Source: Petrotoga sp. 9PWA.NaAc.5.4
GTDB taxonomy: Bacteria; Thermotogota; Thermotogae; Petrotogales; Petrotogaceae
Direction of reading: 5' to 3'
DNA length: 64,000 bases
Assembly (NCBI RefSeq): GCF_002895485.1
Contig: NZ_AZRK01000001.1
Coordinates: 62,001 to 126,000 of the forward strand
How positions within the stretch are numbered: the first letter of the stretch is position 1; each line of letters starts with the position of its first letter. Shown piece by piece: positions 1 to 64,000 of this stretch. The position numbers and the translations under genes were made by a program. The notes beneath the pieces were generated by a model. The model was not told the origin of the DNA. It worked only from the letters and a program-made list of their open reading frames with translations, and did not search any database.

Positions 1-1
1 T

Positions 2-339
2 TTAATATAAAACCAATATGACAGTGAGACAGATGGTTATACTGGACTTAAGATGAGGATGCTTTTTTATACAATAATCAATTATATCTGCTTGTCCTTT
101 TTTATAGAAGTAAATAGCTTCTTCTACTAGAGCCGAATCATCTATTGGAATGTCCCGATGTCTATTAGAGTATCTAAGTATACGAATTGCATTATCTTTT
201 TCTAACCATTATTATAAATTCCAATTAAAATAATTTCTCCATTTTCAATAAATCTTTCAAACTGCCTTTTTCTTCTTTCCTTATCTAAAAACTTAGCCAT
301 TTCATCTTCCATTAGAGCTTTTCTAACTTCGTATTTCAA
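2..339 (-). pseudogene. PIN-domain (VapC-like) toxin remnant
   Basis: Two short open stretches lie end to end on the minus strand. The first (TTG at 339, stop at 202) encodes 45 residues ending in a segment with FIENGEIILIGI. After the stop, another frame continues with LEKDNAIRILRY and then DIPIDDSALVEEAIYFYKKG followed by QADIIDYCI. The order (NGEI strand, LEK, a D-rich helix start, ADIID) resembles the middle and C-terminal part of VapC-type PIN nucleases. The N-terminal catalytic region and the piece between the two stretches are missing. The identification is inferred from motif resemblance only. No antitoxin gene is visible. It is most likely a decayed toxin gene. Confidence 0.35.
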
Positions 340-567
340 TATAATCTCACCCCTCAAAATATTAGACCATACATCTTAGCTTTATTGCCTTATATATGAT
401 AAGGTGCATCCTTGAAAATAACAGTTTGTGTTTTTTCTATTAACTTTGGTTGTATTAAAGGATATGTCCATTTTTCTTTTAAAGATTATTCTATAGATAA
501 ATATATATTTATGTTTTATTACTTCATTTTTTATAAAAACCTTCTTATCCTAATATTCTCTCCCTGT

Positions 568-1083
568 TTAAATTGTTTTTTCCATAACCTTGATTTCCCA
601 CTTCCTCTCGGGATGGATTGTACTAAATATTTCTTTTACTACTTTAAATCCCATTCTCGTCCAAAACTCAAAGCCATTTTTATTTTGTTTTAACACACCT
701 AACCTTAACCTTAAGTATCCTTTACTTTTCATATTTGATATGAACTCCTCAATGAACGCTCTTCCATATCCCTGTCTATGAAAATCTCCATGAATCATAA
801 ATAATCCTATATATACTGCATCTTCATCTGGATAATTCATTATATAGTCAATAATTCCAATATATTGCCCATTCATTGATATTAGCTTATAATTTTTATT
901 TTGTAAGTTTGAGTCTGGGGGTATATCATTTTTATCTTCAATAACAGTTTCTATTGAAGGTTTTTCATTCATTGAAATTTTAAAATATTCTCTATTGGTA
1001 TCATAAATATTTAAAACATCTTTTAATAAATTTTCAGTGACTGTATTTAAGATAAATTTATTCTCAGTACATTTCAATTTCAT
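568..1083 (-). CDS. GNAT-family N-acetyltransferase
   Basis: The product (about 170 aa) has the acetyl-CoA binding motif A of the GNAT fold, HRQGYGRA, near residues 102-109, preceded by the beta-4 strand AVYIGLFMI and followed by the C-terminal FEFWTRMGF segment typical of the family. It would transfer an acetyl group from acetyl-CoA to an amine; the substrate cannot be read from the sequence. An upstream in-frame ATG at 1101 is possible, but GAGGTG at about 1084-1089 favours the ATG at 1083 or the TTG two codons later. It is a single gene between a decayed toxin remnant and a thioredoxin-like gene and does not look part of an operon. Confidence 0.75.
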   Translation of the reverse strand: MKLKCTENKFILNTVTENLLKDVLNIYDTNREYFKISMNEKPSIETVIEDKNDIPPDSNLQNKNYKLISMNGQYIGIIDYIMNYPDEDAVYIGLFMIHGDFHRQGYGRAFIEEFISNMKSKGYLRLRLGVLKQNKNGFEFWTRMGFKVVKEIFSTIHPERKWEIKVMEKTI

Positions 1084-1325
1084 CACCTCAAAATAATTCA
1101 TTTTCTCTGCTTATTCCTAACTCATTTAGGTTAAATTCCGAACAATTCTTCCCTATACTGATGTCACCTTTAAATAAAACTATAAGATCTACGATATACC
1201 TCACTGCTTATCTATCAAATCCAACATTATTAAGTTCACCTTCACTTACATTAAGTTTAGGTTCAATTTCTGCTTTATCTGCTGCAACTAATTTAATCCT
1301 ATTTTCAACTTTTTTTGGACAATGT

Positions 1326-1592
1326 TTAGTAAGTTGAATAATATCTATCTAAAAAGTTTTTGATCTCATAGCTTCCAAAATACCCTGAAAATCTTATTAG
1401 TTCATAGTTTTCTTCATTCAAAAAAATAATGGTTGGAACTGTGAATACTAAAAGTTGAGCTGTTTTTTCTTGATTTTCAGTGATTTCAACAATTTCGTAA
1501 GGAATATTGTATTCTTCACATATTTCTAAAAATCTTGGTAAAAAAGCTTTACATACAGAACAATCTTTACTTTTAAAGTAAAATGCTTTCAT
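1326..1592 (-). CDS. Thioredoxin-like small redox protein
   Basis: This 88-residue protein has the redox motif CSVC at residues 11-14, preceded by a beta strand (AFYFKS), and the cis-proline loop TVPTIIF around residues 51-57, both hallmarks of the thioredoxin fold. It is shorter than classical thioredoxin (about 105 aa), and the active site is not WCGPC, so the partner and redox potential are unknown. The start ATG is 5 bases after a clear GGAGG. Two copies of the dispersed repeat lie immediately upstream in the same orientation. It probably acts as a cytoplasmic thiol-disulfide exchange protein. Confidence 0.8.
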   Translation of the reverse strand: MKAFYFKSKDCSVCKAFLPRFLEICEEYNIPYEIVEITENQEKTAQLLVFTVPTIIFLNEENYELIRFSGYFGSYEIKNFLDRYYSTY

Positions 1593-1625
1593 CTCTTGTA
1601 CCTCCTGAATTATAATCCTTCACTT

Positions 1626-1828
1626 ACTTTAGAAATTCCAAAATCCTTATTATATGTATACTTTAGCGTTGATTCTTTTACAAAATACCTTCCCACTTCT
1701 AATCTTTACTAATTCTTAATTTTTTTAACTTTTTCGGTACTTGTACCGAAGGAAGGGGGAGAGGGCTCCGCCCTGGACCCACTTTAAATTCAAAAGCTTA
1801 TTTTCTGAAAAATTATCATTTCTAAAGT
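1626..1828 (-). repeat. Dispersed leader repeat, full copy
   Basis: Copy with both terminal inverted repeats: ACTTTAGAAATT at 1626-1637 and ATTTCTAAAGT at 1818-1828. The centre has the perfect palindrome TTCGGTACTTGTACCGAA and the GGGCTCCGCCC hairpin. Read in the sense of the downstream thioredoxin-like gene, the 3' end lies about 34 bases before the ATG. A TATAAT lies near the 3' end in that sense. Confidence 0.85.
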
Positions 1829-1848
1829 TCCTATATAATCCTTCACTT

Positions 1849-2131
1849 ACTTTAAAAATTCTAAAACTTAAATTTTACCAATCTTTTAGTTTTAAATTTT
1901 TTCGAAAATACCTCCATAACTCTAATACTTACTAACTATGAATTTCTTTAACTTCTTCGCTACGCGTAGTGAAAGAGAGGGGGAGGGCTCCACCCTGGAC
2001 CCGTTATAAATTCAAAAACGAATTAACAATTGCAAATTTTTGGTATTTGTACCAAGACAGAAAGGAGGGCTCCGCCCTGGACCCATTTTAAATTCAAAAG
2101 CTTATTTTCTGAAAATCTTCATTCCTAAAGT
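1849..2131 (-). repeat. Dispersed leader repeat, composite copy
   Basis: Begins with ACTTTAAAAATT at 1849-1860 and ends with ATTCCTAAAGT at 2121-2131. It is longer than the usual 200 bp because the GGGCTCC core occurs twice, near 1984 and near 2068. The first core has the palindrome variant CGCTACGCGTAGTG; the second has GGTATTTGTACC. It looks like two copies fused by recombination. Confidence 0.75.
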
Positions 2132-2266
2132 CCCTATATAATCTTTAGTTTTATTCCATCTATTCAAAAAAAAATTAATATATAAAAATTATATCATTCA
2201 AATATTTTTAATATATTACTGTTATAATAAATACGATAAAATTTGTCATATTAAAGGAGGATACTT

Positions 2267-2881
2267 ATGGCTAAAGTAAACATCATTTTTTATAGTATGT
2301 ATGGCCATATTTACAAAATGGCGGAAGCTGAAGCTCAAGGTGCAAGAGAAGTAGAGACAACGGAAGTTAAAATATATAAAGTGCCAGAAACAATACCTGA
2401 AGATATTTTGATAAAATCCGGAGCTAAAAAGGCTCAAGAAGTCTTCAGTCATATACCAATTGCAACTTTAGATTCACTCGCGCAGGCCGATGCGATAATT
2501 TTTGGTACTCCTACAAGATTTGGAATGATGGCAGGTCAAATGCGAGAGTTTCTTGATACCACAGGGAGTCTATGGAACACGGGTGCATTAGTAGGAAAAA
2601 TAGGAAGTGTTTTTACCGCAACGAGTACCCAACACGGTGGACAAGAATCTACCATTTTAAGTTTTCATACAACATTACTCCATCATGGAATGATAATAGT
2701 TGGGCTCCCTTTTACAGAACCAGGTTTATCAGATACTTCTAATATTCATGGTGGAACTCCATATGGAGCTTCGTCAGTTGCCATATTCGGAGATGAAAGC
2801 AGACCAACCCAATTAGAACTTGAACTTGCAAGACATCAAGGTAAAAGAGTCGCAGAATTAGCCAAAAAAATTTTTGGGTGA
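2267..2881 (+). CDS. wrbA: WrbA-type NAD(P)H:quinone oxidoreductase
   Basis: A 204-residue flavodoxin-like protein of the WrbA (type IV NAD(P)H:quinone oxidoreductase) family, which binds FMN and reduces quinones by two electrons to avoid semiquinone radicals. Visible signatures are the FMN phosphate loop [13 protein letters not shown] near residues 7-19, [18 protein letters not shown] near residues 80-97, and [11 protein letters not shown] followed by [13 protein letters not shown] in the C-terminal half. The length is normal for the family. It starts at ATG after AAAGGAGG, with TATAAT at 2223-2228, and ends in a strong terminator at 2906-2930. It stands alone and was probably transcribed as a single gene. 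Confidence 0.93.
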
Positions 2882-2905
2882 TTAAATAATTATAAAAAAC
2901 TTTGT

Positions 2906-2935
2906 AGACGCTCAATAGAGCGTCTTTTTATTTTG
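2906..2935 (+). terminator. Intrinsic terminator after wrbA
   Basis: Perfect 8-bp stem AGACGCTC / GAGCGTCT with a four-base AATA loop, followed by TTTTATTTT, 25 bases after the wrbA stop codon. Confidence 0.9.
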
Positions 2936-2947
2936 TATTACTTAAAT

Positions 2948-3004
2948 TTGACTTTGAAATAAATAAATGTTATAATTTTATTATTCACTTAATGAATGAA
3001 TAAA
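2948..3004 (+). promoter_or_regulatory. Promoter with overlapping operator-like inverted repeat
   Basis: TTGACT (2948-2953), a 17-base spacer and TATAAT (2971-2976) form a near-consensus sigma-A promoter. Just downstream, over the expected transcription start, the 7-bp inverted repeat TTATTCA / TGAATAA (about 2981-3003, 9-base spacer) looks like an operator. The first gene behind it encodes a winged-helix regulator, so autoregulation is a reasonable inference. Confidence 0.7.
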
Positions 3005-3028
3005 AGTATTGAATTGAGGTGATTTACC

Positions 3029-3694
3029 ATCCTAAATTTTCAAAAATACACATTTTTTAATCCTTCTCCTAATTTTAGAGAAATGATGATATTAAAGCTA
3101 ATATCTCAAGAAGGAAATATTTCACAAGACGTTATGGCTAAAAATGTTGGAATAGTTCCTTCCATGATAAACAAATATTTGAAAGTCTTTGAAGAAAATG
3201 GATACATTTTAAAAACTGGAGAAAATAGAAGAAATATGACATATGAAATAACCCAAGCTGGTAAAAAAAGATTACAATTTCTATTGGTAAGTTTTGTTGA
3301 TGAAGTCTCTGAATTATATTCCGAAACTAAAGATTCTTTCAAAAAGGTCCTACAAACTTTGAAAAAAGATAAACTTAGAAATATATTACTTTATGGAGCC
3401 GGTGTAGTAGGTGGAATAGTACTGAAAGTTTTAAAAAGTGAAAATATTAATGTAATTGGTTTTTTAGACGATTCAGCATTTAAACAAGGAGAAAAACTTC
3501 AAGGAATAGATATATACAGTCCAGAAAAAGCTAACGAACTTAAATATGATGCTTTGATCATTGCTTCATTTAGACAATCAGAGATACTTTTATCAAAAGC
3601 TCAAGAAAAAAAATTAGAAAAACTCTATGTTTTCAAAATAGATGAAGAAGGTAATATTTCTTTACGAAAGGAGAGTCTCCTATATGAAAGATAA
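3029..3694 (+). CDS. Winged-helix regulator fused to a Rossmann-like domain
   Basis: The N-terminal part (about residues 15-85 from the proposed start) is a winged helix: LKLISQEGNISQDVMA, then the recognition helix VPSMINKYLKVFEENGYI. A short linker leads to a Rossmann-like domain, NILLYGAGVVGGIVLKVL, with VIGFLDDSAFKQGEKLQG and ALIIASF, as in sugar-nucleotide epimerases and PglD-like or CoA-binding domains. The reading frame is open back to a stop that lies inside GAGGTGA. The only codon at normal spacing is ATC at 3029 (221 aa product). The first ATG (3083) has no ribosome-binding site and would cut off the first helix. It leads a nucleotide-sugar operon, overlapping the next gene by 11 bases. 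Probably a local repressor sensing a sugar nucleotide or NAD(P); this is inference. Confidence 0.75.
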   Translation: MLNFQKYTFFNPSPNFREMMILKLISQEGNISQDVMAKNVGIVPSMINKYLKVFEENGYILKTGENRRNMTYEITQAGKKRLQFLLVSFVDEVSELYSETKDSFKKVLQTLKKDKLRNILLYGAGVVGGIVLKVLKSENINVIGFLDDSAFKQGEKLQGIDIYSPEKANELKYDALIIASFRQSEILLSKAQEKKLEKLYVFKIDEEGNISLRKESLLYER

Positions 3695-4859
3695 AAATAA
3701 AATGGAAGTTCCTCTCTTCGATCTTACGAGACAGTATGAAAAGTTGAGAAAAGATGTACTTAAAAAAATGGATGCAGTATTCACTTCTGGAAATGTGATT
3801 ATGGGTAGCAACGTTAAAGCTTTTGAAATGGAAATAGCTAAATATTTGAACGTTAAACATGCTGTAGGGGTAGCAAATGGTTCTGACGCCTTGAGAATTT
3901 CCGTTCATGCTTTGGACATACATGAAGGTGATTATGTAATAACTACACCATATACATTCTTTGCAACAGCAAGTTCTATAGTTTTAAACGGGGCTACTCC
4001 TATTTTCGTTGATGTCGAAGAAAAATATTACAACATAAACTTGAACGAAGTGGAAAATGTTCTTCAAACTCACCCTAAAAAAGAAAAGATAAAAGCTGTT
4101 ATTCCTGTTCATCTTTTTGGTAAGACAGTAGATTTAGAAAGATTAGAAAACATAAGTAAAAAGTATAAAGTTTACATTATAGAAGATGCTGCGCAATCCT
4201 TAGGTTCTGTTTGGTATTATAACACTTCAGAAAAAAAGTTCAGCGGAACGGTGGGAGATTTAGGAATTTATTCATTCTTTCCTACAAAAAATCTTGGAGC
4301 ATATGGAGACGGAGGTTTAATAGTAACAAACAATGATAGATTGGCAGATAGAGTAAGAAAATTAAGGGTTCATGGAGCCACAAAAAAATATTTTCATGAT
4401 GAAATTGGAGTTAATTCACGATTAGATGAAGTCCAGGCTGCTATACTTCGAATAAAACTTAAAGAATTAGATAATTACATAGAAAAAAGAATAAAAAAAG
4501 CAAAAAATTACAAAGATCTATTTGAAGAAAAAAAGTTATATAAATACTTAGATTTTCCAGAATATTTTGATGATAGAACTCATGTATATCATCAATATGT
4601 CATTACTTTGAAAAACTCGACAGAAAGAGATAAATTAGCAAATTTTTTAAAAGAACATGGTATAGGAACAAGTATTTATTATCCATTAGGATTACATATG
4701 CAAAAATGCTTTAAAAATTTAGGTTATAAGCAAGGAGATTTTCCTGTAACGGAGCAAGCTAGTAAAAACACGTTAGCTTTACCTATGTTTCCAGAATTAA
4801 TGAAAAAAGAACAACAATATCTTGCCGAAATAATAAAAAAATTTTATAAAAATCATTGA
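3684..4859 (+). CDS. DegT/DnrJ/EryC1/StrS aminotransferase (WbpE-like)
   Basis: A 391-residue PLP-dependent sugar aminotransferase. The binding features are HAVGVANGSDALRI near residue 57, EDAAQSLGS with the pyridine-contacting Asp, and FFPTKNLGAYGDGG, where the Lys near residue 202 forms the Schiff base. The family transfers an amino group, usually from glutamate, to a keto group on a nucleotide-linked sugar. With WbpA- and WbpB-like genes next door, the likely role is 3-amination of UDP-3-keto-GlcNAcA, as WbpE does. The start is ATG 3684, behind AAAGGAGA, inside the last codons of the regulator gene. The extended frame from 3642 would overlap the regulator needlessly. Confidence 0.88.
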   Translation: MKDKNKMEVPLFDLTRQYEKLRKDVLKKMDAVFTSGNVIMGSNVKAFEMEIAKYLNVKHAVGVANGSDALRISVHALDIHEGDYVITTPYTFFATASSIVLNGATPIFVDVEEKYYNINLNEVENVLQTHPKKEKIKAVIPVHLFGKTVDLERLENISKKYKVYIIEDAAQSLGSVWYYNTSEKKFSGTVGDLGIYSFFPTKNLGAYGDGGLIVTNNDRLADRVRKLRVHGATKKYFHDEIGVNSRLDEVQAAILRIKLKELDNYIEKRIKKAKNYKDLFEEKKLYKYLDFPEYFDDRTHVYHQYVITLKNSTERDKLANFLKEHGIGTSIYYPLGLHMQKCFKNLGYKQGDFPVTEQASKNTLALPMFPELMKKEQQYLAEIIKKFYKNH

Positions 4860-4922
4860 TAATTTAAGTTTAACATATATAAAGTTGACCAATTTGTCCC
4901 AAAGTTCAATAACTTCAGAACA

Positions 4923-4970
4923 AAGATTTCTTAAAAATAAGTTTTGAATTTAAAGTGGGTTTAAGGCGTT
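4923..4970 (+). repeat. Truncated dispersed leader repeat
   Basis: Only the 5' third of the repeat remains, AAAGATTTCTTAAAAATAAG then TTTTGAATTTAAAGTGGGTT. It keeps the usual orientation relative to the following dehydrogenase gene. The central hairpins and 3' terminal repeat are gone. Confidence 0.55.
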
Positions 4971-5017
4971 TTAAAATTTTTAAAAATGGTATTAAGACAA
5001 AAAGAGGAGGAATTAAA

Positions 5018-6325
5018 ATGGCATTATTAGACAAAATACAAGATAAAACAGCAAAAATAGGTGTAATAGGTTTAGGTTATGTTGGTTTACCTCTTGCGGT
5101 TGAAAAAGCAAAAGCAGGTTATGAGGTTTTAGGATTTGACATTCAACAAGAAAAGGTAGATAAAGTCAACAAAGGAATCAATTATATAGGTGACGTTGTT
5201 ACTACTGAGTTAGAAGACTTAGTAAAAAATAAAAAATTAAGTGCTACGAGTGATTACAATAGAATAAGTGAATGCGACACTATTGCGCTATGTGTGCCGA
5301 CACCTTTGGATAAATTCAAACAACCTGATTTGAGTTTTGTTATAAACTCAACAAAAGAAGTAACTAAAAGGATGAAAAAAGATACCCTTGTTGTATTAGA
5401 AAGTACCACTTACCCTGGAACAACCGAAGAAGTTGTTCTTCCTATTTTAGAAGAAAGAGGTTTTAAAGTAGGACAAGATTTCTACTTAGCCTTCAGTCCA
5501 GAAAGAGTAGATCCGGGAAACTTAATATACAAAACAAAAAATACTCCCAAGGTAGTTGGAGGGGTAACAGAAAAATGTTCTTTACATGCGAAAGAACTAT
5601 ATCAAAGGGTATTAAATGCAGAGGTTTTTGTCGTTTCTTCTCCAAAAGAGGCAGAAATGTCAAAGATATTAGAAAATTCTTTTAGAATAGTTAATATTGC
5701 TTTCATAAATGAAATGGCTATAGTAGCAAAAAAGATGGGAATTAATATTTGGCAAGTTATAGATGCAGCTGCTACAAAACCCTTCGGATTTATGCCTTTT
5801 TATCCAGGACCAGGAGTAGGCGGTCATTGTATACCTATCGATCCTTTTTATTTAACTTATAAAGCAAGAGAATACGATTATCATACAAGACTTATAGAAC
5901 TTGCCGGTGAAATAAATGATTATATGCCAGAATATGTTGTTGAGAGAATGATGGATGTACTAAATGAAGACAAGAAATGTATGAATGGTGCAAAGATATT
6001 AATGTTAGGTATTGCCTACAAAGGTGATATTGACGATATGAGAGAATCTCCCGCCTTAAAAGTTTTAGAACATTTGGAAAATAAAAAGGCAGATGTTAAA
6101 ATTCATGATCCATATGTCCATACATTTACTTTAAAAGATAAGATCTATAATACAGTTCCACTGACAGAAGAAGACTTGAAAGAAGCAGATATCGTTGTAA
6201 TAACCACGGGACATAAGAAAGTAGACTATGATTTTGTTTTAAAAAATGCCAAACTTGTTTTCGATACAAAAAATATCACTAAAGGATTAAGAAACAATTA
6301 TCCAAATAAAGTTATATTATTATAG
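5018..6325 (+). CDS. Nucleotide-sugar 6-dehydrogenase (WbpA/WecC-like)
   Basis: A 435-residue member of the UDP-glucose/GDP-mannose dehydrogenase family, which oxidises the C6 hydroxyl of a UDP-sugar twice with NAD+. The NAD-binding motif GVIGLGYVG is at residues 15-23, and the catalytic cysteine is in GGHCIPIDPFYL near residue 270. The central helical domain (ILENSFRIVNIAFINEMA) and C-terminal UDP-binding domain (LGIAYKGDIDDMRESPAL) follow in order. Features match the WbpA/WecC branch acting on UDP-GlcNAc or UDP-ManNAc better than UDP-glucose dehydrogenases. The start is ATG 5018, behind GAGGAGG. The longer frame from GTG 4955 lies in repeat sequence and adds a non-conserved tail. With its neighbours it would supply UDP-GlcNAcA-type sugars for surface polysaccharide. 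Confidence 0.88.
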   Translation: MALLDKIQDKTAKIGVIGLGYVGLPLAVEKAKAGYEVLGFDIQQEKVDKVNKGINYIGDVVTTELEDLVKNKKLSATSDYNRISECDTIALCVPTPLDKFKQPDLSFVINSTKEVTKRMKKDTLVVLESTTYPGTTEEVVLPILEERGFKVGQDFYLAFSPERVDPGNLIYKTKNTPKVVGGVTEKCSLHAKELYQRVLNAEVFVVSSPKEAEMSKILENSFRIVNIAFINEMAIVAKKMGINIWQVIDAAATKPFGFMPFYPGPGVGGHCIPIDPFYLTYKAREYDYHTRLIELAGEINDYMPEYVVERMMDVLNEDKKCMNGAKILMLGIAYKGDIDDMRESPALKVLEHLENKKADVKIHDPYVHTFTLKDKIYNTVPLTEEDLKEADIVVITTGHKKVDYDFVLKNAKLVFDTKNITKGLRNNYPNKVILL

Positions 6326-6354
6326 TATTTATTACATTTATAGGTGGTGTAATT

Positions 6355-7419
6355 ATGCTTAGACTGGGAGTAATAGGTTGCGGAAGAATTGCTCAAAAAA
6401 AGCATACAGAAGCTATTATCAAAAATTCAGATATTATAGAAAATGTAGCAGTTTGTGATATAGTTAGTGAGAGAGCAGAAATATTTGCTCAGAAGATTAC
6501 AGAAATAAATTTAAAAAAACCTGAAATATACACAGATTACAAAACTCTATTAAAAAGAGACGATATAGACGCTGTTGCGATTGCTACAGAAAGTGGAAAT
6601 CATTATGAAATTACGATAGAGGCTTTACAAAATAATAAGCATGTCCTTGTTGAAAAACCAATGGCGTTATCTACATTTCATGCGGATGAAATGATAAAAC
6701 TTGCTAAAAATAAAAATTTAAAACTCGGAGTATGTTTTCAAAATAGATTCAATCCACCTATTCAAGAATTAAGGAGAAAGATAGAAAACAACGCTTTTGG
6801 CAAAATCTTGCATGGTGTAGCTTCCATAAGATGGAATAGAAATAAAGAATATTACCAACAAGCACCTTGGAGAGGCACATGGAAATATGATGGCGGAACC
6901 TTGATGAATCAATGTACTCATAATATTGACTTGTTAATTTGGAACATGGGATCTGAAATAGAAGAAGTTTATGGAGTAATAAAAAATTTCACTCATCCCT
7001 ATATTGAAGCTGAGGACTTTGGTGGAGCTATCATAAAATTCAAAAATGGTTCAGTAGGTATAATTGAAGGTACATCTAACATATATCCAAAAAATTTAGA
7101 AGAAACTCTTTCGATATTTGGAGAAAGAGGTACAGTCGTTATAGGAGGATTAGCTGTAAATAAAATAAAGTATTGGCGATTTGAAGGTGAAGATGGTCAT
7201 CCATTTCAGAACTTACCTGATCCAGATACTGTATATGGTAGTGGTCATGTTCCGCTATACAGAAACTTTTATGAAACTATTGTAAAAGATCAAGAACCAT
7301 ATATAAATGGTGAAGAAGGGAAAAAAGCCGTTGAAGCAGTATTAGGAATATATAAGTCGTCGCGTGAGGGTAAAGCTATTAAGTTTCCAGTTGAATTTTC
7401 AACTTTAGAAATGTTGTAA
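6355..7419 (+). CDS. Gfo/Idh/MocA oxidoreductase (WbpB-like)
   Basis: A 354-residue NAD(P)-dependent oxidoreductase with an N-terminal Rossmann domain (GVIGCGRIAQKKH, residues 5-17) and the catalytic EKPMAL motif near residues 99-104. The run CFQNRFNPPI, the DGGTLMNQCTHNIDLL segment and the length are characteristic of the WbpB group, which oxidises UDP-GlcNAc-uronate at C3 to the 3-keto sugar for the following transamination. It lies 29 bases after the WbpA-like gene, behind GGTGG. Together with the aminotransferase at 3684 it gives the dehydrogenase/oxidase/aminotransferase trio. The acetyltransferase (WbpD) and 2-epimerase (WbpI) are not in this window. Confidence 0.85.
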   Translation: MLRLGVIGCGRIAQKKHTEAIIKNSDIIENVAVCDIVSERAEIFAQKITEINLKKPEIYTDYKTLLKRDDIDAVAIATESGNHYEITIEALQNNKHVLVEKPMALSTFHADEMIKLAKNKNLKLGVCFQNRFNPPIQELRRKIENNAFGKILHGVASIRWNRNKEYYQQAPWRGTWKYDGGTLMNQCTHNIDLLIWNMGSEIEEVYGVIKNFTHPYIEAEDFGGAIIKFKNGSVGIIEGTSNIYPKNLEETLSIFGERGTVVIGGLAVNKIKYWRFEGEDGHPFQNLPDPDTVYGSGHVPLYRNFYETIVKDQEPYINGEEGKKAVEAVLGIYKSSREGKAIKFPVEFSTLEML

Positions 7420-7519
7420 CACCATATAAAATTTTTGTTTTTTTAGAAAAAATCAATTCCAGAAAATAAGCTGAAGTTATGTGAGACGGCTTTAAAGTTA
7501 GAAAGAGGAGATTAAAATT

Positions 7520-9031
7520 ATGAATATTCAACCTGTTAACAAATTGTTTCAAGACCTACAAAAACTCCAGATACAAGCAAGTAAATTAGGATGGACACAA
7601 TATACCACTGGTTTTGATTTTGGTATTGATGAAGCTTACAGAAAAATTACAAGTTTCTTAGAAGATGAAAACAATTTTAATATAATTTGTGATTACAGAG
7701 AAAAGGAATTGGATCCAATTAACAAAAGAAAGTTAGAAATAGCCTATAACACTTTTGAACCTTATCATAAGAGAAAAGAGATAAATGAATTGAATCTGAA
7801 GATACACAAAAAAACGACAGAACTTTCAAAAATTTTAAATACTTTTAGATTTAAATATAACGGCAAAGAGATAACTTCTGTAGAAATAGATCAAATACTT
7901 AACAACGAAGAAAATAGAAATATAAGAAGGAAAGTTTATTTTATACGTAATCAAATAAATCTTGCTTTAATAGAAAATGGCTTCATAGAACTAATCGATT
8001 TAAGAAAAGAATTGGCAAAAGTTGATGGATCAAAAGATTTTATTGATTACATGCTTAAAAGAGAAGAACTAAACCCAAATATATTTGATAATTGGAAAGG
8101 TGAGTTAAGAGATCATATCCAATCCTTAAATAACAAGCGAATAGAATATGCTCAGAAATATTTAAAATCAGAAAAATTAGAACCTTGGGATGAAAGTTAC
8201 GTGAAAACTAAAATTTCACCATCATTAAGAACAAAAGTAGATATGTCAGAATATTACATTACTTTAAGAAACTTCTTCTCTAAGTTCGGATTTAATTTAG
8301 ACAATTTTAACATAGTCTACGACATTTTCCCAAGAAAATCGAAATCTGAGTGGGGATACAACTTCACAATAGAAAAAGGAAAAGACTCCAGAATTCTTGC
8401 CAACGTAAAAAATCAATACAACGAATACAGAACATTATTACATGAAAGTGGCCATGCAGTTCATTCATTTTTACAGGACCCTAACGAAACAATATTGAAT
8501 TTTGGGATAAGCGGAATAATAACCGAAGGCATAGCAAACCTATTTGGTGGTTTTATATATGATAAGCTTTTCTACGAAAACTTTTTTGAAAATAATGTTG
8601 AAGAAGAATTCAAAAATATTGAAGAATACGAAAAATTGAATTATATAAGATTTGTAGGGAATATCTTTTTTGATCATGAACTTTATAGAAACAACATTAA
8701 ATCATTAGAGGACATTTATACTCTCTACTTTAAAGTGCACTCAGAATTATTTGGAGATACACCTACTGTCGAAGAACCACCGTTCGGGTATAGAATTCAT
8801 TACACTACCCACCCAATATACATGCACAACTATTTTATGGGAGACGTTACTGCCGAAATGTTGAAAAAAGTTTTTTGCCAAAAGCAAAGCATAAAAAGTG
8901 TTTCCGAAAAACCTAAGGAATTTGGGGAATTTTTAATAAACGAGGTTATAAAGCCATCTGGCCTTTACAAATATGAAGACCTATTCAAAAGAATCAGCGG
9001 TGATAATTTTTCTGTGAAATGGTATTTTTAG
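7520..9031 (+). CDS. M3-family oligoendopeptidase
   Basis: A 503-residue zinc metallopeptidase of family M3. The zinc-binding motif HESGH (residues 308-312) sits in LLHESGHAVHSFL, with the third zinc ligand expected in the ITEGIANLFGG helix. The N-terminal two-thirds is helical and charged, as in thimet/oligoendopeptidase-F enzymes that cut short cytoplasmic peptides. At 503 aa it is shorter than PepF (about 600) and resembles compact M3 enzymes of thermophiles. It starts at ATG behind AGAGGAG. The leader at about 7440-7500 carries fragments reminiscent of the dispersed repeat. It is followed convergently by the epimerase gene. No signal peptide. Confidence 0.88.
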   Translation: MNIQPVNKLFQDLQKLQIQASKLGWTQYTTGFDFGIDEAYRKITSFLEDENNFNIICDYREKELDPINKRKLEIAYNTFEPYHKRKEINELNLKIHKKTTELSKILNTFRFKYNGKEITSVEIDQILNNEENRNIRRKVYFIRNQINLALIENGFIELIDLRKELAKVDGSKDFIDYMLKREELNPNIFDNWKGELRDHIQSLNNKRIEYAQKYLKSEKLEPWDESYVKTKISPSLRTKVDMSEYYITLRNFFSKFGFNLDNFNIVYDIFPRKSKSEWGYNFTIEKGKDSRILANVKNQYNEYRTLLHESGHAVHSFLQDPNETILNFGISGIITEGIANLFGGFIYDKLFYENFFENNVEEEFKNIEEYEKLNYIRFVGNIFFDHELYRNNIKSLEDIYTLYFKVHSELFGDTPTVEEPPFGYRIHYTTHPIYMHNYFMGDVTAEMLKKVFCQKQSIKSVSEKPKEFGEFLINEVIKPSGLYKYEDLFKRISGDNFSVKWYF

Positions 9032-9145
9032 TTATATATTTTTATTATTTATTTGAAAAGCCATATCTACCGCTTTAAAAGGAAATTAAACTTTAAAAAC
9101 TGTAAGGCAGAAATTCTTAAAAAAGAATATATCTAAGATTATGAA

Positions 9146-10213
9146 TTATAAATCAACTTCGATACCTAAGCCAGGTTTATCTAATAACTTGATAATATCT
9201 GCTTCTTTTTCAAATCCACCTTTTATAAAATCTGGTTCTTCGTAATATAAAAAGGAGTCTAAATCAGCTGCAACAATATTTTTCTTAGCTGCAACTAAAC
9301 TTGCTGCTGCTGTTAAAGCTATTTTTGTTTCAACCATACACCCAAGCATGCAATTTATACCACCTGATTCAGCAACAGCATTTATTTTTTCCGCTTCATA
9401 AAGACCGCCGCTTTTCATTAATTTAATATTAATCATATCTGCAGCTTTTTCTTTTATAATTTTCAAAGCATCATGCGAATTATGCACCGTCTCGTCTGGC
9501 ATTATCTTAATATTTATTTTATTCCTTAAAAATGCTAATCCTTCCAAATCCCAATAGGCTAAAGGTTGTTCTATCACCTCAATATCATATTTTTCTACAG
9601 CTTTTGCAACCTTTATTGTATCACTAACACTCCATCCTTGATTTGCATCTATTTTAAGTTTTATATCATTACCAACAGTTTCCCTTATTAACTTAACAGC
9701 TTCTATGTCTTCTTTAGAATCTCTCCCTGTCTTTATTTTTAAAATTTTAAATCCCTGTTCAACTCTTTCTTTAGCTTCTTGCGCCATTTCTTTTGGAGTT
9801 CCTATTCCAATAGTAATATCTGTTTGAACTTTGTTGTCAAATCCCCCCAACACTTTATACAATGGAACGCTCATAACCTTTCCCTTAATATCATAAAGTG
9901 CAATATCTATTGCTGCCTTAGCCGCAGTATTTCCAATAATTGCTTTATCCATAATATCATGAACCCTTTCGATCGCTAAAGGATCTTCTCCCATTACTAA
10001 TTCTTTAAAAAACTCAAGAGTTATCAAAACTGATTCGATAGTTTCACCGGTAACCGACTTTGATGGAGTTGCTTCTCCGTATCCGTAATATCCTACATCA
10101 GTTTTTATTTTGAGAATTACGGAATCACAGTACTGACTAATTCCCCTTGATATAACAAAAGGTTTTAATAGTTTTATCCTAACTCTCTTAAAATTTAAAT
10201 CTATTATTTTCAT
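9146..10213 (-). CDS. Dipeptide epimerase (L-Ala-D/L-Glu type)
   Basis: A 355-residue enolase-superfamily protein of the muconate-lactonizing subgroup. The catalytic lysines in KIK (159 and 161), the metal ligands D189 (KIDANQ), E215 (VIEQPL) and D240 (MPDE), and the opposite-face lysine 264 (INIKLMKSG) are all present, the layout expected of a 1,1-proton-transfer epimerase. Homologues of this type in Thermotoga are L-Ala-D/L-Glu epimerases that recycle murein peptides; the exact dipeptide range is inferred. The ATG follows GGAGGATAAAT and lies 2 bases after the lactate dehydrogenase stop, so the two genes form an operon. Confidence 0.9.
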   Translation of the reverse strand: MKIIDLNFKRVRIKLLKPFVISRGISQYCDSVILKIKTDVGYYGYGEATPSKSVTGETIESVLITLEFFKELVMGEDPLAIERVHDIMDKAIIGNTAAKAAIDIALYDIKGKVMSVPLYKVLGGFDNKVQTDITIGIGTPKEMAQEAKERVEQGFKILKIKTGRDSKEDIEAVKLIRETVGNDIKLKIDANQGWSVSDTIKVAKAVEKYDIEVIEQPLAYWDLEGLAFLRNKINIKIMPDETVHNSHDALKIIKEKAADMINIKLMKSGGLYEAEKINAVAESGGINCMLGCMVETKIALTAAASLVAAKKNIVAADLDSFLYYEEPDFIKGGFEKEADIIKLLDKPGLGIEVDL

Positions 10214-10215
10214 AT

Positions 10216-11148
10216 TTATCCTCCAAAAATTTGAGATTCTATCTTTTTTATATACTCTCGAATTATATTTTTTGAAATTTCAAACTTCTCATTTTCTTCT
10301 TCACTTAATGAAATATTAACAACTCTTTCTACACCGTCTTTGTTTATTATCGTAGGATATCCAATGTATAAATCATCTAATAATACAGTTGTAGTGTAAA
10401 CTCTGCCTTCATTCTTTGCTATAGTATCAACTAATGCTGCTGTGGCTGCTGCAATACCATAATTTGTAGCACCTTTTTTTTCAATTATTGTATAAGCAGA
10501 ATTTTTAACCTCTTCAAATATTTCATCTAAGTCTCTTATACAATTCTGATCCAATGGGCATTTTTCACAGAATTTATTTATTGGAACTCCCCCGATCATA
10601 GCTGAACTCCATACTGCTAACTCAGAATCGCCATGCTCTCCAATGATATAGGCATGTATGCTCATTGGAGAAACTCCACAACTACTTCCAATTAACGCTC
10701 TTAATCTTGCTGTATCCAAAATTGTTCCTGTACCGAAAACCCTATTAGAATCAAATCCAGTTACCTTCCACACAACATAACTCATAACATCTACAGGATT
10801 TGTTATGTTTATTACGATACTATTTGGTGCATATTTTTTAATATTTTCCGATATTTCTTTTATTATCTGTGCATTTTTCAAAGCTAAATCAAGTCTTGTT
10901 TCACCTATTTTTTGTGCCGCACCAGCAGTAACAATTATAATGTCACTTCCCTGAATATCTTCATATTCCCCACTTCTAATAACCATTCTTTTATGAAAAG
11001 CACTTGCGTGTAAAAGATCTAAAGCTTCTCCTTCAGCAAGAATTTTGTTCCTATCTATCAAAACTAATTCATCTGTTATTGCTTTATTTAATAGTGAAAA
11101 CGCTACACTTGAACCCACTTTACCAATTCCAATTATACTTACTTTCAT
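10216..11148 (-). CDS. ldh: L-lactate dehydrogenase
   Basis: A 310-residue NAD-dependent 2-hydroxyacid dehydrogenase of the LDH/MDH family. The Rossmann motif [10 protein letters not shown] is at residues 7-16. The substrate-specificity loop reads [11 protein letters not shown], with Gln at the position that selects lactate over malate (malate enzymes have Arg). The catalytic histidine is H172 in GEHGDSE. It interconverts pyruvate and L-lactate, a fermentative end step that regenerates NAD+. The start is ATG behind GGAGGG. The leader at 11165-11215 keeps a worn piece of the dispersed repeat. It is first gene of an operon with the dipeptide epimerase. Confidence 0.95.
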
Positions 11149-11356
11149 TTTGTTTTACCCTCCATAGATTCAACATAAATTCAAAACTTCAAAGCTTATT
11201 TTTCAAAATCTTTACTTTATAATGCACTTACCAAAAACATATGCTAATTTTAAAATTATAACATCCATTATTAAACAAAATATTTCAAACTTGAAACCAT
11301 CCATACTTTTAAGAAAAATAACACTAAAATAAACAGAATTTTTATGCAAAATAGAA

Positions 11357-11383
11357 AATAACACCCAAAATGGGTGCTATTTA
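11357..11383 (-). terminator. Intrinsic terminator of the EF-hand-like gene
   Basis: On the minus strand ATAGCACCCA, a short loop and TGGGTGTTAT are followed by TTTCTATTTT. It lies 28 bases past the stop codon of the gene at 11411-12517. Confidence 0.75.
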
Positions 11384-11410
11384 CAATATTTAATTATTTT
11401 TTAGAAGTTT

Positions 11411-12517
11411 TTAAACATATAAGTCAAGATGTTGTATTATTCCGACTCCACCATATTCTTTCAAAAATATGCCCGTATTTCTAATAACGCCAAGAACATC
11501 ATCTATAGATCTTTTTATTGAAAATTCAGAACTAACACTACCTAAATAAATTGCTCCAATCTCTTTATCTTTCAGAGACAATAATACATCTTCTCCTTCG
11601 ATGGTTTTCACCCACAACTTCAAATCATTGAAAATACTGTCATTTTCATCTATCCATCCATTTTTGTCCTCATCGTATTTAGCTAATTCTTCAAATCCAT
11701 TACCAGTTTGAGGTCCAAATAATTCCTTTCCATCATTGATCTTTCCATCACTATTCTTATCTAATACCAAAAACCCACTGCCCTTCCCAACAAAATTGAT
11801 TAACTCGTTAATACCATCTGCATTAAGATCAAAATCAAATTTTCTTTCTGTTAATTCTGCTGCAGTACCCTCAAAATTAATAACTAAAGGATCCACCGCA
11901 TCCCCCATTCTAAGACTAAACAATTCTTTTTCTAACATACTTCTTTCCATTAAAAGAGAAATAGCAATATTTATTTCTTTTCCATCAGAAGTTTTTACTA
12001 TTCCTATCGCAGAATATTCTACTTTTTCGTATTCCAACCTTTCAATCAAAGAATCATATTCAAGTCCCCAACTATACCCCTGAGCTTGAGGCTGATCTTT
12101 TTTGAAAAACTGTTTTTTAATTTCAGATGCCTTAGCCTCTATACTTTCAATACTCTTCTTAAGTTTTTCCATATCTTTTATAAACGAGAAATTTATCTTT
12201 TTACCGGTCAATTTTTCAAGCATTTGTTGTAACAATTTGAGCTTTAACTTTTCTTTAGCATCTATATCTATTTCATCAAGATCTATTTCTTCAACATGTT
12301 TACCATCTACTTGCTTATACATACTTTTCATATCTTCTATAAGAACTTTTATATCGTTTTTAAGTTTCTGCCTAATTTTTTGCAGATCCACTTTATTCTC
12401 ATTTTCTTGTTGTTGTGGTCTTTCCCCTCTCCAATACAGCAGCTTTTCCTCTTTTGTTTGTTTCGAGAAAAACAAACGATTTGCATTCATTTGTATATCA
12501 TAGTTTTCTATTTTCAA
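11411..12517 (-). CDS. Uncharacterized protein with EF-hand-like calcium loops
   Basis: A 368-residue protein with no signal peptide or membrane segment. Residues 20-150 are lysine- and glutamate-rich and predicted coiled coil or helical. In the C-terminal half two calcium-binding-like loops stand out: DKNSDGKINDGKELF and DEDKNGWIDENDSIF, around residues 255-295, with the intervening ELFGPQTGNGFEEL. This loop pair with the FGxxTGxGFxEL spacer is known from uncharacterised bacterial proteins and from RTX-type C-termini. The function is unknown. The start is TTG 12517 after AGAGAGGCG. It is monocistronic, preceded by a full repeat copy in the same orientation and followed by its own terminator. 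Calcium binding is an inference. Confidence 0.75.
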   Translation of the reverse strand: MKIENYDIQMNANRLFFSKQTKEEKLLYWRGERPQQQENENKVDLQKIRQKLKNDIKVLIEDMKSMYKQVDGKHVEEIDLDEIDIDAKEKLKLKLLQQMLEKLTGKKINFSFIKDMEKLKKSIESIEAKASEIKKQFFKKDQPQAQGYSWGLEYDSLIERLEYEKVEYSAIGIVKTSDGKEINIAISLLMERSMLEKELFSLRMGDAVDPLVINFEGTAAELTERKFDFDLNADGINELINFVGKGSGFLVLDKNSDGKINDGKELFGPQTGNGFEELAKYDEDKNGWIDENDSIFNDLKLWVKTIEGEDVLLSLKDKEIGAIYLGSVSSEFSIKRSIDDVLGVIRNTGIFLKEYGGVGIIQHLDLYV

Positions 12518-12549
12518 AATTATCGCCTCTCTTTTCTATTAAAAAACTC

Positions 12550-12757
12550 ACTTTAGAAATTTTAAAACTCAAAGTATATAAATGTTTTGAATTTTAATTT
12601 TTTTAGAATACCTCTATAGTTATAATTCTTACTAACTATGAATTTTTCTAATGTGTTCGCTACTTGCTCTACTTGTAGCAGAGAAGAGCAGCGGGGCTCC
12701 GCCCTGGACCCGTTATAAATTCAAAAGCTAATTTTTAAAAAAATCTCATCTCTAAAT
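12550..12757 (-). repeat. Dispersed leader repeat, full copy
   Basis: Starts ACTTTAGAAATT at 12550-12561 and ends with a worn terminal repeat, ATCTCTAAATT. It carries the GGGGCTCCGCCC core. The palindrome is interrupted by a duplicated segment (CTACTTGCTCTACTTGTAG). It points toward the EF-hand-like gene, 33 bases upstream of its start. Confidence 0.8.
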
Positions 12758-12859
12758 TGCTTACTATTAAAATATCGTCTAAAAAAAGATATAGATTAAT
12801 CATTTTCTTAAAAAAGATTTATCAATGTTGTTTCATTATATTTAACTTTTTAAAAAAGC

Positions 12860-12888
12860 TTGACATTTGTAATTTTTTATGATAAAAT
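12860..12888 (+). promoter_or_regulatory. Promoter of candidate small RNA
   Basis: TTGACA (12860-12865), a 17-base spacer and TAAAAT (12883-12888). The -35 is perfect consensus and the next coding start is 240 bases away, so the transcript begins in non-coding sequence near 12895. Confidence 0.75.
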
Positions 12889-12894
12889 TTTATT

Positions 12895-13010
12895 AAGTAA
12901 GTAAAAGTTATCAGATACAATAATCGTATTGTAAACCTCCTTTCTATTTTTGCAGGATTGTCAGGTGTCAATACATGGGAGACGCATAAGTGTGCGTCTC
13001 TTATTTTTAG
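12895..13010 (+). ncRNA. Candidate small RNA or leader RNA with anti-Shine-Dalgarno
   Basis: An interval of about 114 bases bounded by a consensus promoter and an intrinsic terminator (GAGACGCA / TGCGTCTC stem at 12979-13000, then TTATTTTT), with no open frame. It contains ACCTCCTTTCTA (12935-12946), the same sequence as the conserved 3' tail of bacterial 16S rRNA, so it could base-pair with strong ribosome-binding sites. GTATTG (12926-12931) can pair either with CAATA just before it or with CAATAC at 12969-12974, a switch-like arrangement. It could be a trans-acting RNA or an attenuator leader for the aldo/keto reductase and sugar kinase genes 120 bases further on. It matches no RNA family I recognise. 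Confidence 0.5.
12979..13008 (+). terminator. Intrinsic terminator of candidate small RNA
   Basis: 8-bp perfect stem GAGACGCA / TGCGTCTC with a six-base loop, followed by TTATTTTT. Confidence 0.85.
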
Positions 13011-13130
13011 TAAATATTTTAGATCGATACTTTTATTGAATATAAGTAATAAACAGCTTAAAAGGTTCCGCTCACAAAAATATATTTTAAAATTTTAAAG
13101 GTTCCTAAATTTAAAAAGCGAGGCTAAATC

Positions 13131-14027
13131 ATGAGAATAAACGTCTCTAACAGTGGGTTAGAATTTTCAAGAATAGTTCAAGGAATGATGAGATTAAAAC
13201 AATGGGATTTTTCAACTAAAGAAGCAGAAAACTTCCTTCTCAAAGCGATAGATTTGGGAGTAACAACTTTTGATCACGCAGATATATACGGAAATTATAC
13301 TTGTGAATCTCTATTCGGCGAAGTTTTAAAAATAAATCCTTCTTTAAGAAACAAAATACAAATTGTTACAAAAACTGGCATTATCCTTCCTGATAAAGAG
13401 AAAAAAAGAATTCATTATTATGATACAACAAAATCTCATATATTAGAATCTGTAGATAGATCTTTGAATAATTTGCATACCGATCATATAGATTTACTTT
13501 TGATACATCGTCCCGATCCTTTAATGGACCCCACCGAAATTGTTGAAGCCTTTTTAGAATTATACAAACAAGGAAAAGTACTATACTTCGGTGTATCAAA
13601 TTTTACTATGCAACAGTTCAACACATTACAATCAAAATTTAGCCTTTCACTTGTAACAAACCAGATAGAACTCTCTCCTTACAATTTAGATCATATTCAA
13701 AATGATAATACCTACTTTTTATTGGAAAAAAATATTAATCCAATGATCTGGTCTCCCTTAGCGGGAGGAAAAATATTTGATGCTTCAAACGAAAAAAGCG
13801 TGAAGATATTATCTGCCTTGAAAGAGGTGTCTTCTGAGATGAATGTAGTTGAAATTGATACGGTGATATATGCGTGGTTATTGAATCATCCTATGGGAGC
13901 TATTCCAATATCTGGAAGTGGGAAAATAGAAAGGCTTAAAAACGCTGTTAATGCTTTAAATATAAAAATGCCAAGAGAACTATGGTTCAAAATATATGAA
14001 GCTGCCTTGGGACACGATGTTCCATAA
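13131..14027 (+). CDS. Aldo/keto reductase
   Basis: A 298-residue (alpha/beta)8 NADPH-dependent oxidoreductase. The catalytic tetrad is visible: Asp and Tyr in DHADIYGNY near residues 48-56, Lys in VTKTG near residue 83, and His in LLLIHRPD. The NADP-binding end SPLAGGK and ISGSGKIERLKNAV is at the C-terminus. The DHADIYG variant and the length suit the YdhF group of oxidoreductases. It is followed 36 bases on by a PfkB-family kinase, so the pair may handle a sugar or polyol, but the substrate is unknown. It follows the small RNA terminator and has only a weak ribosome-binding site (GCGAGG). Confidence 0.9.
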   Translation: MRINVSNSGLEFSRIVQGMMRLKQWDFSTKEAENFLLKAIDLGVTTFDHADIYGNYTCESLFGEVLKINPSLRNKIQIVTKTGIILPDKEKKRIHYYDTTKSHILESVDRSLNNLHTDHIDLLLIHRPDPLMDPTEIVEAFLELYKQGKVLYFGVSNFTMQQFNTLQSKFSLSLVTNQIELSPYNLDHIQNDNTYFLLEKNINPMIWSPLAGGKIFDASNEKSVKILSALKEVSSEMNVVEIDTVIYAWLLNHPMGAIPISGSGKIERLKNAVNALNIKMPRELWFKIYEAALGHDVP

Positions 14028-14072
14028 ATCATATTAAAAAACAAAAAATTAATTTAAGAAAGGATGAATTGC

Positions 14073-15014
14073 ATGATATTCACTATTACTGTCAATCCAT
14101 GTTTAGATAGATATCTTTACATTGATAAACTATTATTAGAAGATACGACACGTGTAAAAGTCACAAAAGATTATCCTGCAGGTAAAGGTATCGATGTTTC
14201 AAGGGTAATTAAAGAACTTGATGGAAATTCTGTGGCTATCTCTTTTTTAGGGGGAGATAATGGAAGAAAAATAGAAGAAATGTTAGATAAAGAAGGAGTA
14301 ATATATACAGCTGTTAGAACCACAAAAGAAACAAGAATGAATACTATCCTGCAAGAGAAAAAGGTTCAGTATAGGTTAAGTCTACCCGGACCAAAAATTT
14401 CTAAATCCGATTTAAATCAATTATATGAAACATTAAAACTTTTAATTCGTGATAATGATACAGTTGTTATATCAGGAAGTTTGCCTCAAGGGGTACCCAC
14501 GACTTTTTACGCGGATCTTATTTCATTTTTAAAAACAAAAAATACATTAATTTATTTCGATTCAGATGGAGATAATTTGAAAACAGGAATTGCCTCATCT
14601 CCTGATTGCATTAAACCAAATTTGTATGAGTTTCAAAGGATCTTAGAGAAAAATATAGATGCAAATAATAAGAAAAAACTTTCCGAATATGGTATAAAAA
14701 TTATTGAAAAATATGGTCTCAAAGAAATTTTGTTAACGTTAGGATCTCAAGGAGCTTTGCTTATTTCAAAAGAAATCGTATTATATGCTTCTTCTGTTCA
14801 AGTCCCTGTTAAGAGTGCTGTTGGATCAGGAGACTCATTTCTTGCTGCATATGTTCTTAAAAGAGAACAAGGAGCATCAATTGAAGAAGCTTTTAAATGG
14901 GCTAATGCTTCAGGAAATGCTTCAGTCATGACTCCAGGAACAGAATTATGCCATAAAAAAGATGTATTAAAACTTTTGGAGAAAGTTCATGTTGAGAATT
15001 TAGGAATTTACTAA
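14073..15014 (+). CDS. PfkB-family sugar-phosphate kinase (FruK/LacC-like)
   Basis: A 313-residue ribokinase-fold kinase. The N-terminal TVNPCLDRYL and the sugar-binding GKGIDVSRVIKELDG correspond to the LacC/FruK/PfkB subgroup that phosphorylates fructose 1-phosphate, tagatose 6-phosphate or fructose 6-phosphate. The second signature, VGSGDSFLAAYVL (near residue 250), holds the catalytic aspartate and anion hole. ATG 14073 is chosen because GAAAGGA is 8 bases upstream; the ATG at 14064 lies within that site. There is no adjacent PTS gene, so the substrate is open. It likely shares a transcript with the aldo/keto reductase. Confidence 0.85.
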   Translation: MIFTITVNPCLDRYLYIDKLLLEDTTRVKVTKDYPAGKGIDVSRVIKELDGNSVAISFLGGDNGRKIEEMLDKEGVIYTAVRTTKETRMNTILQEKKVQYRLSLPGPKISKSDLNQLYETLKLLIRDNDTVVISGSLPQGVPTTFYADLISFLKTKNTLIYFDSDGDNLKTGIASSPDCIKPNLYEFQRILEKNIDANNKKKLSEYGIKIIEKYGLKEILLTLGSQGALLISKEIVLYASSVQVPVKSAVGSGDSFLAAYVLKREQGASIEEAFKWANASGNASVMTPGTELCHKKDVLKLLEKVHVENLGIY

Positions 15015-15120
15015 TTTTTAAATATCTATTTCTATTAAAAAATCAAAATATAAAGAATTCATTGTAAATATTTTAGTTAAAATGTACTTTTGAAACTTGA
15101 AATTTATAAAGAGGTGTTTT

Positions 15121-15759
15121 ATGATTGTATTCGAAAATGTTTCTAAAAAATTTGACGGATCGTACATAATTAAAAACTTCACACTTAAAATAGAAGGAGG
15201 TAGTAAAACACTTATATATGGAAAATCAGGAATAGGAAAAACAACAATTATAAAGCTTATTTTAGGATTCATAACACCAGATGAAGGCCAAATATATTAT
15301 AACAATCAAAAATTAAATAGCAAAAATGTTTGGCAACTTAGAAAAAATACCGCATATATAGGACAAAATATTGATATTGCCGACGGAACCGTTGAAGAAA
15401 TAATAAAATATATACTAGGTCTTAAGGTAAATCAAAATATTATTTTTGAAAAAGAAAAGATAATAGAACTCTTAAATTTTTTCGAACTCGACGAAAATAT
15501 TTTAAAAAAAGATTTTGGAACACTTTCGGGAGGAGAGAAACAAAGAGTTTTAATTTCAATTTTCACTTTTTTAAATAAAAAGATATATTTGCTTGATGAA
15601 GTTACTTCTTCTTTAGATAGAGAAATGAAGATAAAAGTAATACAATATTTTGTAAATAAAAAAGAATGGACTGTCGTTTCTATTTCTCATGATCAAGAAT
15701 GGATAAATACTGATAGAATGAATATTGTAAAGATGGAGGATAAAAAAATTGGATACTAA
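15121..15759 (+). CDS. ABC transporter ATP-binding protein (FetA-like)
   Basis: A 212-residue ATPase with Walker A GKSGIGKTT (about residues 36-44), signature LSGGEKQRV and Walker B IYLLDEVTSSLD, so it is complete. Its 3' end overlaps the next gene by 11 bases; that gene is a FetB/UPF0014 permease, and the pair matches FetAB (YbbLM), implicated in metal (iron) homeostasis in E. coli. I considered it as the missing ThiQ of the thiamine locus, but the tight linkage to FetB argues against this. The start is ATG 15121 behind AGAGGTG. It has no C-terminal extension. Confidence 0.82.
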   Translation: MIVFENVSKKFDGSYIIKNFTLKIEGGSKTLIYGKSGIGKTTIIKLILGFITPDEGQIYYNNQKLNSKNVWQLRKNTAYIGQNIDIADGTVEEIIKYILGLKVNQNIIFEKEKIIELLNFFELDENILKKDFGTLSGGEKQRVLISIFTFLNKKIYLLDEVTSSLDREMKIKVIQYFVNKKEWTVVSISHDQEWINTDRMNIVKMEDKKIGY

Positions 15760-16540
15760 TGATATTTCAATATTTTCTTTAGCAATGGCTTTTTTAATGT
15801 TATTATACCCAGTTATTTTGAGTTATGTATTTAACCTTAAAATAATTAAAGATAGCTTAATATCTGTTTTAAGAATGACGGTTCAACTTTTTATAATGTC
15901 TTTAATCTTAGCCTTTTTATTTGAAATAAACAACATTTGGATAAATATCGGATGGATTATTTTTATGATACTATTTGCAACAATTAGAGTGATTCAAACA
16001 AGCAAATTAAAAATGAAAAAATTTGTAATTCCAGTTTTCTCAGCTTTGTTAATAACTTCTTTTATTGTTTTGTTATACTTTAATTACGTTATTTTACGTC
16101 TTTCAAATGTATTTGAAGCAAGATATTTTATAGTAATAGGTGGAATGTTACTCGGAAATTCTTTAACAGGAAATATAATAGGGATTGGTAACTTTTACAA
16201 AGATATAAAGAGGAACAAAGAACGATATCTTTTTAACTTAGGTAATGGAGCCACAATTTATGAGGCAGCTATGCCATATTTTAGAAACTCTGTAATCTCT
16301 GCATTAAAACCAACTATAGCAAGCATGGCTACCATCGGGATTGTTTATCTACCTGGAATGATGACAGGACAAATTCTTGGCGGAGCTAACCCTCAAACTG
16401 CTATAAAATATCAGATAGCTATTATGTTGGCCATACTTTTGTCAGTTTCACTCTCTGTCACACTTACCATTATTTTTACTATTAAAAGTAGTTTTGACGA
16501 ATATGGTATAATAAAAGATGATGTATTTCAACAAAGTTAA
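15749..16540 (+). CDS. FetB/UPF0014-family ABC permease
   Basis: A 263-residue membrane protein with about seven hydrophobic segments. The conserved motif region GGMLLGNSLTGNIIGIGNFY, the loop EAAMPYFRNSVISALKPTIA, and SMATIGIVYLPGMMTGQILG are family landmarks of FetB (YbbM). It would form the membrane channel of the FetAB exporter with the preceding ATPase. It begins at TTG 15749 with GGAGG 9 bases upstream, inside the ATPase gene. No substrate-binding protein is present, which fits an exporter. Confidence 0.88.
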   Translation: MDTNDISIFSLAMAFLMLLYPVILSYVFNLKIIKDSLISVLRMTVQLFIMSLILAFLFEINNIWINIGWIIFMILFATIRVIQTSKLKMKKFVIPVFSALLITSFIVLLYFNYVILRLSNVFEARYFIVIGGMLLGNSLTGNIIGIGNFYKDIKRNKERYLFNLGNGATIYEAAMPYFRNSVISALKPTIASMATIGIVYLPGMMTGQILGGANPQTAIKYQIAIMLAILLSVSLSVTLTIIFTIKSSFDEYGIIKDDVFQQS

Positions 16541-16597
16541 TATACAAAAGTATTTCGATTATTATTTGTAAATTTTTTCATAATAACTATCAATACA

Positions 16598-16778
16598 TTC
16601 TTAGGTACTACTGAATCCAAAGTGGACCACATTTCTAAGGTAAAAGGAGGGGGATTCGCCAAAGACGAAGGCAAGTTGCGGTATATTCTTTATTGCACTT
16701 AGCAAAAAAGTTAAAAAATTCACAGTTAGAATTATGAAATTATTTTTATAAAATTTTAAGTTTTAAAATTTCTAAAGT
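16598..16778 (+). repeat. Dispersed leader repeat, partial copy
   Basis: Only the 3' half is well conserved: AAATTTTAAGTTTTAAAATT and then the terminal AATTTCTAAAGT (16767-16778). The 5' part is rearranged and lacks the GC-rich hairpin. The copy points to the chemoreceptor gene and ends 30 bases before its ATG. Confidence 0.6.
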
Positions 16779-16808
16779 GAGTAAATATATTTTAATCAGG
16801 GGTGAATT

Positions 16809-18578
16809 ATGTTTAAAAATTGGAAATTGAGAGCAAAACTTTTGTTTAATTTAAGCATTTCCTTAGCAGCTATTGTTTTAATTGTAATTTTAGGAGCTAA
16901 TCAATTGAATAGTCTTTTTGATGAAATGAAATTATATCTATACGATACCTCTTTTCACACTCAGAACTTAATTCTTAATGCTGATAGAGATATGTACCAA
17001 GCAATGTTGGCAAAGAATCAAATTTTAATGAATATTGGCAATCAAAAATTAATCGAACAATATGAAAAAGATTTTGAAGAAAATATCCAACAAACTTTTG
17101 ACAGAATCAACCAGGCAAGCAATTTGTTTTATTCTGATAAAAAAATAGCAGATTTAATAGTTGATCTAAAACATCCTGATTCGAGTATGACTTTTGACCA
17201 AAATTATAAACTTTTTAGTAGTGAATTTACAAAATGGATAAATCAGTCAAGAAATGAGATTTCCCAAGCAAAAAGGGCTAACATTGATTCAAGTGCTTTA
17301 TTTGAAAGGTCCTTACAAACCAATACTTTCTTTGATACCTCAAGAGAATCAGTCAATCAAATGGGTGAATTATCTGAACTCTTTGCTCAAACTATGATTG
17401 AATTAGAACAAGAAACTAAAAACAACTTTTTAATTTTATTATACATATTCATGATAGTCGTTATTGCTGTTGTTTTACTCATTTCAGAACTTATCATGAG
17501 AAATACTACAAATTCTGTTAAGAAGCTCTCTAATTCGATAGAAGCATTTGGTAAAGGTAATATAAATGTTGATTTTGCTTTAGAAGGCAAAGATGAATTT
17601 GCGATTATGTCTAATTCGCTAAAGGAAATGCAAAAAAATTTAAAAACCTTAGTTGAAAAAACAGTAACATATGCATCAAATATTAAAAGTGCTTCTATGG
17701 ATTTATCGTCTGTTTCGCAAGAATGGAACGCAACGAGTGAAGAACTTTTCGCTAATGCATCAAATCTTAAGCAAAGATCAGAAAATGTTGCTTCTTCTTT
17801 AGAAGAAGTGACCTCAAGTGTTCAAGAAATTGCCGCAGGTGCTCAGAATGTTTCTCAAGCCTCTCAAGAACTTTTAGAATCAGCCAACAATACAATCAAT
17901 GCATCTGAAGAAGGATCAAAAACAATTCGAGAAATCGTAAATTCATTTAAAAATATTTCTGATAGTGCCGAAAAGACAGAAAAAATATCTGAAGAATTAT
18001 CTGGAAAGGTTAGAAATATTGGAGAAATAGTAAACACAATTGATAACATAACAGAACAAACAAATCTTTTAGCGCTAAATGCTGCTATTGAAGCAGCAAG
18101 AGCAGGAGAAGCAGGTAGAGGATTTGCTGTAGTTGCTGAAGAAATAAGAAATCTTGCCGAAGAATCAAGAGCTGCCACGTCACAAATAGAAAATATTTTA
18201 AATGATATTAAAAATGGGGTTCTAAATGTTTCAGGTTCTGTTAAAACAACCTACAATGAAATTTCTAATACAAATTCTCAAATACAAAAAATCAATTCTC
18301 AATTCATCACTATTTCAAAACAAGTTAATCAAATAACACAAAGAATTGAGGATTTGACCGCTATTTCCGAGGAACAATCAGCTTCTACTCAAGAAATGAG
18401 TTCAGCGATGGATAATTCCGCAAAATCTGTTAATGAAATTAATGAACAAATAATTGAAATTAGCGAAGCTTTAAATAATCAGACAAAGACATCAGAAATT
18501 CTCACAACAAATAGCGATGAATTACTCAAAATATCTACTGAATTGGAAAGTATGTTGAAATTTTTCAAATTAAGTTAA
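16809..18578 (+). CDS. Methyl-accepting chemotaxis protein
   Basis: A 589-residue transmembrane chemoreceptor. TM1 is at about residues 11-30, the sensing domain at 31-205 (all-helical, four-helix-bundle type), TM2 at about 206-230, a HAMP domain at about 231-283 and then a long cytoplasmic coiled coil. The highly conserved hairpin tip, [20 protein letters not shown] followed by [19 protein letters not shown], near residues 416-454 binds CheA/CheW. Methylation-site-like pairs of Glu/Gln flank it. The ligand is not identifiable. It is monocistronic, ending in a strong terminator. Confidence 0.95.
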
Positions 18579-18591
18579 ATAGTTTTTTATT

Positions 18592-18622
18592 AATAGGGGA
18601 CTTAGTCCCCTATTTTTATTTT
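18592..18622 (+). terminator. Intrinsic terminator after chemoreceptor gene
   Basis: Stem AATAGGGGAC / GTCCCCTATT with a very short loop, followed by TTTATTTT, 14 bases after the stop codon. Confidence 0.9.
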
Positions 18623-18719
18623 AATATTGAATATGAAATAGCCAAATTAGTGAATTTTATTTGTTTTAAGAGACTATGATATAATTTTAGTAGATGACTA
18701 AATGTTGGAGTGACGGATT

Positions 18720-20546
18720 TTGGATAACAAAAATAAATCTTTTTATGTGTATGAATTTTTAACTGTGCTTTTTTTGATTATTTTAACTCTATCATTACTT
18801 TATATAAGAGTTAATAAAACTTTTTTACAAAAATCAGAAGTCCAGTTTTCTTCTAATAGTGAAGAAGATAAGACTGATGCCGATCAAAATTTAAAATCAC
18901 CTACATATGGAATAATAATTGCAGGTTATGAAGGATTTTATGTATACGACACGACAAATAAAAAAGTGATTTCTCATATAACTACCGAACAGTATGTTAA
19001 CGATGCTCAAATACAAAATGGTTATCTTTACCTCGTAGATAGAAAAGGGCTAAAAATATATGACTTTTCTGATCCTGTAAATCCTCGTTTAGTCAATTCT
19101 TACAGCACCTTTGGTGAATCTTTAGCTATAAAAGTTAAAAATGGATTTGCATATGTTGGAGATGGAGCAAATGGAATCGCAATTTTTTCACTGAAAAATA
19201 ATATACACGCAAGTTTAAAGCAACATTTAACACTACCAGGAATAGTTACTCAACTCGAAATATATGAAAATTATCTTTTTGCATTAGGACCGGGATTAGG
19301 ACTGAAAATATTTAAAATAACTGATGATAATTATTTAGAAGAAATTAATTTTTATACTGATTTTGTTTCTCCACGAACGATGGCTTTAAATCAAGAATAT
19401 CTTGCTGTGAGCGATGACCTTTTAGGAATTATAATTTTTGAACTTCAAGATTTAATTAAAACAGAAAATACAAAATTAGATCCTATTCTAATACCTAATT
19501 ATAGTAGTTCCTCTATGCAATTTTATAATAACGATTTATATATATCTACAAATATTGGAATCTATGTACTTAATATAAAGACAAAAGATATTAAACATAT
19601 AATAAAAAAAGAGTTATCTCGAGCATCTATTACAATTAATAACGATATTCTTTACATATCTAACAATGAAGATGGACTTTATGTATATAGTTTGAATGAT
19701 GGAGAATTGTTGGCATACCACAACTTATTAACATATATAAATGAATTTGTAATCTTTGAAGATGGTTTGCTTATAGAAGATGGACAAAAAATAGTTTATA
19801 TTAATAACCAAAAAGAGAAGGTTTGGGAAGTTTTTTACAGCGGAACATTAAAAAAATCTGATAAAGGTTTTTATGTCTTAAACGACAATTCTGTCACTTT
19901 TTATGATTCCAAAAATTCCTTTACTATGACTTTTCCTGAAGAAATATCTGATATCAAAGAATCAAATGGAGTAAAATTTGCTATAGGCAAAGAAAATTTG
20001 TACAACTTGCAAGATGGATCAAAACTATTAGAAAAATCAGTTGCTGATGTAGAGTTTGTAAATGATGTTTTATATATTATTCAAGATAATATTATTCAAG
20101 ATAATATTATTATGGAAGTAAATTCAACAAATAATAGTATCAATTATAAATTTTATATTAAAGATAAAATTAATGAGTTCGTTTTTTCTGATGGTAATTT
20201 TTTTATTTTCACTGATAAAGGCATATACAAATTGGACTCTAATTTCAATTTGTTAGATTATTTTAGTTTCAAGTATAAACCAGATATAGTTTTAATCGGT
20301 GAAAAATATCTCTACTTTTCTTTAGGTTCACAATTAAACCTTATAGATAAAAAGAATTTCAATTTATACAAAACTATTAATTTAGAGTTTCCAATACTTG
20401 GTCTTGATTTAAAGAATAATAATCTTTTTGTATCATTATCGTCAAAAGGTTTAGTGAGGTATATTGTAGAAGATAATTTTAATTTATTACAAGAAGAAAA
20501 TATTTTATTTATTTTCAACGCAAAAAAATTTGTCTTGCCAGAATAA
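18720..20546 (+). CDS. Membrane-anchored beta-propeller (LVIVD-like repeat) protein
   Basis: A 608-residue protein with an N-terminal signal anchor (residues 11-29) and no cytoplasmic domain. The extracytoplasmic part has regularly spaced motifs of about 40-45 residues such as IIAGYEGFYVYDTTNKK, YLVDRKGLKIYDFSDP, YVGDGANGIAIFSLKN and YISNNEDGLYVYSLND, typical of LVIVD/YVTN-type propeller blades. It starts with TTG 18720, with GGAGTGA upstream and TATAAT about 40 bases before. A local tandem duplication gives IIQDNIIQDN near residues 455-464. The function is unknown; it may be a scaffold or binding module facing the periplasm or sheath space. Confidence 0.75.
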   Translation: MDNKNKSFYVYEFLTVLFLIILTLSLLYIRVNKTFLQKSEVQFSSNSEEDKTDADQNLKSPTYGIIIAGYEGFYVYDTTNKKVISHITTEQYVNDAQIQNGYLYLVDRKGLKIYDFSDPVNPRLVNSYSTFGESLAIKVKNGFAYVGDGANGIAIFSLKNNIHASLKQHLTLPGIVTQLEIYENYLFALGPGLGLKIFKITDDNYLEEINFYTDFVSPRTMALNQEYLAVSDDLLGIIIFELQDLIKTENTKLDPILIPNYSSSSMQFYNNDLYISTNIGIYVLNIKTKDIKHIIKKELSRASITINNDILYISNNEDGLYVYSLNDGELLAYHNLLTYINEFVIFEDGLLIEDGQKIVYINNQKEKVWEVFYSGTLKKSDKGFYVLNDNSVTFYDSKNSFTMTFPEEISDIKESNGVKFAIGKENLYNLQDGSKLLEKSVADVEFVNDVLYIIQDNIIQDNIIMEVNSTNNSINYKFYIKDKINEFVFSDGNFFIFTDKGIYKLDSNFNLLDYFSFKYKPDIVLIGEKYLYFSLGSQLNLIDKKNFNLYKTINLEFPILGLDLKNNNLFVSLSSKGLVRYIVEDNFNLLQEENILFIFNAKKFVLPE

Positions 20547-20663
20547 CTTTATGGCTTATAAGCTAACGCTAATCAACTTATCTACAGTTATGCTATAATA
20601 TTAGTATTAATAAATTGATGTTTCATAAAAAAAACAAGTAATACTTAATCTGGAGGAATTTTT

Positions 20664-21380
20664 ATGGATGAATATGATTACAATGATGAAGATTTCGATA
20701 AATTTGTAGATAATTTATTCAAAAATCATCCTGAACTTCAAAAGTTCAATTTGGATTTTTTAAAAAATGCCGATCCTGAAGATATTAAAAATATAATAGA
20801 AGATTTAAAAAAAGCTGCTTCTAAGTTCAAAGAAGCAGAAGTTGTTATTCAGCATAAAGTTCAAGAACAGCTTAATTACAATATCGATGATTTAGATATA
20901 AATCTGGACAACTTCTTAGAAACTATCTCTATTTTCCCTTTTGCATTAACAATAAGCAGTGATATTTTCAAAGAAAAAGAAATAAAAGGAAGGTTAACGG
21001 GTAAATTTTTTGGAATGTATATAAACTTTAAATATGAAAATGTTTACGAGCTTTTATCTATCAAAAAAGTTGGTGCTATGAAAGTGGCAAGTTTATTGAG
21101 AAATAACTTTTTTAAATTCTTGCCTTTAAAACAAAAATTATATGATTATATAAAAAATACTGTTAATGCTTATTTAGTTTTCAATGATTTAGCAAAATAC
21201 TTTGAAATTGACGAGATTAGAGAGTTTAATATGATTGCAAAACTAAAAAATAAACTAAATATATCTACTCATGAGTTATTTGAAAATATTTTAAGTCCTG
21301 AAGAAAACGATAAATATATGATGATGAAAGCATATCTTATTAATGAATTTGCTATCGCTGTTATAGAAGACGAAACTTAA
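20664..21380 (+). CDS. Uncharacterized acidic protein
   Basis: A 238-residue protein that I do not recognise. Residues 1-60 are very acidic (DEYDYNDEDFDKF, NADPEDIKNIIED), and the rest is helical with no membrane segment, signal peptide or cysteine pair. A middle part, IFPFALTISSDIFKEKEIKG, is more hydrophobic. It starts at ATG behind CTGGAGG, with TATAAT at about 20595-20600. It ends 4 bases before the convergent ThiP-like gene. Composition and start signals show a real gene; no function is proposed. Confidence 0.65.
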   Translation: MDEYDYNDEDFDKFVDNLFKNHPELQKFNLDFLKNADPEDIKNIIEDLKKAASKFKEAEVVIQHKVQEQLNYNIDDLDINLDNFLETISIFPFALTISSDIFKEKEIKGRLTGKFFGMYINFKYENVYELLSIKKVGAMKVASLLRNNFFKFLPLKQKLYDYIKNTVNAYLVFNDLAKYFEIDEIREFNMIAKLKNKLNISTHELFENILSPEENDKYMMMKAYLINEFAIAVIEDET

Positions 21381-21384
21381 TTCG

Positions 21385-22923
21385 CTAATTCTTTCCTTTT
21401 TTGATTAATTTGTTGCTTAGATAAAAGACAAAAAAGACGATAACTATATTAAAAGCACTTAAAGCATTTGATTCTAAGTATAGTCGTGAAGAAGAAAGAG
21501 TATAATTTACAATGCTTACAAGAGGGAAAAAGTCTCTTATTTGCATGGTATATCCAATAGTGAATTCTCCATAAATTATGGCAAAAACTTGAAGAAAAGC
21601 ACTTAAAAATGCCGGGAATAATAGAGGGAGCTCTATTTTCGAAAATATCTTGATTATGCTGGCACCATCTATTTTGGCTGATTCTATTATTGAAGCATCA
21701 AAACTCAAAACTGGCTGAAATAAAAAGGAATAAGAGAGTGGAACTGTTATTAAAAAGTAACCTAAGATAATTAGTACAAAATAAGAAATATTAAATAAAA
21801 TATTCAAATACAACAAACTCATACCTAAAAAAGCAGATGAAATACTAAGAGTAGACATAACCGCAACATTAGTGAATTTACTATAGTTTTTCAATAAGTA
21901 ATAAGCTACTATTACAGAAAGACTTGCTGAAATTATAGAAACAAAAATTGAATTAAAGATAGATTGAATGACAGGAAATCTTTGATTCAATTCTTTGCTA
22001 AAAATGTTGATGAGTCCTGAGATGTCGAATTTCATTGTAACAAAATTAAAAAAAGCAGAAACTATTCCGACAATTACTATAGAATATTCAAAAATTAAAT
22101 AAATTATCGAAATAATTTGACTGAATATTCCAACTTTATTTTCACTCTCTGATTCATAGTCAAAAGTTATTGGTTCGAATTTTGACATAAAAACATTTAT
22201 AGTTGCTAAAATTAACAATTGAATGAGCGCATAAGACAATGCTTTAGAAAAATTGAAAGTACCTCTTAAGGCATTAGCAATCGCTACTTCTAAAGTAGAA
22301 TATTTAATGCCTCCTATATTTAAAACAATTGCAAAACTCATAAAATTGTAGGTAAAAACTAAAAAAAAAGCTCTTGATATAGATGGCATAATTAAAGGTA
22401 GTTCTATATTGAGAAAAGTTCTAAATTTCCCGGCACCTTCTATATAAGCCGATTCTTTAAAATTTTTTGGTATTTTTTTTAAACCTTCTGAAATATACCT
22501 AACAAAAATAGGGGAGTTATAAAAAATATGGGCAAGTATAATTCCTGTTAATGTATACATTACATTTATTTTTAAACCTAATTTACTCAAAATCCCTGTT
22601 GAAGAATATAACAATGAAAAAGCAACTACAGCAGAAACAGGTGGAAAAAAGAACGGTATAAAAACAGAATTATCAAGTAACTTTGAAATGATTCCTCGAC
22701 TTTTAGATGCGTAGTAAGCAGGCAAAAAAGTAATAATTAAAGAAAACAGTGTTGACAAAACAGCTTGATAGATAGTGAAACTTAGGATCCGAAAAGTTCT
22801 CGGATCCAAGATATTTGATACATCTTCAAAGTTAAAAAAGTCTATAAACAAAAAAGTAAATGGAATTACCCATAAACATAGAAAAATAAACGCAGGAATA
22901 TGTTTTTTTATTGATTTTTTCAT
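21385..22923 (-). CDS. thiP: Thiamine ABC transporter permease (ThiP-like)
   Basis: A 512-residue protein made of two consecutive binding-protein-dependent permease domains, each with about six transmembrane segments. Both EAA loops are visible: ESAYIEGAGKFRTFLNIELP in the first half and ESAKIDGASIIKIFSKIELP in the second. A fused double permease of this length is typical of ThiP and of iron(III) SfuB/FbpB systems. A TPP riboswitch upstream of the operon selects thiamine or a thiamine precursor. The start is placed at ATG 22923, 5 bases after thiB stops; ATGs at 22950 and 22962 would overlap thiB. No ATPase gene follows. Confidence 0.83.
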   Translation of the reverse strand: MKKSIKKHIPAFIFLCLWVIPFTFLFIDFFNFEDVSNILDPRTFRILSFTIYQAVLSTLFSLIITFLPAYYASKSRGIISKLLDNSVFIPFFFPPVSAVVAFSLLYSSTGILSKLGLKINVMYTLTGIILAHIFYNSPIFVRYISEGLKKIPKNFKESAYIEGAGKFRTFLNIELPLIMPSISRAFFLVFTYNFMSFAIVLNIGGIKYSTLEVAIANALRGTFNFSKALSYALIQLLILATINVFMSKFEPITFDYESESENKVGIFSQIISIIYLIFEYSIVIVGIVSAFFNFVTMKFDISGLINIFSKELNQRFPVIQSIFNSIFVSIISASLSVIVAYYLLKNYSKFTNVAVMSTLSISSAFLGMSLLYLNILFNISYFVLIILGYFLITVPLSYSFLFQPVLSFDASIIESAKIDGASIIKIFSKIELPLLFPAFLSAFLQVFAIIYGEFTIGYTMQIRDFFPLVSIVNYTLSSSRLYLESNALSAFNIVIVFFVFYLSNKLIKKGKN

Positions 22924-22928
22924 GTCAC

Positions 22929-23903
22929 TTAAAACACCAAATCCTCCCATTCGTTCAACCATTTTTCAAGATTTTTTGAAATTTTATTATCATCAATTGT
23001 AAGAATTTTATCCGGAATAACTGCGTATTCATAAACCTCAGGCAATTCTACATTTGTAACAGGAAACATCCATTGATTCAATGGAACTTCTTTTTGAAAA
23101 TCTTGCGTTAGCAAAAAGTCTATAAATCTTTTAGCCAACTCAAAATTCTTAGCCCCATTAACTATGCCCGCTCCTTCTATTTGCACATATGCTCCTTCTT
23201 CGGGAATAAAAACTTTGTACTTACTTGTTCCATAATAATATTGAGAATAAGCACTATCAGTTGCGTAACTCACCATCATTGGAGCCTGCCCCATTTCAAA
23301 CAGTGCAAAAGAATCATCCCAACTCGGACTAATAGTTAAAATAGCAGGCATTAATCTTTTCCAAAAATCTTGCCAGTCTTCCCCATAAACAGCTATTGTC
23401 CATAATAAAAAAGCTTGCCCTGTACTTGAAGCTCTTGGATCTTGTACTATTAAAGATTTCTCATATTTGGTTAAATCTTCAAAAGAACGCAATTCATCAG
23501 TGATTTTATCAGGATCATAAATAATAGCTATTGCTCCATAGTCAAAAGGAATAACGTAAAATTCTTCATCAAAGATCAACGTAGGATCTTTTATATTTTT
23601 TATATTATCTGGTTTATAAGGAATCAACAAATTCTCTTGGATAGCTTTTGCAGATAAAGATTGATCGAGCCCTAAAACTACATCGGCCTTAGGATTCTTT
23701 TTTTCAAGCATAAGACGTGTAAGAACATTGCCAGCATCTCCTAACTTAACTACCTTCACATTGCAATTACACCTTTCTTCAAACTTTTGAACTAAACCTT
23801 CTTCTATCCAACTTAAACTTTCATATGTGTAAACTACTAACTCGTCTGAAAATACAAGTATAAACGCCATCAACAAAAACCCTATAAAAAAAAATTTTTT
23901 CAT
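22929..23903 (-). CDS. thiB: Thiamine ABC transporter substrate-binding protein (ThiB-like)
   Basis: A 324-residue periplasmic-binding protein with a signal peptide at residues 1-19 (MKKFFFIGF, then a hydrophobic core). Landmarks are LVVYTYESLSWIEEGLVQKF at the mature N-terminus, KADVVLGLDQSL, VPYDYGAIAIIY-like VIPFDYGAIAIIYDP, and SPSWDDSFALFEMGQAPMMV, all recurrent in the ThiB/TbpA family. It captures thiamine or its phosphates for the permease. The start at ATG 23903 has GGAGGTGG 5 bases upstream. It is controlled by the TPP riboswitch, with one full repeat copy lying between the riboswitch terminator and the gene. Confidence 0.88.
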   Translation of the reverse strand: MKKFFFIGFLLMAFILVFSDELVVYTYESLSWIEEGLVQKFEERCNCNVKVVKLGDAGNVLTRLMLEKKNPKADVVLGLDQSLSAKAIQENLLIPYKPDNIKNIKDPTLIFDEEFYVIPFDYGAIAIIYDPDKITDELRSFEDLTKYEKSLIVQDPRASSTGQAFLLWTIAVYGEDWQDFWKRLMPAILTISPSWDDSFALFEMGQAPMMVSYATDSAYSQYYYGTSKYKVFIPEEGAYVQIEGAGIVNGAKNFELAKRFIDFLLTQDFQKEVPLNQWMFPVTNVELPEVYEYAVIPDKILTIDDNKISKNLEKWLNEWEDLVF

Positions 23904-23934
23904 AAAACCACCTCCATAATTTATAAAAATACCC

Positions 23935-24133
23935 ACTTTAGAAATTCCAAAATCCTTATTATATATATGTTTTAGAATTAATTTTTTTACAAAATACCTC
24001 TTCAGTTCTAATTCTTATTAATTCCTAATTTTTTTAACTTTTTCGCTACGTGTAGCAAAAGAGGGGGGAGGGCTCCGCCCTGGACCCATTTTAAATTCAA
24101 AATCTTATTTTCTGAAGGCTATCATTTCTAAAG
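23935..24133 (-). repeat. Dispersed leader repeat, full copy
   Basis: Terminal repeats ACTTTAGAAATT (23935-23946) and ATTTCTAAAGC (24124-24134 region). The palindrome is the variant GCTACGTGTAGC, and the GGGCTCCGCCC hairpin is intact. It lies between the TPP riboswitch terminator and thiB, pointing to thiB. Confidence 0.85.
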
Positions 24134-24148
24134 CGTCTATTACAAAAA

Positions 24149-24209
24149 TACCGCCCTGGTACCGTTTTAAATTCAAAACATTATTTCCAAAAAATCTTCA
24201 TTTTAAAGC
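24149..24209 (-). repeat. Dispersed leader repeat, fragment
   Basis: The 5' third of another copy (in gene sense): CCGCCCTGGTACCGTTTTAA then AATTCAAAACATTATTTCC and a worn terminal repeat. It lies directly upstream of the full copy at 23935. Confidence 0.65.
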
Positions 24210-24248
24210 GCCTGTTATAAATTTTTTATTACACACTTAGCTTATAAC

Positions 24249-24294
24249 AAAAAAATCCTGCCCTTTTCCGGGAAATGGAAGAGAACAGGATTAA
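24249..24294 (-). terminator. Riboswitch expression-platform terminator
   Basis: On the minus strand AATCCTG and CAGGATT close a long hairpin containing TTTCCCGGAAA, followed by TTTTTTG. It sits just downstream of the TPP aptamer, as in transcription-terminating thiamine riboswitches. Confidence 0.88.
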
Positions 24295-24297
24295 TTA

Positions 24298-24397
24298 ATG
24301 ACACCTTGCAGCCTCCCTTCGCCGGCATTACCCGGATCAGGTTCCTGGGGTCGATGCCTTCAAAAGACATCCTCTCAGCCTTAGAGCTCCCCCGGCC
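24298..24397 (-). promoter_or_regulatory. TPP (thiamine) riboswitch
   Basis: The minus strand reads GCCGGGGGAGCTC, then GGCTGAGAGGATG, an arm closing with ACCCC, GAACCTGATCCGGGTAATGC and CGGCGAAGGGAGGC. These are the conserved THI-element blocks in the correct order: the CTGAGA pyrimidine-sensing arm and the GAACCTGATC...GGTAATGCC pyrophosphate arm. Binding thiamine pyrophosphate should favour the terminator immediately downstream and shut off the ThiB-ThiP operon. Confidence 0.96.
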
Positions 24398-24483
24398 TAA
24401 CAAATATTCAATTTACAAAATAATTATAACATATTTTATTTAAAAATGCTATAATTATTTCAAAAAAATTTACGGGTGAAAAA

Positions 24484-25254
24484 ATGTTTAAAAAAAAGAA
24501 TCTTATTTTATTAACGGTAATAATGTGTGTAATATTATTTTTTTTATTTTCTATCAATATCAAGTCTTCTGAACAAGAGTTAAATTATTTAAATTTACCT
24601 ATAATTGATAGTGATGGCAACAATTTTCCGGATATTCTGCAACTTTCTTCAAAAGATAGCAGAATATTTCAATATTGGTTTAATAATATAATATTAAATA
24701 TAGCAAATAACTATATGTATTTACCTGATAGTTATCAAGACTGTGCCGGCTTAATAAGATATGCATATAAAGAAGCTTTAAAATCACATGATCAAAATTG
24801 GGTACAAAAAACAGGATTTCGCGGAAAAATCATAGAAGATGTTTCAAAGTATAATTACCCAAACATTCCCTTTTATGAAACTAAAATTTTCAAAATAAGC
24901 GAAAATGGTATAGAACCTGATAACTTTTCAGATTATGCAACTGCCAGGTATTTAATTGAATTCAACATGAAATATCTTTCCAAAGATCTAAAAATAGCTG
25001 AAAACGGAGATATTTTAGCCTTCTTTCACCCTGAAGACCCTGAATTTCCCTATCATTTGATGGTTTATTATAAAGATCCAAATACAAATGAAGCATTTGC
25101 AATATATCACACAGGTCCAATAAATGAACATAACAACGGTGAATTACGAGTAGTAAAAATAGAAAATCTCCATAAGGCTGATCCAACGTGGATGGCAACT
25201 ATTGAAAATAAAAATTTCATGGGGATTTACAGATTTAAAATACTCAGCTATTAA
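24484..25254 (+). CDS. DUF1175 (YfaT-like) exported protein
   Basis: A 256-residue protein with an N-terminal signal anchor (residues 7-25). The central motif DCAGLIRYAYKEALKSHDQNW, near residues 86-106, and a later HLMVYYKD are the signature of DUF1175, the family of E. coli YfaT. The DCxGLxRxA and H arrangement resembles the Cys/His pair of NlpC/P60-type peptidases, so a cell-envelope hydrolase role is conceivable but unproven. In enterobacteria the gene neighbours an alpha-2-macroglobulin homologue; no such neighbour is here. Start is ATG after GGGTGAA. The 3' end overlaps the convergent gene by 11 bases. Confidence 0.75.
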   Translation: MFKKKNLILLTVIMCVILFFLFSINIKSSEQELNYLNLPIIDSDGNNFPDILQLSSKDSRIFQYWFNNIILNIANNYMYLPDSYQDCAGLIRYAYKEALKSHDQNWVQKTGFRGKIIEDVSKYNYPNIPFYETKIFKISENGIEPDNFSDYATARYLIEFNMKYLSKDLKIAENGDILAFFHPEDPEFPYHLMVYYKDPNTNEAFAIYHTGPINEHNNGELRVVKIENLHKADPTWMATIENKNFMGIYRFKILSY

Positions 25255-25999
25255 TATCTTCGATTAAATCCTGCCAATATCTTAAGGGCATAAAATGTTG
25301 CTGAACCTTTTTGTTTTTTCTTTCTTTAATTTCCATGTTTTTATGGTACTCTTTCCAAAGCTGCTGAAAGTATAATTCTTCTGAATCATAATATGATTCA
25401 AGAGTTCGCCTATCAAATTCTTTGACAAAATGAATCTGAGAACTTTCACCATTAAAAATAAGTATCTTCGATCTATTCATATCGTGTATCATCCATCTAA
25501 AAGTATTAAACCTTTTGGAAAAGTGTGGATAAAGCAGTAAAATTACATCGTTTTTTGGATGAATTGAAGCATAATAAAATCCATCTTTAAGAAGCTTAAA
25601 CCTTATCAGTCCAGTCAATTTATGAGCCTCTGAAGTAATTGAGCGATACGAGCTATTTATAAAATCAACATACTCTTTTTTAATATATCTATCAGCTTGA
25701 TTTTGAGTCTTTAAATTTAAGAGAATATATTTATAAATAAAGAGTTCTTTGTTATTTTTTTCTGATAGAAAAGAAATAATCACTTTTTTAAAAATTTTCG
25801 AATCCAAGTGATTCCTTAGATAATTATATAAATAACTACTTCTGCTATCTTTTGTCTGTATAAAAATATAGTTGTCAACAAAAATATTGGAACCATTTAA
25901 GGGTTTTATATCTTTTGGGATATTTTTGTTTTTTAATAATAAATAAAAAACGGTAAACATGCCTTCTAAAGTTCCATCATAAGAATAATTTTCATTCAT
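25244..25999 (-). CDS. Probable DNA metabolism protein (TIGR03915 type)
   Basis: A 251-residue protein beginning SYDGTLEGMFTVFYLLL and containing KEYVDFINSSYRSITSEAHK, LTGLIRFKLLKDGFYYASIH, HPKNDVILLLYPHFSKRF and WMIHDMNRSKILIF. These match the family that accompanies a radical SAM protein and is annotated as probable DNA metabolism; in many genomes the N-terminus is followed by a fused uracil-DNA glycosylase. Here the pair is the radical SAM gene immediately upstream (40-base gap, same strand), the expected genomic partner. The biochemical role is not established. Only the unfused form is present. Confidence 0.85.
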   Translation of the reverse strand: MNENYSYDGTLEGMFTVFYLLLKNKNIPKDIKPLNGSNIFVDNYIFIQTKDSRSSYLYNYLRNHLDSKIFKKVIISFLSEKNNKELFIYKYILLNLKTQNQADRYIKKEYVDFINSSYRSITSEAHKLTGLIRFKLLKDGFYYASIHPKNDVILLLYPHFSKRFNTFRWMIHDMNRSKILIFNGESSQIHFVKEFDRRTLESYYDSEELYFQQLWKEYHKNMEIKERKNKKVQQHFMPLRYWQDLIEDINS

Positions 26000-26039
26000 T
26001 TTAATCCCGCCTTGAATTTATAAATAAAAAATTATACTT

Positions 26040-27308
26040 TTAGAAGTAGGACAAAACTGGAAGATTTTCTGTCTGATTAAAAAGTGGCAATTGAAAAAAG
26101 TTTTTATCCTTTTCTGAGATGAGAATTAATCTCAAAGCTTGAGGATCAGAATAAACTCTACTGTAATATTTTCCATTACAAGTAATAAAATATTTTGCTC
26201 TTTTTAAAACTACTCCTATTTTTTTCAAATCTTCAAAGGTTAAAGGAGCCAATTTTCTACTAAACATAATCCTTTTAGCTGATTTTACACCAACCCCGGG
26301 AATTCTCAATAATAGTTCATAAGGTGCTTTATTAATTTCTATAGGAAATAAATGAAAGTTCCTTAATGCCCATACTGTTTTTGGATCTAACGTGTCATCC
26401 AAAAAAGGAGATTCTTTATTTAAAATTTCATGAGAAGAAAATCCATAATATCTAATTAGCCAATCTGCTTGATACAATCTATGTTCTCTAAGCAAAGGTG
26501 GATTCTTTATTTTTGGCAATCGATCATCATCATTGACCAATTGAAAAGCAGAGTAATAAACCCTTTTTAGATGGAACTTTTTGTATAAAGCTTCACTCAA
26601 CGTTAAAATTTTAAGATCACTTTCAGGAGTTGCTCCAACTATTAACTGAGTACTTTGGCCGGCAGGAATGAAATTAGGCGTATGCCTGTATTTCTTTTTA
26701 TCTTCTTTTAATGCAAGAATATTGTTTCCTATATAGTTCATTGGAGTAATAATATCCTTTTTGCTTTTATCTGGAGCAAGTAATTTTAAACTTCTTTCAG
26801 AAGGTAATTCTATGTTGACACTCATTCTATCTGCATAAAAACCTGCTTTTCTTATTAATTCTAAATCCGCTCCTGGGATAGCTTTTAAATGAATGTAACC
26901 ATTAAAATTGTATTCTTCACGTAATTTTTTAGCGGTAAGATAAAGCATCTTCATAGTAATATTTGGAGACCCAAAAATAGCAGAACTTAAAAAAAGTCCC
27001 TCTATGTAATTCCTTTTATAAAAATTTAGCGTAAGAGATATAAGTTCATCTATCTTAAATGTAGCTCTTGGAATATCATTACTTTTTTTATTGATGCAAT
27101 AAGCACAATCATATATGCAAGAATTAGAAAATAGAACTTTTAGCAAAGAAATACATCTTCCGTCAGAAGTCCAACTATGACAAATTCCACCCAGACTCGC
27201 ATTTCCTATACCATTTTTTGTGTTTTTTCTTGAACTACCACTAGATGCACATGAAACATCATATTTGGCAGAAGCAGATAATATTTTTACCTTCTCTTCT
27301 AATTCCAT
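26040..27308 (-). CDS. Putative DNA modification/repair radical SAM protein
   Basis: A 422-residue radical SAM enzyme. The cluster-binding motif CIYDCAYC (C-x3-C-x2-C) lies near residues 62-69, preceded by the family hallmark YDVSCASSGSSRKN and CHSWTSDGRCISLLKVL. Near the C-terminus, IPGVGVKSAKRIMFSR is a helix-hairpin-helix DNA-binding element. The architecture matches the radical SAM protein linked to uracil-DNA glycosylase-like proteins (TIGR03916 type). It heads a two-gene operon with the probable DNA-metabolism partner. The start is ATG behind GGAGGG. The substrate is unknown; the DNA role rests on the HhH and the genomic pairing. Confidence 0.9.
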   Translation of the reverse strand: MELEEKVKILSASAKYDVSCASSGSSRKNTKNGIGNASLGGICHSWTSDGRCISLLKVLFSNSCIYDCAYCINKKSNDIPRATFKIDELISLTLNFYKRNYIEGLFLSSAIFGSPNITMKMLYLTAKKLREEYNFNGYIHLKAIPGADLELIRKAGFYADRMSVNIELPSERSLKLLAPDKSKKDIITPMNYIGNNILALKEDKKKYRHTPNFIPAGQSTQLIVGATPESDLKILTLSEALYKKFHLKRVYYSAFQLVNDDDRLPKIKNPPLLREHRLYQADWLIRYYGFSSHEILNKESPFLDDTLDPKTVWALRNFHLFPIEINKAPYELLLRIPGVGVKSAKRIMFSRKLAPLTFEDLKKIGVVLKRAKYFITCNGKYYSRVYSDPQALRLILISEKDKNFFQLPLFNQTENLPVLSYF

Positions 27309-27449
27309 GATAATCCCTCCACAGACTACAATGTATACATAATTATATCAAAATAAAAAAATTTATCAAAATTTTTATGCTATAATATTTTATATTACCT
27401 ATAATATTTTTATTTTATTTTAAAAATTTTTTGAAATGGAGATGATCTA

Positions 27450-28193
27450 ATGGATCAAAAAGAATTAGAGAAAATTGTTCAAGAGGAAATAAGAAGGGTA
27501 GAAAATGAGTTCACATTTGAAAAGAAACACCTAAGTATGAGTCCAAAAGAAATTGCTAAGTATATTGATCATACGTTGCTTAAAGCTTTTGCTTTAACTA
27601 CAGATATAGAAATCTTATGCAAAGAAGCTATAGATAACAATTTTTTTGCAATATGTGTTAATCCTACATATGTTTCCTTAGCAAAAGAACTTCTGCAAAA
27701 CTCAAACATAAAAATAGCAACTGTTATAGGATTTCCTCTAGGCGCCAATACTGTTGAAACTAAAGTTTTTGAAGCACAAGATGCAATTAAAAATGGCGCA
27801 GATGAATTGGACATGGTAATTAATATAGGAAGACTAAAAGCAAAAGAATATTATTACGTTTATAAAGAAATAGAAAGAATAGCTGATGTATCCAAAAATA
27901 AAGGCAAATTATTAAAAGTTATAATAGAAACTTGTTACTTAACTCAAGAAGAAAAAATAGCGGCTGTAACTATTTCTAAATTAGCAAAAGCTGATTATGT
28001 AAAAACTTCAACTGGTTTTGGAACTCATGGAGCAACAGCTGAAGATGTTTCTTTGATGAAATTTGTTGGAGAAGATAAATTAAAGGTTAAAGCTTCAGGA
28101 GGAATAAAAGATTACCAAACTGCTTTAGAAATGATCGCTGCTGGAGCAAATCGTATAGGAACAAGTTCTGGCGTAAAAATTGTTTCAAATTGA
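27450..28193 (+). CDS. deoC: Deoxyribose-phosphate aldolase
   Basis: A 247-residue class I aldolase that cleaves 2-deoxyribose 5-phosphate to glyceraldehyde 3-phosphate and acetaldehyde in deoxynucleoside catabolism. The Schiff-base lysine is K185 in DYVKTSTGFGTHGAT. IDHTLLKA near the N-terminus, GFPLGANTVETKVFEA, DELDMVINIG and VKASGGIKDYQTALEMIAAGA are the other family blocks. The N-terminus carries about 30 residues before IDHTLL. The start is ATG after GGAGATGAT, with TATAAT at 27382-27387. It is monocistronic with a terminator shared convergently with csp. Confidence 0.96.
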   Translation: MDQKELEKIVQEEIRRVENEFTFEKKHLSMSPKEIAKYIDHTLLKAFALTTDIEILCKEAIDNNFFAICVNPTYVSLAKELLQNSNIKIATVIGFPLGANTVETKVFEAQDAIKNGADELDMVINIGRLKAKEYYYVYKEIERIADVSKNKGKLLKVIIETCYLTQEEKIAAVTISKLAKADYVKTSTGFGTHGATAEDVSLMKFVGEDKLKVKASGGIKDYQTALEMIAAGANRIGTSSGVKIVSN

Positions 28194-28211
28194 TCAGAAC
28201 TCTAAAAATAA

Positions 28212-28245
28212 AAGGAAGCGTTTTTAACGCTTCCTTGGTTTAGTT
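28212..28245. terminator. Bidirectional terminator between deoC and csp
   Basis: Perfect 9-bp stem AAGGAAGCG / CGCTTCCTT with a 7-base loop. On the minus strand it is followed by TTTTATTTTT, on the plus strand by a weaker T-rich run. It serves both convergent genes. Confidence 0.88.
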
Positions 28246-28282
28246 TTTATTTAGGTTTTTTCAGATTGATTATGGCTTTAAG

Positions 28283-28480
28283 TTATAAAGGTCTTACTTT
28301 AGAAGCTTGAGGACCTTTTTGACCTTGAACTACTTCGAATTCAACTTCTTGATCCTCGTCTAACTTTTTGTAGCCATCCATGTCAACAGCGGAAAAATGT
28401 ACGAATACATCTGTTCCATCTTCACCTGTAATGAAACCATAACCCTTCTTTGAATCAAACCACTTTACTCTACCTTTCAC
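28283..28480 (-). CDS. csp: Cold-shock protein (CspA family)
   Basis: A 65-residue single cold-shock domain with both RNA-binding motifs: KGYGFIT (RNP1) near residues 12-18 and VFVHFSAV (RNP2) near residues 26-33. The family binds single-stranded RNA and DNA as an RNA chaperone. It begins at GTG after GGAGG. The leader of about 60 bases folds into a hairpin, and a promoter (TTGCTT, 17 bases, TATAAT) is visible upstream. Length is standard. Confidence 0.96.
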
Positions 28481-28501
28481 TTAGTTACCTCCAAAATTCT
28501 A

Positions 28502-28527
28502 CCGAGCCACCCATTGTGGCATTTCGG
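28502..28527 (-). promoter_or_regulatory. Hairpin in the csp leader
   Basis: In csp sense, CCGA and GCCAC pair with GTGGC and TCGG around an AATGG loop. It lies between the -10 box and the ribosome-binding site. Cold-shock mRNAs often have structured leaders that act as thermosensors, so this may matter for regulation. Confidence 0.55.
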
Positions 28528-28545
28528 AATGTGTTTCTAAGAGCT

Positions 28546-28574
28546 ATTATAATACAAAAAAACAACAAAAGCAA
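28546..28574 (-). promoter_or_regulatory. csp promoter
   Basis: On the minus strand TTGCTT (28574-28569), a 17-base spacer and TATAAT (28551-28546), about 65 bases upstream of the start codon. Confidence 0.7.
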
Positions 28575-28724
28575 GTAAATTATTTGTAACTAATTTATTT
28601 CATAAATATTTAAACAGTTTTTGATATAAAAAATTTAAAAAAGATACAAAGATCTATATATATATGTTAAAATAAAATTGATAAATTTTATTGATTATCC
28701 CGATTAAAAAGGAGAGAATTAGTA

Positions 28725-29396
28725 TTGACCAACTTAGAAATTATCATCGACTCTTTACCTTATTTATTAAAAGGTACATTGGTAACTTTAGAATTAACTT
28801 TTTTTAGTTTGATATTGGGTTTAATAATCGCTATTTTAGTATCTTTTGGACAACTTTATGGTAATAAGGTTATTCAATTTATATTTTTAGTATATGAAAG
28901 GGTATTTAGAAGCATACCCTTACTTGTGGTACTTTTTTTAATTTTCTATGGTTTACCTTTAATAGGGATTAGGTTAGATCCTTTAATTGCTTCTATATTA
29001 GGGTTAGGATTGATTAGTTCGGCATATCAATCTCAAATTTTTAGAGGTGCGATTTTATCTATAGATAAAGGTCAAATAGACGCAGCTTATTCTTTAGGGA
29101 TGTCGAAAATACAAACTTTTGCTAATATAATATTGCCTCAAGCAATGAGACTTTCTTTACCAGGATGGACCAACGAAGCCTCTGTTGTATTAAAAGATAC
29201 TTCTTTAGCATATGCTTTAGGGGTCATAGAACTTCTAAGGCAAGGGACTTATGTAATAGCTGTAACCAATAAACCATTATTAGTTTATTCTTTCTGCGGA
29301 GTAATTTATTTTATTTTAACTTTCAGCTTGAGTAGAACGCTCCACTTAGTTGAAAAAAAGATTTCTATTCCAGGTTATGAAACGAGGAGTGTATGA
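28725..29396 (+). CDS. Polar amino-acid ABC transporter permease
   Basis: A 223-residue membrane protein of the HisM/GlnP-type permease family. The N-terminal [40 protein letters not shown] and the EAA loop ([20 protein letters not shown]) are present. It has about five transmembrane segments and starts at TTG 28725 behind AGGAGAG. Together with the ATPase and second permease it forms a heterodimeric channel. Unusually, no substrate-binding protein gene is found in the cluster or next to it. Confidence 0.88.
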
Positions 29397-29400
29397 AAAT

Positions 29401-30159
29401 ATGGATGATATAATATTGAAAATAGAAAACGTACACAAACGTTTTAAAGAAACAGAGGTTTTAAAAGGTATATCTTTTGATATTAAAAGAAGTGAAACAA
29501 AAGTTATCATCGGCCCTAGTGGAACCGGAAAAAGTACTCTATTAATGTGTGTAAATGGTTTGATACCAGTAGATTCTGGAAAAATATATCTTGAAGATAA
29601 AGAAATTACTAATTCAAAAAATATTCATAAAATAAGACAAGAAATTGGTTTTGTTTTTCAACACTTTAATTTGTTCGAACATTTAACTGTTCTGGATAAT
29701 GTGAGAATCGGACTATTAAAAGTTAAAAAACTTAACAAAGAAGAAGCAACTAACATAGCTATAAGAGAACTTGAAAGAGTGGGATTAAAAAATAGATCTA
29801 ATCTATATCCCGCCCAACTTTCAGGAGGCCAAAAACAAAGGGTGGCAATTGCAAGAGCACTGGCAATGAACCCGAAAGTTATGCTTTTCGATGAGCCTAC
29901 ATCTGCTTTAGATCCCGAATTAATTGGCGAAGTGTTGAATGTAATGATTGAATTAGCAAAAAGTGGGATGACAATGCTTTGTGTAACTCATGAAATGGGT
30001 TTTGCTAGAGCTGTTGCAGATGAGATTATATTTATGGAAAATGGTGTTATAGTAGAAAAAGGTCCACCCTCTATTATGTTTACAAACCCTCAGAAAGAGA
30101 GAACAAAAGAGTTTTTAAATAAATTGTCAAAACTCTATGGAAAGGAAGAAAGTTCATGA
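29401..30159 (+). CDS. Polar amino-acid ABC transporter ATP-binding protein
   Basis: A 252-residue ATPase with Walker [11 protein letters not shown]-loop [12 protein letters not shown], signature [15 protein letters not shown], Walker [13 protein letters not shown] and the H-loop VTHEMGFA. The FQHFNLF and signature-loop residues are those of GlnQ/HisP-type amino-acid importers. ATG 29401 lies 5 bases after the first permease gene. Longer reading from 29350 would overlap it. The last 4 bases overlap the second permease, so the three genes are translationally coupled. Confidence 0.93.
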
Positions 30160-30830
30160 GTTTCTTAGAAATTATTCAAACTTCATGGAACTATATGCTC
30201 GAAGGAATTTGGGTAACATTATTTTTGACATTAATATCGATAACTATAGGGCTTTTCTTAGGTATCCTTTTAGCCTTAGGTAAAACTTATGGCAATAAGG
30301 TCATTTCTGTTATTTGTTCTACCTATATAGAAATAATTAGGGGCACACCTTTACTTGTACAACTCTTCATTTTATATTATAGTTTGCCTGTTATTGGCAT
30401 AAGACTTTCACCTTTACTTGCATCAATAACAGCTTTTTTCTTAAATTCCGCAGCTTATCAGGCCGAATATTTAAGAGGTTCTATAAACTCCGTAAGTGCC
30501 GGGCAGATGCGAGCAGCTTTATCCATAGGGATGACAAAATGGCAGTCAATAAGATTAATAATTTTACCTCAAGCTTTGAGACGGTTCATTCCTTCCTGGA
30601 CCAACGAATTCATTTATTTGTTAAAATACTCTTCTCTTTCTTATATTGTTGGTGCTCCAGAAATAATGGCGCAGGCAAAATATGTAGCAAGTAGAAATTT
30701 TGAATTTTTTAAAGTATATTTATTTGCTGCGATTATATATTTGGTTTTGGTTTTGATGTTCAGCAAACTTTTTAGGTACATTGAAAAAAGATTTAGAACT
30801 CCTGGAACTTTGTCATATGCAAGACATTAA
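30156..30830 (+). CDS. Polar amino-acid ABC transporter permease
   Basis: A 224-residue permease homologous to the one at 28725, with [40 protein letters not shown] and the EAA loop, [20 protein letters not shown]. It has about five transmembrane segments. The two permeases would form the heterodimeric pore. It ends about 80 bases before the repeat copy in the argS leader. Confidence 0.9.
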
Positions 30831-30908
30831 GGGTACTCTAATTCTTTACGAAAATAAAGGACTATCTTGTCTTCATTTTTTACAAATTCATACCTTCGCA
30901 GGAAGAAA

Positions 30909-31106
30909 ACTTTAGAAATGAAGTGTTTCTAAAAATAAGTATTTGAATTTATAATTGGTCCAGGGCGGAGCCCTCCCCCGCCTGGCTACAAGTACTGAAA
31001 AAGTTAGAAAAATTAAGAATTAGTGAGGATTAGAATTTAGGAGGTATTTTTAAATAAATTTAAAACTAAAAAAATGACAAAACTTAAGCTTTAAAATTCT
31101 TAAAAT
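30909..31106 (+). repeat. Dispersed leader repeat, full copy
   Basis: Starts ACTTTAGAAATG (30909-30920) and ends AATTCTTAAAAT (31095-31106). The GGGCGGAGCCC hairpin is perfect (near 30962). The palindrome half-sites GGCTAC and GTACTG no longer match perfectly. It points to argS and ends 33 bases before its start. Confidence 0.82.
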
Positions 31107-31138
31107 AAGCAAGAAAAATTAAACAGGAGGAAGTAATT

Positions 31139-32788
31139 ATGGAGATTATTACTTTAATAAAAAATAAAATTATCGGTGCACTTAAAAATTTGGGAATAGA
31201 AGAATTCGATGAAAATTTCACTGTAGAAACACCACCATCCGATCTACTTGGAGACTTTTCTTCAAATATTTCGTTTCTTTTAGCAAAAAAATTAAAAAGA
31301 AATCCAAAAGAAATAGCTCAAATGTTGATAGATGAAATGAAAAACGATAACTCTTTTTCGAAAATAGAAAATGCAAACGGATTTTTGAATTTTTTTATCT
31401 CATCAGAACTTTATCAAAGAATTTGTTCTCATATTATAAGTAATCCAAAAAGCTATGGAAAAAGTGATATTGGTAAAGGCAAAAAGTTGCAATTTGAATT
31501 CGCAAGCGTTAATCCTACAGGACCTATGACTGTAGCTCATGGGAGACAAGCAATCATGGGTGATGTTATGGCAAATATATATGAACAAACAGGATACATA
31601 GTTCAAAGAGAAATGTACCTCAACGATGCCGGAAGACAAATAAAACTCTTAGCCCAATCTTTGTGGGTGAGATATAACGAACTTTTTGGTATTTCTTATG
31701 AAATACCTCAAGATGGATACAAAGGAGATTATCTGATAGACACTGCAAAAAAAGTTTTAAACAAATATGGAGAAAAATTTAGGGACAAGTGGGACGATGA
31801 AGTTGAAAGTACTTTTACAGAAGAAGTTTTAGAAGATATGGTACATACAATGATAGAGACACTAAATAAAATTGATGTCCAATTTGATGTAATATTTAGT
31901 GAACATTTACTGTTTAAAAATCATATGGTTGATAAAACTTTAGATCAATTAAAAACAAAAGGTTATGTTTACGAAAAAGATGGCGCCATTTGGTTTAAAA
32001 CTTCTGCTTTAATAGATGAAAACGATAAAGTTTTAATTAGATCAAATGATAATATGCCAACATACTTTTGTGATGATATAGCATATCATTATTATAAATA
32101 TTTGAGAGGTTTCGATCTTGTTATCGATATTATGGGTTCTGACCATCATGGACATATTCCAAGAATGATGGCTTCTATGAAAGCTCTTGGATTACCTGAT
32201 GATTTTTTGAAGATAGTTCTACATCAGTTTGTAAATATAAAGCGAAACAACGAAATATTAAAAATGTCTACAAGAAAAGGTGAATTTCTAACCTTAGATG
32301 ATCTAATAGACAACGTAGGTAAAGATGCTGTTAGATACTTTTTTGCAATGGTAGATCCTGATACTACTTTAAACTTTGATGTAGAATTAGCTATTAAAAA
32401 ATCTAATGAAAATCCTGTTTATTACGTTCAATACGCACATGCGAGAATTTGCAGCATCTTTAAAGAAGCGGAAAAAAGAGGAATAAAATATGAAAAATTT
32501 TTAGGCATAGAACATCTTAAAGAGACTGAAGAAAAATTGTTGTTGAGAGAGCTTGCACTATTTCCAAACCTTTTAGCAAACGCCACTTCACAGTTTAAAC
32601 CAAATTTATTAACACAATATCTTGAAAGAGTTGCTTCAAGATTCCATTATTTCTATAACAAACTTTCAGTTTTAAATGCGGAAAGTTATGATTTAATACA
32701 AGCAAGGCTTAATCTATGTGAAACTACAAAAATAGTTCTTAAAAGAGGTCTTTCGATTTTAGGCGTTAGTGCACCAGAAAACATGTAA
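31139..32788 (+). CDS. argS: Arginyl-tRNA synthetase
   Basis: A 549-residue class I aminoacyl-tRNA synthetase that charges tRNA-Arg. The HIGH-like motif is VAHGR in NPTGPMTVAHGRQAIMGD near residues 126-143, and the KMSKS-like loop is KMSTRKGEFLTLDDL near residue 376. The N-terminal tRNA-binding Add-1 domain (residues 1-100) and C-terminal DALR anticodon-binding domain (YVQYAHARICSIF onward) are present, and the length is normal. It starts at ATG behind AGGAGGAAG. The leader contains a dispersed repeat and no T-box or other riboswitch. Confidence 0.96.
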   Translation: MEIITLIKNKIIGALKNLGIEEFDENFTVETPPSDLLGDFSSNISFLLAKKLKRNPKEIAQMLIDEMKNDNSFSKIENANGFLNFFISSELYQRICSHIISNPKSYGKSDIGKGKKLQFEFASVNPTGPMTVAHGRQAIMGDVMANIYEQTGYIVQREMYLNDAGRQIKLLAQSLWVRYNELFGISYEIPQDGYKGDYLIDTAKKVLNKYGEKFRDKWDDEVESTFTEEVLEDMVHTMIETLNKIDVQFDVIFSEHLLFKNHMVDKTLDQLKTKGYVYEKDGAIWFKTSALIDENDKVLIRSNDNMPTYFCDDIAYHYYKYLRGFDLVIDIMGSDHHGHIPRMMASMKALGLPDDFLKIVLHQFVNIKRNNEILKMSTRKGEFLTLDDLIDNVGKDAVRYFFAMVDPDTTLNFDVELAIKKSNENPVYYVQYAHARICSIFKEAEKRGIKYEKFLGIEHLKETEEKLLLRELALFPNLLANATSQFKPNLLTQYLERVASRFHYFYNKLSVLNAESYDLIQARLNLCETTKIVLKRGLSILGVSAPENM

Positions 32789-32831
32789 AATAAAAGCAAG
32801 ATAAGCCATCTACATATTTAGAGGTGTCAAT

Positions 32832-34196
32832 ATGCAAAAAGCAAACTCGCAAAAAGAAATGGACCTTATTGTAGAAAAGTTAGTATATGGCGGATACGGA
32901 TTAGCCAGAAGTCAGGATAAAATAATAATGGTAGAAAATGCATATCCACAAGAGCATGTAAAGGTTATTCCAAAAAAAACTGGAAAAAATCTAATGTTTG
33001 CTGAGGTTAAAGAGATAATAAAACCATCAACTTATAGAATTCAACCTAATTGTAACCACTTCCCAACATGTGGAGGGTGTAATTGGCTTGATTTAAAATA
33101 TGAGCAACAATTAATAGCAAAAACTAATATCGTTAAAGAACAAACCGAAAGAATTGGGAAAATATCAAATTTTTATGTTAAAGATATTATTGGTAGCGAA
33201 ATTATCTGTGAATATCGAAATAGAATGGAATATACGTTTCAATTTGATCAAAAAAATCAAGAATTTAAATTGGGGTTAATGCAAAATGATAGCAAAAATG
33301 TTGTAGACCTACAAAAATGTCTAATTTCTCCACACATTTTTAATAAAATTAGAAACCAAACTAAGGACTTTTTTCAAAAGTTAAATTTAGAAATTTATAG
33401 TGATAGGAAAAATCGTGGAGTTTTAAAGTATTTAGTTTTAAGAAAGTCTTTTTCTTTTAACCAAATTATGGTTATTATAGTTACACACACTGAATATTTA
33501 CCTTTTCAAAAAGAAATTACTGATTTTTTTAGAGAGAATTTTAAAATTTACTCACTAATTCATCTTATGAATAGTTCTAAAAATATTGTTTTAAGAGGGC
33601 CATATAAAACCTTATATGGTGAAGGATTGATTCAAGAACAATTTGATAATTTCAAATTTCAAATTCCACCTACTTCCTTTTTTCAAAGTAATTATAATGT
33701 CACCAAAAAGTTATTAGGTTACTTATTGGATTATTTTAAAGATAGGGTTAGTTACTCTGATACTTTATTAGACTTGTTTAGCGGGGTTGGGCTTTTCTCA
33801 ATTTATTTTTCGTCACTCTTTAAAGAAATTGAAAGTATTGAAAACTCGAAAGTTTCGTACAAAGCTGCTATTGCGAACTCTCATATAAATGCTATTAAAA
33901 ACATTAGGTTTTATCACGACACTGTTGAAAATTTTGTTAATAATAGCGTTGACAAGAAATTTGATTATATTATATTAGACCCGCCTAGAAAAGGTATAAG
34001 TCAAAATGAAATAAATAAAATATCTTCTATTGTTAAAAAGGCAGTTGTATATGTTTCCTGCGATCCTTCTACTCTTTTACGTGATATAAACGCCTTTTTA
34101 TCTAATGGATTAAAATTAAAAGTTATTCAACCGTTTGATATGTTTCCTCATTCTTTTCATATAGAGAATGTAGCTATTTTGGAAAAAAATAATTAA
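32832..34196 (+). CDS. TrmA/RlmD-family 23S rRNA (uracil-5-)-methyltransferase
   Basis: A 454-residue SAM-dependent RNA m5U methyltransferase. An N-terminal TRAM domain (residues 9-70) is followed by iron-sulfur cysteines in CNHFPTCGGC plus a downstream CLISPHIF cysteine, and then the methyltransferase with LLDLFSGVGLFSIYFS. The catalytic cysteine lies in YVSCDPSTLLRD near residue 409, with PFDMFPHSFHIENV at the end. The architecture fits RlmD/RlmCD-type enzymes that methylate 23S rRNA. The exact target uridine cannot be assigned from sequence alone. It follows argS after a 43-base gap. Confidence 0.9.
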   Translation: MQKANSQKEMDLIVEKLVYGGYGLARSQDKIIMVENAYPQEHVKVIPKKTGKNLMFAEVKEIIKPSTYRIQPNCNHFPTCGGCNWLDLKYEQQLIAKTNIVKEQTERIGKISNFYVKDIIGSEIICEYRNRMEYTFQFDQKNQEFKLGLMQNDSKNVVDLQKCLISPHIFNKIRNQTKDFFQKLNLEIYSDRKNRGVLKYLVLRKSFSFNQIMVIIVTHTEYLPFQKEITDFFRENFKIYSLIHLMNSSKNIVLRGPYKTLYGEGLIQEQFDNFKFQIPPTSFFQSNYNVTKKLLGYLLDYFKDRVSYSDTLLDLFSGVGLFSIYFSSLFKEIESIENSKVSYKAAIANSHINAIKNIRFYHDTVENFVNNSVDKKFDYIILDPPRKGISQNEINKISSIVKKAVVYVSCDPSTLLRDINAFLSNGLKLKVIQPFDMFPHSFHIENVAILEKNN

Positions 34197-34211
34197 GAAG
34201 AGGTGGATTAA

Positions 34212-35366
34212 GTGATTTTTTCTGATCGAATTAATTTATTAAAGCCTTCTGCAACTATGGAGTTAAATTCAAAAGCAATAGAGTTACAAAGTAAAGGAAA
34301 AGACATAGTAAAGTTAACTGCAGGAGAACCCGATTTTGATACTCCTTTTCCAATTATAGATGCAGCATACGAAGCTATGAAATCAGGAAGGACTAAGTAC
34401 ACAGATAACAAAGGAATAAAAGAATTGAGAGAGAAAATATCAAAGTTTATAAATGAAAAATATTCAACCGATTATACTTCAAATAACATTATAGTATCTA
34501 ACGGTGGAAAGCAAGCTCTATTTAATTCGCTATATGCTATTATAAACCCTCATGACAAAGTAATCATTTTTGACCCATCGTGGGTAAGTTATGACGCACA
34601 AATAAGAATGCTTGGAGGAAATCCAATTCATGTTAAAACTTATGAAGAAGATGGATTTTTACCAAAAAAGGAAAACATTCTTAACGTTATATCAAATAAC
34701 ACTAAAGCGATCGTTATTAATTCACCAAATAACCCTACAGGTGTTGTTTATCCAAAAAATATTTTAAACTTAATATCAGAGATTGCAAAAGAAAATAATT
34801 TAGTTGTTATAAGTGACGAAGTTTATGATTCTTTAGTATATGATAAACCTTTTACCTCAATGGCTACTTTTAAAAACATAAAAGATAGGTTAGTCATAAT
34901 TAACAGCTTTTCTAAAGCTTGGTCGATGACTGGATGGAGAATTGGTTATGCTATCGCACCAATAGAATACATTAATCAAATGGCTAAGATACAGTCTCAT
35001 TCAACCTCAAATGTAAATACGCCTTCACAATATGCTGCTTTGAAAGCCTTAGAAATAGATAATTCAAATATGAAAATAGAATTTATGAAAAGAAGAGATT
35101 ATTTATACGAAGAATTTAAAAAAATAGGACTTAGATTTGTCAAACCAAGTGGCGCTTTTTATTATTTTATAAATATTGCAGACTTTGGATTAACGGATAT
35201 CGAGTTTTGTGAGAAATTACTTGATTATGGTTTGGCTGTCGTTCCAGGATCCGCTTTTTATTTAGAAGGATATATTAGATTATCTTTTGCTGCTTCTTTA
35301 CAAGAGCTTAATAAAGCAGTGGATATTTTAAAAAGATTTATTTTGGATCTGGAGAAAAAAAGATGA
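34212..35366 (+). CDS. Class I aminotransferase (aspartate aminotransferase-like)
   Basis: A 384-residue fold-type I PLP enzyme. KLTAGEPDFDTP near the N-terminus, NSPNNPTGVVYP, SDEVYDSLVY and the PLP lysine in NSFSKAWSMTGWRIGYA (near residue 233) are the group I-gamma aspartate/aromatic aminotransferase hallmarks. Substrate is probably aspartate or a broad set with 2-oxoglutarate, but not provable here. It begins at GTG 34212 behind AGGTGG. The stop overlaps the next ATG by 4 bases, so it is coupled with the GlmL-family gene. Confidence 0.9.
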   Translation: MIFSDRINLLKPSATMELNSKAIELQSKGKDIVKLTAGEPDFDTPFPIIDAAYEAMKSGRTKYTDNKGIKELREKISKFINEKYSTDYTSNNIIVSNGGKQALFNSLYAIINPHDKVIIFDPSWVSYDAQIRMLGGNPIHVKTYEEDGFLPKKENILNVISNNTKAIVINSPNNPTGVVYPKNILNLISEIAKENNLVVISDEVYDSLVYDKPFTSMATFKNIKDRLVIINSFSKAWSMTGWRIGYAIAPIEYINQMAKIQSHSTSNVNTPSQYAALKALEIDNSNMKIEFMKRRDYLYEEFKKIGLRFVKPSGAFYYFINIADFGLTDIEFCEKLLDYGLAVVPGSAFYLEGYIRLSFAASLQELNKAVDILKRFILDLEKKR

Positions 35367-36715
35367 ACGTAACTTTTTTAGTCGCCGAAATTGGTAGTAC
35401 TACAACGGTGGTAACTGCTTATCAAGTAGATCATAATGGTGTTAAAATTTTAGGCCAAGGAGAAAATAGCACCACAGTCAATGAAGGAGACGTCACTATC
35501 GGCATTGAAAATGCTTTAAAAAAGTTAGAATACAAGTTAAAAGAAAAGATAAGTTGGCAAAAATTTTTAGCAACATCTTCTGCCGCAGGTGGCTTAAGCA
35601 TGACTGTTCATGGTTTAGTTTATGATATGACAGTTAGAGCAGCAAAAGAAGCTTCTTTAGGTGCGGGAGCTATAATCAAATATATAACTGCCGGAAAATT
35701 AAGAGAAACGCAGTTGAAACAGATTTTAAAGATTAATCCAAAAGTGATATTATTATCTGGAGGAGTAGATTACGGCGATGAAGAAACCGTTATACACAAT
35801 GCTAAATTATTAGCTAATTTACCTATTGATGCTCCTGTAATTTATGCAGGAAATATTGCTGTTAGAGATGAAATAGAAGAAATATTTAAAGAAAAAGAAA
35901 AGAAGGTAATAATTACTCAAAATGTTTATCCAAAAATCGATCTATTGAATGTCGATCCTGCAAGAAAAGCTATACAAGAAGTCTTTGCAAAACACATTAT
36001 TCACGCTCCAGGAATGGAAAAAATTTATGAAATCGTTGATGAAGAAGTTATACCAACACCCGCTGCTGTAATGTATACAACAGAACTCTTAGGAGAATTG
36101 TATGAAGATGTTATGACAGTAGATATAGGAGGAGCTACAACGGATGTTGATTCGGTTACCAATGGTTCTGTTGAAATCCAAAAGATCCTCGTTTCTCCTG
36201 AACCACGTTCAAAAAGAACCGTGGATGGCGATATGGGAATATACGTTAATGCTCTGAATGTCGTTGAAATGATAACAAAATATGAAGTTGAAAAATACTT
36301 TGAAAACTATGAAAACATTTTAACAAATATCTCACCTTATCCCAAAACTGAAGAAGAAGAAAGATTTGCTGCATTTTTGTCAAAATTTTGTTTCGTAACT
36401 TCTATTAAAAGACATGCGGGAAGGATCGATTATATTTTTACACCAACAGGAAGGCAAAAAGTAGCTAAAGGTAAAGATTTAACTGCTGTAAAGATAATTT
36501 TTGGAACAGGTGGTATACTTTCAAGGTCAAAGTATAGAAAAGAAATTATGGAAAGTATAAAAAATGTGAAAAATTCCGAAGATATTTTATTACCAAAAAA
36601 AGATGTAAAACTTGCTTATGATAAGAATTATATATTTGCCAATATCGGAGTTATTTCAAAAGTGGACAAAGAATTAGCGATTTTTTTACTAAAAGAAGAT
36701 ATAGAATTCCTCTAA
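35363..36715 (+). CDS. GlmL-family ATPase (glutamate-mutase accessory type)
   Basis: A 450-residue protein of the ASKHA ATPase superfamily. Motifs: VAEIGSTTTVVTAYQ (phosphate 1) at residues 7-21, ILLSGGVDYGDEETV near residue 130, and VDIGGATTDVDSV (phosphate 2) near residue 253. This is the GlmL/MutL family, described beside adenosylcobalamin-dependent glutamate or ornithine mutases, and is often mislabelled as mismatch-repair MutL, to which it is unrelated. No mutase subunit (GlmE/GlmS) is in this window. It overlaps the aminotransferase gene and precedes nfo. Chaperone-like reactivation of a B12 enzyme is the family expectation only. Confidence 0.85.
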   Translation: MNVTFLVAEIGSTTTVVTAYQVDHNGVKILGQGENSTTVNEGDVTIGIENALKKLEYKLKEKISWQKFLATSSAAGGLSMTVHGLVYDMTVRAAKEASLGAGAIIKYITAGKLRETQLKQILKINPKVILLSGGVDYGDEETVIHNAKLLANLPIDAPVIYAGNIAVRDEIEEIFKEKEKKVIITQNVYPKIDLLNVDPARKAIQEVFAKHIIHAPGMEKIYEIVDEEVIPTPAAVMYTTELLGELYEDVMTVDIGGATTDVDSVTNGSVEIQKILVSPEPRSKRTVDGDMGIYVNALNVVEMITKYEVEKYFENYENILTNISPYPKTEEEERFAAFLSKFCFVTSIKRHAGRIDYIFTPTGRQKVAKGKDLTAVKIIFGTGGILSRSKYRKEIMESIKNVKNSEDILLPKKDVKLAYDKNYIFANIGVISKVDKELAIFLLKEDIEFL

Positions 36716-36727
36716 GGAGATGAACTT

Positions 36728-37591
36728 ATGGTTAAAATAGGAGCCCACATGAAAATTTCCAAAGGGTTTAGAGTAGTTCCCGAAGCTTCAGTAAATATAG
36801 GAGGGAACACTTTTCAAATATTTACACACTCTCCAAGAAGTTGGAAAATTATAAAAATTGATGAAAAAGATATTAATGATTTCAAAAACAATATGAAAAA
36901 ATATAACATCAATTTTGAAGACGCTTTAGTTCATTCAAGTTATCTTATTAATTTAGCTTCCCCAAAAGAAGATATTTGGGAAAATTCTATAAATACTATG
37001 ATTGAAGAAATAAAATTTACTGAAAAACTGGGAATCACACATTACAACTTTCATCCAGGTAGTCATTTAGGAAAAGGTGAAGAGTATGGTATAAAAAGAA
37101 TAATAGAAGCATTGAATAGAGTTTTTAAAGAAATCGAAAACACGAAGGTAATTGTTCTGTTAGAAAATGTTGCTCAGAAAGGTGGAAACATCGGATATTC
37201 TATGCAACAACTAGGAGAAATTATTCATAACTCAGGATTAGAAAATAGATTGGGAATAACGTATGATACATGCCATGGATTCGATTCCAATTACGATATT
37301 CGAGAAAAATCGGAAGTTCAAAGACTTTTAGACGATATAGAAGAATATGTTGGACTTGAAAAACTGAAAATGATACATCTGAATGATTCAAAGTACGAGT
37401 TAGGAGCAGGAAAAGATAGGCATGAATTTATTGGACAAGGAAATATCGGTATTAAAGGATTTGAAACTTTTCTTTCTTTTGAAGAAATATTAAAGCTACC
37501 TCTATTGTTAGAAACCCCTGGAGACGATGCTGAACATGCCAAAGATATAGAAGTTATCAAAGAAATACTAAAAAATTTAGGTAGCTTATAA
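36728..37591 (+). CDS. nfo: Endonuclease IV (AP endonuclease)
   Basis: A 287-residue zinc-dependent TIM-barrel enzyme that nicks DNA 5' to abasic sites in base excision repair. Metal-ligand motifs are visible in order: HPGSHLG, LENVAQKGG, TYDTCHGFDSNYD, HLNDSKYELGAGKDRHEFIG and LLLETPGDD. The N-terminus KIGAHMKISKGF is typical. Length matches E. coli Nfo (285). It starts at ATG 12 bases after the GlmL-family gene and ends in a bidirectional terminator. Confidence 0.95.
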   Translation: MVKIGAHMKISKGFRVVPEASVNIGGNTFQIFTHSPRSWKIIKIDEKDINDFKNNMKKYNINFEDALVHSSYLINLASPKEDIWENSINTMIEEIKFTEKLGITHYNFHPGSHLGKGEEYGIKRIIEALNRVFKEIENTKVIVLLENVAQKGGNIGYSMQQLGEIIHNSGLENRLGITYDTCHGFDSNYDIREKSEVQRLLDDIEEYVGLEKLKMIHLNDSKYELGAGKDRHEFIGQGNIGIKGFETFLSFEEILKLPLLLETPGDDAEHAKDIEVIKEILKNLGSL

Positions 37592-37594
37592 ATT

Positions 37595-37623
37595 AAAAGA
37601 GACGATTCAATCGTCTCTTTTTT
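37595..37623. terminator. Bidirectional terminator (nfo / tRNA-Val)
   Basis: Stem AAAAGAGACGAT / ATCGTCTCTTTT around a TCA loop, with T-rich tracts on both sides. It terminates nfo on the plus strand and the tRNA transcript on the minus strand. Confidence 0.88.
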
Positions 37624-37697
37624 GGTGGGCGCTGTAGGGTTTGAACCTACGACCTTCTGCGCGTGAAGCAGACGCTCTCCCACTGAGCTAAGCGCCC
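37623..37697 (-). tRNA. tRNA-Val (anticodon CAC), CCA encoded
   Basis: The minus strand forms a complete cloverleaf: acceptor GGGCGCT paired with AGCGCCC, D-arm GCTC/GAGC, anticodon stem TCTGC/GCAGA with loop TTCACGC (anticodon CAC), and T-arm GTAGG/CCTAC with loop TTCAAAC. The 3' ACCA is present in the DNA. It is one of the less frequent valine anticodons (decodes GTG). A perfect consensus promoter lies 33 bases upstream. Confidence 0.96.
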
Positions 37698-37729
37698 TTT
37701 TTTCCTATATTTTCAACGCTTTCTAACTA

Positions 37730-37758
37730 ATTATATAACAACAAAACTTTTTTGTCAA
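37730..37758 (-). promoter_or_regulatory. tRNA-Val promoter
   Basis: On the minus strand TTGACA, a 17-base spacer and TATAAT, a perfect consensus in both boxes. It lies between ribF and the tRNA, so the tRNA has its own promoter. Confidence 0.92.
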
Positions 37759-37770
37759 ACCTTTATTCCT

Positions 37771-38661
37771 TTAATTGTAATTCTTCTGAATAATTCTTCT
37801 GGCATTGTCTTCATCTTTTTCCATAGCTTGAATCAATTCCTGTTGATTATTAAACTTCTTTTCTTCCCTCAGAAAATCTAAGACTTCTAACGTTATATAT
37901 TCGTTATACAAATCACCAAAAAAATCCAAAAAATAAACTTCTACTTTCGGTAATTTCTTATCTTCGAAAAATGTTGGTCTCAAACCAACATTCATCAATC
38001 CCCAGAGGCTCCCTTCTCTACCTTTAATATAACCTTTTACTAAATAAACTCCAAATTTTGGTAGTAAGATCTGTTCTTTATAAAAAACATCTATATTAGC
38101 AGTTGGAAATCCTAATTTAAAACCGACGTGCCTATCTTCATAAACAGGTCCTTCCAATGTCCAATTCCTTCCTAACATATTGTTTACAAAACTAATATTT
38201 CCCATTTTTAATTCCCTTTTTATAACTGAGGAACTGATCCGATCACCCTGATTTTTCAAATCCTCTAAAACTTTCACTATAAAACCTTTTTTCTCACTTG
38301 CAGCTTTTAAATACTTCACATCTCCTAAAGCATCTTTACCAAATGTAAAATCTCTACCACATACAATAGCTTTTACATCTTTTTTTAGCAAATTGTTCAA
38401 ATAGTCTACATGTGATATACCCCAAATTTCCTGCATGTCTTTAACGATTACTTTAATACCCATTTTTTCACAAATTTCTTTTCTTTTCCAACTCGGTAAA
38501 ATTAACCCTTCAAAACCTCCTAAATATTTTTCAGCAGGATATTTAAAAATAATTGCCAAAGGTTCCAATTTCACTTGCTCAGCTATTTCCAACAAATTTC
38601 TTAAAATATACTGATGTCCTTTATGTACCCCGTCAAAAACCCCAATTGTGAGAGCATACAA
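37771..38661 (-). CDS. ribF: Bifunctional riboflavin kinase / FAD synthetase
   Basis: A 296-residue two-domain enzyme. The N-terminal adenylyltransferase domain has GVFDGVHKGHQYIL (residues 7-20), which holds the HxGH-like nucleotide motif, and CGRDFTFGKDALG. The C-terminal flavokinase has KLGFPTANIDV with the catalytic loop, and LMNVGLRPTF. It converts riboflavin to FMN and FMN to FAD. It starts at TTG 38661, because GAGGTGA inside the end of truB is well placed for it and the nearby ATG is out of frame. It ends the leftward operon mgtE-HDOD-rbfA-truB-ribF. Confidence 0.95.
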   Translation of the reverse strand: MYALTIGVFDGVHKGHQYILRNLLEIAEQVKLEPLAIIFKYPAEKYLGGFEGLILPSWKRKEICEKMGIKVIVKDMQEIWGISHVDYLNNLLKKDVKAIVCGRDFTFGKDALGDVKYLKAASEKKGFIVKVLEDLKNQGDRISSSVIKRELKMGNISFVNNMLGRNWTLEGPVYEDRHVGFKLGFPTANIDVFYKEQILLPKFGVYLVKGYIKGREGSLWGLMNVGLRPTFFEDKKLPKVEVYFLDFFGDLYNEYITLEVLDFLREEKKFNNQQELIQAMEKDEDNARRIIQKNYN

Positions 38662-38663
38662 TT

Positions 38664-39581
38664 TTATGTCACCTCATATAAAATTTTGCGAATTTTTACA
38701 ATCCTATCGTTTCTATTCTCATTTTCAAAAAGCGTTTTTAAAAAAGTAGATCTCTTTTCCGCTACACCTATTCCTAAAAATGAACTTCTTTCGTCATATA
38801 TTTTAACAAAATCATCTTTTTCAAAATCAGAAAATTCTGTTATATTTTCTTTATATATTTGCTGACCTTTGAGCACTTTCTCGCCATTATTTACTTTTAC
38901 CCACGGGAAATCAATTGCTTCATCCATTTCTATTACACTATTTTCAGAGATTTCATCTATTTCTACTGATTCTTTCAAAGTAAACTTTCCGCTTTTTATC
39001 CTACATAAATCGGTAGTCACAGCACCACATCCAAGACTGTATCCAATATCCATTATTAAAGATCTAATATAAGTTCCTGCACTAACTTCTACTATAAAAC
39101 CAAATTCATCATCGTTCTGATAAAAATCAGTAATTTGATATATATTTACTTTTTTTGGAGGAAGCGTAATTATTTTACCTGCACGAGCATATTCATATAA
39201 CCTTTTACCTTGATATTTTTTGGCACTATAAGCAGGTGGTACTTGTAAATAATCTCCAACAAAGGAATAAACTAACTTTTTTAATTTTTTAAGATGTTGC
39301 TGTGTAACTTCATGTTCTTCTTTTATCTCATCTTCTATATCAAAAGTCTGTGTTATAATACCAAGTTTTGCTTTAACTGAATAAACTTTTCTTTCATTCT
39401 TTAAAAATTCAAGTAACCTTGTTGCCTTGTTTATTCCTACTATTAAAACTCCTGTCGCAAAGGGATCTAAAGTTCCAGCGTGTCCTACCTTTTTTATATT
39501 AAATTTCTTTCTAACAATATTAACTACATCATGCGAAGTTATACTTTTAGGCTTGTTAATAATTAAAAAACCATTTTTCAT
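38664..39581 (-). CDS. truB: tRNA pseudouridine-55 synthase
   Basis: A 305-residue pseudouridine synthase that isomerises U55 in the T-loop of tRNAs. Motif I HAGTLDPFATGVL (catalytic Asp near residue 39), the RLLEFLKN block and motif III GTYIRSLIMDIGYSLGCGA are intact, and the C-terminal PUA-like region is present. It overlaps rbfA by 4 bases and is 2 bases from ribF. The rbfA-truB-ribF order is conserved in many bacteria and supports all three calls. Confidence 0.96.
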   Translation of the reverse strand: MKNGFLIINKPKSITSHDVVNIVRKKFNIKKVGHAGTLDPFATGVLIVGINKATRLLEFLKNERKVYSVKAKLGIITQTFDIEDEIKEEHEVTQQHLKKLKKLVYSFVGDYLQVPPAYSAKKYQGKRLYEYARAGKIITLPPKKVNIYQITDFYQNDDEFGFIVEVSAGTYIRSLIMDIGYSLGCGAVTTDLCRIKSGKFTLKESVEIDEISENSVIEMDEAIDFPWVKVNNGEKVLKGQQIYKENITEFSDFEKDDFVKIYDERSSFLGIGVAEKRSTFLKTLFENENRNDRIVKIRKILYEVT

Positions 39582-39949
39582 TTTTCTTCCTCATTTTTAC
39601 CTTTACTTTTATTTTTTTCGATTTCTTCAATAATTTTGTTTATCTTTATACTTGCTTGAATTCCTTCATCTTTATGAAACCTAACTTCAGGTGCTTTAAA
39701 CATCTTAACATTTTTAGCAATCAATGTTCTAAACATACCCTTGGCTTTATTTAGTAAATCTACTACTTGATCGATATCATCATCCAAAGTTGACACATAA
39801 ACATCTAAGTAAGATTTATCTTTTGATAACTTTAAAATATTAATATTTATCATTTTGTCTTTTAATCGTGGATCTTTTAGTTCGGAAAAACCTTGAGTTA
39901 TTATTTTTTTCATTTCTGACTCAAGCATTTCTCTTCTATATTGAGCCAT
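39578..39949 (-). CDS. rbfA: Ribosome-binding factor A
   Basis: A 123-residue type-II KH-fold protein needed for 30S maturation. EMKKIITQGFSELKDPRL, LSKDKSYLDVYVSTL and the end APEVRFHKDEGIQASIKINKI are family signatures. Position immediately before truB confirms it. The C-terminal tail is highly charged (KNKSKGKNEEEK). Start ATG, 6 bases after the HDOD gene. Confidence 0.95.
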   Translation of the reverse strand: MAQYRREMLESEMKKIITQGFSELKDPRLKDKMININILKLSKDKSYLDVYVSTLDDDIDQVVDLLNKAKGMFRTLIAKNVKMFKAPEVRFHKDEGIQASIKINKIIEEIEKNKSKGKNEEEK

Positions 39950-39955
39950 ATATTT

Positions 39956-40837
39956 TTACACCTCCAAATCTTGCAATACTTTTTTCATATTTATAAATTC
40001 GGGATATTTTTCTATATTATTTTTAAATTCTTCAAAATAGCTCAAATATTTATTATAATTTAAACCCAAAAAGTTCCAAACCTCAGGTTGTATCATAGGT
40101 ATATTATAATTTCCAGAATATCCATAGTACACCATATTAACAGTGACATTAGCAGCATTTACTATATATAAATGTTTTTTAAAATTTTCTTTCTTAGAAT
40201 CTAAAGGATTATCGTGATAAGTAACTGTTTCTATAACAAGATCAGACATATTCCAATTCTCAAAAAGCATCTTTCCCATTTGTTGATGAGAATAAGTCGA
40301 TAACAAATTCTCAGCTTCACAAAAAGAAATTTTTTCATGTTCGGCAACTTTTATAATCATATCAAATATTTCTGGCATTATATGAGCCATAACAATCTTA
40401 CCAAGATCATGTAATATGCCACACATAAATACTTCTTCTTTATCAAAGAAATTTAAATACTTAGCTAATAATTCAGAAGCAACACCTGTTGCCACAAGAT
40501 GTATCCAAAAATTATAAGGATTAAAATTTGAAATTTTCTCATTAAAATAATTTTCTACCGTAAAAATACTTAAAGCTAAGTTTCTAACAGTTTTAAAACC
40601 TAATAAGTTCACAGCTTGACTCAACTTAGTGACTTTGTTAGGTAAAGCATAATAAGCTGAATTGGCTAATTTCAAAATTTTAGCCGTTAAAGTAGGTGAT
40701 TGTAAAACAGCTTCTTGTAATTCCACAATATCTGCTTGTGGATCAGACGCGATGGATATAATTCTTTGTACTATAAAATCAGGTGTTGGTAATTCTTTAA
40801 TTTTTTTTGATATTTCAACAAGATTTGTTTCTTCCAT
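39956..40837 (-). CDS. HDOD-domain protein
   Basis: A 293-residue protein filled by an HDOD domain, a metal-independent relative of HD phosphohydrolases used as an output or scaffold in signalling. Visible blocks are LPTPDFIVQRIISIASDP near the N-terminus, LKLANSAYYALPNKVTKLSQ and GILHDLGKIVMAHIMPE. The HD metal ligands are only partly kept, as expected for HDOD. It lies between mgtE and rbfA in one operon. Its partner is unknown. Confidence 0.88.
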   Translation of the reverse strand: MEETNLVEISKKIKELPTPDFIVQRIISIASDPQADIVELQEAVLQSPTLTAKILKLANSAYYALPNKVTKLSQAVNLLGFKTVRNLALSIFTVENYFNEKISNFNPYNFWIHLVATGVASELLAKYLNFFDKEEVFMCGILHDLGKIVMAHIMPEIFDMIIKVAEHEKISFCEAENLLSTYSHQQMGKMLFENWNMSDLVIETVTYHDNPLDSKKENFKKHLYIVNAANVTVNMVYYGYSGNYNIPMIQPEVWNFLGLNYNKYLSYFEEFKNNIEKYPEFINMKKVLQDLEV

Positions 40838-40871
40838 ATTTTTAATTTTATTCCTTTCACAAAAAATTCTT

Positions 40872-42221
40872 TTAAATTAGATCTTTTAAAAGAAAAGAAG
40901 CAATAGAAAAATACACAACCATGCTTATGATATCCATTAAAGTTGAAATAAATGGACCTGAAATTAATGCCGGATCTAAACGCATTTTTTTAGCTAAAAA
41001 CGGTAAAATCGCGCCCAAAATATTTGAAATGATTACTACTATCAATATCGATAAAGCTAAACTTGACATTATCAAAAATTCTTGAGTATTTAATAAAGAT
41101 CTTAAAAACATAATTACTCCCAAAATTATTCCCAAAACCAAACCAGAAGTAATTTCTTTGAAAATTACTTTTTTAAAATCTTTTTCTTCTATATCTCCAA
41201 CGGCCATTGATCTAATTATTATTGCAGACATTTGACTACCTGTGTTTCCTCCAATAGCATTAATAGTAGGCATAAACGCAGCTAAAATCGTAATCTTTTG
41301 TAAAACTTCTGAAAAACCTTCTATTACAAAAACAGCAACACTTTCAAAAAGTAGCAAAGCAGCTAACCAAATAACCCTGTTCTTTACTAATTCCCACAAT
41401 GAAGTGTGAAAATAAGATGTTTCTGTAACACCTATTGCAGCCATCCTTTGTATATCTTCTGTAGCAGAATCCTCAAGAACATCGACCATATCATCAATTG
41501 TTATCATACCAACAAGCCTTTTTTCACTATCTGTTACTGGAATTGCTAACAAATTGTAATCTTGCATAATTCTTGCTACTTTTTCTTGGTCGTCATAGAC
41601 TGTTACATATATAGGATCTTCATTCATAATATCTTTGACAAGTTGATCTTCTTGTGCAAATATAAGATCTTTTAGTTCTAAAACTCCTTTTAATTTTCTT
41701 TTAGCATCAATAACAAATAATGTATATATCGATTCCTTTTCTTTTCCTTGACTCCTTATTTTCTCTAAAGCTTCTTTAACAAGAAGGCTTTCTTTCAAAT
41801 CCAAAAAATCAGGATTCATTATTCTTCCAGCAGAATCTTCAGGATAATTCAATAATATTAAAGTATTTTTTCTTTCTTCTTCAGAAAGATAAGACAATAA
41901 TCTTTTAACAACATTAGCAGGAAGTTCTTCTAAAAGACTTGCCCTGTCGTCTGCATCCATACTTTCAATTATATCTCTTAAGGTTTCTTCTTTAAACAAT
42001 GACAAAAGTTCCATTTGATCATCTTTCTCCAACTCAGAAAAAACTTCTGCCGCAGTATCCTTTGGTAAAAATCTAAAAACTATTATTTTTTCATCGGGTG
42101 GTAATTCTTCGATCATCTTAACAACAGTTACTGGCTCTTGTTCAATCAAAACTTCTTTTAAAACTTTGAATTGCTTTTCGGCTATCAATTTTTTTATATC
42201 AACAACAACTTCTACCTTCAC
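40872..42221 (-). CDS. mgtE: Magnesium transporter MgtE
   Basis: A 449-residue Mg2+ channel with the standard order: N-terminal helical domain (residues 1-130, repeats such as LPPDEKIIVFRFLPKDTAAE), two CBS domains (about 135-255) and five transmembrane helices (about 285-449). FMPTINAIGGNTGSQMSAII holds the pore region. Cytosolic magnesium closes the channel through the CBS and N domains. It starts at GTG 42221 with GGAGG 7 bases upstream. Downstream genes (HDOD, rbfA, truB, ribF) follow with short gaps. Confidence 0.96.
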   Translation of the reverse strand: MKVEVVVDIKKLIAEKQFKVLKEVLIEQEPVTVVKMIEELPPDEKIIVFRFLPKDTAAEVFSELEKDDQMELLSLFKEETLRDIIESMDADDRASLLEELPANVVKRLLSYLSEEERKNTLILLNYPEDSAGRIMNPDFLDLKESLLVKEALEKIRSQGKEKESIYTLFVIDAKRKLKGVLELKDLIFAQEDQLVKDIMNEDPIYVTVYDDQEKVARIMQDYNLLAIPVTDSEKRLVGMITIDDMVDVLEDSATEDIQRMAAIGVTETSYFHTSLWELVKNRVIWLAALLLFESVAVFVIEGFSEVLQKITILAAFMPTINAIGGNTGSQMSAIIIRSMAVGDIEEKDFKKVIFKEITSGLVLGIILGVIMFLRSLLNTQEFLIMSSLALSILIVVIISNILGAILPFLAKKMRLDPALISGPFISTLMDIISMVVYFSIASFLLKDLI

Positions 42222-42319
42222 ATTTTAACCTCCTTTCATTTTTATGGTGGCAAATCAGAATAGTTTTTACTTTTACTACCCATATACTTATAACCTCCCT
42301 TGAATTTTCTATATACTCT

Positions 42320-42525
42320 CTCTTTAGAAATTCCAAAGCATAGATTCTATAAATGTTTTGACGTTTAATTTTTTCAAAAATACTTTTTCAATTCTAATTC
42401 TCACACAATATAAATTTTCTTTAACTCATTCGTTACGTGTAGATAAGGAAAAAGAAGAAGGTTCCAACCTGGACCCCCACTTTAAATCTAAAAACCTGTT
42501 TTTAGAAAATTCTCATTTCTACAGT
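42320..42525 (-). repeat. Dispersed leader repeat, full copy
   Basis: Begins CTCTTTAGAAATT and ends ATTTCTACAGT (42515-42525). The core is diverged, with AAGGTTCCAACCTGGACCC in place of the usual GGGCTCCGCCC, and the palindrome is GTTACGTGTAGA. It points to mgtE. Confidence 0.75.
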
Positions 42526-42529
42526 CCTT

Positions 42530-42683
42530 AATTTTCTATAAAAAGCCTCTTCATTTTCAAAAACTCGTTTAGAGCACCTCTAAATGTCTTCAGTACTACT
42601 CTTTTTCGTTACGTGTAACAAAAAAGGAAAGGCTTTTATCTGAACCCTACATAAATTCCAAGCATAATTTTCAAAGTGCCTGA
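42530..42683 (-). repeat. Dispersed leader repeat, degenerate copy
   Basis: Diverged copy recognised by the palindrome GTTACGTGTAAC within TTTTTC...AAAAAAGG, followed by AGGCTTTTATCTGAACCCTA and CATAAATTCCAAGCATAATT. It abuts the end of the MFS gene. Confidence 0.5.
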
Positions 42684-42686
42684 TTT

Positions 42687-43931
42687 TTATACTCCTTCAA
42701 CTTCTTTTGGTTCTCTCACAAAAGCAAACAAAACAGCTCCAACAATAAACAGAATTAATAAACTTGCAACTCCCCAGCGAGAACTTTTACCAATTTGTGT
42801 AAAAACACCAACTAAAAATGGTCCCAAAATTGCAGAAAATTTCCCAAATATGTTATAAAAACCGAAGAACTCGGCTGATTTCTCCTTAGGTATCATCCTT
42901 CCAAACAAAGATCTACTTAAAGCTTGTATTCCTCCTTGAGAAGATGCCACCAGCATGGCTAAAATCCAAAATTGAACTATATTTTCTAAAAAGAATGCAA
43001 AAATAGTTATAAATATATATACAAAAATAGCAAAAAATATAAGAGATTTTGTTGAAAATTTTTGAGCTAATTTACCATATATTAAAGCAAATGGGAAAGC
43101 GACTATTTGTATAACTAGAAATACAACCAGTAAACTGTTAGCGTTTAATCCTACATCTAATCCATAAGAAGAAGACATTCTAATAATAGTGTCTACCCCA
43201 TCTATATAAAAAAAGTAAGCCAGCAAAAATAAAAATACATTTTTATTCGATCTTATGTTTTTCAATGTGTTAAATATTCTACTAAAAGAATCTTTTATTG
43301 GAAATTTAGTTTTCTCTATATAGTAGACTTGTTCAACATTTTTTAAAATAGGAATTGAAAAAATCAACCACCATACTGCGGTAATTATAAATGCTAATTT
43401 TGTTGCAGCAATAGTTGAGCTAAGGCCTATAATCGACGGATTTAAAATAAATATTAAACCTATAAGAAAAGGTATGGTGCTTCCTATATATCCCCACGCA
43501 AATCCACTTGATGATACCCAATTCATCCTATCTTTAGTGGTGACATCTGTTAAAAATGCATCATAAAAAACGTTCGCTCCCGAAAAACCTATACTCGATA
43601 AAACATAAAGCAGTAAGCAAAAAAACCATTGATCTTCTTGTACAAAAGAAAGGGCTGCAGTAAAAATTACTCCCATAAAAATAAAAAAGGTTAAAAATTT
43701 CTTTTTGTAATTTTTATAATCTGCAAATGCGCCCAGGATGGGAGCAAGAATCGCTACTATTAATGTTGCTATCGTTGAAGCATACCCCCAATAAGCTGTT
43801 GACATATAATCCTGCATATTAGCAGCGGCAAAATCTTTAAAAAAAATTGGCAACAATGCTGTGGTAATAGCTACAGAATAAGCTGAATTTGCCCAATCAT
43901 ACAAAATCCAACTTCTTTCTTGCTTAGTCAT
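42687..43931 (-). CDS. MFS transporter (UMF1/Atg22-like)
   Basis: A 414-residue membrane protein with about 12 hydrophobic segments. The N-terminal [19 protein letters not shown] and [13 protein letters not shown] are signatures of the Atg22/UMF1 branch of the major facilitator superfamily; other landmarks are [20 protein letters not shown], which is conserved in the family, and [15 protein letters not shown]. Yeast Atg22 exports amino acids from the vacuole; bacterial substrates are unknown. It starts at ATG 9 bases after the small acidic gene, so the two are coupled. The end lies in degenerate repeat sequence. Confidence 0.88.
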
Positions 43932-43940
43932 AATTTCACC

Positions 43941-44177
43941 TTATTCTTTTTTATCACAATGGTGCTCTTCAGAATATTCACCATTCTGATCAAATAACAA
44001 ATCCATTGGATTATTCATTATCTCCTGCATACCTGATAAAATATCTCCCATCATCTGTAAATATTCATCAACGTCTTGTTTTGAATAATTATTCCTCAAA
44101 TAACTCTCTAAATCTTGAAAATTAGAATCTGGATGCTCTCTTAAAAACTCTTCTGCTCCTTTAATTACTTCTTCCAT
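43941..44177 (-). CDS. Uncharacterized small acidic protein
   Basis: A 78-residue highly acidic protein, MEEVIKGAEEFLREHPDSNF onward, with a His-His-Cys tail (EEHHCDKKE). No membrane segment or signal peptide. The GTG at 44183 is possible, but ATG 44177 is 7 bases after GGAGG. It sits 9 bases before the UMF1-type transporter gene, so it is probably co-expressed. The HHC tail could bind a metal; this is speculation. I do not recognise the family. Confidence 0.6.
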   Translation of the reverse strand: MEEVIKGAEEFLREHPDSNFQDLESYLRNNYSKQDVDEYLQMMGDILSGMQEIMNNPMDLLFDQNGEYSEEHHCDKKE

Positions 44178-44210
44178 ATTCACACCTCCCTCAAAATAAT
44201 AATATTACTC

Positions 44211-44412
44211 ACTTTAAAAATTCTAAACTTCACATTTTATAAATATTTCAGCGTTTAACTTTTTACAAAATACCTCTCCACTTCTAATCCTTATTAATTC
44301 CTAATTTCTTTACCTTTTTCGGTACTTGTACCCAAGGAAGGGGGAGAGGGCTCCGCCCTGGACCCATTTTAAATTCAAATGCTTATTTTCTGAAAATTAT
44401 CATTTCTAAAGT
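44211..44412 (-). repeat. Dispersed leader repeat, full copy
   Basis: ACTTTAAAAATT (44211-44222) to ATTTCTAAAGT (44402-44412). Perfect GGTACTTGTACC palindrome core and GGGCTCCGCCC hairpin. It points to the small acidic protein gene, 34 bases upstream of its start. Confidence 0.88.
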
Positions 44413-44432
44413 ACCTAAATAATAATATATTC

Positions 44433-44633
44433 ACTTTAGAAATTATGAAATTCCGATTTTATAAATGTTTTGAATCTTAGTTTTTTCAAAAATACCTCCT
44501 CAACTCTGATCCTTATAGAATTATGAATTTCTTTAACTTTTTCGCTACGTGTAGCTAAGGAGAGAAGAAGGGCTCCGCCATGAACCCTTTATAAATTCAA
44601 AAACTTATTTTTAGAAATTCTTATTTCTAAAGT
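44433..44633 (-). repeat. Dispersed leader repeat, full copy
   Basis: ACTTTAGAAATT (44433-44444) to ATTTCTAAAGT (44623-44633), in tandem with the previous copy and in the same orientation. The palindrome variant is GCTACGTGTAGC, and the hairpin is slightly changed (GGGCTCCGCCAT). Confidence 0.88.
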
Positions 44634-44789
44634 CTCTAAATAATAATACTGATCTGAAATTTATATGAAAAGTAATAGATTAACTATTTATTTTTAAAAC
44701 TTCTAATAATTAGTATATATTTATCGAACGAATTAATTATAACAAAACACTGTAAAATTTTTTTAAAAAATTAGCAAATAGTATTTCGC

Positions 44790-44825
44790 GTAAAATAAAA
44801 TAGTGGGTATGATTCTACCCACTAT
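44790..44825 (-). terminator. Terminator of the flgB-flgC-fliE operon
   Basis: On the minus strand ATAGTGGGTA / TACCCACTAT with a six-base loop, followed by TTTATTTTA. It lies 85 bases past the fliE stop. Confidence 0.85.
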
Positions 44826-44909
44826 ATATTATTATAACCATTATAAAAAATTTTTAATAATGAAAAATCCGTTTTTAATTCACAACATGCAAGGTTATAA
44901 ACTCTAAAA

Positions 44910-45218
44910 CTATATTTGCATTCTCATGATTTCCTTGTAAGCTTCAACAATTCTATTAGTAACTTCACTTGTTAATTTCAAAGACAAAGAAGCTTTTTCA
45001 GCAGCTATTATTACTTGGTGAATATCTGTTATTTTACCTGCAGCATAATCAGCCGCAACACTATCAGCATTTTTTTGAAGCGCATTTACCTCTTCAATTG
45101 CTTCTTTCAATATATTAGCAAAATCCAAATTATTTTTGTCTGTATTTGTTTTTTCAGGTTTTATTGTATTGGGATTAATACCTTTAATACCATTTAAACC
45201 GTCAATTCCATCTGCCAT
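44910..45218 (-). CDS. fliE: Flagellar hook-basal body protein FliE
   Basis: A 102-residue export-apparatus/basal-body junction protein. DFANILKEAIEEVNALQKNA and the C-terminal AEKASLSLKLTSEVTNRIVE followed by AYKEIMRMQI are FliE signatures. FliE links the MS ring to the rod and is exported by the flagellar type III system. It follows flgC by 16 bases and is the last gene before a terminator. A short glycine/isoleucine-rich head (DGIDGLNGIKGINPN) is longer than in E. coli FliE. Confidence 0.93.
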   Translation of the reverse strand: MADGIDGLNGIKGINPNTIKPEKTNTDKNNLDFANILKEAIEEVNALQKNADSVAADYAAGKITDIHQVIIAAEKASLSLKLTSEVTNRIVEAYKEIMRMQI

Positions 45219-45234
45219 GCCTTTTCACCTCCAT

Positions 45235-45654
45235 CTATCTTCCAATACCAAGTGCTGCATTATACATACTTTTTGCAGAACTCACAACCGCAGAATTCAT
45301 CTCATAAGCTCTTTGAGCTGATATCATGTCAACCATCTCACGTAAAACATTGACATTTGGATATTCTACATAGCCTTCCTCGTTTGAATCGGGATGTGTG
45401 GGATCATAAACCTGCCTAAAAGGAGACAAATCATCTTGTATAGATATTATTTTTACTCCTGCAAAGTCACTTTTACCACCCAAATTTTTATTTAATGCTT
45501 CTTGAAACATTACTACTTTCCTTCTGTACGGACCTCCATCCTCTGTCCTTGTGGTATCTGAATTTGCTAAATTTTGAGAAATAACGTTCAGCCTAAATCT
45601 TTCTGCAGTCATACCACTTGCTGCAATATCAAATACTTTAAATAAACCGTCCAC
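45235..45654 (-). CDS. flgC: Flagellar basal-body rod protein FlgC
   Basis: A 139-residue proximal rod protein. The N-terminus FDIAASGMTAERFRLNVISQ NLANSDTTRTEDG and the C-terminal VNVLREMVDMISAQRAYEMN are conserved axial-protein helices that form the D0 coiled coil. It starts at GTG overlapping the flgB stop codon, with GAGGTGG just upstream, so flgB and flgC are coupled. Length is normal. Confidence 0.95.
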   Translation of the reverse strand: MDGLFKVFDIAASGMTAERFRLNVISQNLANSDTTRTEDGGPYRRKVVMFQEALNKNLGGKSDFAGVKIISIQDDLSPFRQVYDPTHPDSNEEGYVEYPNVNVLREMVDMISAQRAYEMNSAVVSSAKSMYNAALGIGR

Positions 45655-46055
45655 TATCTTCCACCTCTTATTGCAGTATCATATCTTTGAATCGCATAAG
45701 TCATAAGTCTTGTCATAGCATTATATTTTAAACCATTTTCTAACATATAAGTAAACTCTTTATCAATATCTACGTTATTTCCATCGTCCCTTAAAAACTT
45801 TGAATCATCAACTTTAACAGAAGCTTGAATTTTTTCTGCTAATAAGGTATTATTAATATGTGCTGGATTATTAACTCTCAAAGATAAAGTCGCTTCTTTG
45901 TCTAAAGCCTTTTGTAACTCATCCTCAAATTCAACATATTTTCTTTTGTATCCTGGTGTATTATAATTTGATATATTTTGTGAAATAACTGTTTGTCTTA
46001 AAGATAAGGCATCCATGGTTTTAGGTATTAAATTAAAGTTTATATCATCGAACAT
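45654..46055 (-). CDS. flgB: Flagellar basal-body rod protein FlgB
   Basis: A 133-residue proximal rod protein with SLRQTVISQNISNYNTPGYK near the N-terminus and the C-terminal MLENGLKYNAMTRLMTYAIQ. It is the first gene of flgB-flgC-fliE, an order common in flagellar operons. It is divergent from csaB with a 160-base intergenic region. The flagellar type III apparatus genes are not in this window. Confidence 0.95.
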   Translation of the reverse strand: MFDDINFNLIPKTMDALSLRQTVISQNISNYNTPGYKRKYVEFEDELQKALDKEATLSLRVNNPAHINNTLLAEKIQASVKVDDSKFLRDDGNNVDIDKEFTYMLENGLKYNAMTRLMTYAIQRYDTAIRGGR

Positions 46056-46214
46056 ATTAAAGCCCCCTAATTTAATTGTTTTCTATTATATATTTCTTCT
46101 AACAATAATGATTTTCCTAAAATTAATATAAAAATACGCTTTGAATTTAAATGAATTTTGGATGTATTTATAAAAAATAACTTTCTTTAGTATATAAAAA
46201 TGGAGGAAAAATAA

Positions 46215-47240
46215 ATGAAAAAAATCTTTTTAGTAGGCTACTATGGATACGGAAATTATGGAGATGATCTTTTATTAAAAAGCTTTTTAAAAATATTTGA
46301 AGAAATAAAATTCGACGGTATTATATTTATACCCGTAGAAAACCTTCCCGACCTTCCTACAAACTATACATTCAATATACAGAAAGTTTCACGTTTTAGT
46401 CTACCAGAAATACGAAAAACAATAAAAAACTCTGATTTAATAGTTTTTGGAGGAGGAAACCTTTTTCAATCGGAAACTTCTTTGAGAAGTTTCATGTATT
46501 ATTATTATATAGCAAATTTTGCAAAAAAACAAAACAAAAAAATCTTGTTACTATCCCAAGGATTTGGATCTTTCAAACAAAGTTACGAACTAAAAAAATT
46601 GAAAAGCTTACTTAGCTATTCTAAGTTATACGGTGTGTTAAGAGATAAATCCTCTTATAAATACGCAAAAAAAATCAATAAAAATATTAAATTAGGTGTG
46701 GATATTGGATCTTATTGTTTCCCTAAAATTGAAATCAAAAAAGTCAATAAAATTTCTGTATGCTTGAAGGAAAACCATGATTTAGAACTCTTAACTGATT
46801 TTCTCTCAACTTTTAGCAATTATTCTCTTTCTACTTTGGTCATAAATGCTAACCAAGATGCCTTAAGAAACTATGAACTTGTAGAAAAAGTTAGAAAAAA
46901 AACAAAGATAAAAGCAGATTTTCCATTCAAAAGTTCAGAAAAAATAGTAGAAGAAATTTCTCAGTCAAAAATCGTTATATCAGATAGATTACACAGTTCA
47001 TTAACAGGAATTTATTTCGAATCTAAAACTATAACTTATAATAACATAAAAAACAAAAGAGTTATAAAGAATATAAAAGATGATTATCAATTCTTTTACA
47101 AAAACACTTACGAAATACCTTCTTCTTACTATGATATAGAATATCTTAACTATGATTTTAAAAACCTTTCTAATATTTATAGAGAAAAAATATTACAAAC
47201 TGTTCACGAAATTAAAAATCTTATTCAAAACGTCTTATAA
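46215..47240 (+). CDS. csaB: CsaB-like polysaccharide pyruvyl transferase
   Basis: A 341-residue pyruvyltransferase. GYYGYGNYGDDLLLKSFL at the N-terminus, VFGGGNLFQSETSLRSF and SDRLHSSLTGIYFESKTI are family blocks; the reaction moves a pyruvyl group from phosphoenolpyruvate to a sugar. In bacteria with SLH-domain proteins this creates the polysaccharide anchor for S-layer attachment. In Thermotogota it would help attach the outer sheath (toga) proteins with SLH domains, an inference. Start ATG after TGGAGGA. The last 20 bases overlap the convergent propeller gene. Confidence 0.9.
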   Translation: MKKIFLVGYYGYGNYGDDLLLKSFLKIFEEIKFDGIIFIPVENLPDLPTNYTFNIQKVSRFSLPEIRKTIKNSDLIVFGGGNLFQSETSLRSFMYYYYIANFAKKQNKKILLLSQGFGSFKQSYELKKLKSLLSYSKLYGVLRDKSSYKYAKKINKNIKLGVDIGSYCFPKIEIKKVNKISVCLKENHDLELLTDFLSTFSNYSLSTLVINANQDALRNYELVEKVRKKTKIKADFPFKSSEKIVEEISQSKIVISDRLHSSLTGIYFESKTITYNNIKNKRVIKNIKDDYQFFYKNTYEIPSSYYDIEYLNYDFKNLSNIYREKILQTVHEIKNLIQNVL

Positions 47241-48270
47241 CTTGAAGTTTCTCTGAGTCTGTACAAAGAACTAAAATTATATTATCGTCTGGAGTTTCCA
47301 CATCTATTGGATAGATACCTGTTTCTAAAGTTTGATAAATACTTTTTTCGTTAATCACATAAAGTTTATTTTCTATATGAGATATAGCATACAAATACTC
47401 TCCGTTAGGGGAAACAGCTATATCACTAATAGGAACATCTTCTAAAATAATTTCTGTTTTTCCTGAAGAGATGTTATAAAAATAGACACCTCCCATTAAA
47501 GAATTACCAACTATATTTTCTTTATACAATTCTAAATTTGTAGTATATTTTCCAAATTGAGCGACTTTCGGCTGATTTCTAAACTCATTTTTATAAAGAT
47601 TTCCGTCATAATAAGAAACTATATATGTTACTCCCTGAAAACCTACTATATCAATTGGATTGTTTATTTTATTATAATTAACAATATAGGTGTTATTATG
47701 AGGAAGTAAAAATAAAAGATCCGTCAAAAAAATACCGTTTTTGTAATTACTGAACATAGGTATAAAAACCTGTGTCCCAATATTTCTTATAATAGGACTA
47801 TTAACAGGTAATTCAATAGATCTTTTTATGTACATATTTTTATCAATAAGAAAAAATTTGTCAGGATCTGTTGCAACAACGTAAATTTCATCATTTATTA
47901 ATTTAATATTCACTGGTTTTGCATCCAAAATCAACTTGGAGACAATTTTATTATTTTTTATTTTTAATATTTCTTTTCTATAGTTATCGATGACATAAAA
48001 AAATTCTCCGTCATATGTTCCTCCCATAGGTATAATAGCCTCAAAAAACTCTGACTTTTCCAATGTAAAAATATCTATAAAATGTACTGTTCCTTCGTAA
48101 TCTGCAACTATTGCATAATTTCTAACAGTATCTATATGAAAAGCACGTTTACCTATATCTAAATTAGCAATTTCAACAAATACATCTTCTGCTACCAACA
48201 TCATTAAGAAGCATCCAATAAAAGAAAATGTAACAAAGACTTTTTTTTGAATTTTTAATCTCTCCCTCAA
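47221..48270 (-). CDS. Exported beta-propeller-like protein, unknown function
   Basis: Up to 349 residues. A signal peptide (residues 9-26, VFVTFSFIGCFLMMLV) is followed by repeated strands such as YAIVADYEGTVHFIDI, FFYVIDNYRKEILKIKNN, IAVSPNGEYLYAISHIENKL, typical of a YVTN-like seven-bladed propeller. The start is uncertain: the frame opens at TTG 48270, but the only ribosome-binding site (GGGAG) lies within the reading frame and would serve ATT at 48252. The first ATG cuts off the signal peptide. The 3' end overlaps csaB convergently. Function is unknown. Confidence 0.65.
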   Translation of the reverse strand: MRERLKIQKKVFVTFSFIGCFLMMLVAEDVFVEIANLDIGKRAFHIDTVRNYAIVADYEGTVHFIDIFTLEKSEFFEAIIPMGGTYDGEFFYVIDNYRKEILKIKNNKIVSKLILDAKPVNIKLINDEIYVVATDPDKFFLIDKNMYIKRSIELPVNSPIIRNIGTQVFIPMFSNYKNGIFLTDLLFLLPHNNTYIVNYNKINNPIDIVGFQGVTYIVSYYDGNLYKNEFRNQPKVAQFGKYTTNLELYKENIVGNSLMGGVYFYNISSGKTEIILEDVPISDIAVSPNGEYLYAISHIENKLYVINEKSIYQTLETGIYPIDVETPDDNIILVLCTDSEKLQVIRRFE

Positions 48271-48664
48271 CTAATTTTTATAGGCTTTTGAAAACTATCT
48301 TTTTAATATCTTAAAAGTAAAAGCATACTTTAAGTCGATAATTTCACTTTAGAGAAGCCTGCATAAACTTATTATAACAAATTAAAAATAAATTCAAAAA
48401 TTTTTATAAATTAAATTTGTTTAAATTAGACAACTTAAATACTTAAAAAGTAATTATTTTGATGCAAAAATACAAAAATTATAGATAAATGAAGTTATTT
48501 TGACTTAATTTAATTTAAAAGTTTTTAAACACCTCTAATTAATAATTGCAGTACTAATGAAAAAATGATATAATAACTAATAATAAGATGAGATGAATAA
48601 AGTAGTTTCTTGATTTAAACATTTACTTTTTATTTTTATTCTTAATAATGAATGGAGGAGAAAC
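48271..48664. other. Intergenic region with divergent promoters
   Basis: 394 AT-rich bases between the divergent propeller and membrane-protein genes. A minus-strand TATAAT lies near 48372-48377 and a plus-strand TATAAT near 48570-48575. No RNA gene, repeat copy or frame stands out. Confidence 0.5.
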
Positions 48665-50605
48665 ATGAAGAAAACAATTATTCTCATAGTTGTTGTAACT
48701 TTTTCATTATCTATATTCAGCTTAGATTTAGAGAAGGTAAAAGAAGTATACACTTCTTTCATCAACTCTTATGAAGAAAGAAATTTCGAAAATCAAGAAT
48801 TCGAAGCATTTTTCATAGAACTTAATAATTTAGGATTATACAGGTTTTATAGAACTCAAATGATTGGTAGTGCCGAATATATAGATAGACCCACCAATAT
48901 TCAAACCTATCTTTCTCAAATATTTAATAATATTCAAGATGAATTTGAAACAATAGAAGAAAAATTAGCGTTGGCAGGTTTCTTAGCTTACATTCAATCC
49001 GATCTTTCTGGGCAATCAATGACAACTGAAATGATAAGATCTCTTCCGGCCTATTTCACGACAATACAAAACTATACTCGGTCATTAGAAAACGAAGCAT
49101 TAACCTACTTTGGAAACGTTATTATATATTCACTGGGAATTGTTGATGATGCTCCTTATACTGATATTCAACGTTTCGACTCTAATTTACAAATATCAGA
49201 CACAAAATTTTATATATATAACGGTGAACCTAACGAAGAGTTTAATAAAATCATCGAAGAAAACAAAGAAAGTTTAGAAGAAGGAATTATGTCTCTCATT
49301 CAATCTAATATATCAGGAAGACAATTACAATTTGCTATTGATAATCTTTCTTATAGATTCGTTCGACCGCTTCTTCAACAAACACAAAATCAAACTCAAC
49401 AATTAATACAAATATTTATAAACGAAGGAAAACATAATACAAATCTTTCTTTTTTACGATATATTGCATACGGAGTACTTTTATTATTAGCTTTTTCACT
49501 TTTTAGAAAGTTTACATGGCTTATTGGTTTAGGCATATTTTTAGCTGAATATTTTTACATTATAACTTTTTACAACCCTATTAAAGATACTATTTCTTCT
49601 TTTATATACGGAAGTTTCGTTATTGTATTTATATTTATATTTTTAGCAGTGATTTTCTTTAAAAGCTTTAGCAAAAAGGTGAGCTTTTTAGAAAAAGTCG
49701 TTAATTTAAGTTTAGTTGTTTTAACCTTTTTAATGCTATTTATCCCTTCATATTACTCTTTTGATCTTTTGATGAAAGAAAATCCGGAATTTCATTTATC
49801 ATCGTTTCAAAACCAACTTTTAAATGATATTCTCCTTTATCCGCACTCACCTTTGAATAGATCTCTGGAAAATTTAACCTCTTTATTAGGTAGCGAATAT
49901 TCTTCTGCTGAAACCTTTTACAAAATTTCTCTCGGCAATTTCCTTAATAATTCTTTAAGAAACGAGATTTTGTTGCAAGCGCAAGTGAATGTTCAAGGCA
50001 CTAACATACAAACTAATAGAAATGGTTTAAAAATCAATAAGCAAGGAATTTATACTTTTATTCCGAATAATTTCGCTAAAGAAATATCCAATTTCGTAAA
50101 ATCTTCAGAACAAAGATTAAAAAGAATCCAAAATGAACTTGATAATATAAAAAACGATATTTCAAATGTTATTAAATTTTCTGACCATGAATTCGAATAT
50201 CTGGTAAAAACTAATTCAGAATCAATTTTGAAAAAAACTGATCTTATTGACCCTTTATTACCTCAAATAAACACATTTTACAATGTTGATAAAGTAAACA
50301 AAATAAATTTAAATCCTTATAACACATCTTTTGGAACCAAAATAATGGTTTTATTCTTTTTATCTTTTGCTTTTTTTGTTGTATTTAAAGAAAAAGTTAT
50401 AAAATACATTTCTCTGTTAGCAATGTATGTCACAAGTTTGTTGAGTTTTATTAAGCTTCCCTTTATTGAAGTAATCAGCCAGAGTGGATTCCCAACAGTA
50501 TTTACTTATAACTATTCTATAAATCTTTTTTATGGTTTATGTATGTTGGTAATAACTACCCTTCTATTATTAAAATTAAAATTATTTTCTAATTCTAATA
50601 AATAA
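48665..50605 (+). CDS. Large uncharacterized membrane protein
   Basis: A 646-residue protein that I do not recognise. A signal peptide (residues 1-20, cut after SIFSL) precedes a helical extracytoplasmic domain of about 240 residues, then hydrophobic segments at about 265-280, 285-303, 312-333 and 345-363, a second hydrophilic domain of about 190 residues with a coiled-coil stretch (SEQRLKRIQNELDNIKNDIS) and three more segments at about 558-575, 580-600 and 618-640. No catalytic motif or cysteine pattern is evident. The start ATG follows TGGAGGAG. It is monocistronic and upstream of the BMP-type transporter operon. Confidence 0.7.
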   Translation: MKKTIILIVVVTFSLSIFSLDLEKVKEVYTSFINSYEERNFENQEFEAFFIELNNLGLYRFYRTQMIGSAEYIDRPTNIQTYLSQIFNNIQDEFETIEEKLALAGFLAYIQSDLSGQSMTTEMIRSLPAYFTTIQNYTRSLENEALTYFGNVIIYSLGIVDDAPYTDIQRFDSNLQISDTKFYIYNGEPNEEFNKIIEENKESLEEGIMSLIQSNISGRQLQFAIDNLSYRFVRPLLQQTQNQTQQLIQIFINEGKHNTNLSFLRYIAYGVLLLLAFSLFRKFTWLIGLGIFLAEYFYIITFYNPIKDTISSFIYGSFVIVFIFIFLAVIFFKSFSKKVSFLEKVVNLSLVVLTFLMLFIPSYYSFDLLMKENPEFHLSSFQNQLLNDILLYPHSPLNRSLENLTSLLGSEYSSAETFYKISLGNFLNNSLRNEILLQAQVNVQGTNIQTNRNGLKINKQGIYTFIPNNFAKEISNFVKSSEQRLKRIQNELDNIKNDISNVIKFSDHEFEYLVKTNSESILKKTDLIDPLLPQINTFYNVDKVNKINLNPYNTSFGTKIMVLFFLSFAFFVVFKEKVIKYISLLAMYVTSLLSFIKLPFIEVISQSGFPTVFTYNYSINLFYGLCMLVITTLLLLKLKLFSNSNK

Positions 50606-50644
50606 TTCAATTTACTGCCTTGAGTTAAAAAAAATTCACGCGTA

Positions 50645-50663
50645 GATAACCAAATTGGTTATC
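50645..50663. repeat. Inverted repeat in BMP-gene leader
   Basis: 9-bp inverted repeat GATAACCAA / TTGGTTATC around one base, preceding a partial copy of the dispersed repeat and about 110 bases upstream of the BMP gene. It may be an operator or a hairpin replacing the usual palindrome. Confidence 0.5.
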
Positions 50664-50669
50664 CCCAAT

Positions 50670-50739
50670 TGGAAAGGTATTTTGTAAAAAAATCAACTCT
50701 AAAACACATATATAATAAGGATTTTGGAATCTCTAAAGT
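50670..50739 (+). repeat. Dispersed leader repeat, 3' half
   Basis: GGAAAGGTATTTTGTAAAAA and AACTCTAAAACACATATATA then TAATAAGGATTTTGGAATCT with terminal AATCTCTAAAGT (50728-50739). The 5' half is absent. It contains TATAAT and points to the BMP gene, 33 bases before its start. Confidence 0.72.
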
Positions 50740-50772
50740 GAATAAAAATTCCACAAAAGGAGGTAGGAAAGT

Positions 50773-51873
50773 ATGAAGAAACTTTTGTTATTAGCTTTAA
50801 TAAGTTTAATGGTTGTAAGTAGTTTTGCTTTAAAAGTAACCATGGTAACAGATGTCGGTGGTCTTGGAGATAAATCCTTTAATGACGGTGCTTGGGCTGG
50901 TGTAACAATGGCAGTAGAAAAACTCGCCAATGTTCAAGGAGAACTAATAATTTCAAAAGAGCAAACAGATTACGTTCCAAACCTAACAAATGCCGCAAAA
51001 TCAAGTGATGTTGTAATAGGTGTCGGATTTATGATGGCAGACGCTTTGTTCAACGTAGCTGCTCAATTTCCGAACGTTTTCTTTATTGGTATAGATATCG
51101 AACCATCACCTGGTCAAGTTGTTCCCAACAACTTAGCATTATATACATTTAAAGAACATGAAGCTGGATTTTTAGGTGGTTATGTTGCAGCAGCTATGAC
51201 AAAAACTGGAAAAATCGGATTTGTTGGTGGATTAGAAATCCCGCCCGTTAAAAGATACGAAATCGGTTATAGAGCTGGTGTTAGGGCTTATAATCAACTT
51301 CATGGTACCAATGTTCAAGTAATAATTGGCTATGCAGGTGGGTTTGAAGATCCCGCAAAAGGTAAACAATTAACACTGTCTCAATACGATAATGGAGCAG
51401 ATATTGTATTCGCTTGTGCCGGAGCAACTGGAAATGGAGTAATTGATGCTGCAAAAGAAAGAGGCATGTCATTTTATGGATTACCTGCGAATGCACCTCT
51501 TGAAAAAGTGATAGATGCATATTTTACAAAAGGAAGAGGATATTTCGCAATTGGTGTAGATGTTGACCAAGATTATATGGCCCCTGGTTACGTTTTACTG
51601 AGTATCACAAAGAAAATTGATGTTGCAACTTTTGAAGGAATAAATTCAGCTATGTCAGCAAGATTCTTCCAAGCGGGACACAACAATTTGGGTATAGCAG
51701 ATGATGGTGTGGGAATATCTCCTATGAAATATACTAAAGGTTTAGTTCCTAACAACGTAATTGCGGAGTTAGCTTATTTGGAAAAATTAGCAAAAGAAGG
51801 CTCTATAAATATTCCATCGAGCGAGACGGAGCTTGGAGTCTTTGATGCAAGCAACATAAAATTCCCGTTCTAA
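50773..51873 (+). CDS. BMP-family nucleoside-type ABC substrate-binding protein
   Basis: A 366-residue binding protein of the Bmp/Med (PnrA) family, which captures purine nucleosides. Signal peptide at residues 1-18; mature start TDVGGLGDKSFNDGAWAGV with the conserved Asp/Phe-Asn ligand contacts, and later GYRAGVRAYN, IVFACAGATGNGVIDAAKE and FAIGVDVDQD. The cleaved signal lacks an obvious lipobox cysteine. It lies upstream of a full ABC cassette: ATPase and two permeases. A strong terminator follows, so binding protein is made in excess over the permease. Confidence 0.92.
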   Translation: MKKLLLLALISLMVVSSFALKVTMVTDVGGLGDKSFNDGAWAGVTMAVEKLANVQGELIISKEQTDYVPNLTNAAKSSDVVIGVGFMMADALFNVAAQFPNVFFIGIDIEPSPGQVVPNNLALYTFKEHEAGFLGGYVAAAMTKTGKIGFVGGLEIPPVKRYEIGYRAGVRAYNQLHGTNVQVIIGYAGGFEDPAKGKQLTLSQYDNGADIVFACAGATGNGVIDAAKERGMSFYGLPANAPLEKVIDAYFTKGRGYFAIGVDVDQDYMAPGYVLLSITKKIDVATFEGINSAMSARFFQAGHNNLGIADDGVGISPMKYTKGLVPNNVIAELAYLEKLAKEGSINIPSSETELGVFDASNIKFPF

Positions 51874-51887
51874 AAATCCCATTTAAC

Positions 51888-51918
51888 TAAAAGAGGCGGG
51901 ATAAACCCGCCTCTTTAT
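51888..51918 (+). terminator. Terminator after the BMP gene
   Basis: 11-bp stem AAAGAGGCGGG / CCCGCCTCTTT around a five-base ATAAA loop, 16 bases after the stop codon, then a short T-rich tail. It may reduce read-through to the transporter genes. Confidence 0.85.
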
Positions 51919-52064
51919 GAATTTATTTCTATTCTATTTTCTAAGTATAAAAATTGTCTATTTATATTTTATTATTTAGTTTATTGTGTTTATGTGATTT
52001 ATTCAATAAACAATTATAAAGGCGATAAGACCGAATATCTGTTCACAATATTTATTCAATAGGT

Positions 52065-52264
52065 ACTTTAGAAATGAAGATTTTCTAAAAATAAGCGTTG
52101 GAATTTAAAATGGATCCGAGGCGAAGCTTTCCCCACTTCCTGACTAAAAGTACCGAAAAGAGTAAAGAAATTCAGATTTAGTAAGGATTAAAGTTATGGA
52201 TGTATTTTTAAGTAAATTTAAAACTAAAATATTAATAAAACCTAAGTTTTAAAATTTCTAAAGT
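52065..52264 (+). repeat. Dispersed leader repeat, full copy
   Basis: ACTTTAGAAATG (52065-52076) to AATTTCTAAAGT (52253-52264). The GC-rich hairpin is changed to GAGGCGAAGC, the palindrome is degraded (GACTAAAAGTACC). It points to the ABC ATPase gene and ends 33 bases before its start. Confidence 0.82.
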
Positions 52265-52296
52265 GAGTATTAATTCAAAGAAAGGAGGAAAGCATA

Positions 52297-53886
52297 GTGC
52301 CAGATGAAAGTAAAATTATTTCTGAAAATTTAACAGAATACGCTGTATATATGAAAGAAATTACCAAAATATTCCCAAAAGTTATCGCTAATGATAAGGT
52401 TAACTTTAAAGTTAAAAAAGGAGAAATACATGCTTTGATAGGCGAAAACGGCGCGGGAAAAACTACGCTGATGAATCAATTATATGGTTTGTATCAGCCA
52501 ACAAGCGGAGAAATTTATATATTTGGTAAAAAAGCAGAAATCAAAGGGCCTTCAGACGCTATAAAAGTTGGTATAGGTATGGTCCATCAACATTTCATGT
52601 TAGTAGAAAATATGACGGTCGCAGAAAATGTTGTTTTAGGAACAGAACCAAAGAAATTTATCCTTTTTGATATAAAAAAGGCAAAAAAAGAAGTAAAGGA
52701 ATTATCCGAAAAATATGGATTAAAGGTAGATGTAGATTCAAAAATTGAAGATATCCCGGTAGGAATGCAACAAAGGGTAGAAATTATAAAGACTCTTTAC
52801 AGAGGAGCAGATATATTAATTCTGGATGAACCTACTGCAGTTTTAACTCCTCAGGAAACACAAGAATTGTTTGAAATTTTAAAAGCCTTGAAAAATGATG
52901 GTAAAACTATAATTTTTATAAGTCATAAGCTAAAAGAAGTGCTCGAAATTAGTGATTATATAACCGTTATGAGGCTCGGAAAAGTTACTGGTAATGTCAA
53001 AACCTCTGAAACTAACGAAAAAGAATTAGCGAAAATGATGGTAGGAAGAGAAGTAGTATTAAGTGTAGAGCGTCCTGAAAAAGAAAGCGGGAAAGTTTTA
53101 GTAGAAGTAGAAAATATATGGGTTAAAGATAATAGAAAGCTTGACGCAGTAAAAGGATTATCTTTTACTGTAAAAGAAGGAGAAATTCTCGGAGTCGCAG
53201 GTGTAGCAGGAAATGGTCAAACTGAACTTGCAGAAGCTTTAACTGGGCTAAGAAAAATAGAAAAAGGAAAATATTTATTTATGGACATAGATGCAACAAA
53301 TTTATCTGTACAAGAATTAAGAGAATTAGGTGTGGGTCACATCCCTGAAGATAGGCAAAAAATGGGATTAATTTCTCCTTTTCCTAATTATTTTAATCTT
53401 ATATTAGGGCTACACTATAAATATCCTTTTGCTGAAAGAGGATTTCTTAAATACGACGAAATAAGGAAATTTTCTAAATCTCTTGTTAAAAAATTTGATG
53501 TAAGGCCTCCTGAAATTGATATAGCAAGTGGAAACCTCTCGGGAGGAAATCAACAAAAAATCATCATCGCACGAGAAATTGGGGCTTCTCCGAAATTCAT
53601 AGTTGTATCTCAGCCCACAAGAGGTTTAGATGTAGGTGCAATTGAGTATGTACACAAAGAACTTATAAATTTGAGACAAAATGGAGTTGGCATTTTGTTG
53701 ATTTCAATGGAATTAGAGGAGATTTTGTCTTTATCTGATAGAATAATTGTAATGTATGAAGGCAAATCTATGGGAGAGTTTAAAAATGGTGATTTAACAA
53801 TTGAAGATATTGGACTCATGATGGCCGGCAAATCTTTAGAAGAAGTTATACTTTTAGAAGAAGCAAAAGAATTGAAAAATGTATAA
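52297..53886 (+). CDS. Nucleoside-type ABC transporter ATPase (double cassette)
   Basis: A 529-residue protein with two fused ATPase domains, as in sugar- and nucleoside-type (NupA/YufO) importers. Domain 1 has GENGAGKTTLMNQL, signature VGMQQRVEIIKTLY and LILDEPTAVLTPQE; domain 2 has GVAGNGQTELAEAL, LSGGNQQKIIIAREI and VVSQPTRGLDVG. The second Walker A is degenerate, usual for this family. It starts at GTG behind AAAGGAGG. It is separated from the binding-protein gene by a terminator and a repeat copy, and followed by two permeases. Confidence 0.93.
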   Translation: MPDESKIISENLTEYAVYMKEITKIFPKVIANDKVNFKVKKGEIHALIGENGAGKTTLMNQLYGLYQPTSGEIYIFGKKAEIKGPSDAIKVGIGMVHQHFMLVENMTVAENVVLGTEPKKFILFDIKKAKKEVKELSEKYGLKVDVDSKIEDIPVGMQQRVEIIKTLYRGADILILDEPTAVLTPQETQELFEILKALKNDGKTIIFISHKLKEVLEISDYITVMRLGKVTGNVKTSETNEKELAKMMVGREVVLSVERPEKESGKVLVEVENIWVKDNRKLDAVKGLSFTVKEGEILGVAGVAGNGQTELAEALTGLRKIEKGKYLFMDIDATNLSVQELRELGVGHIPEDRQKMGLISPFPNYFNLILGLHYKYPFAERGFLKYDEIRKFSKSLVKKFDVRPPEIDIASGNLSGGNQQKIIIAREIGASPKFIVVSQPTRGLDVGAIEYVHKELINLRQNGVGILLISMELEEILSLSDRIIVMYEGKSMGEFKNGDLTIEDIGLMMAGKSLEEVILLEEAKELKNV

Positions 53887-53911
53887 TCCATAAAGATGGG
53901 AGGTTTATTTT

Positions 53912-55009
53912 ATGGCTTCTAATTCATCTATTTTAAAAAGTCGTTGGATATCATTTTTGGTACCGCTTTTAGCTATATTACTATCTTTAGTAATAGCTGC
54001 TATTATAATTTTATCTATTGGTCAAAATCCTATAAAAGCTTATAGCGCTATGATAGAAGGAGCTTTTGGAAGTCGGCTATCTTGGGCAGATAACATTACT
54101 AAGATGACAAGTCTTTTGCTTGCAGGGTTAGCAGTAGGATTCGGTTTTAGAGCTGGTGTTTTTAACATAGGAGCAGAAGGACAAATGGCAATGGGAGGCA
54201 TTATGGCAGTTACAGTCGGATTGGGTTTGGGGAATGTTCCTCCTGCAATTGCAATACCTATCACTATCCTTGCAGGTATGGCTGGTGGAGCTTTTTGGGC
54301 TTCAATCGCAGGTTGGTTAAAAGCAAAAACAGGGGCTCATGAAGTTATAACTACTATTATGCTTAATTGGATAGCATATCATATAACAAATTACTTGGTT
54401 TCTGGGCCTTTCGCTGTTGGAGCTGGTGTTCCAAAGTCCCCAGAAATAGCTAAAAGTGCACAACTCCCCCCACTATTGACAGTTCAAGCTTCAAGTATTC
54501 CTTCTGGAATAATAATAGCGATTGCAGCAGCAATAGTTATCTACATTATTTTAGAAAAAACTACCACTGGTTACGAGGTTAAAGCTGTCGGTTTCAACCC
54601 TTATGCTGCCGAATATGGAGGTATTTCCATAAGCAAAAATATTGTATTAACAATGGCAATTTCTGGCGCTTTAGCAGGTTTAGCAGGAGCTTTAGAAGTA
54701 ATGTGTGTACACCATAGAATTTTCGGCGCTTTTACAAGCGATAGAGGATTTGATGGTATAACCATAGCTTTGATTGGACAAAATAATCCTATTGGCATTA
54801 TTTTTTCAGCATTTCTTATTTCATCTTTAAGAGCAGGTTCCAATGCTATGCAAACCATAGGAGTTCCTGATGACATTATTGTTGTTATACAGGGTATTAT
54901 AATATTTTTTGTTGCTGCTGATAGAATTATAAAAACATGGATAATAAAAATTTCTAATATAGGAAAGAAGAAAACTATAGAAAATATTGAAGGTGGTGAA
55001 GAAGCATGA
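53912..55009 (+). CDS. Nucleoside-type ABC transporter permease 1
   Basis: A 365-residue membrane protein of the BPD_transp_2 family (YufP-like) with about eight to ten hydrophobic segments. GFRAGVFNIGAEGQMAMGGI is the family signature, with KAKTGAHEVITTIMLNWIAY and GFDGITIALIGQNNPIGIIF. With the next gene it would form the transmembrane pore of the nucleoside importer. Its last four bases overlap the second permease. Confidence 0.92.
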   Translation: MASNSSILKSRWISFLVPLLAILLSLVIAAIIILSIGQNPIKAYSAMIEGAFGSRLSWADNITKMTSLLLAGLAVGFGFRAGVFNIGAEGQMAMGGIMAVTVGLGLGNVPPAIAIPITILAGMAGGAFWASIAGWLKAKTGAHEVITTIMLNWIAYHITNYLVSGPFAVGAGVPKSPEIAKSAQLPPLLTVQASSIPSGIIIAIAAAIVIYIILEKTTTGYEVKAVGFNPYAAEYGGISISKNIVLTMAISGALAGLAGALEVMCVHHRIFGAFTSDRGFDGITIALIGQNNPIGIIFSAFLISSLRAGSNAMQTIGVPDDIIVVIQGIIIFFVAADRIIKTWIIKISNIGKKKTIENIEGGEEA

Positions 55010-55956
55010 CTTGGCTTGAAGCTATATTTTCCGCATTTGCTTCTCCTTTATTTTATAAATTAACGATACTTTCAGCTCTACCTTTAGTATTTTCTGCAAT
55101 TGGTGGTGTTTTTAGTGAAATAACAGGAGTTACAAATATTGCTTTAGAAGGTATTATGAAATTAGGCGCGTTTACAGCTGTTGCGTTTACTTTTTTAACA
55201 GGAAATCCTTGGGTTGGATTATTTTTAGGAATGCTCAGCGGTTTAATTTTAGCTTTCTTGCATGCCTATGTTTCTATTGAATGGTCTGCAAATCAAATTG
55301 TATCTGCCACAGCTCTTATATTAATAGCTCAAGGGGTTGTAGGATTTTTGATGAAGCCGGTCTTTGGTCAAGAAGGGCAATCCGATTTTGTCACAAAGAT
55401 TCCTACCGTTAAAATAGATGCAATAAAAAATATCCCTTTTTTGGGAGAAATTTTTGGGGAAATTAGTGCTTTTTTTTATATTGCTATAGTTGTTATTATA
55501 GGTTCATGGTTTTTGATATATAAAACTCCACTGGGTTTAAGAATGCGATCAGTCGGAGAAAATCCTCGAGCAGCAGATACACTGGGAATTAACGTTAAGG
55601 GAATAAGATACTTTGGAGTTTTGATGAGTGGAGTTTTAGCTTCCTTAGGTGGTATGTACTTAGCATTAGGAGATATAGGTCAATTTCAAGAACAAATGCC
55701 TGCAGGGAAAGGATTCATCGCTTTAGCTGCTATGATTCTGGGAAATTGGAATCCTATTGGAGCAATGTGGGCTTCAATACTATTTGGAGCTGCTGAAGCT
55801 ATGAACATTCAACTCCAAACTCTTATGGATCTTCCATCTGAAATAAAAGCTTTGCTAAATCTATTACCTTTTGTTTTAACTATCATAGTTGTTGGTGGAT
55901 TTGTAGGAAAAACAAGGGCTCCTGCAGCAGATGGTGTACCATATGAAAAAGAATAA
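55006..55956 (+). CDS. Nucleoside-type ABC transporter permease 2
   Basis: A 316-residue YufQ-like permease with VFSEITGVTNIALEGIMKLG as the signature, SIEWSANQIVSATALILIAQ and GKGFIALAAMILGNWNPIGA. About eight transmembrane segments. It starts by ATGA overlap with the first permease and is followed 28 bases on by rnhB, so rnhB is likely co-transcribed. Confidence 0.92.
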   Translation: MTWLEAIFSAFASPLFYKLTILSALPLVFSAIGGVFSEITGVTNIALEGIMKLGAFTAVAFTFLTGNPWVGLFLGMLSGLILAFLHAYVSIEWSANQIVSATALILIAQGVVGFLMKPVFGQEGQSDFVTKIPTVKIDAIKNIPFLGEIFGEISAFFYIAIVVIIGSWFLIYKTPLGLRMRSVGENPRAADTLGINVKGIRYFGVLMSGVLASLGGMYLALGDIGQFQEQMPAGKGFIALAAMILGNWNPIGAMWASILFGAAEAMNIQLQTLMDLPSEIKALLNLLPFVLTIIVVGGFVGKTRAPAADGVPYEKE

Positions 55957-55984
55957 GAAGTATAATTTTTGAAGGTGTATAAAG

Positions 55985-56629
55985 ATGCAAGAACTTATAG
56001 AAAAAGATTATTTAAAAAAATATAAAAGATTGATAGGTATAGACGAGTCTGGTAGAGGTCCTTTAGCAGGGCCTGTGTTCGTAGGTGCTGTTTTGGTAGA
56101 ATCCGAAAGTGAAATGTTACTTTTATCAAAAATTGGTAAAGATTCAAAATCTTTAACCCCTAAAGAAAGAGAAAAAAGATATTTTCAAATTATTCGTAAC
56201 TTTAAACATTTTAGTAACTATGCAAGTTCTAAAAATATAGATGAGGTTAATATCTTTAAGGCAACTGAAAATACTATGATAAAGCTAATTAGTCGAATTA
56301 TTTTTGATAATAATAACAATGATAATGATGAAGTCTTTACAATCATTGATGGTAACTATTTCAAAATTCCTTATCCATATAAATGTATAGTAAAAGGCGA
56401 TCAAATATCTAGTTTAATAGGTGCTGCATCTATTATTGCAAAATATGAAAGAGATTTATATATGCAAAAATTGCACGAGATATATCCTTATTATGATTTT
56501 GCCAATAACAAAGGATATCCTACTAAAAAACACGTAGAAAATATAAAAAGATATGGTATAATTAAAGAGCATAGGGTCACTTTCGACCCTATTAAAACTT
56601 TTATAAGACAAGGAATAATCAAAGATTAA
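55985..56629 (+). CDS. rnhB: Ribonuclease HII
   Basis: A 214-residue RNase H-fold enzyme that removes ribonucleotides from DNA. LIGIDESGRGPLAGPVFVGA (DEsGrG motif, residues 16-35) carries the first two acids; the later acidic residues are in TIIDGNYFKIP and KYERDLYMQKLHEIYPYYDF. The C-terminal GYPTKKHVENIKRYGIIKEH RVTFDP is typical. Length is normal. Start ATG behind GAAGGTG. Confidence 0.95.
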   Translation: MQELIEKDYLKKYKRLIGIDESGRGPLAGPVFVGAVLVESESEMLLLSKIGKDSKSLTPKEREKRYFQIIRNFKHFSNYASSKNIDEVNIFKATENTMIKLISRIIFDNNNNDNDEVFTIIDGNYFKIPYPYKCIVKGDQISSLIGAASIIAKYERDLYMQKLHEIYPYYDFANNKGYPTKKHVENIKRYGIIKEHRVTFDPIKTFIRQGIIKD

Positions 56630-56689
56630 GTCAATCAAGTCAAACAAAATGTTCTTTTTTAGTACCTTTAAATAAATTATTTTATAGGA

Positions 56690-57072
56690 ACTTTAGAAAT
56701 GATAATATTGAGAAAATAAGTTTTTGAATTTAAAATGGGTTTAGGTCGGAGCCATTGCTCCTACTTTTCGGTACAGGTACCAAAAAGTTAAAAAATTTAA
56801 TAGCCAATAAGGATTATAGTTATGGAGGTATTTTATAAAAATTAAACGCTAAAATATTTATAAAATATGAATTTTAGAAACGATAATCTTCAGAAAATAA
56901 GCATTTGAATTTAAAATGGGTTAAGGGCACAGCCTTCTCCCCATTCATTGGCTACAAGTACCGAAAAAGATAAAAAAATTAGTAATTAATAAGGATTAGA
57001 AGCAGGGAGGTATTTTTGAATGAATTTAATACCAAAATATTGACAAAACCTAAGTTTTAAAATTTCTAAAGT
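56690..57072 (+). repeat. Dispersed leader repeat, fused dimer
   Basis: Outer ends ACTTTAGAAATG (56690-56701) and AATTTCTAAAGT (57061-57072). Two units share one internal junction near 56868 (ATTTTAGAAACG) where the 3' end of the first and 5' end of the second are merged. The first palindrome is GGTACAGGTACC, the second GCTACAAGTACC. The dimer points to the SurA-like gene. Confidence 0.82.
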
Positions 57073-57104
57073 GAGTGATTATTTTATATCAGGAGGTTTT
57101 TTAC

Positions 57105-58118
57105 ATGTCACGAAAAATTATGATTTTGTTGATTTTAATAATAAGTTTTTCGACTGTTTTTTTCAGTGAAATTATATATAATAATTTAGACTATAATGTA
57201 GTTGCTTTAGTAAACGGGGAAAAAGTAAATGTTGAAGTTTTGAATTCAAGATCTCAGATAATTTATATATTGTCAGATCTAAGCCGTGCTTATCCTGATT
57301 TCTATACTGTTTTAACTAATACAGATGCAGGTATAGATTTATTAAACACATATTTACTTGATCAAGCAATAAAGCTTACGAATCAGATACTTTTTATACA
57401 ATTTGTGGAACAAAAAGGTATAGATCTAAAAAGAGAGGAAACTATGAATAGTATTAATAGAACTTTTGCAAATGTATTTAAAGAAGCAGGCATTGCAGAT
57501 GAAGAAATTGAAGATTATTTATTAGCATTAGGGTATACATCAAAAGCCAACTATTTGGAAGATACTTTCTATTTAGTTTTGTATGACAGTGCGGTAGCTG
57601 AACTATATTTTAAGGTAATGGATCAAATTTCTGTAACCGAGGAAGAAATATTACAAGAATATCAAAGTAATCAGTCAAAATACATGTCTCCTCCTTCTGC
57701 AGAATTAAAGATAATCCGATTTTCAAATTCTAATGAAGCATCTTTTACATACAATCGAATAATAGAAGGATATTATACTTTTGATGAGGTATTTAACCAA
57801 AATCTATCTTCTACTTCTGTTACTTTGAACCTTGAAGATAGTTCGGATCCTTTGGTTCAAACTATAAAAAATAATCCCCCGGGATTCATATTTGGACCTG
57901 TCTTATACGATAAAGAAGATAATTCTTATGCTTTAGTAAAAATTGAAAGAAAATATCCTTCAAGACAGTTAAGCCTTGAAGAAGTTCGAGAGTTAATTAT
58001 CTATAATTTAAAAGATAACAAAGCTAAAGAATATTTTGATAAGACTTTACCGGAAGAATTTAAAACATTTCAAGATTCTTCTACTATAATAATAAATGCT
58101 TTACTCTTTGGATTATAA
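57105..58118 (+). CDS. SurA-like periplasmic chaperone
   Basis: A 337-residue exported protein. Signal peptide at residues 1-21, then an N-terminal helical chaperone domain (VVALVNGEKVNVEVLNSRSQ, LDQAIKLTNQILFIQFVEQK GIDLKREE) of the SurA_N type. A parvulin-like region follows at about 190-290 (PSAELKIIRFSNSNEASFTY, NPPGFIFGPVLYDKEDNSYA), but its peptidyl-prolyl isomerase core is weak. It probably helps outer-membrane or sheath proteins fold. The start is ATG 57105, behind AGGAGG; the longer frame from GTG 57075 begins in the repeat. Confidence 0.8.
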   Translation: MSRKIMILLILIISFSTVFFSEIIYNNLDYNVVALVNGEKVNVEVLNSRSQIIYILSDLSRAYPDFYTVLTNTDAGIDLLNTYLLDQAIKLTNQILFIQFVEQKGIDLKREETMNSINRTFANVFKEAGIADEEIEDYLLALGYTSKANYLEDTFYLVLYDSAVAELYFKVMDQISVTEEEILQEYQSNQSKYMSPPSAELKIIRFSNSNEASFTYNRIIEGYYTFDEVFNQNLSSTSVTLNLEDSSDPLVQTIKNNPPGFIFGPVLYDKEDNSYALVKIERKYPSRQLSLEEVRELIIYNLKDNKAKEYFDKTLPEEFKTFQDSSTIIINALLFGL

Positions 58119-58138
58119 GTTATAAGAATATTTTAGAG

Positions 58139-58334
58139 ACTTTAGAATAAGGATTTTTAAAATAATATTTTAAATTTATAACGGGGTTCAGGGTACAACC
58201 CTGTCCCTCTCTCGGTAAAAGTACCTAAGGAGTTAAAAAAATAGATAATTGGTGAGCATTAGAACTGTAGCAATGTTTTTGAAAAAACTAAACGTCAAAT
58301 ATTTATAGAATTTGAGCTTTGTAGTTTTTAAAGT
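58139..58334 (+). repeat. Dispersed leader repeat, diverged copy
   Basis: Starts ACTTTAGAATAA (58139-58150) and ends TTTTTAAAGTTAAT (near 58325-58334). The core reads GGGGTTCAGGGTACAACCCT, a new self-complementary version of the GC-rich hairpin. It points to the MIP18-family gene. Confidence 0.7.
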
Positions 58335-58367
58335 TAATATGAAAATTGTTCTTAAAGGAGGTTTATA

Positions 58368-58679
58368 ATGAGTCAATCTAATATTAATAAAGATGAAGTA
58401 ATTAACGCTTTGAAGGAAGTCTATGATTTAGAAATAGGATTTGATATTGTTTCTTTAGGATTAGTATATAATGTTGAGGTAGATTCTAATAATAATGTTC
58501 ATATTTTAATGACTTTAACAACTCCGATGTGTCCCTTGGGAGGTTTGATAATTGACACAGCTAAAGAAAAAGTTAAGCAGATTAAAGATGTCAATGAAGT
58601 AGAAATAGAGGTTACTTTCGATCCACCATGGGATCCAAATATAGCAAGTGAAGAGGTCAAAAATTTATTGGGATTGTGA
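58368..58679 (+). CDS. MIP18-family (DUF59) metal-sulfur cluster assembly factor
   Basis: A 103-residue protein. DEVINALKEVYDLEIGFDIV SLGLVYNVEV, the conserved cysteine in TTPMCPLGGLIIDTAKEKV and VEVTFDPPWDPNIASEE are hallmarks of the MIP18/SufT/PaaD family that assists iron-sulfur cluster maturation. No suf genes are nearby. It starts at ATG behind AAAGGAGG, and its stop overlaps the start of prmC. Confidence 0.92.
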   Translation: MSQSNINKDEVINALKEVYDLEIGFDIVSLGLVYNVEVDSNNNVHILMTLTTPMCPLGGLIIDTAKEKVKQIKDVNEVEIEVTFDPPWDPNIASEEVKNLLGL

Positions 58680-59503
58680 TGTGGAAAATGAAATTAGGAG
58701 AATTGATAATAAAAATAAAGGGGGATAAGAATTTGTCTCCCTTTTCTGTTTTAAAAATTTTATCAAAATTAGAGGATAGAGATTTAACATTTTATCTATC
58801 AAAAAAGGATATTAACAATATTATTGTAGAAGAAGATGTTGCAAAAAAAGTAAAAAAATATTTTTTAGAAGATTATCCTTTAGAATATTTAACAAACAAA
58901 GCCGTTTTTTTAGGGAACGAATTTTATGTTAACGAAGATGTACTTATTCCGAGAATAGAAACAGAGGACCTTGTTTTATTAACTTTAAATCTAATAAATG
59001 AATACAACATAAAAACGGTCGCCGACATTGGAACAGGTTCTGGAGCAATAGCAATTTCGATTAAAAAATCTCTTCCTGAAGTTAATGTATGGGCAACTGA
59101 TATTTCTTCACAAGCATTGAAAGTAGCAAAATTAAATGCTTCCAAATTAGATGTTTCCATAGAATTTGCATTAGGAAGCTATTTAGATTCTATTTTGGAT
59201 AATATTGACAAAATAGAGTTAATAATTTCAAATCCACCTTACGTAGAAACAAATTTTATTGAAAAAACATCGTTTTTAAAATACGAACCGCGTATTGCAT
59301 TAGATGGGGGTCAAGATGGACAAAATTTTTTTAGAGAACTACTAAGATATTCAGATATTTTAAAAGATAAGGTCATGATCTTTGAAACAACTGAATTCAA
59401 TATAGAAAAAACCGCCTTTATACTTTCAAAAATTGGGAAAACATATAAATTACCAGATTCTTTTGGAAAAGAAAGGTTTATCCTTGTTTTTCCTCCGCAT
59501 TAA
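58679..59503 (+). CDS. prmC: Release-factor glutamine methyltransferase
   Basis: A 274-residue SAM-dependent enzyme that methylates the GGQ glutamine of peptide-chain release factors. The SAM motif VADIGTGSGAIAISI is near residue 118 and the catalytic NPPY (ISNPPYVET) near residue 184; PLEYLTNKAVFLGNEFYVN EDVLIPRIETE is the N-terminal hallmark. It starts by stop/start overlap with the MIP18-family gene. It ends convergently, overlapping the next gene by 26 bases. Release-factor genes are not adjacent, unlike in many bacteria. Confidence 0.93.
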   Translation: MWKMKLGELIIKIKGDKNLSPFSVLKILSKLEDRDLTFYLSKKDINNIIVEEDVAKKVKKYFLEDYPLEYLTNKAVFLGNEFYVNEDVLIPRIETEDLVLLTLNLINEYNIKTVADIGTGSGAIAISIKKSLPEVNVWATDISSQALKVAKLNASKLDVSIEFALGSYLDSILDNIDKIELIISNPPYVETNFIEKTSFLKYEPRIALDGGQDGQNFFRELLRYSDILKDKVMIFETTEFNIEKTAFILSKIGKTYKLPDSFGKERFILVFPPH

Positions 59504-60254
59504 ACAAATTTAAAACAAGCATTACTTCTCCTATACCGATTTTTAATTCTTTACCTATTTCTTGAGGTGATAATCCTTTTTTATGTAACTCTACTATTCT
59601 ATCTTTTTTGGGATAATTAGTTGTATTATCCTTTACCAAATTGAATCCCAAATTAGGAGAGTTTGTTTTATTTTCCTCTTTAATTAAATCTTTATTTGCT
59701 ACAATTTCTCTTATAATTTTTTCATCTTCTAAAGCTACCTTTTCCATATGGTTGTTAATGTTTAAAGAAGTTCTTTTGTTTACTAATTCTATTAACTCTT
59801 TACTTGCAAGTCCTAATTCTCTTGAAAGCTCATAAACTCTTTTCTGTGTTAACTTATTTTCCTCAATTTTGTCATTATAATCAGATTCTATTTTATCGTT
59901 ACTTTCTTTTTTTAAAGCTTCTGGTTTCTTATTATAAATCTGATCATTAACTTTTTGCATTTTTATTTCATTTAATTTATTTTCAAGATCTGAAAGAAGG
60001 GAAAATGTTTTAGCATATGCATCATCCAAGTCTTTCAATAATTGGTCAACTAATTCCATTTTGTTATCTAAAGCTCTCAATCTTGTTGAAGTAATTTTTT
60101 GAAAACGAGCCAAAAAGATATTTCCTTCTTCGGTAATATCTTTTTGTTTTTCGTTTTGATTTTCTTGGACAAAATTTATAAACTTAAATAAAAAAAAGAT
60201 GTTTATTAAAGAAATTACTATTGAAACCAAAACTAACAGATACAATAATACCAT
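59478..60254 (-). CDS. Membrane-anchored coiled-coil protein with C-terminal HTH (DUF6115-like)
   Basis: A 258-residue protein: TM segment at residues 3-25, long coiled coil (about 45-150) with many Lys/Glu, a variable linker, then RIVELHKKGLSPQEIGKELK IGIGEVMLVLNLF, an HTH of the sigma-70 region-4 kind. The architecture resembles DUF6115 proteins, often linked to flagella. A role in signalling or transcription from the membrane is inference. The start ATG is 6 bases after AAGGAGG, and that site is made from the end of the repeat copy. Confidence 0.75.
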   Translation of the reverse strand: MVLLYLLVLVSIVISLINIFFLFKFINFVQENQNEKQKDITEEGNIFLARFQKITSTRLRALDNKMELVDQLLKDLDDAYAKTFSLLSDLENKLNEIKMQKVNDQIYNKKPEALKKESNDKIESDYNDKIEENKLTQKRVYELSRELGLASKELIELVNKRTSLNINNHMEKVALEDEKIIREIVANKDLIKEENKTNSPNLGFNLVKDNTTNYPKKDRIVELHKKGLSPQEIGKELKIGIGEVMLVLNLFNAEEKQG

Positions 60255-60260
60255 CGTATC

Positions 60261-60455
60261 CTCCTTAGAAATCCCAAAATACTTATTATTTTAGCGTTGA
60301 TTCTTTTACAAAATACCTCCTTACTTCTAATCCTTATTAATTCCTAATTTCTTTACCTTTTTCGGTACTTGCAGCCAAGGAATCGGGAAAAGGCTGTGTC
60401 CTGAACCCATTTTAAATTCAAAAACTTATTTTCTAAAGATTATCATTTCTAAAGT
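60261..60455 (-). repeat. Dispersed leader repeat overlapping a ribosome-binding site
   Basis: In gene sense it ends GGGATTTCTAAGGAGG, so the terminal repeat AATTTCTAAAGT has changed into the Shine-Dalgarno of the coiled-coil gene. The other end is ATTTCTAAAGT at 60445-60455. The palindrome is GGTACTTGCAGC. Confidence 0.8.
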
Positions 60456-60460
60456 CCCTA

Positions 60461-60595
60461 TCTAATACTTATTAACTATGAGTTTCTTTAACTTCTTCAC
60501 TATGTGTAGCGAAAAAAAGAAATAGGGTTCCACAATAACCTCACTTTAACTTCAAAAACTTATCTTTTAGAAAATCTTTGTTTTAAAGCTAATAT
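60461..60595 (-). repeat. Dispersed leader repeat, degenerate copy
   Basis: Recognised by ACTATGTGTAGCGAAAA, AGGGTTCCACAATAACCTCA and the end AAAACTTATCTTTTAGAAAA. It is tandem with the previous copy and in the same orientation. Both ends are diverged. Confidence 0.5.
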
Positions 60596-60619
60596 TTCTC
60601 CAATTGGCGATTTAATCTG

Positions 60620-61234
60620 TTAATTTTTGTAAAATTGTATAGTTGGATAATTTAAAGAACCAGTATGAGAATATCCAATAACGTTTTGTTCAATGTATGT
60701 TGGATTTGGATTTACACTCACAACTTCCCAACTATTTGGATAATGAATAGTAACATTGACACGCTCATTTTCTGCACTTAAAAGCTGATTTGGTAGAGAA
60801 AATTCAATAACTCCATCTTCTTTTTCCACAACGAACCCTTTTAACGTAACAGTTTCATCAACAGTAATGTTAGGAAAATTTGAATTTATAGTAGAGACAT
60901 AAGATATCACAACAAAATCTCTTGGAATTTGCTCTTTCAGCTTATTCAAAGTATCTTGGAAAAGCCGCGCTTTTTCTTCATCAGGAGTATTGAATCCAGC
61001 TAATAATGTATTAAAATCATTTTCTTTTTCTGTCCTAATATTAACCTTTGTAGAAAAATCTACCGTTAGATCTTCATGAATATCAAATATCACTTCTCTG
61101 GAAAGAACTTGAAAGTTTGGACTAAGATTTCTATACATAAAAAATTGAAATATACCTAACCCTATAAAAAAAATCAAAGTAATGATTATAAAATTAAAAT
61201 TATTACTTCTCTTTTGTTTATCATTTTGAGCCAT
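60620..61234 (-). CDS. Uncharacterized membrane-anchored protein
   Basis: A 204-residue protein with an N-terminal anchor (residues 13-34, NFIIITLIFFIGLGIFQFF) and a beta-rich extracytoplasmic part. Strand-like segments include EVIFDIHEDLTVDFSTKVNI, TVDETVTLKGFVVEKEDGVI and ERVNVTIHYPNSWEVVSVNP. I do not recognise the family. The start is ATG 61234, as GGGAGGAA lies 6 bases upstream; the frame reaches 61258. It ends in the region before the degenerate repeat. It lies 37 bases after the cysC gene, so it may be in an operon with it. Confidence 0.6.
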   Translation of the reverse strand: MAQNDKQKRSNNFNFIIITLIFFIGLGIFQFFMYRNLSPNFQVLSREVIFDIHEDLTVDFSTKVNIRTEKENDFNTLLAGFNTPDEEKARLFQDTLNKLKEQIPRDFVVISYVSTINSNFPNITVDETVTLKGFVVEKEDGVIEFSLPNQLLSAENERVNVTIHYPNSWEVVSVNPNPTYIEQNVIGYSHTGSLNYPTIQFYKN

Positions 61235-61271
61235 TAAAATTCCTCCCATTTTTTTCAAAAATGCACCAAAA

Positions 61272-61877
61272 TCATATTATTTTTTTATTTTTTAAATACT
61301 CTAAAACTTTGTTAACAGATTCTTCAACAGACTCTTTTTCTGTATTCAATACCAATTCCGGATTTTCTGGTTCTTCATACGGAGCAGAAACACCTGTAAA
61401 CTCTTTTATTTCACCTCTTAACGCCTTTTCGTACATACCTTTTGTATCACGTTGCTTCAACACATCGATGGAACATTTAACATATATTTCTACAAATTCG
61501 TCTTCTTTTACAAGGGAACGAACTCTTTGTCTATCTTTCTTATATGGAGATATAAAAGCAGTTATCGCAATAATTCCAAGATCTGCGAACAGTTTTGCAA
61601 CTTCACCGATTCTTCTTATATTTTCTTCTCTGTCTTGTGGTGAAAAACCGAGATCTCCATTTAAACCGTGCCTAATATTGTCTCCATCTAAAACATATGC
61701 AAGATGCCCCATATTCAATAATCTATATTCCAACTCATGCGCAATCGTAGATTTTCCCGACCCTGATAAACCTGTTAACCATAAAATTACTCCTTTTTGT
61801 CTTAAAAATCTCTCTCTATCTTCTTTTTTTATCTTACCTTCATGCCAAACAACGTTTTCACTTTTTTTCCTTTCCAC
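61272..61877 (-). CDS. cysC: Adenylylsulfate kinase
   Basis: A 201-residue P-loop kinase that phosphorylates adenosine 5'-phosphosulfate to PAPS. LTGLSGSGKSTIAHELEYRL (Walker A, residues 34-53), LDGDNIRHGLNGDLGFSPQD and REENIRRIGEVAKLFADLG are CysC signatures; FISPYKKDRQRVRSL and a C-terminal KGMYEKALRGEIKEFTGVSA PYEEPENPEL follow. ATP sulfurylase (CysN/D or Sat) is not in this window, so APS source is unknown. Start GTG behind GGAGG. A full repeat copy lies just upstream. Confidence 0.95.
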   Translation of the reverse strand: MERKKSENVVWHEGKIKKEDRERFLRQKGVILWLTGLSGSGKSTIAHELEYRLLNMGHLAYVLDGDNIRHGLNGDLGFSPQDREENIRRIGEVAKLFADLGIIAITAFISPYKKDRQRVRSLVKEDEFVEIYVKCSIDVLKQRDTKGMYEKALRGEIKEFTGVSAPYEEPENPELVLNTEKESVEESVNKVLEYLKNKKII

Positions 61878-61909
61878 TTGTTTACCTCCACTATAAATAT
61901 TTTATACCC

Positions 61910-62110
61910 ACTTTAGAAATTTTAAAACTTACATTTTGTCATTATTTTAGTTTTAAATTTTTTCAAAAATACCTCCATAGATCTAATCTTTACTAATTCT
62001 TAATTCTTTTAACTTTTTCGGTACTTGTAGCAAAGAAAGGGAGCTGGACTCCGCCCTGAACCCATTTTAAATTCAAAAACTTATTTTCTGAAAATTTTCA
62101 TTTCTAAAAT
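61910..62110 (-). repeat. Dispersed leader repeat, full copy
   Basis: ACTTTAGAAATT (61910-61921) to ATTTCTAAAAT (62100-62110). The hairpin is slightly diverged (GGACTCCGCCC), and the palindrome is GGTACTTGTAGC. It points to cysC, 33 bases upstream of its start. Confidence 0.85.
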
Positions 62111-62383
62111 AATAAAATAAAATTAAATCCCCTTTGATAGAAAATCTGTTGCTTTGAAAAACTATTGTAAAAATAATCAAAGTATATTATACCAAAAATT
62201 ACTGACATTTATTAATTTAAAAATTTTTACAAACGTTAAGTATCAAAAAATCACAAAATATATATTTTCAAAATTTTTATTAAAAAATAAAATTAGTTTA
62301 CTTGTAACCTTATATAAAAATTCGCTCTATATAATATTTTGTTGAAAAAATCGATAATATCAAAAATCTGGAGGCTTACAAAT

Positions 62384-63142
62384 ATGGATAATAGTCAAAT
62401 ATGGTTTTTAGGTGTCTTTTCGAGTCTTATAGCTGGCTTGGCAACTACAATAGGTGCAATTCCTGTCTTATTTTTAAAAAAACAAATGACAGAAAAACAA
62501 ATGGACATTCTATTAGGATTTGCTGCGGGTGTAATGCTTGCAGCTACTATGTTTTCACTCATTGTTCCAGCAATAGATACAGGCGGTGTATTTATAACCA
62601 TTATCGGTATTTTAGTAGGGGCTATTGTCATTGATTTAATAGATTACTTTTCCCCTCATGAACACTTCCTCAAAGGAAAAGAAGGCCCAGAACTTATACA
62701 ATTGAAAAGAATTTGGCTTTTTGTTATTGCCATCGCACTTCATAACTTTCCAGAAGGAATGGCTGTAGGCGTTAGTTTTGGAGGAGGCATGATAGCAAAT
62801 GGAATCACTGTGGCAATAGCAATCGGCTTACAAAACATTCCAGAAGGAACCGCAACGGCATTTTCTCTAATTAAAGCTAATTACAACGCCAAGCAAAGCT
62901 TCTTTTGGACTTTTCTAACAGGTTTGGTAGAACCACTTGGTGGACTATTAGGTGCTTCTTTAGTTGTTTTAATGAAACCGGCTCTGCCTTTTTTCTTATC
63001 CTTCGCAGCTGGCGCTATGCTTTATGTAATAAGTGATGAAATAATACCAGAAACACATTCTCATTCAAATGAAAGAGCTGCAACCTTTTCATTAATTGGT
63101 GGATTTCTTATAATGCTTATTCTTGATGTCATGCTGGGATAA
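62384..63142 (+). CDS. ZIP-family metal transporter
   Basis: A 252-residue membrane protein with about eight hydrophobic segments. The metal-binding helices HNFPEGMAVGVSFGGG and LQNIPEGTATAFSL are the hallmarks of ZIP transporters (ZupT-like); the N-terminal IWFLGVFSSLIAGLATTIGA and GFAAGVMLAATMFSLIVPA agree. It would import zinc or related divalent metals. The start is ATG 62384, behind TGGAGG; the upstream frame to TTG 62339 is not needed. It is not flanked by metal-responsive regulator genes. Confidence 0.93.
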   Translation: MDNSQIWFLGVFSSLIAGLATTIGAIPVLFLKKQMTEKQMDILLGFAAGVMLAATMFSLIVPAIDTGGVFITIIGILVGAIVIDLIDYFSPHEHFLKGKEGPELIQLKRIWLFVIAIALHNFPEGMAVGVSFGGGMIANGITVAIAIGLQNIPEGTATAFSLIKANYNAKQSFFWTFLTGLVEPLGGLLGASLVVLMKPALPFFLSFAAGAMLYVISDEIIPETHSHSNERAATFSLIGGFLIMLILDVMLG

Positions 63143-63170
63143 TTTCAAAAATCCCAAATGTTTTATCAAA

Positions 63171-64000
63171 TTAAACATAAAATATATTGTTCTTACCTTC
63201 TTTTTTAGCTTTGTACAAATTTTCATCTGCTTTTAAAAAAAGTGAATATATTTCATTGCTATTTCCAAAACTTATCCCTACAGACAACGTACAACCTGTT
63301 TTTTCAAAAAAAACGTTCTTTAAACGACCTAATACTTTTATTGCATTTTCTTTTGAAATATTCGATAGGATTATTATAAATTCATCTCCACCATAACGAA
63401 AAATTTTATCGCTTTTTCTAAAGTTATTAATCATAATTTGTGAAAGTTCTTTTAATATCTTGTCTCCATTTTCATGACCAAACCTATCGTTTATCTCTTT
63501 GAAATTATCTATATCAATAAATGCAAAAGCTATTTTCATGTTTTTTAAATATGTCAAAGATGATATATATTTTTCATAACTCCTTCTGTTTCCGACTTTT
63601 GTGAGGGTATCCAGTTCAGCTTCTTCCTTTAAAATATTCATAAATACTTTATTCTGCCAAATTAACGCACTTTGTTTGGCAAAATAATCTAAGATCTCTA
63701 ATTGTACATCTGTTATTGGCTTGGCATTGTATCTATTATCGCACAGATAGAAAGCAAGGTTTCCTTCACTTATATTCATCGGAGAAAAAGCTATCTCTCC
63801 CCTTAAATCAAAAGAGTCTACTATATATTGATCTAAGTTGACTTGTTGGTAGCTTAATCGTTTTATTAAAACTGATAGCCGATTTTAAAAGTTTATTTTT
63901 CATAAATTTTTCTTTGATTATTTTGATATCCTTGATTTTCTCCTCTAAGTTCGAAAAGAACATTTTCCCAATTTTGTAATTATTTAAATAAGGAATTATA
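63171..64000 (-). pseudogene. GGDEF-domain (diguanylate cyclase-like) gene with a frameshift, partial at window edge
   Basis: The 3' frame encodes at least the C-terminal GGDEF domain: LDTLTKVGNRRSYEKYI, FIDIDNFKEINDRFGHENGD, RYGGDEFIII (the GGDEF active site) and ADENLYKAKKEGKN. It could make cyclic di-GMP if the N-terminus is intact. Upstream of about 63837 the coherent protein moves to another frame: FMKNKLLKSAISFNKTIKLP TSQ leads into LDQYIVDSFDLRGEIAFSPM when one base (the C at minus-strand 63837) is skipped. The upstream frame runs to the window edge. Either a real frameshift mutation or a base-call error. The ATG at 63779 is internal to the domain. Confidence 0.7.

Follow-up and report, generated by a model that had tools for sequence, protein, structure and literature searches.

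The window, by which we mean the whole stretch of 64,000 nucleotides analysed, contains an intergenic unit between a gene at 11411-12517 and genes for an aldo/keto reductase and a sugar kinase (13131-15014). These two lie on the same strand as the unit, and the first of them begins about 120 bases downstream. The product of the left-hand gene is of unknown family, has no Pfam match and holds DLNADG- and DKNSDGK-type motifs. Elsewhere in the window, a TPP riboswitch was found at 24297-24403 on the minus strand (68.3 bits). The features of the intergenic unit are collected in Table 1.

Table 1. Predicted features of the intergenic unit, in window coordinates
Feature	Position	Strand	Basis
Sigma-70 type promoter: TTGACA from 12860, 17-base spacer, TAAAAT to 12888; extended -10 (TGA before the hexamer)	12860..12888	+	consensus match
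Predicted small RNA, ~115 nt	12895..13009	+	promoter and terminator, no convincing ORF
Local hairpin TACAATA-ATCG-TATTGTA, one of two alternative stems	12916..12933	+	weak, -3.9 kcal/mol
ACCTCCTTTCTA, same as the 3′ end of 16S rRNA (anti-Shine-Dalgarno); proposed seed for pairing	12935..12946	+	
CAATAC, pairs at long range with GTATTG 12926-12931 to form the other alternative stem	12969..12974	+	folding
Intrinsic terminator, 13-bp stem and U-rich tail	12975..13009 (about)	+	terminator scan, folding

An earlier sequence-only reading had proposed that a promoter and an intrinsic terminator enclose about 114 non-coding bases at this place. Both elements were found where it had put them, and they bound about 115 bases with no good ORF. 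The promoter matches the consensus at 11 of 12 positions and has TG ahead of its -10 box, whose position would put the start of the RNA near 12895. On both strands of the window, seven promoter-like sites with 11 or 12 matches were observed, this one included. The terminator stem consists of 13 pairs (12975-13004) followed by a T-rich tail. Two terminator-like sites were observed in the 700 bases scanned, compared with 0.2 expected. No convincing gene or ORF was found between promoter and terminator; the small ORFs of the region are TTG-start frames of 29-49 aa without a well-placed Shine-Dalgarno (SD) sequence.

We scanned the non-coding DNA of the same genome for promoter-terminator units, covering about 1.17 Mb of the 2.2-Mb assembly, taken in stretches. 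The scan returned 15 distinct units. About half of these are tRNA genes, recognised by reading the sequences, which indicates that the scan recovers real RNA genes. The unit at 12860-13009 is among the few orphan units. When it was searched against Rfam at E up to 10, only sub-threshold scores were obtained and none reached a gathering cut-off.

Bases 12935-12946 had been described as equal to the 3′ end of 16S rRNA, and this is correct. The 16S genes of relatives terminate in ...GGATCACCTCCTTTCTAAGGAG, which ACCTCCTTTCTA matches exactly over 12 bases; the comparison rests on the relatives' genes, the source assembly itself seeming to be without a 16S 3′ end. Exact copies of ACCTCCTTTCTA were counted in the 2.2-Mb assembly. 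The pattern occurs once, at this site, and the same pattern written backwards, used as a control, occurs twice, so taken by itself the 12-mer match has no genome-wide significance. We also sampled about 3,200 pieces of 118 bases from the window. In the others the match to the 16S tail spans 10 bases at most, against 12 bases here, the longest. From base frequencies we estimate a chance of about 2% that CCTCC occurs in roughly 100 bases of such composition. In the folding model, CCUCC is unpaired for a fraction of about 34% at 37°C and 51-55% at 55-60°C, and the ACCU end of the anti-SD is mostly paired at 37°C.

The RNA from 12895 to 13012 folds with -28.2 kcal/mol (z = -2.9). Without the terminator, the remaining body (the 80 bases preceding it) has z = -0.25, like shuffled sequences. 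The folding excess thus stems from the terminator. The sequence-only reading had also given GTATTG at 12926-12931 two mutually exclusive partners. Both stems exist, but the segment that they have in common is TATTG rather than the whole of GTATTG. Of the shuffles, 2.6% contain two overlapping 6-bp stems of this kind, as do 6.3% of pieces taken at random from the window. At 37°C the two states are about 1.3 kcal/mol apart. With a body that folds like shuffles, stems that arise at these rates by chance and so small an energy difference, a switch that hides or exposes the anti-SD is not supported.

For conservation we used 20 other genomes of the family, in which the genus is represented by the source genome alone. 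BLAST with the RNA body detected no homologue in these genomes (best E = 0.02). A single-sequence covariance model scored 157.7 bits on the RNA itself and found nothing else above 25 bits. The matches from both searches were only promoter-like, terminator-like or otherwise due to chance. The promoter is the sole part of the unit with matches in relatives, as expected of a consensus promoter. The sequence-only reading had itself named a lack of conservation of the anti-SD and stems in close relatives as an outcome that would refute it, and this is the outcome for the 20 genomes. Since no homologue was found in them, the comparison lends no evolutionary support to a function. When 84,980 genomes were scanned for the exact 19-mer, five unrelated organisms matched, which we took as chance, and no exact 19-mer was found in viral contigs, phages or plasmids.

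The left-hand gene has an orthologue of 89% identity in the nearest relative (G008). The DNA upstream of this orthologue matches the window to about 12820-12840 and diverges just before the promoter. Past the divergence point, the next gene in the relative is the orthologue of an M3-type peptidase gene at window 7520-9031. The RNA therefore lies at a rearranged junction, and it was either gained in the source lineage or lost in the others. The peptidase gene and the divergent gene at 11411-12517 are neighbours in the relative, whereas in the window a distance of 2.4 kb, occupied by other genes, separates them. Window 12510-12605 matches, in inverted orientation, the DNA upstream of the relative's peptidase gene, and may be partly dispersed repeat.

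A dispersed repeat of about 210 bp has a copy at window 12546-12756, just upstream of the RNA unit and not overlapping it. The repeat was found at 260 places in 1.17 Mb of the source genome, with 46 matches of at least 180 bases. Other copies in the window include those at 1845, 23931, 44431 and 61906, and the right-hand part (12694-12756) recurs alone. The repeat is abundant also in the two g4 genomes and rarer in g3.

Pairing energies of the C-rich core were calculated for 916 predicted translation starts. The mean was -15.8 kcal/mol at the starts versus -11.4 kcal/mol at coding controls. Stronger pairing with translation starts is what any anti-SD sequence would give. The best predicted target has -29.7 kcal/mol, and shuffled flanks give -29.6 ± 2.1 kcal/mol. 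Because the best energy is no better than that of shuffled flanks, no specific target stands out as an outlier. A search of the genome for extended complementary sites (19-mer, up to 3 mismatches) returned only the RNA itself. The same genome encodes Hfq.

The explanation that we favour, with a probability of about one half, is that the unit is the gene of a free-standing small RNA of ~115 nt, restricted to this lineage and predicted to pair with SD regions. RNA polymerase would start near 12895, and the terminator would stop it near 13009. At the temperatures at which these thermophiles grow, the C-rich stretch AACCUCCUUUCUA would be single-stranded in part. It would then pair with the SD region of one or a few mRNAs and block ribosome binding, possibly with the assistance of Hfq. 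Transcription of the RNA, its action by base pairing and its targets are what we infer here. The earlier suggestion of a translational regulator that pairs with GGAGG-type sites stands in part. A stand-alone transcript is plausible from the promoter, the terminator, the lack of a good ORF and the presence of Hfq, but the prediction gives no outlier target and no homologue was found in the 20 genomes.

The main rival to an SD-pairing small RNA is a young RNA that is transcribed yet functionless. Here a promoter and a terminator would have come together in rearranged DNA between genes, and the match of the CCUCC stretch would be due to chance. We regard this as a real possibility, though short of probable. 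It agrees with the lack of a homologue in any of the 20 relatives compared, with the end of synteny at about 12820-12840, with a body fold that resembles shuffled sequence and with the failure of any target to stand out. One exact 12-mer per genome is also near the chance rate. However, chance is unlikely to preserve an 11/12 promoter that has an extended -10 and stands in register with a strong terminator, and CCTCC itself would be an event of about 2% in a sequence of this length.

The sequence-only reading had considered a leader of the following sugar genes or a new riboswitch-like RNA. In that case the unit would serve the downstream reductase and kinase genes as 5′ leader or attenuator, and its alternative stems would control the terminator. 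The strand and spacing of the genes fit this explanation, and the stem can be drawn in two ways. However, the terminator stem is formed in both modelled states, which show no mutually exclusive terminator and antiterminator, so the proposed switch would not control termination. Orthologues of the reductase (60-79% identity) occur in 16 other genomes, none with such an RNA upstream. No conserved aptamer was found upstream of the orthologous genes, the body has the z score of shuffles and Rfam gave no match at gathering score. Both proposals are improbable on these grounds.

It is still harder to assign the motif to the minus strand, where TAGAAAGGAGGT is a perfect SD that would serve a small ORF and is followed by a TTG codon and an open frame. 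However, no ATG, GTG or TTG lies at the usual spacing of 5-9 bases, and the 49-aa ORF (12822-12971) begins upstream of the SD. The sole nearby minus-strand promoter-like site is weak (9/12) and located downstream, and this reading would not account for the promoter and terminator of the plus strand. We therefore consider it very unlikely. Least credible is a global effect. Here a lineage-specific exact copy of the 16S tail would compete with ribosomes for SD sites and so dampen translation broadly, with heat opening the RNA because less of the anti-SD is paired at 55-60°C. The 12-base identity fits this, as does the generic pairing, for which 84% of translation starts have predicted energies better than -12 kcal/mol. 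Very high abundance would be needed, however, and the core is half paired and not conserved.

The 1.17-Mb scan returned one other orphan unit with CCUCC, G000:C43:68651-68755 on the minus strand, of about 100 nt. This RNA is conserved in 12 of the 21 family genomes (loci L182-L193, L200-L211). It has a CCCUCCCUCC loop followed by UCUGUCCCCGGAA, and TACCCTCCCTC and TCTGTCCCCGGAA are invariant. Its promoter and terminator are conserved, and its hairpin shows some pair-keeping changes. No Rfam family matched it at its gathering score. Its neighbours in the source genome and in G012 are an alkaline-phosphatase-like gene on one side and a methyltransferase-like gene in convergent orientation on the other, both named from reading the sequences, and the copy in G005 likewise follows a phosphatase-like gene. 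It shares the genome and the promoter/CCUCC/terminator layout with the window RNA but has no sequence similarity to it. From this sequence comparison, it is a strong candidate for a new small RNA family and a better lead than the window RNA on SD-pairing small RNAs in the phylum. Because it was recovered in 12 of 21 genomes, the search is able to detect a conserved C-rich RNA, and the same methods would probably have found the window RNA if it were conserved to a like degree.

Literature searches on Petrotoga and Thermotoga small RNAs returned no relevant report, and no description of a Petrotoga small RNA was found in them. C-rich small RNAs that pair with SD sequences are established elsewhere, as NfeR1 (PMC10746234) and as IsrR and FsrA (PMC9410917). 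NfeR1 (alpha-r14, one of the cuckoo RNAs of rhizobia) is about 120 nt long, and its anti-SD seed pairs with a translation initiation region (PMC10746234). It forms three hairpins that each carry CCUCCUCCC where they are unpaired. It is also widely conserved, and it acts independently of Hfq. The window RNA is similar in length and has an anti-SD stretch, but it carries one ACCUCCUUUCUA, has no CCUCCUCCC hairpins and no homologue. Membership of the alpha-r14/NfeR1 family was rejected for lack of the three hairpins. The C-rich small RNAs of Firmicutes (IsrR, FsrA, RsaE/RoxS) direct a C-rich stretch against SD sequences, in an AT-rich genome and with an intrinsic terminator (PMC9410917). By its sequence, the predicted window RNA resembles them in all three respects; unlike them, its C-rich stretch is partly paired in the folding model, and the Rfam search showed no family-level similarity. 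If the RNA is real, it would mean that SD-pairing small RNAs are arising recently in this phylum. Provided that the transcript is confirmed, it would be a new example of a known functional kind, and any action it has would follow that of NfeR1 and of the C-rich Firmicutes RNAs.
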